Origin: a virus
Reading direction: 5' to 3' (one strand)
Length of the DNA: 20,148 nucleotides
IMG/VR virus record: IMGVR_UViG_3300034119_000848
Coordinates: 1 to 20,148 of that record
Both the position numbers and the translations under genes were made by a program. Under the pieces are notes generated by a model. The model saw only the letters and a list, made by a program, of their open reading frames with translations. It made no database searches and was not told the DNA's origin. Numbering within the stretch: position 1 is the stretch's first letter; each line of letters starts with the position of its first letter. This document shows positions 1 through 20,148 of the stretch, piece after piece.

Positions 1-33
1 AGTGTACTCTTTTCCGTTAATGGTTTTTTTCAT
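1..33 (-). CDS. 5' end of an unidentified gene, cut by the window edge
   Basis: The reading frame starts at ATG 33-31 and runs off the left edge. Only eleven codons are visible (MKKTINGKEYT). The frame is open upstream of this ATG but offers no other start codon before an in-frame stop. A -10 hexamer TATACT at 61-56 would place a transcript start near 49, just before this ATG, which is the main support. There is no clear Shine-Dalgarno sequence. No function can be given. Confidence 0.4.
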   Translation of the reverse strand, partial: MKKTINGKEYT

Positions 34-55
34 AATGTTGTTTTTGAACTCACTA

Positions 56-99
56 AGTATATCAGACTTTTGTTCTCTTGGTCTTATGAGTGGTCAGTT
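56..99 (-). promoter_or_regulatory. Probable early promoter of the left-edge gene
   Basis: Read on the minus strand, the site is AACTGACCAC (99-90), six bases, GACCAA (83-78), a 16-base spacer and TATACT (61-56). The upstream block is a variant of the AACTGGCACA block found at the same distance before three other promoters here (3398-3442, 3839-3883, 11209-11254). The -35 is poor, so the call rests on the -10 and the shared upstream block. Confidence 0.45.
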
Positions 100-302
100 T
101 TTAAACTGGCCAGGTAGGAAGTCCACCATTCAGGATCTTTTTGAATTTTCCAGTCAGGTTCTGGCAGACCATTCTCCAAATACCAGTCGGAAATAGCCTG
201 TGAGAGCGTCTCAGCGGTCTCTAGCTGCTTCTTTCGCCTTGTCAACGTCTTCATATGATGATTCCAGGTATTTGTGGGGTTTTGTGGATTCTTCTCGGAC
301 AT
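84..302 (-). CDS. Hypothetical 72-aa soluble protein
   Basis: The protein is hydrophilic, with a basic N-terminal third (MKTLTRRKKQLETAE) and an aromatic, acidic C-terminal half containing DWYLENGLPEPDW and PEWWTSYL. I recognise no domain. The start is ATG 302, preceded by a weak GAG about ten bases upstream. The first 92 bases overlap the end of the 211-396 ORF in another frame, which is a large overlap for a phage, so one of the two may not be translated. The stop region overlaps the upstream block of the promoter at 56-99. Confidence 0.5.
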   Translation of the reverse strand: MSEKNPQNPTNTWNHHMKTLTRRKKQLETAETLSQAISDWYLENGLPEPDWKIQKDPEWWTSYLASLKTDHS

Positions 303-396
303 GATGGATCTCAGATGCGCTGGATGAAAGAAGTAGCGAAATTTTGGTAATTATGAATATTATTGCTATGGGAAGAAAACATAGGGTAATTATCAT
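211..396 (-). CDS. Possible small membrane protein, 61 aa
   Basis: The N-terminus (residues 1-25) is a continuous hydrophobic segment rich in Ile, Leu and Phe, consistent with one membrane helix. It is followed by a charged tail of about 35 residues ending in DKAKEAARDR, which suggests a single-pass protein with a short cytoplasmic tail. There is no Shine-Dalgarno sequence before ATG 396. Upstream, a TACAAT hexamer and an AATAAATA octamer (413-406) could be promoter elements. It overlaps the 84-302 ORF by 92 bases in a different frame. No family is recognised. Confidence 0.4.
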   Translation of the reverse strand: MIITLCFLPIAIIFIITKISLLLSSSASEIHHVREESTKPHKYLESSYEDVDKAKEAARDR

Positions 397-427
397 TTTA
401 TGTGGTATTTATTGTAGTGGGAAATCC

Positions 428-593
428 GGGTGCTGCCCCCGATTCTGCCAGTTATGAAGTTAAGAGGTAATGCTCCTCAAATACAATTGTATTGAACTTT
501 CAAACTCCTAAGCTGGCGGTTTTACTGATAAACTAATCTCCCATAAAATTTCCATAGATTTTTATGGAGAAGAGGGCGAGGGGTGCTGCCCCC
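428..593. repeat. 13-bp direct repeat, copies at 428-440 and 581-593
   Basis: The plus-strand sequence GGGTGCTGCCCCC occurs exactly at both places. The second copy lies inside the 31-aa ORF at 533-628, where on the minus strand it encodes part of EQGAAPL. The first copy lies in the otherwise featureless stretch 397-532, where I see no convincing gene. A local duplication followed by decay would explain this, but the repeat is short. Confidence 0.4.
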
Positions 594-628
594 TGCTCTA
601 CGAGAGATTCGAGATACTCCTTTTCCAT
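533..628 (-). CDS. Small ORF, 31 aa, under a late promoter
   Basis: ATG 628 opens a 31-codon frame (starting MEKEYLESLVEQ, ending in TAG 535-533). A good Shine-Dalgarno AAAGGAG at 645-639 lies ten bases before the ATG. The late promoter TATAAATA at 669-662 predicts a transcript start at G656, giving a leader of about 28 bases. The protein has an acidic amphipathic N-terminus and a short hydrophobic C-terminal half. I recognise no family. The ribosome binding site lies at the edge of inverted-repeat arm 642-657, so it may be masked in RNAs that read through from upstream. Confidence 0.6.
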   Translation of the reverse strand: MEKEYLESLVEQGAAPLALFSIKIYGNFMGD

Positions 629-661
629 AAAATTTATACTCCTTTAGTTGATTCGCAATAC

Positions 662-669
662 TATTTATA
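662..669 (-). promoter_or_regulatory. T4-type late promoter TATAAATA
   Basis: This is a perfect match to the T4 late-promoter octamer on the minus strand. By T4 geometry transcription would start about six bases downstream, at G656. That is the second base of the inverted-repeat arm and lies upstream of the Shine-Dalgarno of the 533-628 ORF. Confidence 0.7.
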
Positions 670-695
670 AAAGAAAAGGACTCAAGAAGAGTCCC
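670..695 (-). terminator. Rho-independent terminator
   Basis: On the minus strand GGACTC (694-689), a five-base loop and GAGTCC (683-678) form a 6-bp stem, followed directly by TTTTCTTTT. It lies after the tRNA-Arg gene and directly before the TATAAATA late promoter. Confidence 0.75.
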
Positions 696-728
696 TTTCT
701 ACCTTATAGAATGCGAATCAACTAAGGT
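670..728 (-). ncRNA. Candidate phage small RNA 1
   Basis: A CTAAATA box at 740-734 predicts a start near 728. The RNA would fold as a stem (TACCTTA 729-723 with TAAGGTA 706-700) whose 16-nt loop 722-707 holds GUUGAUUCGCA, followed by the terminator hairpin 695-678 and a U-rich tail. The loop is complementary to the first bases of the mRNA that starts at 656. The same order of elements, with different sequence, occurs at 14734-14790 and 17557-17616. Existence as an RNA is inferred, not shown. Confidence 0.45.
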
Positions 729-733
729 AAAAG

Positions 734-740
734 TATTTAG
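734..740 (-). promoter_or_regulatory. CTAAATA late-promoter-like box
   Basis: CTAAATA on the minus strand lies exactly six bases before the inverted-repeat arm at 727. The same six-base gap occurs between CTAAATA 17628-17622 and the stem base of the element at 17616. CTAAATA also precedes the genes starting at 12449, 12513, 15506 and 17367, which suggests it is a used variant of the late motif in this phage. Confidence 0.45.
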
Positions 741-776
741 TAGATAATAAAAATTAATTATACACTAAACATTTAG

Positions 777-1069
777 CGTCTCGTGCAAGGCTCGAACTTG
801 CGACTTATTGCTTAGCGTACCACTACAGATTTCCCTGCCAATCTTCCAATTGTTTGTGGTCTGGACCATCCCTCCATCATATCCATAAAGACTTAGATGC
901 TTCCCGTCTGGCCTCTACACCTTCAAGATTTCTCTTGCTTGGCTCGGGATTGCCATATTCATAAAGAACTTAGGTTTCCCCGAATTTGAGAAGTTACATT
1001 CATAAAATTTCTTCTATGAAGCTCCGTTTAACTTAAGGCAATTGTTCTAATCCACTGAACTAACGAGAC
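777..1069 (-). tRNA. tRNA-Arg(UCU) interrupted by a group I intron
   Basis: The exons are 1069-1035 and 815-777 on the minus strand. Joined, they give a 74-nt tRNA with a perfect cloverleaf. The acceptor is GTCTCGT/ACGAGAC and the D stem GTTC/GAAC with a GG-containing loop. The anticodon stem is ATTGC/GCAAT with loop CTTCTAA (anticodon TCT), and the T stem GCAAG/CTTGC has loop TTCGAGC. The discriminator is G. CCA is not encoded (the next bases are CTA). The intron sits after U34, the first anticodon base. UCU reads AGA/AGG codons, which are frequent in AT-rich phage genes and less so in many hosts, a usual reason for phages to carry this tRNA. Confidence 0.92.
816..1034 (-). ncRNA. Group I intron, 219 nt, no ORF
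   Basis: The intron follows a U and ends in G (816), as group I introns do. The conserved core is visible in order on the minus strand. These are the P element CGGGGAAACCU, the Q element GGCAAUCCCGAGCC pairing with it (UCGGG/CCCGA), the R element GGUGUAGAGGCCAGACGGG and an S element containing GAUGGUCC. P7 can form from GGCC with GGUC. P1 can form from the exon CUU with GAG a few bases into the intron. As I recall it, the Anabaena tRNA-Leu(UAA) intron has nearly the same P, Q and R strings and the same insertion point after U34, so subgroup IC3 is likely. It should self-splice. It is too short for a homing endonuclease ORF and contains none. Confidence 0.9.
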
Positions 1070-1178
1070 ATAAAAACCCCAAAACATAAAAACCAATAAA
1101 AACCAGTAATTCCTAAAAATTCCTAGATTTTACTTAGGTCTAAGGGGTTATTTTTGATGGACCAGCCGTGATCGGACT

Positions 1179-1376
1179 TCATAAGAGCCCGCCAGAGGAC
1201 TGATCGCTATCAGTGTTATTTAGACAAGGCCGGTGAGGTATCCCCATACGTTTCCAAAGTGTCACTGGTTCCCATTCTCCGTTTACTTTCCTTACCTTGT
1301 AAAAGGGTCTCCAATAGCTGTTCTTATCTCCCATAACAGAAGATGCAGATATCGCATCTGCAGAAGACAGTCCCAT
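1179..1376 (-). CDS. Hypothetical 65-aa protein
   Basis: The frame from ATG 1376 encodes a Ser/Ala-rich N-terminus, then a basic-aromatic stretch (YWRPFYKVRKVNGEWEPVT), and ends with a Ser/Asp tail. No family is recognised. There is no Shine-Dalgarno before ATG 1376. The same frame is open further upstream to TGA 1433-1431, and that extension (codons from CTG 1424) encodes a strongly hydrophobic stretch, LILLLWVLGGIPSG, which would make a signal or membrane segment. No ATG, GTG or TTG lies in that part, so either CTG 1424 is used (GGGGGA lies ten bases before it) or the true start has been lost. Confidence 0.4.
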   Translation of the reverse strand: MGLSSADAISASSVMGDKNSYWRPFYKVRKVNGEWEPVTLWKRMGIPHRPCLNNTDSDQSSGGLL

Positions 1377-1442
1377 AAAGGAACCGCTGGGAATTCCACC
1401 CAGAACCCATAATAAGAGGATCAGGGGTGATCAGTCCCCCGA

Positions 1443-1458
1443 CCTAAGAAAACTTAGG
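1443..1458. other. Short perfect hairpin in a gene-free stretch
   Basis: CCTAAG, four A residues and CTTAGG form a 6-bp stem. Neither strand has a T-run after it, so it is not a convincing terminator. The stretch 1377-1524 otherwise holds only possible decayed coding sequence: a minus-strand frame over about 1451-1495 reads GATYRKILEKSGLLIKS and is broken upstream by a stop. Confidence 0.35.
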
Positions 1459-1524
1459 ATTTAATCAAAAGACCGGATTTCTCCAGAATTTTGCGATATG
1501 TGGCCCCTCAACCACGACTAAAAC

Positions 1525-1572
1525 TAGATGATTTTTTTTACATTGCAAGTAATTAAATTGCTGAATCACCTA
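1525..1572 (-). ncRNA. Repeated hairpin element, copy C (after tRNA-Pro)
   Basis: The 48-nt minus-strand element starts two bases after the tRNA-Pro discriminator. The stem is UAGGUGAU (1572-1565) with AUCAUCUA (1532-1525), 8 bp including one G-U. The 5' arm is followed at once by UCAGCAAUU. Copies A (3304-3351) and B (1694-1743) have the same layout, with the inner stem pairs changed on both sides (GGG/CCC, GGU/ACC, GAU/AUC). That pattern points to selection on RNA structure. Function unknown. Confidence 0.6.
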
Positions 1573-1574
1573 AA

Positions 1575-1688
1575 TCGGGGAAGAAAGATTCAAACTTTCA
1601 CTGAACCGGCTCCCAAAGCGTATAATTGCGGTTAATATCTTAAACAAGATACCTTTTACGGCGCCTCTATCAATTGGGCTATTCCCCG
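1575..1688 (-). tRNA. tRNA-Pro(UGG) with a 39-nt insertion in the anticodon stem
   Basis: The acceptor is CGGGGAA (1688-1682) with TTCCCCG (1582-1576), perfect over 7 bp, with discriminator A 1575 and no CCA. The D arm is 1679-1663. The T arm is GAAAG/CTTTC with loop TTTGAAT. The anticodon loop TTTGGGA (1617-1611) has anticodon TGG. The 3' anticodon stem is GCCGG (1610-1606). Its partner is split: CCG at 1661-1659 and GC at 1619-1618, separated by 39 bases (1658-1620). Removing them restores CCGGC/GCCGG and a 75-nt tRNA. The usual tertiary pair G19-C56 appears replaced by A19-U56, both partners having changed. The gene may be inactive, or the insert may be removed or tolerated. Confidence 0.7.
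1620..1658 (-). other. 39-nt insertion inside tRNA-Pro
   Basis: The insert lies between stem positions 29 and 30. It contains a self-complementary segment (TATCTT with AAGATA around GTTT) and is too short for a group I intron. No target-site duplication is obvious, though CCG occurs both just before it and within it. It could be a recombination scar from another tRNA, a mini-intron of unknown type, or an expansion of the stem. Confidence 0.6.
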
Positions 1689-1693
1689 GAAAC

Positions 1694-1743
1694 TAGATGG
1701 TCTTTTATGTACCCAAAACATATGAGAATTGCTGAACCATCTA
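1694..1743 (-). ncRNA. Repeated hairpin element, copy B (before tRNA-Pro)
   Basis: The stem is UAGAUGGU (1743-1736) with ACCAUCUA (1701-1694), 8 bp. UCAGCAAUU follows the 5' arm. An inner hairpin UAUGU/ACAUA closes a 7-nt loop UUUGGGU that resembles a tRNA-Pro anticodon loop. The element ends five bases before the tRNA-Pro 5' end. A GATAAATA box lies six bases before its 5' arm. Its 5' 17 bases differ from copy A at two positions only. Confidence 0.6.
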
Positions 1744-1749
1744 TGTGTT

Positions 1750-1757
1750 TATTTATC
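1750..1757 (-). promoter_or_regulatory. Late-promoter-like GATAAATA before the tRNA-Pro region
   Basis: GATAAATA differs from the late octamer at its first base. It overlaps the stop codon of the DUF2828 gene and would start transcription near 1744, at the base of hairpin copy B. Confidence 0.4.
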
Positions 1758-3223
1758 TAAGCAAAAACCTCCCCAATAGCCGCATAACGGTCACTATAAA
1801 CGGTATCGTTCATGGTGTCAACCGGAGTAACGACTTTATCAGTCATAATGGACTTAAGAATCGAAGGACTACAACCAGACACAAGACAAGTACCAGTATC
1901 GTGGATAGTCATAGGGACGTTACCACCAATTGCGTTAACATTCCAGAAAACCAGTTGTGGCATCTCATAGCCTGCCTTTCGGTAGATTTTTTCAATTTGT
2001 TCAAAGTTAGTTCTCTTATTAGAACTACATGCCTGATCAAACTGCATATCAGAAACAATAATTAGTTTCTGTGGCATATCCTCAGGTGCAACATCATTAC
2101 TCATACCTGCATCAAGAACAGTTTTAAAAACGGCCATAAGATTAGTATTCATACCCCAGGCCGCACGGGAAAGATTCTCAATACGTTTGCCAATAGTAGA
2201 ACCAACAATAGTTTGTAGTTCAGGACTTTCAGAAAAAGTCAGGAACCTATCTTTCCATACAGGAGCAGTATTTCGCTCTGCAATATACATCGCAAGGGAG
2301 ATGGAAACCGCCATAGGACGACCATACATCGAACCAGAAACGTCGGCAACTACTAGACCGTTAAATTGATTATCTTCCATATAATTAGGAAGTGCTTCCC
2401 ACTGAAGATCAATGGTCTTGTCACCGCGAGCGCCCTTATAAAGATACTGTTCAACAATATCATAAGGATACAAAGTAGAAGCATTGATTTTTGCTTCACC
2501 ATTTTCGACAGCACTCAGATATTGGGCATAACGCTCGCCATCTTGCTTCTGGAATGCCTTACGGTACATAAATGCGGCGCGAGAAGGCACCTTGGAATAG
2601 TCAATTGCAGACCATTCTTTGGAGCACATTGCTTGCTCAACAATGCGAATTTGAGTGCGGAGATTGCTTAGAACCTTACGATATTCTTTTTCGGAAAGAC
2701 CCAGATGTGATGCGATTTTACGGCCTAGGCGCTTGCTATCTTTACTGGAAGCATTGATAGATGGCAGCCACTTTGCGAGCAGAGAAACCTTACCATCAGT
2801 CTTCAGATGAAGACGGTCAAGATCAAGTTGTGCCTGAATTACATTAAGAACAGTATTCCAAGCAGGAGTATTTTCTAGAACAAGCAAGTCATCCCAACGA
2901 CCATATTCTGGAACAAGAGAAACGAGTTTCACACCAACTTCGCCATTTTCCTCAACAAGATACTTGAAAAGTTGACGGAAGATAGATCGTTCTCCCTGTC
3001 CTCCACGAATATCGCGTGCCCAGAAAAGAATACGGGTTGCAGTCTCAGGCTCTTCCTTAAAAGCAAGAGCAAAAAGTTTTTGGGCCTTATTAATGTCATT
3101 TCGACAGGCCGCGATCTGACCAAAAAGATCCACACAAGAATCAAGAGTAGACTTATAAGCCTTGGCTCCATTAAGAGTCTCGGTGGCATTCAGTTCAGAT
3201 TTAATAGCAGTAATAAAAGTCAT
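1757..3223 (-). CDS. DUF2828 protein: helical repeats plus von Willebrand A domain (Ro60-like architecture)
   Basis: The protein is 488 aa when started at ATG 3223 (MTFITAIKSELN). Longer upstream starts are possible but would add a tail lacking family character. Residues 20-280 are an all-helical region with the DUF2828 signature AYKSTLD...DLFG and RILFWARDIRGGQGER. From about residue 288 a vWA domain carries an intact metal-ion-dependent adhesion site: DVSGS (Asp294), the Thr of GMNTNL, and SDMQFD. This layout resembles Ro60/TROVE proteins, which bind Y RNAs and misfolded RNAs. RNA binding here is inference. A strong early promoter (3398-3426) and a 168-nt structured leader precede it, and copies of one RNA hairpin lie on both sides. 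No Shine-Dalgarno is obvious at ATG 3223. Confidence 0.85.
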   Translation of the reverse strand: MTFITAIKSELNATETLNGAKAYKSTLDSCVDLFGQIAACRNDINKAQKLFALAFKEEPETATRILFWARDIRGGQGERSIFRQLFKYLVEENGEVGVKLVSLVPEYGRWDDLLVLENTPAWNTVLNVIQAQLDLDRLHLKTDGKVSLLAKWLPSINASSKDSKRLGRKIASHLGLSEKEYRKVLSNLRTQIRIVEQAMCSKEWSAIDYSKVPSRAAFMYRKAFQKQDGERYAQYLSAVENGEAKINASTLYPYDIVEQYLYKGARGDKTIDLQWEALPNYMEDNQFNGLVVADVSGSMYGRPMAVSISLAMYIAERNTAPVWKDRFLTFSESPELQTIVGSTIGKRIENLSRAAWGMNTNLMAVFKTVLDAGMSNDVAPEDMPQKLIIVSDMQFDQACSSNKRTNFEQIEKIYRKAGYEMPQLVFWNVNAIGGNVPMTIHDTGTCLVSGCSPSILKSIMTDKVVTPVDTMNDTVYSDRYAAIGEVFA

Positions 3224-3391
3224 AGTTTTTACAAGTTGATTGGTAAATTGTCTTTTACCTAAGTTGTTTTGGAGACAGTTTGTATGCTGTATCAACTTTA
3301 GGCTAGATGGGTGGTTTCCGATAGTGAAGGATTTAATTGCTGTCCCATCTAAAATGGCGTCTTTTTAGGCTATGTGCCTAACGACTTCCAC
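3224..3391 (-). promoter_or_regulatory. Structured 5' leader of the DUF2828 gene
   Basis: Transcription from the promoter at 3398-3426 would start near 3391, leaving about 168 nt before the start codon. The leader holds a perfect hairpin TTAGGC/GCCTAA (3381-3365) and the 48-nt element copy A (3304-3351). GGTGG at its very 5' end could pair with CCACC next to copy A. The first hairpin has no U-run, so it does not look like an attenuator. It matches no riboswitch family that I know. Confidence 0.5.
3304..3351 (-). ncRNA. Repeated hairpin element, copy A (DUF2828 leader)
   Basis: The stem is UAGAUGGG (3351-3344) with CCCAUCUA (3311-3304), 8 bp, with ACAGCAAUU after the 5' arm. It is 48 nt, the same length as copy C. 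It shares UAGAUGG, CAGCAAUU and CAUCUAG with copy B. Confidence 0.6.
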
Positions 3392-3397
3392 CTTTTA

Positions 3398-3442
3398 AGT
3401 ATCCCACATGTTCTCTGATTTGTCAAGAGGATTGTGCCAGTT
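3398..3442 (-). promoter_or_regulatory. Early sigma70-type promoter of the DUF2828 gene
   Basis: The site reads AACTGGCACA (3442-3433), six bases, TTGACA (3426-3421), a 17-base spacer and GATACT (3403-3398). It has the best -35 in the window. The upstream block and its six-base gap are the same in the promoters at 3839-3883 and 11209-11254. Confidence 0.75.
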
Positions 3443-3475
3443 GATCAAGTGTCAAAACGTTAGATTAACTTTTAA

Positions 3476-3817
3476 TCAAGTTAAGTCATAAATGTATTCG
3501 GGTTTAGGTTTAGTTTTACTTAAACGCTTGAGAGATTCGTTAAATTCTAAATCACTACGCAACTCTTCTTTTGCTTCTTCTAAAGTGAGAAAGAAACCCT
3601 GGCCAAGAAACCCTCGACCTTCATTTAGAAAAGGTTTAATGTGGCTAGGTTGATATATATCCGTCCACCAAAACCACAAAAATTTTCGTTGAACATAGTA
3701 AATTGTATTTCCACGTTCAACAACTTTTTTGATACGATAGTTTTTCATAGGATTTGGATCTCCTGGTAGAAAACCTTCGCGGATAAGTCGGCCAGGAGGG
3801 GGTTCAGGTTTTTTCAT
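3476..3817 (-). CDS. Hypothetical 113-aa protein
   Basis: The protein starts Pro-rich (KKPEPPPGRLIREGFLPGDPNP), continues with a probable beta-sheet segment that is rich in aromatics (YYVQRKFLWFWWTDIY), and ends in a charged helix (LTLEEAKEELRSDLEF) and a Lys/Pro tail. I recognise no family. The start is ATG 3817, with GAG six bases upstream. An early promoter at 3839-3883 gives a leader of only about 15 bases. It is the first gene downstream of that promoter and is followed by the DUF2828 promoter. Confidence 0.65.
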   Translation of the reverse strand: MKKPEPPPGRLIREGFLPGDPNPMKNYRIKKVVERGNTIYYVQRKFLWFWWTDIYQPSHIKPFLNEGRGFLGQGFFLTLEEAKEELRSDLEFNESLKRLSKTKPKPEYIYDLT

Positions 3818-3838
3818 TTTAATCTCAACAACCCTTTA

Positions 3839-3883
3839 ATTAAAGCACACCTCATCAAATCTATCAAGGAGCATGTGCCAGTT
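3839..3883 (-). promoter_or_regulatory. Early sigma70-type promoter
   Basis: The site reads AACTGGCACA (3883-3874), six bases, TTGATA (3867-3862), a 17-base spacer ending in GTGTGC, and TTTAAT (3844-3839). The GTGTGC extension also precedes the -10 at 5517-5512. The upstream block starts inside the last codons of the 3886-4128 gene region. Confidence 0.75.
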
Positions 3884-3885
3884 GA

Positions 3886-4128
3886 TCAACCGGAGATCTC
3901 TTGCATAATCTCCGAAAGTCGCATCTGCGTATCATAAGACAAAGATTCTAGTTCTTTTTTATGATCATCGACCCGCTTTAAAAACCGCCAATATTCCTCT
4001 CTCACCTGATCAAAAGTAACGGCCCGATTAAGAATCAGCCAATCATAATCATTCTGAACAACGGCAGCCGTGTCCATAATTTCAGAAGTCAGGGCCTTAA
4101 AGCGATTAAACAATTGTTCTTCGTTCAT
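3886..4128 (-). CDS. Hypothetical 80-aa protein
   Basis: The protein is mostly helical and acidic (MNEEQLFNRFKALTSEIMD at the N-terminus, KRVDDHKKELESLS near the C-terminus) and could form a coiled coil. No family is recognised. Its ATG overlaps the stop of the gene upstream (4128-4400) by one base, so it probably belongs to the same transcript as the run of small genes from 5137 down to 3886. Confidence 0.65.
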   Translation of the reverse strand: MNEEQLFNRFKALTSEIMDTAAVVQNDYDWLILNRAVTFDQVREEYWRFLKRVDDHKKELESLSYDTQMRLSEIMQEISG

Positions 4129-4400
4129 TAGATATTCTCTAGTTCATTGGCAATGGCGAGGAATTTGCGGCGAAAATGTTGATTGTTTTGCCACTCACGA
4201 TCAGCTTCATCGTCCCAGAACTGACTCAATCCTGGGTCTGGTTCATCTGGGACCAGCTGATCCACGGTGGCGCGGAGGGTGGTGGCGGCAATGTGAGCCA
4301 TACGAGCCGCCTCATTTGGGATGTCGGCGGGATCAAGTCCATATTCGCTTTGTGTTAGGGTGGTCAGCACCACCCGAGTATCTGAAGAAATGTCTTTCAT
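4128..4400 (-). CDS. Small paralogous protein 1 (LS/AIANELE family)
   Basis: The chosen start is ATG 4400, giving MKDISSDTRVVL; an in-frame TTG at 4406 is less likely. The protein aligns by eye with its two upstream neighbours. All share an N-terminal motif D(I/L)S..T..V, a central Ala-rich helix (HIAATTLRATVDQLV here) and a C-terminal (L/I)AIA(N/D)ELE. The linker VPDEPDPGLSQFWDD is acidic. I recall this kind of protein as common in phages without an assigned function. The start lies just beyond the stop of the gene above (4405-4403). Confidence 0.65.
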   Translation of the reverse strand: MKDISSDTRVVLTTLTQSEYGLDPADIPNEAARMAHIAATTLRATVDQLVPDEPDPGLSQFWDDEADREWQNNQHFRRKFLAIANELENI

Positions 4401-4402
4401 AA

Positions 4403-4624
4403 TCAAAACTCTAGTTCATCGGCAATAGCAAGAAGTTGATCCTGTGCCTGGGTATGTCCCCCATAAGCGGTTAGCCCAAGTTGATCTTTAAATTGAATCT
4501 GAAGTGCAGCAGAGCGAATAGCGGCGGCAGCAATCCATCTAGCATAAGAATCGGATTCTCCAGCGGACATCCGATACATCACATCACTTAGGACTTCCTG
4601 GGCAGAAGGAGAGAGGTTATCCAA
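4403..4624 (-). CDS. Small paralogous protein 2, probable TTG start
   Basis: The frame is open from 4690, but the part upstream is antisense-like and unlike the neighbours. Alignment with the paralogues (MKDIS..., MTDLS...) places the start at TTG 4624 (reading MDNLSPSAQEVLSDVMYRM), with GGAGG about ten bases before it. ATG 4639 (MEECHLDNLSP) is the alternative. The central helix is ARWIAAAAIRSAALQIQ and the end is LLAIADELEF. The TTG start overlaps the last codons of the 4617-4919 gene, so translation is probably coupled. Confidence 0.6.
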   Translation of the reverse strand: MDNLSPSAQEVLSDVMYRMSAGESDSYARWIAAAAIRSAALQIQFKDQLGLTAYGGHTQAQDQLLAIADELEF

Positions 4625-4919
4625 GTGGCATTCCTCCATCGTTGAACTCACTAAGAGGACCTTCAGAGTATTCATCCATAATATAGTCAATTTTTAGCTC
4701 AGAGGCAATTTCGTTAAGAGCATCAATACAATTTTGGACTCCACTTATAAACTCTGTTTTGGATTGTTTCTGGATCTCGTTTTTCCACTGGTCAGCAACA
4801 GCTTGAAGAGCAGCAGAGATCTGTGACCGACGAGTACCTTTAATGTCACCACATTGGACTGGGCAATTTGTCCAAGCAGCGTCCCAGACTGTCTGGGTAA
4901 TAGGAGATAAATCAGTCAT
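4617..4919 (-). CDS. Small paralogous protein 3
   Basis: ATG 4919 (MTDLSPITQTVWDAAW) has a Shine-Dalgarno GAGGTG seven bases upstream, inside the end of the gene above. The central helix RRSQISAALQAVADQW and the later ALNEIASELKID match the two downstream paralogues. This copy has an extra acidic tail of about 20 residues (DEYSEGPLSEFNDGG). Function unknown. Confidence 0.65.
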   Translation of the reverse strand: MTDLSPITQTVWDAAWTNCPVQCGDIKGTRRSQISAALQAVADQWKNEIQKQSKTEFISGVQNCIDALNEIASELKIDYIMDEYSEGPLSEFNDGGMPLG

Positions 4920-4921
4920 AA

Positions 4922-5137
4922 TCAGCACCTCATAAGTTCGCCGCCATGAATCTGATTTAACTGATTCTGGTGAGAAGGGGGACCATAAGACGGGTCGATT
5001 TCATGTTTAAAAACCAGGGCAAGATGCCTCTCAATAATCTCTACCTGCTCATGAGTAAGAGACATACCAGATTGAGCCTCGCCGCGACGAAGTTCAAAAT
5101 AACCTTGTAGCCAATAGCAAAATTCAGTTGATTTCAT
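4922..5137 (-). CDS. Hypothetical 71-aa protein heading the paralogue operon
   Basis: The protein starts MKSTEFCYWLQGYFELRRG and has a helical centre (THEQVEIIERHLALVFKHEID), then a polar end. Small phage proteins beginning with a STEFCYWLQGYFE-like motif are common in my memory, but no function is attached. AGGGG lies just before ATG 5137. A TATACT hexamer at 5161-5156 could be a -10, though no good -35 is seen. Its stop overlaps the Shine-Dalgarno of the next gene. Confidence 0.7.
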   Translation of the reverse strand: MKSTEFCYWLQGYFELRRGEAQSGMSLTHEQVEIIERHLALVFKHEIDPSYGPPSHQNQLNQIHGGELMRC

Positions 5138-5190
5138 AAACCCCTAATAACTTTCAGTATAATACCCCAATAAATCCATAAAAACCAAAT

Positions 5191-5218
5191 AAGTAGACAG
5201 TTTAAAAAGTGTCTACTT
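5191..5218. terminator. Perfect 9-bp hairpin, probable terminator after the 5213-5386 gene
   Basis: AAGTAGACA (5191-5199) and TGTCTACTT (5210-5218) pair perfectly around a 10-base loop. On the minus strand the stop codon TAG lies in the 5' arm and T-rich sequence (ATTTGGTTTTT) follows. On the plus strand TTT follows. It separates two small-gene transcription units. Confidence 0.6.
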
Positions 5219-5386
5219 TTTCTCAACAAAATCCTTGATCTGATCAGCCAGGACTTCGATCTGTTCTACTGTAGGGAATGGAGTGTACGTGCCTTCCCTG
5301 GCAGCTTCTCTTTTATTTGCAAAATCTTCGGTAGCAATTAGTCTGGCTTCCTGAAAAATTTGAAAGCGTAATTCATAAGGTGTCAT
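5213..5386 (-). CDS. Small T4-type phage protein (MTPYELRF family), 57 aa
   Basis: The start is ATG 5386 (MTPYELRFQIFQEARLIATE), with AGGAG seven bases upstream. The frame extends upstream to 5428, but that part is a His/Lys-rich stretch without a ribosome site. The protein is helical, with a C-terminal helix (VEQIEVLADQIKDFVEKK). Proteins beginning MTPYELR are widespread small proteins of T4-like phages with no known function. A structured leader and an early promoter precede it. Confidence 0.75.
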   Translation of the reverse strand: MTPYELRFQIFQEARLIATEDFANKREAAREGTYTPFPTVEQIEVLADQIKDFVEKK

Positions 5387-5505
5387 TTGTTTTCTCCTGT
5401 GTTTGTGTGTGTTTGGCACTAGGGCCAATCCGGTTATTAAGATTTGAACTTAAATTTTTCCTCCTCCCAAAGGAGGTGCCATACCAAGTTAGGCGATAAC
5501 CGGTT
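5387..5505 (-). promoter_or_regulatory. Structured leader with possible pseudoknot
   Basis: The leader holds three helices. CCGGTTAT, next to its 5' end, pairs with ATAACCGG farther down. CCTCC and GGAGG form a hairpin inside. TGGCAC, inside the first helix, can pair with GTGCCA beyond it, which would give a pseudoknot. The Shine-Dalgarno AGGAG follows shortly after. The layout is riboswitch-like but matches no class I know. Confidence 0.45.
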
Positions 5506-5511
5506 ATAATC

Positions 5512-5540
5512 TATATAGCACACCTTTCAATCTTTGTGAA
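5512..5540 (-). promoter_or_regulatory. Early sigma70-type promoter
   Basis: TTCACA (5540-5535), a 17-base spacer ending in GTGTGC, and TATATA (5517-5512). The GTGTGCTAT run also occurs in part in the promoters at 3839-3844 and 11209-11216. The AACTGGCACA upstream block is absent. The site overlaps the 3' end of the 5527-5973 gene. Confidence 0.6.
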
Positions 5541-5973
5541 CCCACGGGGCCTTTATGCCAATTTCCCCACCTAAAAGACTCTGAGCAGTACTTCCATCAG
5601 GCTCTTTTTCATAAAAAACGGCATCTTTAATAATCTTTTTTTGCTCTTCGGTATAATCACCAGTTTCTATTTCTTTTAAAATAGTCTCATTGACCATATT
5701 AACCGGTTCAGGTTCTTCTAATTTCTCATAATTTTCTATTGCCTTATCAACATCCCTCTCGACCCTTTGATCAAGAAGTTCTGGGGTTTTTATAATGTAC
5801 TCATTTAGGGTATTATCGATCCAGCCTCTTTTATGAAATTCTCTTTGAATTTCATCAACCAGGGGCCATAATTTATCCTTGGGAATCTTAAACACCCTAG
5901 AAATAAATTCAATAATCGCCTCAATAATCAGGCTAATCTTGGCCCAATCAAAGATAGTTCGTTTGGTTTTCAT
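5527..5973 (-). CDS. Hypothetical 148-aa protein
   Basis: The N-terminal 30 residues are hydrophobic and amphipathic (ISLIIEAIIEFISRVFKIP), the middle is helical and acidic (VDKAIENYEKLEEPEPVN), and the end carries EEQKKIIKDAVFYEKEP. No domain is recognised. The start is ATG 5973, with no clear Shine-Dalgarno. It overlaps the end of the 46-aa ORF 5948-6088 by 26 bases, so it may be translated by coupling. Confidence 0.6.
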   Translation of the reverse strand: MKTKRTIFDWAKISLIIEAIIEFISRVFKIPKDKLWPLVDEIQREFHKRGWIDNTLNEYIIKTPELLDQRVERDVDKAIENYEKLEEPEPVNMVNETILKEIETGDYTEEQKKIIKDAVFYEKEPDGSTAQSLLGGEIGIKAPWVHKD

Positions 5974-6088
5974 GAGTCCAGAAATCGTCGTTAATCATGT
6001 CATCATCATATGGTTCATGCATGAGTTCTTGGACTTTTAAATGCCAGACTCTCTCAAACAAATCTCTATAATCTTCTTCTTTAATCAT
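5948..6088 (-). CDS. Small acidic protein, 46 aa
   Basis: ATG 6088 opens a frame beginning MIKEEDYRDLFERVWHLKVQ and ending HENQTNYL. It is strongly acidic (YDDDMINDDFW). The ATG overlaps the stop of the preceding 6081-6227 ORF by eight bases, and its end overlaps the next gene. The composition and the tight packing suggest a real gene. No family is recognised. Confidence 0.6.
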   Translation of the reverse strand: MIKEEDYRDLFERVWHLKVQELMHEPYDDDMINDDFWTHENQTNYL

Positions 6089-6227
6089 CGTTCAATAATT
6101 TTTCTAATGGATCACCACCGCCTTTTAAGATTTGACAGGCTCTTTTATAATACATATTGTTTGTATTTCCTGATGCCTCCATGGCTTCTTTGACTTTTTT
6201 CCAATTTTCTCTAGTTGTTTCGTCCAA
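6081..6227 (-). CDS. Small protein, 48 aa, probable TTG start
   Basis: The frame lies directly after, and in phase with, the metallopeptidase gene: TAA (6233-6231), one codon, then TTG 6227. The product would begin MDETTRENWKKVKEAMEASG (TTG read as Met) and end LKGGGDPLEKLLNDD. It is helical and charged. There is no strong Shine-Dalgarno, so translation by restart after the upstream stop, or stop readthrough giving a longer metallopeptidase, are both possible. Confidence 0.5.
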   Translation of the reverse strand: MDETTRENWKKVKEAMEASGNTNNMYYKRACQILKGGGDPLEKLLNDD

Positions 6228-6230
6228 TGT

Positions 6231-6602
6231 TTAGTACCCGTGATTTTCGATGGTTTTTGTATAATGACGCATAATTTCTCCAGCAACAGAGTTTGCCTCA
6301 TTTTCACAATCTGATCCAGATGTTGGATCTAATTCTGCCCCTGAAATTTTCTGCTTGTAATGCACCATCTCATGAGCCAAAGTTCTCATCACGTCCAACG
6401 GATGTCTGTTAGCTATTTGAATTTTAATAATATCATTCATAAGATCAAAACATCCAAAGGTTTTGTTTTCAATAGAAAACTTTGGATCATTAATAATAAC
6501 AATCTCTGGTAGATCATCTAGGCCAAGATAGTCCTTTACAAAACTAGTAAAGGACTGAATCTGTTTTTCTCTAGACTCTACAAGAAATTGTTTGTATAAC
6601 AT
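6231..6602 (-). CDS. Small HExxH zinc metallopeptidase-like protein
   Basis: The protein is 123 aa. The zinc motif HEMVH is at residues 77-81 (TLAHEMVHYKQ), and a downstream acidic helix CENEANSVAGEIMRHY (residues 99-114) could supply the third ligand, Glu100 or Glu102. This is the arrangement of minimal gluzincin-type peptidases, and similar small proteins occur in cyanophages as I recall. A peptidase acting on a structural or host protein is plausible but unproven. The start is ATG 6602. The GATAAATA just upstream is formed by the stop codon of the previous gene and would leave a four-base leader. Confidence 0.7.
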   Translation of the reverse strand: MLYKQFLVESREKQIQSFTSFVKDYLGLDDLPEIVIINDPKFSIENKTFGCFDLMNDIIKIQIANRHPLDVMRTLAHEMVHYKQKISGAELDPTSGSDCENEANSVAGEIMRHYTKTIENHGY

Positions 6603-6614
6603 TTTTAATTCTAT

Positions 6615-6851
6615 TTATCGAACTTCAAAGTCCAGCCTTTTTACTCCACGTTGTTTCCTCTCCTCTTGCCACATAAGATCCGAATTAGTCAGATGCTTAT
6701 TTGAGGCCTTTTCATAAGACTCAAGCATAACCACCTGAGAAAGATCCAGGGCCGTGATTTTATCGTTGCGGATAGATGCCATATTTGGACACCCGCAGGT
6801 TCCAAAACCATGTACCTCATTTCCACACATTCTACATCTAATTTTAAGCAT
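6615..6851 (-). CDS. Small zinc-ribbon-like protein, 78 aa
   Basis: The chosen start is ATG 6851 (MLKIRCRMCGNEVHG), with Shine-Dalgarno GAGGTG at 6863-6858. GTG 6860 is in frame but lies within that site. Cys6, Cys9, Cys19 and Cys21 (CRMC, TCGC) form a likely zinc-binding knuckle, followed by a helical region IRNDKITALDLSQVVML. Function unknown. The ribosome site lies in one arm of a hairpin whose other arm lies upstream of the predicted late transcript start (see 6859-6890). Confidence 0.7.
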   Translation of the reverse strand: MLKIRCRMCGNEVHGFGTCGCPNMASIRNDKITALDLSQVVMLESYEKASNKHLTNSDLMWQEERKQRGVKRLDFEVR

Positions 6852-6858
6852 AAAAAAC

Positions 6859-6890
6859 ACCTCAAGTTATTTAAACCTGAGGTATTTATA
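6859..6890 (-). promoter_or_regulatory. Late promoter nested in a terminator/anti-ribosome-site hairpin
   Basis: TATAAATA (6890-6883) overlaps ACCTCA (6883-6878), which pairs with TGAGGT (6864-6859). GTT/AAC extends the stem across one mismatch, and TTTTTT follows. For RNA coming from nadV this is a terminator that also hides the GAGGTG ribosome site of the 6615-6851 gene. RNA from the late promoter would start at G6877, without the left arm, leaving the ribosome site free. This is the logic known for T4 gene e. Confidence 0.7.
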
Positions 6891-9230
6891 TCACTCTGCT
6901 TTAGCGAAGAAATTGTGCAAGCATTGGCTTGCATTAATTCTTACATGCTCAAGAGTATAATCAACCAAAAGTTGACCATTCTCATAAATAGTTACTAACT
7001 CGTCTTTATTCCAGGGTCTTTCTGGAACAGTCTGATATTCTCCTTGTTCATTTTTGATGAGCTGAAGTCTACCCTTTTTAGATGTTTTGCCTGGGTCGGT
7101 TACAGGGTCTTTATAAACGTCACGCCAGGTTCCGTTTACATTTACCGAACTGCACTTCATTGCGAATTTAAAATCATCACGATTTACGTGTTGAAGCAAT
7201 CCGCCACCTTGACCGAAGGCAATGTTATCCGAACTGTATCCATTTGCTTCTAGAACGTGAAGAACCCGGTCAATAGTTTCATAATTCACACCGTCCCCTT
7301 GAATGAGTCTGACGTGATTTAGAACCTTATAACCCTTAGAGTTCATAGTACTTCCAAAGTGATTATCAAGAATTTGAGCACACTTTAGATTGACTTCTAC
7401 TGGGTCCCCAGAATTACCAGAAACCGCGATTCCCCTATTCCTTTTTACTAGAACCATTCCACTAGGAACTTTAACGCAATGTATAGTTCCTTTATAATTT
7501 ACTTTAGTTTTAGTAATAGATTGCCCACCAGCATAGGGAGTATCTAATATGTGGGTAGTATAGACTGTAGAGAAATGTGGTTTTCTATTGTCCTCCGCTA
7601 CTGAAATTAAAACCCCCTTCCCAGCTGAAATAGAAATGTATTCTACTACATCCACGTTAGATTTGATAGTGGTATCATACTTAAATCTACCATCGTTTCT
7701 AATGGACGAATCCCAATGCTTCAATTCTTCGATGAATTGTTCACACCAATTGCCATCTAAATTAGAAATGTCAACCCAATCAAATGTTTTAGATACTAAA
7801 TTATCTATGGGAACTGAAATAGTTATAGTAGATTGACCTTTTCTACTAGTAAGATAATACACATTAAATTTATAATCTAGATTATTAAGTATATTAAGTA
7901 ATCTGTTGTGCTTTCGTTCCTTTTGAAAATTAAATTCTATTTTATAATTCATTGAAGATGCTTTTTTAATACATCCATCTGCTTGTAGAGCGATTAAAAA
8001 TCTCTCATGCCAAGTTAGTTGTTTTCCGGATGTCTTTGCTTTTGCTGAACGCAATTTTCTATAAGCCCAATTTCCTGGTTTATAATCTTGAGCCTCTTGT
8101 ATACGAATTTTATCATTTCGATCAATAGTTACCACCCTATGATTGGGTGTAACTAATAGATCAATTTTACCATGAAAATCACGAATTTCATACATATCCC
8201 CCTCATATTGTTCATTTACAATTTTAAGAGGTTTAACAAATTCATAAGTCATGTCATCATTAACTTGTGCAACTAGATCGTTCTCTGTTAGGTTAGAAAA
8301 ATATTTCCATCCACTAGGAGTCAAAATCTGCGTCTGATCGTCGTAGCAATCAGGCCTGACCACCAAGGTAGCCCCAGATTCAATTACTTGTTCTTTAAGT
8401 TCTTCTCCCCAAAGTTTATCGCAAGCATTGTAGATGTCATAACTATCACTTACACAAGCAATAATAGCACCCGGCCTCGCATAAAGATTCAACATATTAC
8501 GATATGCCTCTACTTCATTTTCCTTACCCCAACTCGTGATAGTACTATGTTCTGATGCTGGAATACTGTAGCCCGCCATATCTTCGTGATAAAATTCTTT
8601 ACCATAAAGAAGCGCCGCAACAGTGTCGGTGCCCTTAAAATTAACTAGGTGAGCTAGTCCACCAATTCCTGCTGATTCATAAGAACTCACTCCGCGAAAT
8701 CCAAAGTCTTGCATCTTAAAATCAATAAGATTTGGGTCTCCATTGCGGATAAGATAATTGAGAATAAGTTTCTTAGAATTATAAGAATTACTTGCAACAG
8801 TCGTTGGATACCAAATTGCGCGAAGTAGAGCAGTTTCTAGGAAACTAGTCAACCAATAGCAATTTGGGTCAGTGTTCTCAATTGTAAGTAAAACGTTCTT
8901 TACGGGGACTACAGTTCCCTCTGGAACAGCCTTGATTCTTACGGGGAGATGTCCACCGTGCTTTTTGACGATGTATTCCCAACCACCACGGTAGAATGGT
9001 TCACCGTGAGCCTGAATAATTGCCTCGGCAATATCAATATCTTCCATTCTAATTGGCTTCATCAGATAGTCTTTTAGAAACATCTGAAGACCAAAGAAGA
9101 GAGTTTCATCGTGATGACCACCACGACTTTCAATGTAAGAAAATACACCTTCCGTCTGTGGGGGATATTGATTAAACTGCGAATACTTGTAAGAATCCGA
9201 ATTGAGCAGTAAATTTTTGTTTAGGTCCAT
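6891..9230 (-). CDS. nadV: Nicotinamide phosphoribosyltransferase with in-frame intein
   Basis: NadV makes nicotinamide mononucleotide from nicotinamide and PRPP, the first step of two-step NAD+ synthesis. Family marks are SRGG (35-38), KGTDTVAALLYG (Asp202, the substrate-specificity Asp), PASEHSTITSWG (228 = catalytic His), RPD (292-294), IQGDGVNYETI, AFGQGGGLLQ and KDPVTDPGKTSKKGRL. Residues 295-606 are an intein inserted between RPD and SGDP, so the spliced enzyme is 467 aa, the normal family length. The start ATG 9230 has AAGGAG nine bases upstream. The gene follows nadM, the macro domain gene and a small ORF on the same strand. A terminator hairpin lies right after its stop. Confidence 0.95.
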   Translation of the reverse strand: MDLNKNLLLNSDSYKYSQFNQYPPQTEGVFSYIESRGGHHDETLFFGLQMFLKDYLMKPIRMEDIDIAEAIIQAHGEPFYRGGWEYIVKKHGGHLPVRIKAVPEGTVVPVKNVLLTIENTDPNCYWLTSFLETALLRAIWYPTTVASNSYNSKKLILNYLIRNGDPNLIDFKMQDFGFRGVSSYESAGIGGLAHLVNFKGTDTVAALLYGKEFYHEDMAGYSIPASEHSTITSWGKENEVEAYRNMLNLYARPGAIIACVSDSYDIYNACDKLWGEELKEQVIESGATLVVRPDCYDDQTQILTPSGWKYFSNLTENDLVAQVNDDMTYEFVKPLKIVNEQYEGDMYEIRDFHGKIDLLVTPNHRVVTIDRNDKIRIQEAQDYKPGNWAYRKLRSAKAKTSGKQLTWHERFLIALQADGCIKKASSMNYKIEFNFQKERKHNRLLNILNNLDYKFNVYYLTSRKGQSTITISVPIDNLVSKTFDWVDISNLDGNWCEQFIEELKHWDSSIRNDGRFKYDTTIKSNVDVVEYISISAGKGVLISVAEDNRKPHFSTVYTTHILDTPYAGGQSITKTKVNYKGTIHCVKVPSGMVLVKRNRGIAVSGNSGDPVEVNLKCAQILDNHFGSTMNSKGYKVLNHVRLIQGDGVNYETIDRVLHVLEANGYSSDNIAFGQGGGLLQHVNRDDFKFAMKCSSVNVNGTWRDVYKDPVTDPGKTSKKGRLQLIKNEQGEYQTVPERPWNKDELVTIYENGQLLVDYTLEHVRINASQCLHNFFAKAE
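7413..8348 (-). mobile_element. Intein in NadV, 312 aa, with LAGLIDADG-like endonuclease
   Basis: The intein runs from Cys295 (block A CYDDQTQILTPSGWKYFSNL) to Asn606, with Ser607 as the +1 residue. Block B is LLVTPNHRVVT. Blocks F/G are HCVKVPSGMVLVKRNRGIAVSGN. The penultimate residue is Gly rather than His, as in some other phage inteins. Two degenerate LAGLIDADG helices are visible, HERFLIALQADGC (408-420) and CEQFIEELKHWDSS (496-509), so a homing endonuclease is or was present. The insertion point is inside the phosphate-binding active site, so NadV should be inactive until splicing. Confidence 0.92.
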
Positions 9231-9272
9231 TTTAAACTCCTTAAAATAGGTTTAATTTCGGCGTCTATCGCC
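9231..9272 (-). promoter_or_regulatory. Short nadV leader with a GATAGAC hairpin
   Basis: GGCG (9272-9269) and CGCC (9263-9260) close the loop ATAGA. Exactly 19 bases after GATAGAC comes TAAGGAGTTTA, the ribosome site. The nadM leader has the same motif, the same 19-base distance and the same TAAGGAGTTTA, but a different stem (GTGG/CCAC). A TTGACA lies upstream near 9302 without a good -10. A protein-binding or regulatory hairpin shared by the two NAD genes is inferred. Confidence 0.5.
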
Positions 9273-9301
9273 TGATTGTGTTTTTGTGACTTTAACACCT
9301 G

Positions 9302-9610
9302 TCAAGCATTCAATGCCTTAAGTTCTCGCTCAAGACTTTCTTTTTTTAAGGCTAATTTAGATAATTCAGTTTGAATTTCCTTTACCTTATCATCTCTATC
9401 TCTATGTTGCTGATACCATGCCAAAGTATCATCAGATAGTCTATGTTGCATATGAAGCTCAAAAATTACTTCCCCCATTTCACAACACATATTCAACAAA
9501 TATGTAATTAATTCAGAATTAGTTTTATTAATTCCATATTTTTTATTGTTATTACTTTTTTGTTCGAGTTTAATTTCTTCTTGCGTAGGTTCCGGTGTAA
9601 AGCATGGCAT
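9302..9610 (-). CDS. Hypothetical 102-aa coiled-coil protein in the NAD cassette
   Basis: The start is ATG 9610, with a good GAGG Shine-Dalgarno overlapping the macro gene stop. The N-terminus is polar (MPCFTPEPTQEEIKLEQKSN). Residues 33-60 form a helix with two adjacent Cys (LNMCCEMGEVIFELHMQHR), and residues 70-102 form a charged coiled coil (KVKEIQTELSKLALKKESLE). I recognise no family. It lies between the macro domain gene and nadV, probably in one operon. Confidence 0.65.
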   Translation of the reverse strand: MPCFTPEPTQEEIKLEQKSNNNKKYGINKTNSELITYLLNMCCEMGEVIFELHMQHRLSDDTLAWYQQHRDRDDKVKEIQTELSKLALKKESLERELKALNA

Positions 9611-9621
9611 AATTTTTTACC

Positions 9622-10113
9622 TCAAGGTTGATATTCTACTACTGTGACATCAGCATAATCAGAAACGTCTTCTGAAAACTTTTCAATAATTTTGGAAATT
9701 CTACTCCAATCACCACCAGCAAGTCCAGCGCCAATTTGAGGGAATCCAATGCTTACTTTTCTATGTGGTCCCCGTGTATAATCAGGGACACATTTAGAAA
9801 ATAACTCTAAGAATTTTTCAAAGGCACCATATTCAAATACATCTTTAGTATTACTCATTTCATACTGAGTGTAGGCATTTATCACAGTAAAAATTGTTTT
9901 TCCTGTGTTTATTTGAGCCATAGTAAACCTACCCAACTTTAATTTATCCCCCCTAGTTGTACACATATCCGCTTGTTTTACTTTGGGATATCGGTCTGCA
10001 AGTTGTTTTGCCAACCCCCCACCCATAACATTATAGCAGTTACAACCTTGAATAATAATATCAAAATTACCTTTTTCGGCAAGTTTAATTAGATCTCCTT
10101 TGATAGTTTTCAT
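9622..10113 (-). CDS. Macro domain protein, ADP-ribose-1''-phosphate phosphatase type
   Basis: The whole 163-aa protein is a macro domain. It carries an N-terminal GDLI, the ligand loop QGCNCYNVMGGGLA (22-35) and the second glycine loop GFPQIGAGLAGGDW (123-136). The GCNCYN form of the loop is typical of Poa1p-like proteins that bind or dephosphorylate ADP-ribose 1''-phosphate. The ATG overlaps the stop of nadM by four bases (ATGA), so translation is coupled. Next to two NAD+ synthesis genes it may recycle or remove ADP-ribose products, for example those made by NAD-cleaving defence enzymes. That role is inference. Confidence 0.9.
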   Translation of the reverse strand: MKTIKGDLIKLAEKGNFDIIIQGCNCYNVMGGGLAKQLADRYPKVKQADMCTTRGDKLKLGRFTMAQINTGKTIFTVINAYTQYEMSNTKDVFEYGAFEKFLELFSKCVPDYTRGPHRKVSIGFPQIGAGLAGGDWSRISKIIEKFSEDVSDYADVTVVEYQP

Positions 10114-11156
10114 ATAAAATATCGAATAATTTGATAATGGTCTTCAAAGCACTCTCTTGGGTCAAGTTCAGAGAAAGGAATCCAGAATGCCTTATCAGCA
10201 TCAGAACCACCTTTTACTCTTGGAAGTTCTCCATCAGGAAGAACAATATTAAAGGCATGAGTAATTGTTCGCCCTCGGCTGCTTCTATAAATATCATCAA
10301 ATACATGAGTATTTTTAATACATCCACGAAGAACCGGAGAAGGAACCTTAAGTCCGGTTTCCTCTCGGAGTTCTCGAATCATAGCATCTTCTAGGGAGGA
10401 ATCGGTGTTTGCGTCTAGAAAACCGCCTGGCAAGGCAATCAGGCCCTTTCCAGGATAGGCATTTCTACGGACCATCAAGACATGACCAGATTGAAACACT
10501 ACAGAATCTACTGTAACAAAAATTGGTGGCCAGGGCAAGGAAGCATACTGAGACTTATATTTCTCGACAAATCTACGCTCATTTACGATATGATTATGCC
10601 ATTCAGAACTCTTCATACTATCAAGATAGTTGAAGATTTGTTCTGGAACAACACTTTTCACAAAGTCCATATTCGGTTCTTCTACAAAGTAGAGTTCCCT
10701 GATCTGAGTTGCACTTAGATTTTGCTCAAGAGGAACCTCAATTAGTTCCCATTGTGGAAACATCTTCAGGTAATAAGAAGTCTCGTCTTTTTCACAACCG
10801 ATGATACCAACATTAGCAGATGGTGAAATAGTCTCAAGACAATATTTTACCTTTTCTTGAACTTCATTACACCACTTGGTATCACCATAAATATCTTCTT
10901 GAATTTCAATTTCTAGTGGAGCTTCTTCTGAAGTCACTTCTAAAATGGATTGCCTCAAGGCAGACCAGTAACTATGAGTATTCAGGTGCTCAAGAGAAAT
11001 TTGAAATGGATTTTTGTAGGTTACTGGTTTATACTGAGAACCAATAATCATAATGAGATTATCAGTCAGTTCATATGCTCTTTTTACAATTTCTAGATGA
11101 GCATTATGAAAAGGCTGAAATCTTCCAATAAAAACAATTGCGTCGTATTTTTTCAT
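10110..11156 (-). CDS. nadM: Bifunctional NMN adenylyltransferase / Nudix hydrolase
   Basis: The N-terminal half (1-185) is a nucleotidyltransferase: GRFQPFHNAH (11-20) is the HxGH-type motif of NadM-like enzymes and LSATQIRE (147-154) the ISSTxxR-type motif. It joins NMN and ATP to give NAD+. The C-terminal half (about 205-348) has a Nudix box from Gly244 to Leu269 with REXXEE-type RELREETGL, which fits ADP-ribose or NAD-derivative cleavage. The length of 348 aa is normal for this fusion. ATG 11156 has AGGAG about ten bases upstream. With nadV it completes nicotinamide-to-NAD+ synthesis. Confidence 0.95.
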   Translation of the reverse strand: MKKYDAIVFIGRFQPFHNAHLEIVKRAYELTDNLIMIIGSQYKPVTYKNPFQISLEHLNTHSYWSALRQSILEVTSEEAPLEIEIQEDIYGDTKWCNEVQEKVKYCLETISPSANVGIIGCEKDETSYYLKMFPQWELIEVPLEQNLSATQIRELYFVEEPNMDFVKSVVPEQIFNYLDSMKSSEWHNHIVNERRFVEKYKSQYASLPWPPIFVTVDSVVFQSGHVLMVRRNAYPGKGLIALPGGFLDANTDSSLEDAMIRELREETGLKVPSPVLRGCIKNTHVFDDIYRSSRGRTITHAFNIVLPDGELPRVKGGSDADKAFWIPFSELDPRECFEDHYQIIRYFI

Positions 11157-11158
11157 GA

Positions 11159-11202
11159 TTCTAAACTCCTTAGAATTTTAAGTTTGGCGTGGTCTATCCC
11201 AC
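11159..11202 (-). promoter_or_regulatory. nadM leader with GATAGAC hairpin, partner of the nadV leader
   Basis: GTGG (11202-11199) and CCAC (11192-11189) close the loop GATAGA. TAAGGAGTTTA follows 19 bases after GATAGAC, exactly as before nadV. The stems differ in sequence but both pair, which supports a functional RNA hairpin. Confidence 0.5.
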
Positions 11203-11208
11203 ATCCAT

Positions 11209-11254
11209 AGTATATAGCACAGATAAATCCTAAAGTAAGGCGTATGTGCCAGTT
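11209..11254 (-). promoter_or_regulatory. Early promoter of the NAD operon
   Basis: The site reads AACTGGCACA (11254-11245), six bases, TTACTT (11238-11233), then TATATA (11216-11211) after 16 bases or TATACT (11214-11209) after 18. The upstream block matches the promoters at 3398-3442 and 3839-3883 exactly and at the same distance. The block begins at the stop codon of the 11256-11408 gene. Confidence 0.65.
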
Positions 11255-11255
11255 C

Positions 11256-11408
11256 TTAAACCGGCTCGTTCTTATAAATTTCTAACTTAATCCAATTGAT
11301 CAAGGCATTTAGCTCCATCCGTTTTTCTTGTGATAGATCGAACTTATATGCATAAGACTCCAAGGCCTCAATAGCAAGTTTTCGATCTTTTTGTGAAATA
11401 AGTGACAT
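11256..11408 (-). CDS. Small helical protein, 50 aa
   Basis: The start is ATG 11408 (MSLISQKDRKLAIEALESYA), with GGGAGG seven bases upstream. The longer in-frame start at 11441 would ignore that site. Two predicted helices are separated by DLSQEK, and the protein ends KLEIYKNEPV. No family is recognised. The start lies just past the stop of the deaminase-like gene (11412-11410). Confidence 0.65.
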   Translation of the reverse strand: MSLISQKDRKLAIEALESYAYKFDLSQEKRMELNALINWIKLEIYKNEPV

Positions 11409-11409
11409 T

Positions 11410-11835
11410 TTAATCCTCCCAGTTTTCATAAACGAATCCATTATCGGTGGAATAATGGATATTATAAATTTTATTCTTTATAAGAAAAACCGAACACAAT
11501 TTACAGGGTCTGGCATTTCTTATGTATTTCTTGCCATGACCACCAACACGGCAAACAACAATAGTATCAGCGGTCTCTTTTGCCTTAATTAGACAATTTA
11601 TCTCACAATGACAAAATACCTTTTTTGCAAGAGAATCATCATTGAAGATCTTGGCAGCATTTTGAGCGGCCCAATACTGAACCGGATGGGTCTTTTCATA
11701 ATCATTAACCGCAGCCGAAATGATTTTATTTCTCTTAAGAAGAATGGCTCCCATTTTCTTAGGGGCATCCGAGGCCATGGCAACGGCAATGGCCTGATCA
11801 AGAATACTTTTTTTTAGATGACTTTTTTGAATCAC
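11410..11835 (-). CDS. Cytidine/dCMP deaminase-like protein
   Basis: The protein is 141 aa with a GTG start at 11835 that overlaps the TGA of the ORF upstream (GTGA). The zinc site of the deaminase superfamily is visible: His76-Cys-Glu78 (FCHCEINCLIKA) and Pro110-Cys-x-x-Cys114 (RPCKLCSVFL). The N-terminal part (ILDQAIAVAMASDAPKKMGAILLKRNKIIS) fits the first helix and strands of the fold. A dCMP deaminase would feed dUMP to thymidylate synthesis, but the protein lacks the extended motifs of T4 dCMP deaminase, so the substrate is uncertain. Confidence 0.7.
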   Translation of the reverse strand: MIQKSHLKKSILDQAIAVAMASDAPKKMGAILLKRNKIISAAVNDYEKTHPVQYWAAQNAAKIFNDDSLAKKVFCHCEINCLIKAKETADTIVVCRVGGHGKKYIRNARPCKLCSVFLIKNKIYNIHYSTDNGFVYENWED

Positions 11836-11957
11836 GATTTACCATTAATCAATGAATAAAAATATTCCCTGGTACTAATATCATAAGAATACATGAGCTG
11901 ACCCCAATATTGGAAAGGTAGCCAAAGACGAGAAATCTGGTAACGTAATTCGGACAT
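11832..11957 (-). CDS. Small ORF, 41 aa
   Basis: The chosen start is ATG 11957 (MSELRYQISRLWLPFQYWGQ). The frame is open to 12038, but the extra N-terminal part would overlap a possible promoter block (AACTGACCAC at 12024-12015) and the end of the next gene. The protein is aromatic-rich and ends YSLINGKS. Its stop overlaps the GTG of the deaminase-like gene. If the longer form is real it has an N-terminal hydrophobic segment (LFFVLLFGFVALC). Confidence 0.45.
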   Translation of the reverse strand: MSELRYQISRLWLPFQYWGQLMYSYDISTREYFYSLINGKS

Positions 11958-12037
11958 GGTACATAATGCAACGAAACCAAATAATAACACAAAAAACAAA
12001 CAATTGTGCAATGAGTGGTCAGTTTGCTTTTTGTCCA

Positions 12038-12136
12038 TTAGAGCAGTGCGAGTAGCGGTATAATGATTGCCAAATAACCAATAATCGCTCCAGACACCTC
12101 ATTTAGTGCCTGGAGCATTGTACTATCGTCTTCCAT
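12038..12136 (-). CDS. Small membrane protein, 32 aa
   Basis: ATG 12136 (MEDDSTMLQALNEVSG) or ATG 12118 (MLQALNE, with GGAAG about eleven bases upstream) opens a frame ending in a single hydrophobic helix, AIIGYLAIIIPLLALL. It overlaps the 3' end of the HNH gene in another frame. Small one-helix proteins near lysis genes can be holin-like or antiholin-like, but nothing specific supports that here. Confidence 0.45.
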   Translation of the reverse strand: MEDDSTMLQALNEVSGAIIGYLAIIIPLLALL

Positions 12137-12449
12137 TTTGCCAGTTAATAATTTCAGACAGTCTGTCTGTTGTGAAAAAGTCTTGCTGTAAATACCAATC
12201 AGACCAAAATTGATGGCCTTTAGAATGATTACATTTGTTGCAGGCACAAACAATATTGGTAATTCGATCAGATCCACCTTTAATTCTAGGTGTTATGTGG
12301 TCTAATGTCAAGTTTTCAGAGGAACCACAATAGGCGCATTCGTAATTCCATTCTTCTTTTATTGACTCTCTCCATTTTTTCCTTGCTTCTGAACTTGTTG
12401 TTGCTTCCAGGTTAAACAATAAATCTTGAGACGTTTGGTACAGTCGCAT
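12123..12449 (-). CDS. HNH homing endonuclease
   Basis: The protein is 108 aa. The HNH core is complete: CAYCG, then LTLDHITPRIKGGSDRITNIVCACNKCNHSKG, with two Cys-x-x-Cys pairs that bind structural zinc and the DH of the active site. The N-terminal 30 residues are a short helical region and the C-terminus continues with WYLQQDFFTTDRLSEIINW. It is probably free-standing. A CTAAATA box at 12477-12471 lies upstream, back to back with one for the plus-strand gene at 12513. Confidence 0.85.
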   Translation of the reverse strand: MRLYQTSQDLLFNLEATTSSEARKKWRESIKEEWNYECAYCGSSENLTLDHITPRIKGGSDRITNIVCACNKCNHSKGHQFWSDWYLQQDFFTTDRLSEIINWQNGRR

Positions 12450-12470
12450 TTAAAATTAACAGACCTTGAT

Positions 12471-12492
12471 TATTTAGTGAAAAATCTAAATA
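12471..12492. promoter_or_regulatory. Divergent CTAAATA boxes
   Basis: CTAAATA occurs on the minus strand at 12477-12471 (towards the HNH gene at 12449) and on the plus strand at 12486-12492 (towards the gene at 12513). Both lie about 20 bases before the start codon, the right distance for late promoters. Confidence 0.45.
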
Positions 12493-12512
12493 CTTAAAAG
12501 AAGTTTCCTATA

Positions 12513-12764
12513 ATGGATAACAAAAAAAAGACATTAACAAATTTAATTTTCGTAATTTGTTTATCATTAATAGGATTTATTGGAATTAATTTTGTTTCAT
12601 GTAATTTCCTGGTGCCTGGTTCCATTAATAGGGCCAACGTAATGGGCGGGCTTAAAAATCCACCACCTCTAGATTGCAAAGAATCAGAAAGAAGGGGTTA
12701 TGAGGTCTTGCTCACACTTCTGACCACTATTATCGCCTTAAAAACAAAAATAGATGAAAGGTAA
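12513..12764 (+). CDS. Small membrane-anchored protein, 83 aa
   Basis: Residues 8-28 are a hydrophobic helix (NLIFVICLSLIGFIGINFVSC) after a basic MDNKKK start, consistent with an anchor or a signal with the lipobox-like NFVSC. The rest is soluble (GSINRANVMGGLKNPPPLDCKESERR), then has a second helical stretch (YEVLLTLLTTIIALKTK). It lies next to the cell-wall-degrading genes, so a spanin- or lysis-related role is possible but not shown. It is one of the few plus-strand genes. Confidence 0.65.
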   Translation: MDNKKKTLTNLIFVICLSLIGFIGINFVSCNFLVPGSINRANVMGGLKNPPPLDCKESERRGYEVLLTLLTTIIALKTKIDER

Positions 12765-12767
12765 ATA

Positions 12768-12959
12768 ATGCCAAGAGAATTTGACACTGATTCTAGAAAA
12801 GACTGGAACACCCCGATTCATAATTTGCTGAAGGCCATCGACAACCACAATAGAGAGTATTTTAAAAGTGGCGATTTATGGCACCTGGAAAAAGCGAATC
12901 AGTTAAGGTCTTATGTTTGTGAATTAAAGGAGTGGATTAAGAAGAATGAGTCTAATTAA
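12768..12959 (+). CDS. Small hypothetical protein, 63 aa
   Basis: ATG 12768 has AAAGG seven bases upstream and lies three bases after the previous stop, so the two genes are probably co-transcribed. The protein is helical and charged (FDTDSRKDWNTPIHNLLKAID, ANQLRSYVCELKEWIKKNE). No family is recognised. The last eight bases overlap the end of the convergent 12952-13299 gene. Confidence 0.7.
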   Translation: MPREFDTDSRKDWNTPIHNLLKAIDNHNREYFKSGDLWHLEKANQLRSYVCELKEWIKKNESN

Positions 12960-13299
12960 CATAAGAAGTTTCTTCTACTAGACAAGTTCCTTTTGTTTCT
13001 AATTTTACAGACTCATCTGGATAAACAACAAAAATATCAAAATAATTCCGGCCCTCTATTAGGTCAGAAGTTACTAGGTTATCCATGGTTAATTTTATTT
13101 GACCTTGTGCCCTATTAACATAAACGATACTGAACGTTTCAAAAGTAGGAGAAGTCGGGAATTTCTTTATCCTTGCAATAACAGTACAACCCGTGAGGTT
13201 AATAGGAGTTTTTATTTGAGATTTTTGAAATAATTGAAAGGGTTCATCAAAATCCGTTCCCTTAAAAATCCTAAATCTGACTACTTCTGAAACGGACAT
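12952..13299 (-). CDS. BppU-like beta-sandwich domain protein
   Basis: The protein is 115 aa from ATG 13299 (MSVSEVVRFRIFKGTDFDEP). That ATG overlaps the lysozyme TAA as TAATG and has GGAAGG upstream. The pattern F.I.KGTDF...F (N-terminal strand), PINLTGCTVIARIKK, QGQIKLTMDNLVTSDLIEGRNYFDIFVVYPD and ETKGTCLVEE is that of the immunoglobulin-like N-terminal domain of phage baseplate protein BppU and related virion domains. A small structural or virion-attached protein is likely. It is translationally coupled to the lysozyme. Confidence 0.65.
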   Translation of the reverse strand: MSVSEVVRFRIFKGTDFDEPFQLFQKSQIKTPINLTGCTVIARIKKFPTSPTFETFSIVYVNRAQGQIKLTMDNLVTSDLIEGRNYFDIFVVYPDESVKLETKGTCLVEETSYVN

Positions 13300-13919
13300 T
13301 AGAGACCTTCCATCCACAATTTTCCTTCGGCAATTCTTCTGCGCAACAATCCTGCTTCAACAGAACTACCTGGATTCCTATAAAGTTCTAAAGTTTTAGG
13401 AATTGCTTTCCAATCTTTTTCTCTCAGGTTTTTAGAAATTGTATTAAAACCAGAAGAGCCATAAAAATTAGCACCTAAATTATAAGCGAAAGATAAAAGT
13501 GCTCCTTGCTGATTCTCACTCATTTCATTCCAATAAGGAATTTTCTGTAGAGAAGGTAAAAACTCACGGCGAAGCTGGAAGTATAGAAGATCATCTGCCT
13601 CATCTTGGGTGATAGTGTTCCCGATCATAAAACGAGTTCCGTCTTTTCTACGAGTGCTGCCCCATCCGATTGTAATTGGGAGAGAATTTGTGAGGGGATC
13701 ATAATATGCTTTGAGATGACACCCCTCAAATTCCTTGATAAGTTTAATTCCAGGTTCTGGTAGTCCTTCAAGTGTCGGTTCTACTTTTTCATTTCTAAAA
13801 CGTCTTGAAAACTCGTCTAAAATCTCTTTATGAATAGATGCCTGGAGAAAATTCCATGCATCTACTTGATGTGGGAGTTCTTTATAAAACTTGGCAGCAT
13901 CAGTGAATTTAATATTCAT
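13299..13919 (-). CDS. GH24 lysozyme (endolysin or virion lysozyme)
   Basis: The protein is 206 aa. Residues 55-206 are a GH24 lysozyme that cuts the peptidoglycan sugar backbone. The triad is visible as Glu65 (FEG), Asp74 (YYDPLT) and Thr83 (PITIGWGST). NQQGALLSFAYNLG and AGLLRRRIAEGKLW are also typical. Residues 7-45 (AAKFYKELPHQVDAWNFLQ) form an extra N-terminal module that resembles the N-terminus of the C39-like protein at 14799-15506. The ATG overlaps the stop of the GIY-YIG gene (ATGA) and has GGAG nine bases upstream. No signal peptide is seen, so export would need a holin unless it is carried in the virion. Confidence 0.88.
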   Translation of the reverse strand: MNIKFTDAAKFYKELPHQVDAWNFLQASIHKEILDEFSRRFRNEKVEPTLEGLPEPGIKLIKEFEGCHLKAYYDPLTNSLPITIGWGSTRRKDGTRFMIGNTITQDEADDLLYFQLRREFLPSLQKIPYWNEMSENQQGALLSFAYNLGANFYGSSGFNTISKNLREKDWKAIPKTLELYRNPGSSVEAGLLRRRIAEGKLWMEGL

Positions 13920-14689
13920 TTATCGTTCTCCGTATTATACATTACTCTCCACCCTTTCCATTTTCCTTTTGTGGCTGGAGTTCCTCTTTTAGCAAGTCTA
14001 GAAACTGTTTGATTTTTAATACCTAGTTTTCGTTCGGCTTCCTGCATAGAATAAAAAATAAATTTGTCTCCATTAGGACTAATAATAATTATTGATTTAC
14101 TACAAACTTCTTTTGATCTTTCTATTCTTTTTTTATTATCATCTATAAATTTTTGAGAATTTCTGTACTCTGGGCTAAAGATTCCAATTTTATTCTCATA
14201 ATTTTGTTTTCCAATTACTAAACCTACCATTCTACCGACCATTTTCGGTTTATCTGATTTTTTATATTCTTTACTATGAATTCCAATTTCATTTTCAAAA
14301 CATTTTTTTCCAGTTTCATGTAGCATTTTTTTATGGTCAAAAGAATTTATATATTCTGGATTATGAAATCCAAGTTTTAATTCTTTAACTCTCATTCCAA
14401 TTTTATAATTTGCCTCAAAATTTGTTGAAGGACAGTTGGCAGTAGGACTCAAATTATAACACATTTCTTTACCATACCACATATCTAATAAAGATTGTTC
14501 AAGAATTCTTTCTTCACTATCGTCTTCTATTACTTCCCATTCAAAACAATCTGGGGTTTTTCTTAATGCTATATGAAAAGGATAATTAGAATTAGATTTT
14601 AGATGTTCATTTTTTCTTCTATTGAAATTAATAGTACTTCCAATATAAAATTTTCCATTCATAGTATTTCTGGCAATATAAGTAATCAT
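13916..14689 (-). CDS. GIY-YIG homing endonuclease with DNA-binding repeats
   Basis: The protein is 257 aa. The N-terminal GIY-YIG nuclease domain has TYIARNTMNGKFYIGST and NRRKNEH (residues 3-30), and its catalytic Glu is probably in ILEQSLLDMW. A three-fold repeat follows, with LGFHNPEYINS, IGIHSKEYKKS and IGIFSPEYRNS as cores, which are likely DNA-contacting modules. The C-terminus is a NUMOD1-like helix-turn-helix (FYSMQEAERKLGIKNQTVSR). It stands between the C39-like and lysozyme genes, under the late promoter at 14716-14723. It has no Shine-Dalgarno, and its stop is coupled to the lysozyme start. Confidence 0.85.
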   Translation of the reverse strand: MITYIARNTMNGKFYIGSTINFNRRKNEHLKSNSNYPFHIALRKTPDCFEWEVIEDDSEERILEQSLLDMWYGKEMCYNLSPTANCPSTNFEANYKIGMRVKELKLGFHNPEYINSFDHKKMLHETGKKCFENEIGIHSKEYKKSDKPKMVGRMVGLVIGKQNYENKIGIFSPEYRNSQKFIDDNKKRIERSKEVCSKSIIIISPNGDKFIFYSMQEAERKLGIKNQTVSRLAKRGTPATKGKWKGWRVMYNTENDK

Positions 14690-14715
14690 TTGCTTTATAA
14701 ATTGACTTGCACTAC

Positions 14716-14723
14716 TATTTATA
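14716..14723 (-). promoter_or_regulatory. T4-type late promoter TATAAATA
   Basis: This is a perfect octamer on the minus strand. The predicted start is G14710, one base inside the inverted-repeat arm, giving a leader of 21 bases to ATG 14689. Confidence 0.7.
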
Positions 14724-14733
14724 AAAGTTTATA

Positions 14734-14790
14734 CTTGAAAGGGAGGTAAAAATACCTCCCAACCTGGAAAGATGCAAGTCAATTACAGGC
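14734..14790 (-). ncRNA. Candidate phage small RNA 2
   Basis: CATAAATA (14803-14796), overlapping the C39-like stop codon, predicts a start near 14790. A short stem, GCCUG with CAGGU, closes a 19-nt loop that holds AAUUGACUUGCA, the complement of the start of the GIY-YIG mRNA. The terminator hairpin 14760-14741 follows. The stem is the weakest of the three cassettes. Confidence 0.38.
14741..14760 (-). terminator. Terminator hairpin after the C39-like gene
   Basis: GGGAGGTA and TACCTCCC pair over 8 bp with a 4-base loop. Only three T residues follow directly on the minus strand, so termination may be partial. Confidence 0.65.
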
Positions 14791-14795
14791 ACTTC

Positions 14796-14803
14796 TATTT
14801 ATG
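14796..14803 (-). promoter_or_regulatory. Late-promoter-like CATAAATA
   Basis: CATAAATA on the minus strand overlaps the stop of the C39-like gene and lies 11 bases before the inverted-repeat arm. The overlap with a TAA stop codon means chance cannot be excluded. Confidence 0.35.
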
Positions 14804-15506
14804 ATAGAAATACTCTACCCCACCCGTCAGCAGGATGTTTTATGGTCCACCTTTTTTCTAATGTTATTCTTGAATAAACAACCCCTCTCCCTTTAGATAC
14901 GGCTCCAGTGTAGCCATCCGCAAGATCCCCGTATGGATCATTCGCCACGTAGTCTCCCTTATCAGTTTTTCCAATCACCACAATAATATGCCCTGAACCT
15001 GTAGGAGCACTTTCAGGTCCTCTATGAAGAATGCCAATCGCAACTGGTCTTCCGGCCTCTAGTTCTCTATCAAGATCTGCAAATGTCATGTCATATCTAA
15101 AAACCGACTCAAGACCATAACTCCTCAAAACTCTAGTCTGAACACCATGATCAGTAGAGCTACCAATGGCCAATACTTTTCTCAAATAAGCGTCGTCTCC
15201 TCTTGGTCCAGGTGGAAGTGATCCGGGTTTTAGAAACTCTAGACACATTGCACAAGCAGAGGAATTACAAGTGGAATCAGGCAAAGTGAAATTATCCGTT
15301 TGCGGGTACCAGGGGACATTTAATAAGATACCAGATGGTTTTGCGGTTTCTTCTGGTGCCCTATAAATTCTTACCCAATTTGCATTGTCCTCAAGAAGTT
15401 CAGGGGCCTTCTGCTCTAAAACTCTGGCTAAATCATCAACCGCCGCACGGTGCTTTGGTAGATTATGATTATAATACCTAAAGAAATTCTGAAGTTCTAT
15501 TTTCAT
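14799..15506 (-). CDS. C39-like cysteine peptidase, probable peptidoglycan amidase/endopeptidase
   Basis: The protein is 235 aa from ATG 15506 (MKIELQNFFRYY); ATG 15512 is in frame. Residues 1-45 form an N-terminal module like that of the lysozyme. From residue 58 a papain-like C39 fold is visible: NVPWYPQTDN (oxyanion Gln), STCNSSACAMCLEF (catalytic Cys80), SGHIIVVIGK (catalytic His) and YVANDPYGD (third residue Asp or Asn). Such proteins in phages usually cleave peptide bonds in the cell wall. It shares the lysis/virion region with the lysozyme. CTAAATA at 15536-15530 is the likely promoter, and a terminator lies 38 bases past its stop. Confidence 0.8.
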   Translation of the reverse strand: MKIELQNFFRYYNHNLPKHRAAVDDLARVLEQKAPELLEDNANWVRIYRAPEETAKPSGILLNVPWYPQTDNFTLPDSTCNSSACAMCLEFLKPGSLPPGPRGDDAYLRKVLAIGSSTDHGVQTRVLRSYGLESVFRYDMTFADLDRELEAGRPVAIGILHRGPESAPTGSGHIIVVIGKTDKGDYVANDPYGDLADGYTGAVSKGRGVVYSRITLEKRWTIKHPADGWGRVFLS

Positions 15507-15509
15507 GAC

Positions 15510-15536
15510 CATAAATACTGCTATATTACTATTTAG
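15510..15536. promoter_or_regulatory. Overlapping divergent late promoters
   Basis: CATAAATA on the plus strand (15510-15517) would start RNA near 15523, for the plus-strand gene. CTAAATA on the minus strand (15536-15530) would start RNA near 15524, for the C39-like gene. The two starts lie back to back. Confidence 0.5.
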
Positions 15537-15540
15537 TTTT

Positions 15541-15978
15541 GTGTGGTATTTTAACGGTCAAGAATTTGATGAGGTCGATAAAAAGTATGAGGGATTTGTT
15601 TACTTAATAACAAACCTAGAAAACGGGATGAAGTACATTGGAAAGAAACACTTCTGGGAAAGAAGAAAAAACGCAAAGACTGGAAGACGGCAAACCAAAG
15701 AAAGCGATTGGAGAAAATATTTCGGTAGTTGTGACCAACTAAAAGAAGACGTTAAATCTTTAGGTGAAAACAAGTTCAAAAGAGAAATTTTGTATTTATG
15801 CCCTCATAAAAAAAGTATGTCCTATTATGAGACATACGAGCAGTTTAAAAGAAATGTTTTATTAGATGAGGCCTATTATAATACTAATATTGAAGGAAAA
15901 TTTTATTCTAGCGAAGTAGAAAGAATTTATGGGCTGGTTATTTCAGGAGAGAATCCACAAGGAAAAGAACCTCATTGA
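15541..15978 (+). CDS. GIY-YIG-type putative nuclease, 145 aa
   Basis: The GIY-YIG motif is GFVYLITNLENGMKYIGKK, followed by FWERRK. KESDWRKYFGSCDQLKEDV and FKREILYLCPHK match a cyanophage nuclease group that I recall beginning with WYxNG. On that basis GTG 15541 (then WYFNGQEFDE) is the preferred start. The in-frame ATG 15505 overlaps the divergent gene start and lies before the predicted transcript start. The last 41 bases overlap, on the opposite strand, a 50-aa ORF. Confidence 0.75.
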   Translation: MWYFNGQEFDEVDKKYEGFVYLITNLENGMKYIGKKHFWERRKNAKTGRRQTKESDWRKYFGSCDQLKEDVKSLGENKFKREILYLCPHKKSMSYYETYEQFKRNVLLDEAYYNTNIEGKFYSSEVERIYGLVISGENPQGKEPH

Positions 15979-16090
15979 GGTAATCATCAGCGAGGTTCTT
16001 TTCGTTTTGTGGATTTTGTTCTCTTTGGAGTTTATTTTTAAGGCCGTTTAATTTGGCCTTAAGAGAGTAAACATCAGTAGAGTGGATCAT
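15938..16090 (-). CDS. Small hypothetical protein, 50 aa
   Basis: ATG 16090 shares its first base with the TGA of the gene upstream (TGATG), so it is probably coupled to it. The protein begins MIHSTDVYSLKAKLNGLKNK and ends ADDYLNEVLFLVDSLLK, two charged helices around a polar linker. No family is recognised. It overlaps the 3' end of the plus-strand nuclease gene. Its own sequence contains hairpin 16038-16062. Confidence 0.6.
   Translation of the reverse strand: MIHSTDVYSLKAKLNGLKNKLQREQNPQNEKNLADDYLNEVLFLVDSLLK
15965..16000 (+). terminator. Probable terminator of the plus-strand nuclease gene
   Basis: AAGAACCTC (15965-15973) and GAGGTTCTT (15992-16000) form a 9-bp stem with an 18-base loop, followed by TTCGTTTTG. 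It spans the stop codon and lies inside the antisense 50-aa ORF. Confidence 0.5.
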
Positions 16091-17367
16091 CAGTCGTTAA
16101 AATAATCAAGTGCAATATCAATTACACTATCTTCGGTCAATGATTCAAATAGATCAAGAGCTTCTAGTACATCAGAAGCATAACCTTCTGAAATCATGTC
16201 CTCAAGAATATAATCAACTAGAGTGTTATAATCTTGCTCGGATAGTTGAGATGCAAACTTGGCAAGACGCTCTTTATAACCAGTCTTGGTTCTTTGGCTA
16301 GAAAGACGAGCCCCTGGACCAGAAAATCGAGTTCCCCTAGCAGTTGAACCTTCTGCGGCCTTGGCAATTTTCTTGGCGGCCTCTTGTTTACGAGCCGAAA
16401 CTGTTCTTTGGACAGCAGGCTGGCCAGAGGTTTTTGCTGGAAGAGCAAGCATTGGTTTTGGCTTTGCAAATGCATCACCCACTTCTTTCTTGGCAGATGT
16501 AGTTCTTTCGGACTTACGAGACTCATAATCAGCCCGACTCATTTTGGGCTCATCTTTCTTACCCGCCTTTCTTTGAAGCGCAACACCTACTTTACGAACA
16601 GCCCGACCAACAGCCTGCCTTTTACTACCACCAGGCTCTGTGGTAGTGGTAACAGTGGTGCGACCAACCTTGGCGGTTCTAGTGGTTGCTGGAGCAGCGG
16701 ATGCCGCTCTACCACTACCCTCAATTGCCTTTCCAGCACCATAGATGGCCTTACCACCACGACGAAGAATCGATTTTAACATGGCCTTACCTTTTTCTAC
16801 TACTTTACCACCCATAGCCTTAGTGGCACGGCCTAGACCACCAGCAGAACCTGAGATAGACTGTTTTACAGAAGAAATAGGACCACTGAGTTTGGATTTA
16901 ACCTTAGAAATAGCATTACCAACTCGTGCGGCGCGAGCTGACATTCTTTGCTTTGATTCTGCATCCAGGCCAGCCGCAACCGCCTTACCAGACTTTCTGG
17001 CTAGTTTTTTAGCAGCAGATTGTTGGGCCATAATATCACCACGACCAGAAGTCACTCTATCCTGAGCAGAGCCAGCATATTGAGAACGCTGGGATCCTTT
17101 GGTAACAGTTGCCTCGGTGAGAATATCTTCAATAAGCTCATCGTAAGACTCACAAATTACCTCATCGGTCGAGGCAAATGAGAGCATTTCAAATGATTCG
17201 TCTAAGGTATTACCATAATCACGGAATTCCCAAACGAGTTCTTCGACTACTTGTTCAATATCTCCATCTTGCATGTAATCAACAAATCGAAGATTATCAA
17301 ACAGATCTTCGACCTTTCGGTGATCGTAGATTTCCGAATAGGCTTCTGTTAGACTATAAAGTGACAT
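16090..17367 (-). CDS. Large basic Ala/Lys/Arg-rich phage protein with acidic ends, likely virion-associated
   Basis: The protein is 425 aa in three parts. Residues 1-90 are acidic and helical (LTEAYSEIYDHRKVEDLFD). Residues 90-360 are low-complexity and strongly basic (repeated KAVA, GRAT, GKAI, TTRTAK, SARKQ segments), like histone H1 or internal head proteins. Residues 365-425 are acidic again (QLSEQDYNTLVDYILEDMISEGYASDVLEALDLFESLTEDSVIDIALDYF). The two acidic ends resemble each other in pattern. I recall similar proteins in cyanophage virions. DNA binding or packing is inference. CTAAATA 17401-17395 precedes it, with a leader of about 22 bases. Confidence 0.7.
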   Translation of the reverse strand: MSLYSLTEAYSEIYDHRKVEDLFDNLRFVDYMQDGDIEQVVEELVWEFRDYGNTLDESFEMLSFASTDEVICESYDELIEDILTEATVTKGSQRSQYAGSAQDRVTSGRGDIMAQQSAAKKLARKSGKAVAAGLDAESKQRMSARAARVGNAISKVKSKLSGPISSVKQSISGSAGGLGRATKAMGGKVVEKGKAMLKSILRRGGKAIYGAGKAIEGSGRAASAAPATTRTAKVGRTTVTTTTEPGGSKRQAVGRAVRKVGVALQRKAGKKDEPKMSRADYESRKSERTTSAKKEVGDAFAKPKPMLALPAKTSGQPAVQRTVSARKQEAAKKIAKAAEGSTARGTRFSGPGARLSSQRTKTGYKERLAKFASQLSEQDYNTLVDYILEDMISEGYASDVLEALDLFESLTEDSVIDIALDYFND

Positions 17368-17394
17368 ATTTTTTAGAAATAGGTTTTCTTTTAG

Positions 17395-17401
17395 TATTTA
17401 G
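17395..17401 (-). promoter_or_regulatory. CTAAATA late-promoter-like box
   Basis: CTAAATA lies directly after the terminator at 17402-17423 and 28 bases before ATG 17367 of the basic virion-like protein. Confidence 0.5.
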
Positions 17402-17423
17402 TAAAAAGACCCTTAAAGGGGCC
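17402..17423 (-). terminator. Short terminator after the 31-aa ORF
   Basis: On the minus strand GGCCC and GGGTC (one G-U) close a 6-base loop, followed by TTTTT. It ends the short unit started by the late promoter at 17549-17556. Confidence 0.6.
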
Positions 17424-17427
17424 GGGG

Positions 17428-17523
17428 TTATTTAATTCTTATTCGATTTGATTTATCTATTCCTCTATTTCTCTGATATAAAGTAATTTTATATGTATAA
17501 ATTCTCGGATTTAATTTAGTCAT
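17428..17523 (-). CDS. Possible small basic protein, 31 aa
   Basis: ATG 17523 opens a frame beginning MTKLNPRIYTYKITLYQRNR and ending NRIRIK. It lies between a late promoter and a terminator, which is the main support. The predicted transcript starts at G17543, 20 bases before the ATG. No Shine-Dalgarno is seen in that leader, which consists of inverted-repeat arm plus AATATAA. The unit could instead be a non-coding RNA. Confidence 0.4.
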   Translation of the reverse strand: MTKLNPRIYTYKITLYQRNRGIDKSNRIRIK

Positions 17524-17548
17524 TTATATTCTGTTAGTACGACATTAA

Positions 17549-17556
17549 TATTTATA
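17549..17556 (-). promoter_or_regulatory. T4-type late promoter TATAAATA
   Basis: A perfect octamer on the minus strand, overlapping the U-tract of the nrdB terminator. The predicted start is G17543, the second base of the inverted-repeat arm. Confidence 0.75.
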
Positions 17557-17581
17557 AAAAAAGGTGCTCATATGAGCACCT
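17557..17581 (-). terminator. Strong Rho-independent terminator after nrdB
   Basis: AGGTGCTCA and TGAGCACCT pair perfectly (17562-17581), followed on the minus strand by seven T residues. It would end nrdB transcripts or the candidate small RNA. Confidence 0.85.
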
Positions 17582-17616
17582 AATCCTGTCTGTGGAGTAT
17601 TGTCGTACTAACAGAC
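17557..17616 (-). ncRNA. Candidate phage small RNA 3
   Basis: CTAAATA at 17628-17622 predicts a start near 17616. The 60-nt RNA would have a stem GUCUGU (17616-17611) with ACAGAC (17593-17588). Its 17-nt loop holds UAGUACGACA, the complement of the start of the next late mRNA. A perfect 9-bp terminator hairpin and a run of seven U follow. This is the clearest of the three copies. Whether it is a separate transcript is not known from sequence alone. Confidence 0.5.
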
Positions 17617-17621
17617 TAATA

Positions 17622-17628
17622 TATTTAG
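17622..17628 (-). promoter_or_regulatory. CTAAATA box directly after the nrdB stop
   Basis: CTAAATA on the minus strand follows the nrdB TGA immediately and lies six bases before the arm base at 17615-17616, the same gap as at 734-740. Confidence 0.45.
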
Positions 17629-18777
17629 TCAAAGTTTGAAGTTGGCGAAACTATCTGGTTTAATGTCCTGATTAAGACCCCCTACTAGATAAGAAGTAAT
17701 CTGAACCTCTTGAGGTGCAACCTGCACCCCCTTTGAACTGAGCCAGTTATCCGTCCATGGAAGAGGATTATTATTGGCCGGAATATCATAAAGAGGTTTA
17801 AAACCAATAGCCTTCATACGTCTATTACAAACCCACTCAACATATTGACAAAGAAGAGCGGAGTTTAACCCTATAAGTGAGCCGTCTTTAAAAATATATT
17901 CGGCCCATCTTTTTTCTTGATTAACTGCTTCTTCAAATGTCTTATAAACCCATTGCTCTTCTTCTTTTGCAATTTTAATCATATCAGGATCGTCGCCTGA
18001 TTTCCATTTTGAAAGAATATTTTGAGTTATATTTAAATGAACGGCTTCATCGCGGCTAATTAGCGAAATAATCTTCGCACTTCCTTCCATTAACTTCAGC
18101 TCACCAAAGGCAAAAGAACAAGCAAAGGAAACATAAAAGCGAATTCCTTCTAGGATATTCACTGCCATTATGGCTCGATAAAGTTTTCTCTTTACCTCAT
18201 AAAGCTCATTTTTACCTAAATCTACACCCTCATTATTAAATTGCCAAAGATTTGAAGAAGAGTATTGTTGAGCATGTTGAATATATTCATCGTAATTATC
18301 AGTAATACTCTTGGCTCTCTCTAAAATTCTCTCATCTCCAATAATAGTATCAAATATTTCAGATGGGTTAGCATAGATATTTTTTATAATATAAGTATAT
18401 GATCGACTATGGATCATTTCCATGAATCCCCAGGCTTCTATACATGATTCAAGTTCTGGTAAAGAACAATATGGCAGAAAAGCAATTGAAGTTCCTCGAC
18501 CCTGAACAGAATCAAGCATAATCTGATACTTTAAATTAGAAGTATAAATGTGTTTTTGCTCTGAGCGAAGAGTCTGATAATCTGCCCTATCTTTTTGAAG
18601 ATTTATTTCTTCTGGACGCCAGAAGAAACTGAGCTGCTGTTGTGTGAGTTTTTCAAAAATTGGGTATTTATACTCATCATATCGTTGGATCCCCAATGGA
18701 GCACTAAAAAACATTTTTTGCTTTTTAGTGTTAATTTCTTCTGTATTAAAAACTGTCATTCCTTTTACTTTAGACAT
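17629..18777 (-). CDS. nrdB: Ribonucleotide reductase class Ia, beta subunit
   Basis: The protein is 382 aa, the normal length. It holds the diiron-tyrosyl radical that NrdA needs to reduce ribonucleoside diphosphates. All metal ligands are present: Asp89 (LDSVQGR), Glu120 and His123 (MEMIHSRSY), Glu210 (ILEGIRFY), Glu244 and His247 (SRDEAVHL). The radical tyrosine is Tyr127. The C-terminus (DIKPDSFANFKL) fits the peptide that docks on NrdA. ATG 18777 is 12 bases after the nrdA stop, with TAGGA upstream, so the two genes form one operon. A strong terminator follows. Confidence 0.96.
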   Translation of the reverse strand: MSKVKGMTVFNTEEINTKKQKMFFSAPLGIQRYDEYKYPIFEKLTQQQLSFFWRPEEINLQKDRADYQTLRSEQKHIYTSNLKYQIMLDSVQGRGTSIAFLPYCSLPELESCIEAWGFMEMIHSRSYTYIIKNIYANPSEIFDTIIGDERILERAKSITDNYDEYIQHAQQYSSSNLWQFNNEGVDLGKNELYEVKRKLYRAIMAVNILEGIRFYVSFACSFAFGELKLMEGSAKIISLISRDEAVHLNITQNILSKWKSGDDPDMIKIAKEEEQWVYKTFEEAVNQEKRWAEYIFKDGSLIGLNSALLCQYVEWVCNRRMKAIGFKPLYDIPANNNPLPWTDNWLSSKGVQVAPQEVQITSYLVGGLNQDIKPDSFANFKL

Positions 18778-18789
18778 AAATTTCCTAGA

Positions 18790-20148
18790 TTAAACGTTAC
18801 ATGCGATACATTCTTCTTCTGATGATAAGATTTCGGAAATTAAATCATTATTTTTAATTTCTTCGGCAGAAACATCATCAGTTTTGCCGTCATATGTGTT
18901 ATGATAATATGCAGTCTTTGCACCATATTTGTATAGTGAAAGAACGTCATTGACTATAACACTGATTGGCACTTCATTATTTGGATAATTCTGGGGATTA
19001 TAGCTACCATTTACACTAATTCCCTGGTCAAAGAACTTTTGCATAACAGAAACACAATTAATATATCCTTCATTTGAAGGCATTTCCCAGAGAAGTGTAT
19101 AATTGTTTTTTAGTTTATTATACTGAGGTACAATTTGTTTGAGAGTTCCCTTCTTAGATTGTTTAATGGAAAGATAATCCCTAGGTGGTTCTACCCCATT
19201 TGTTGCATTACACGAAACAGACGAACTCTCCGTTGGGGGTTGAGCCGAGAGTGTAGTATGGCGAAGACCATGTTCTAAAATATCCTGACGAAGTTGTTCC
19301 CAGTCATGAGTGTATTCTACATTACAAATTTCATCAACTTCTTTCTTATAAGTATCAATTGGGAGAATACCATCAGAATACTTAGTGTGTCTAAAGTTGT
19401 CGCACGCCCCCTTTTCTTTTGATAGATTATTGGATGATTTTAGAAGATAATACTGGAAACTCTCGGTTAGTTTATGAACAGCTTCCCATGCACCAGGATC
19501 AGAATATTTAAACCCTAGTTTAGCAAGATAATGAGCTAGGCCAATATAACCAATACCCAGAGAACGACTAGCCTTGGTTGTTAGTTCGGCAGCCTTAACA
19601 GGATATTGTTGGTGATCAATTAGTTCATCTAAAAATCTAACAGAAAGATCACAATATTCCTCAAGTTCTTTATCAGACTTAATTGTACCTACATTAACAC
19701 AAGAGAGAATACACAGAGCAATAGAGCCGTTTACATCATCAATATGTTGAATGGGAGTAGTTTTGAGTAGAATCTCCATGCAATTAGAAACAAGAACCCC
19801 ATTTGCAAAGAAATTATGAGTTCCTTCTACAGTAATATCATAAACAGGAATTTCTTCCTCAAGATATTCGGTTGAAACAACTTTTAGAGATTCATTCAAT
19901 TTTGGTGAAACTAATTCATCATAAGCAGTCAGATCCTTGGCCATAACATAGCTTCGATTTTTGGTATAAACCTTATGATCTGGGGTAACAACGATTTCGA
20001 CATTATTACTGAGCCTAAGTTTCATTACCTGGGCTTTTGGTAAAGTTTCGGCAAATGCAGTAATAGATTGGGTTACATTCGTTCTAGTATTAAGGTCGTA
20101 AGAAAGAACTCTCAGATTCCCATACTCTGGATTGTTAATAAAATCATT
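18790..20148 (-). CDS. nrdA: Ribonucleotide reductase class Ia, alpha subunit, C-terminal part with intein end (5' end outside the window)
   Basis: The frame is open from the right edge. Up to Asn at 19785-19783 it is the C-terminal part of an intein. The catalytic extein then resumes with CMEILLKTTPIQHI. It continues with LCILSCVNVG, SLGIGYIGLAHYLAKLGF, GILPI(D)TYKKEVDEI, TLSAQPPTESSSVSCNATNGVEPPR and QKFFDQGISVNGSYNP, ending EEECIACNV with the usual C-terminal Cys pair CIAC. The extein aligns with E. coli NrdA from Cys462 onward. The enzyme reduces NDPs to dNDPs together with NrdB, whose gene follows at once. Confidence 0.95.
   Translation of the reverse strand, partial: NDFINNPEYGNLRVLSYDLNTRTNVTQSITAFAETLPKAQVMKLRLSNNVEIVVTPDHKVYTKNRSYVMAKDLTAYDELVSPKLNESLKVVSTEYLEEEIPVYDITVEGTHNFFANGVLVSNCMEILLKTTPIQHIDDVNGSIALCILSCVNVGTIKSDKELEEYCDLSVRFLDELIDHQQYPVKAAELTTKASRSLGIGYIGLAHYLAKLGFKYSDPGAWEAVHKLTESFQYYLLKSSNNLSKEKGACDNFRHTKYSDGILPIDTYKKEVDEICNVEYTHDWEQLRQDILEHGLRHTTLSAQPPTESSSVSCNATNGVEPPRDYLSIKQSKKGTLKQIVPQYNKLKNNYTLLWEMPSNEGYINCVSVMQKFFDQGISVNGSYNPQNYPNNEVPISVIVNDVLSLYKYGAKTAYYHNTYDGKTDDVSAEEIKNNDLISEILSSEEECIACNV
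19783..20148 (-). mobile_element. C-terminal part of an intein in NrdA
   Basis: Block B is EIVVTPDHKVYT and blocks F/G are VYDITVEGTHNFFANGVLVSN, followed by Cys as the +1 residue. Only about 40 residues lie between blocks B and F, with no LAGLIDADG helix, so this looks like a mini-intein without endonuclease. The first residue and block A lie outside the window. The penultimate residue is Ser, not His. The +1 Cys is the one equivalent to redox-active Cys462 of E. coli NrdA. Confidence 0.92.

What the first reader, a model, noticed from the sequence alone, without database searches (positions are those of the whole stretch)
1757..3391. Ro60-like DUF2828 protein under an early promoter with a long structured leader
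Helical repeats plus a vWA with intact metal site match the Ro60 plan. In bacteria, Rsr (a Ro60 relative) works with tRNA-like Y RNAs. Here the gene lies next to tRNAs and to repeated small hairpins, one of which is in its own leader. A phage RNA-quality or RNA-decay function with autoregulation is a reasonable hypothesis.
Basis: partly seen in the sequence, partly recalled or inferred. Interest (0 to 1): 0.6.

Follow-up and report, generated by a model that had tools for sequence, protein, structure and literature searches.

The report
Phage Ro60-like protein with Y RNAs
A cyanobacterial virus carries a protein folded like the human lupus autoantigen Ro60, and around its gene lies a set of small hairpin and tRNA-like RNAs sharing one structural motif; two of the hairpins sit in the protein's own messenger, so the protein probably binds these RNAs and limits its own production.

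Summary
Window 1757-3223(-) encodes a Ro60-fold protein: AlphaFold pLDDT 91.5, and all three significant PDB matches are Ro60/TROVE structures. The protein family is known (PHROG 850, 'Ro-like RNA binding protein', 682 phage records). The RNAs are the new part. The leader holds two hairpins (A 3303-3351, B 3232-3298). Two more (C 1693-1743, D 1524-1572) flank a tRNA-Pro-like RNA (1576-1688) interrupted by 39 nt in the anticodon stem. All share one internal-loop motif: stem, 1-4 nt, CAGCAA on the 5' side; A-rich, stem, G on the 3' side. The stem covaries (98.7% of cells paired, no one-sided change). The hairpins cluster at the Ro gene in eight whole or large phage genomes. CAGCAA is, de novo, the top upstream hexamer at 75 bacterial loci encoding relatives (71/75). 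Inside a tRNA the motif is circularly permuted: in several other phages the same module encloses a permuted tRNA, as described for bacterial YrlA, whereas here it is inserted into a tRNA. I read these RNAs as Y RNAs of DUF2828-type Ro proteins; hairpin B touches the ribosome-binding site, so feedback is likely. Binding is untested.

The parts
1757..3223 (-). Ro60-like protein gene (DUF2828 + DUF7788/vWA, PHROG 850), 488 aa
3398..3426 (-). sigma-70-type promoter TTGACA-17-GATACT
   Evidence: similar box before the leader in several relatives
3354..3391 (-). 5' hairpin at the start of the leader (GTC..TTAGGC/GCCTAA..GAC)
   Evidence: fold; stem changes to TAGGT/ACCTA and CCGGC/GCCGG in relatives L002, L012 and L027
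3303..3351 (-). leader hairpin A: TAGATGGG-a-CAGCAA...-CCCATCTA-G
   Evidence: E=1.7e-8, training member
3232..3298 (-). leader hairpin B: AAGTTGAT-a-CAGCA...-ATCAACTT-G, ends 8 nt before the start codon
   Evidence: (E=8.7e-6, training member)
1693..1743 (-). hairpin C just downstream of the gene: TAGATGGT-t-CAGCAATT...-ACCATCTA-G
   Evidence: E=2.6e-10, training member
1576..1688 (-). tRNA-Pro(UGG)-like RNA, 113 nt, interrupted in the anticodon stem; acceptor, D and T arms intact; read as a Y RNA in tRNA topology
   Evidence: counterpart annotated 'tRNA-Undet' in Synechococcus phage B23
1620..1658 (-). 39-nt insert (hairpin TATCTT-GTTT-AAGATA followed by TTAA-CCGCAATT) between tRNA positions 29 and 30
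1524..1572 (-). hairpin D: TAGGTGAT-t-CAGCAATT...-ATCATCTA-G
   Evidence: E=9.5e-10, not in the training set

Best explanation
The gene encodes a Ro60-fold RNA-binding protein, and the surrounding hairpins and interrupted tRNA are its RNA partners: phage Y RNAs. Each partner carries the same internal-loop recognition motif (helix, then 1-4 nt and CAGCAAU on the 5' side; an A-rich strand, the pairing strand and a G on the 3' side). Four copies stand as short hairpins. In the fifth the motif is turned inside out: its helix is capped by a small loop and it is inserted into the anticodon stem of a tRNA, giving a Y RNA with tRNA topology (acceptor, D and T arms plus a Ro-binding arm). That RNA could bind Ro with its anticodon-side arm and present a tRNA-like body to tRNA enzymes, nucleases or RNA-repair enzymes. 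Two hairpins are transcribed as the leader of the Ro mRNA. The second ends where the ribosome-binding site begins, so free Ro protein would bind it and stop translation until enough Y RNA is made. Shown: fold, motif, covariation, locus specificity, conservation and position at the start codon. Inferred: binding, processing of the array into separate RNAs, autoregulation, and an RNA quality-control or decay role.
For: Fold: the only PDB matches with E<0.001 are Ro60/TROVE (1.1e-6, 2.7e-6, 3.1e-5). Covariation: 98.7% of cells paired, 76 double-change cells against 22+-3 in shuffles, no one-sided change, slid partners 26-46%. Fair test from the 5' half alone: 92 of 105 have a perfect 8-bp partner, swapped control 9%. 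Held-out model search over 567 kb: every hit with E<1e-4 lies at the Ro locus. CAGCAA hairpins in eight whole or large genomes: 30 within 3 kb of Ro (5% of the sequence) and 59 elsewhere; permuted motifs 0-5 near. De novo k-mers at 75 bacterial loci of relatives: CAGCAA first (71/75 against 31/124 control windows), T-arm GGTTCGA 53/75 against 11/124; 125 hairpins against 5. The 13 or so contigs with interrupted tRNAs that I followed up carry the Ro gene except short fragments. Insert: hairpin of at least 6 bp in 93% against 11% null; anticodon stem restored across the insert in 30/52 against 2.9 expected (12 of 28 non-redundant). Permuted-tRNA versions in LeBron, Bacillus, Felix-like and Enterococcus phages; interrupted-tRNA versions in 14/80 bacterial loci. 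Hairpin B ends 6-11 nt before ATG in all 15 sequences measured.
Against: No binding data. Whole-chain TM-scores to Ro60 are moderate (0.41-0.54) and no sequence-level link to TROVE was found. No transcript data for this phage. The most abundant RNA region of Listeria phage CKA15 (26,236-26,727; PMC12282133) matches by coordinates a stretch of the related phage A511 without CAGCAA hairpins, so those data do not show that the hairpins themselves are abundant. Hairpins lie downstream of the gene in LeBron and Felix-like phages, so leader autoregulation cannot be general.
Confidence: 0.75

Rival explanations
1. The inserts are introns: a new kind of short tRNA intron (38-51 nt) removed after transcription to give working tRNAs, with the Ro-like protein or an RNA ligase helping.
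For: Removing the insert restores a perfect anticodon stem far more often than chance (30/52 against 2.9) and a canonical anticodon loop in 17 of these (null 0.5). The window case becomes tRNA-Pro(UGG) with C1-G72 and A73.
Against: Many copies have non-canonical loops (for example ATTGTCA conserved across genomes, or 8-nt loops). The same module occurs as stand-alone hairpins and around permuted tRNAs, where excision makes no sense. The stem would also pair without excision. No ribozyme family matches the insert.
Confidence: 0.12
2. The interrupted tRNAs are decaying or decoy tRNAs (for example bait for anticodon nucleases), and the hairpins are tRNA-processing or termination signals unrelated to the Ro protein.
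For: They sit among tRNA genes, and phages are known to face tRNA nucleases (general knowledge).
Against: Confined to the Ro locus genome-wide, also found at bacterial and phage Ro loci without tRNA arrays, acceptor, D and T arms and motif preserved, perfect covariation, no T-run after the hairpins.
Confidence: 0.08
3. The leader hairpins are a metabolite riboswitch or another protein's site.
For: Structured leader with internal loops.
Against: No Rfam family matches at E<=5 apart from chance hits; identical motifs occur outside the leader, inside tRNAs and downstream of the gene.
Confidence: 0.05

Closest known systems
Bacterial Y RNA YrlA with Rsr/Ro60 (RYPER system)
   Same: Encoded next to a Ro-fold protein; long stem plus a tRNA-like domain with D, T and acceptor arms (description of YrlA in PMC8394870).
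   Different: In YrlA the large stem is made by the RNA's 5' and 3' ends. Here the tRNA-like RNA is the reverse permutation (ends at the acceptor, Ro arm capped and inserted in the anticodon stem), the motif is CAGCAA, and copies sit in the Ro mRNA leader. No Rfam family other than tRNA, tmRNA or the group I intron was matched.
PHROG 850 / 'Ro-like RNA binding protein' of phages
   Same: Same protein family (E=7e-151), 682 phage records.
   Different: Those records annotate the protein; in the regions I opened the hairpins and tRNA-like RNAs were not annotated, except one in B23 called tRNA-Undet.
Phage Ro60 of Thermus phage phiLo (PDB 9l5y) and TROVE domain 9kop
   Same: Same fold by Foldseek.
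   Different: 11-16% identity to the Ro60/TROVE hits; the window protein has no TROVE Pfam match.
Listeria phage CKA15 candidate Y RNAs (PMC12282133)
   Same: The paper proposes that abundant RNAs near a Ro-like gene are Y RNAs; the related phage A511 carries three CAGCAA hairpins in the leader of its Ro-like gene.
   Different: The passages I read define no motif or structure, and its strongest region does not coincide with these hairpins.
Ribosomal-protein leader autoregulation
   Same: A protein's RNA site repeated in its own mRNA leader next to the ribosome-binding site.
   Different: Not ribosomal; regulation untested.

Membership tests
Ro60/Rsr (TROVE) protein | helical ring plus vWA fold | tested here: met
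   all significant PDB hits are Ro60/TROVE, TM 0.41-0.54 over full length
Ro60/Rsr (TROVE) protein | TROVE sequence profile (PF05731) | tested here: not met
   no match in the window; Pfam gives DUF2828 and DUF7788
Ro60/Rsr (TROVE) protein | vWA metal site DxSxS...T...D | tested here: met
   D294, S296, S298, T360, D392 invariant in A3
Ro60/Rsr (TROVE) protein | binds Y RNA and misfolded RNA | not testable with these tools
   no binding data
PHROG 850 Ro-like RNA-binding protein | profile match | tested here: met
   E=7e-151
Bacterial Y RNA (YrlA type) | encoded next to the Ro gene | tested here: met
Bacterial Y RNA (YrlA type) | conserved, covarying protein-binding-type stem | tested here: met
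Bacterial Y RNA (YrlA type) | tRNA-like domain (D, T, acceptor arms) | tested here: met
   RNA 1576-1688; not present in hairpins A-D
Bacterial Y RNA (YrlA type) | stem made by the 5' and 3' ends of the RNA | tested here: inconclusive
   met by hairpins A-D if processed at their bases; not met by RNA 1576-1688, where the stem is internal (circular permutation). RNA ends unknown
Bacterial Y RNA (YrlA type) | binds Ro protein and PNPase | not testable with these tools
   no binding data
tRNA intron | removed by splicing to a functional tRNA | not testable with these tools
   stem restored on excision, but many loops non-canonical

The most novel reading that the evidence does not exclude
The RNA is both tRNA precursor and Y RNA: the Ro-binding module sits as an excisable insert in the anticodon stem, so that Ro-dependent cutting and joining would release a working phage tRNA, coupling a Ro60 RNP to tRNA maturation or repair. 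This would be a tRNA intron class that I do not know from bacteria.
Probability: 0.1. Interest if true: 0.92.

Novelty: new variant of a known kind. Interest (0 to 1): 0.7.

Why it matters
Ro60 is a major human autoantigen, and what its bacterial and viral relatives do is an open question. A sharp RNA motif conserved from cyanophages to Bacillota makes the partners of the DUF2828 branch predictable and testable. It also shows Y RNAs in two circular permutations: one enclosing a permuted tRNA, as described for YrlA, and one inserted into a tRNA, which hides among phage tRNA genes and escapes or confuses tRNA finders. The leader copies give a direct reporter assay for binding. Caution: Chen et al. 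2014 (RNA 20:1715), which I could not read, reported likely Y RNAs near Ro60 in many bacteria and phages (from memory of its abstract), so the motif itself may have been described there. The tRNA-topology form and the leader copies are what I believe to be new.

Tried and rejected
Rfam gave only tRNA, tmRNA and the group I intron as real hits. Sequence search of the PDB and the TROVE profile found nothing, so the Ro60 link rests on structure plus existing phage annotation. A first structure model from 17 close sequences was mediocre (pLDDT 73) and was replaced by one from 39 sequences. Excision tested with ARAGORN alone was uninformative, because it accepts many arbitrary cuts; I replaced it by a shuffled null. 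I first read the inserts as introns, then as a Ro module, because the same motif occurs as hairpins and around permuted tRNAs. A scan of bacterial genomes for the exact cyanophage insert found none; the protein-based scan found the looser motif. The exact insert pattern in IMG/VR also hits unrelated coding sequence, recognised by the lack of tRNA context. The Bacillota hairpins were scored by script; no covariance model was built for them.

Full report
What is there. The window is a 20-kb viral fragment. Its closest annotated relative by protein is Synechococcus phage B23, Kyanoviridae (74% identity). The gene at 1757-3223 on the minus strand encodes 488 aa with Pfam DUF2828 and DUF7788 and PHROG 850 'RNA-binding protein'. 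Relatives occur in 682 phage records, many annotated 'Ro-like RNA binding protein'. The TTG-started ORF to 3295 is only the leader read through.

Protein. With 39 sequences AlphaFold gives pLDDT 91.5 and pTM 0.92. The only PDB matches with E<0.001 are human Ro60 (9nf8, 1.1e-6, TM 0.54), a TROVE domain (9kop, 2.7e-6, TM 0.52) and Ro60 of Thermus phage phiLo (9l5y, 3.1e-5, TM 0.41). The vWA metal-site residues D294, S296, S298, T360 and D392 are invariant. TROVE itself does not match by sequence. So it has the fold of Ro60 but belongs to the DUF2828 branch.

Leader and promoter. TTGACA-17-GATACT lies at 3426-3398. The leader of about 168 nt folds into a 5' hairpin and hairpins A and B (z=-2.6). 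In relatives where tRNA genes abut the leader the promoter is missing, and in several where they do not it is present. Hairpin B ends 6-11 nt before the start codon in all 15 sequences measured, window included, and its closing G is usually the first G of the GGAG or GAGG ribosome-binding site (the regular expression missed four further leaders, all of which show the same ...AACTTGGAG ending). The window, L002, L012 and B23 lack a clear GGAG there.

The motif. Hairpins A-D and about 100 copies in related contigs share 5'-WAGRT-NNN-N-CAGCAAY...A-rich...NNN-AYCTW-G-3'. From the 5' half alone, 92 of 105 instances have a perfect 8-bp partner downstream, against 9% with swapped and 4% with shuffled partners. 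On 48 sequences 98.7% of stem cells pair; 76 cells show changes on both sides (22+-3 in shuffles) and none on one side only. A covariance model finds A, B, C and the unseen D in the window. In 567 kb of held-out whole or large genomes its hits below E=1e-4 all lie at the Ro locus.

The tRNA-like RNA. Directly downstream of the gene, relatives carry 1-5 RNAs of 109-121 nt with acceptor, D and T arms and an insert of 38-51 nt in the anticodon arm; B23's copy is annotated 'tRNA-Undet'. In the window it is 1576-1688: CGGGGAA-TA-D arm-G-CCG|39 nt|GC-TTTGGGA-GCCGG-var-T arm-TTCCCCG. The insert is a covarying hairpin (NNATCTWG-TT-WAGATNN) followed by N3-4 and C(A/C)GCAATT. It is present as a hairpin of at least 6 bp in 93% of 28 non-redundant RNAs (null 11%), and the anticodon stem pairs across it in 30 of 52 (2.9 expected).

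Same motif, turned inside out. In the hairpins the helix strands are 5'-WAGAT..CAGCAA...A-rich..ATCTWG-3'. In the tRNA insert they are 5'-A-rich..ATCTWG-TT-WAGAT..CAGCAATT-3'. That is a circular permutation of one internal-loop motif, as expected for a protein-binding site. In Enterococcus Bop, Mycobacterium LeBron, Felix-like finno and Bacillus BcoS-136 phages the hairpin encloses a tRNA in permuted order (T arm, acceptor 3' strand, short loop, acceptor 5' strand, D arm). That arrangement matches the published description of bacterial YrlA: a large stem from the RNA ends plus D, T and acceptor arms (PMC8394870). Interrupted-tRNA forms also occur in an Aeromonas phage, with an encoded CCA end, and at 14 of 80 bacterial loci.

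Generality. CAGCAA hairpins lie next to the Ro-like gene in Mycobacterium, Bacillus, Listeria, Enterococcus, Felix-like, Campylobacter, Aeromonas, Staphylococcus and Leptolyngbya phages. Across eight whole or large genomes 30 lie within 3 kb of Ro (5% of the sequence) and 59 elsewhere, the latter at about background rate; seven permuted motifs give 0-5 near. At 75 bacterial loci of relatives, mostly Bacillota, CAGCAA is the most enriched upstream hexamer without any prior (71/75), with ACAGCAA, the T-arm string GGTTCGA and the closing strand GTGCCTTG close behind; 125 hairpins against 5 in controls. Contigs found by DNA pattern alone that carry interrupted tRNAs carry the Ro gene apart from short fragments.

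How it most likely works. The protein binds the motif. The hairpins and the tRNA-like RNA are its Y RNAs, the latter offering a tRNA body to other enzymes. The leader copies, one of them at the ribosome-binding site, allow feedback. What the RNP does for the phage (RNA decay, tRNA repair, quality control) is open. In Listeria phage CKA15 the Ro-like protein CKA15_055 is found in purified particles (PMC12282133).

What stays uncertain. No binding, transcript or end-mapping data exist for this phage. Whether Chen et al. 2014 already listed the CAGCAA motif could not be checked. The intron reading of the insert is not excluded.

Noticed in passing
window 777-1069 (-), intron 816-1034: A tRNA-Arg(UCU) gene interrupted by a ~219-nt group I intron between anticodon positions 34 and 35 (Rfam RF00028, E=2.7e-11). 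ARAGORN misses it.
   Followed up: partly
window 6891-9230 (-): Nicotinamide phosphoribosyltransferase ORF with ~300 extra residues in the middle, probably an intein (NAMPT_N and NAPRTase matches flank it). Macro-domain and NMN adenylyltransferase-NUDIX genes lie next to it: an NAD-salvage cluster.
   Followed up: no
window 18790-20025 (-): Ribonucleotide reductase large-subunit ORF that starts inside what looks like the C-terminal end of an intein; the small subunit follows.
   Followed up: no
L150 1031-1575 (-), record also held as G012: Seven tandem CAGCAA hairpins in the leader of a more distant Ro-like gene (56% identity), none inside a tRNA.
   Followed up: partly
L016 4511-4804, L017, L020: A phage tmRNA candidate (tag ANKIVAFSRQTALV) lies just upstream of the Ro-like leader in these relatives.
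   Followed up: no
L212 1940-2063: A CAGCAA hairpin in Bacillus phage BcoS-136 that encloses a tRNA-like stretch in normal, not permuted, order.
   Followed up: no
window 3390-3448 and 3831-3889: Two 59-nt stretches 71% alike, both upstream of genes and ending GTGCCAGTTGATCAA; a similar CTGGCACAA string precedes promoters in relatives, possibly a repeated promoter element.
   Followed up: no
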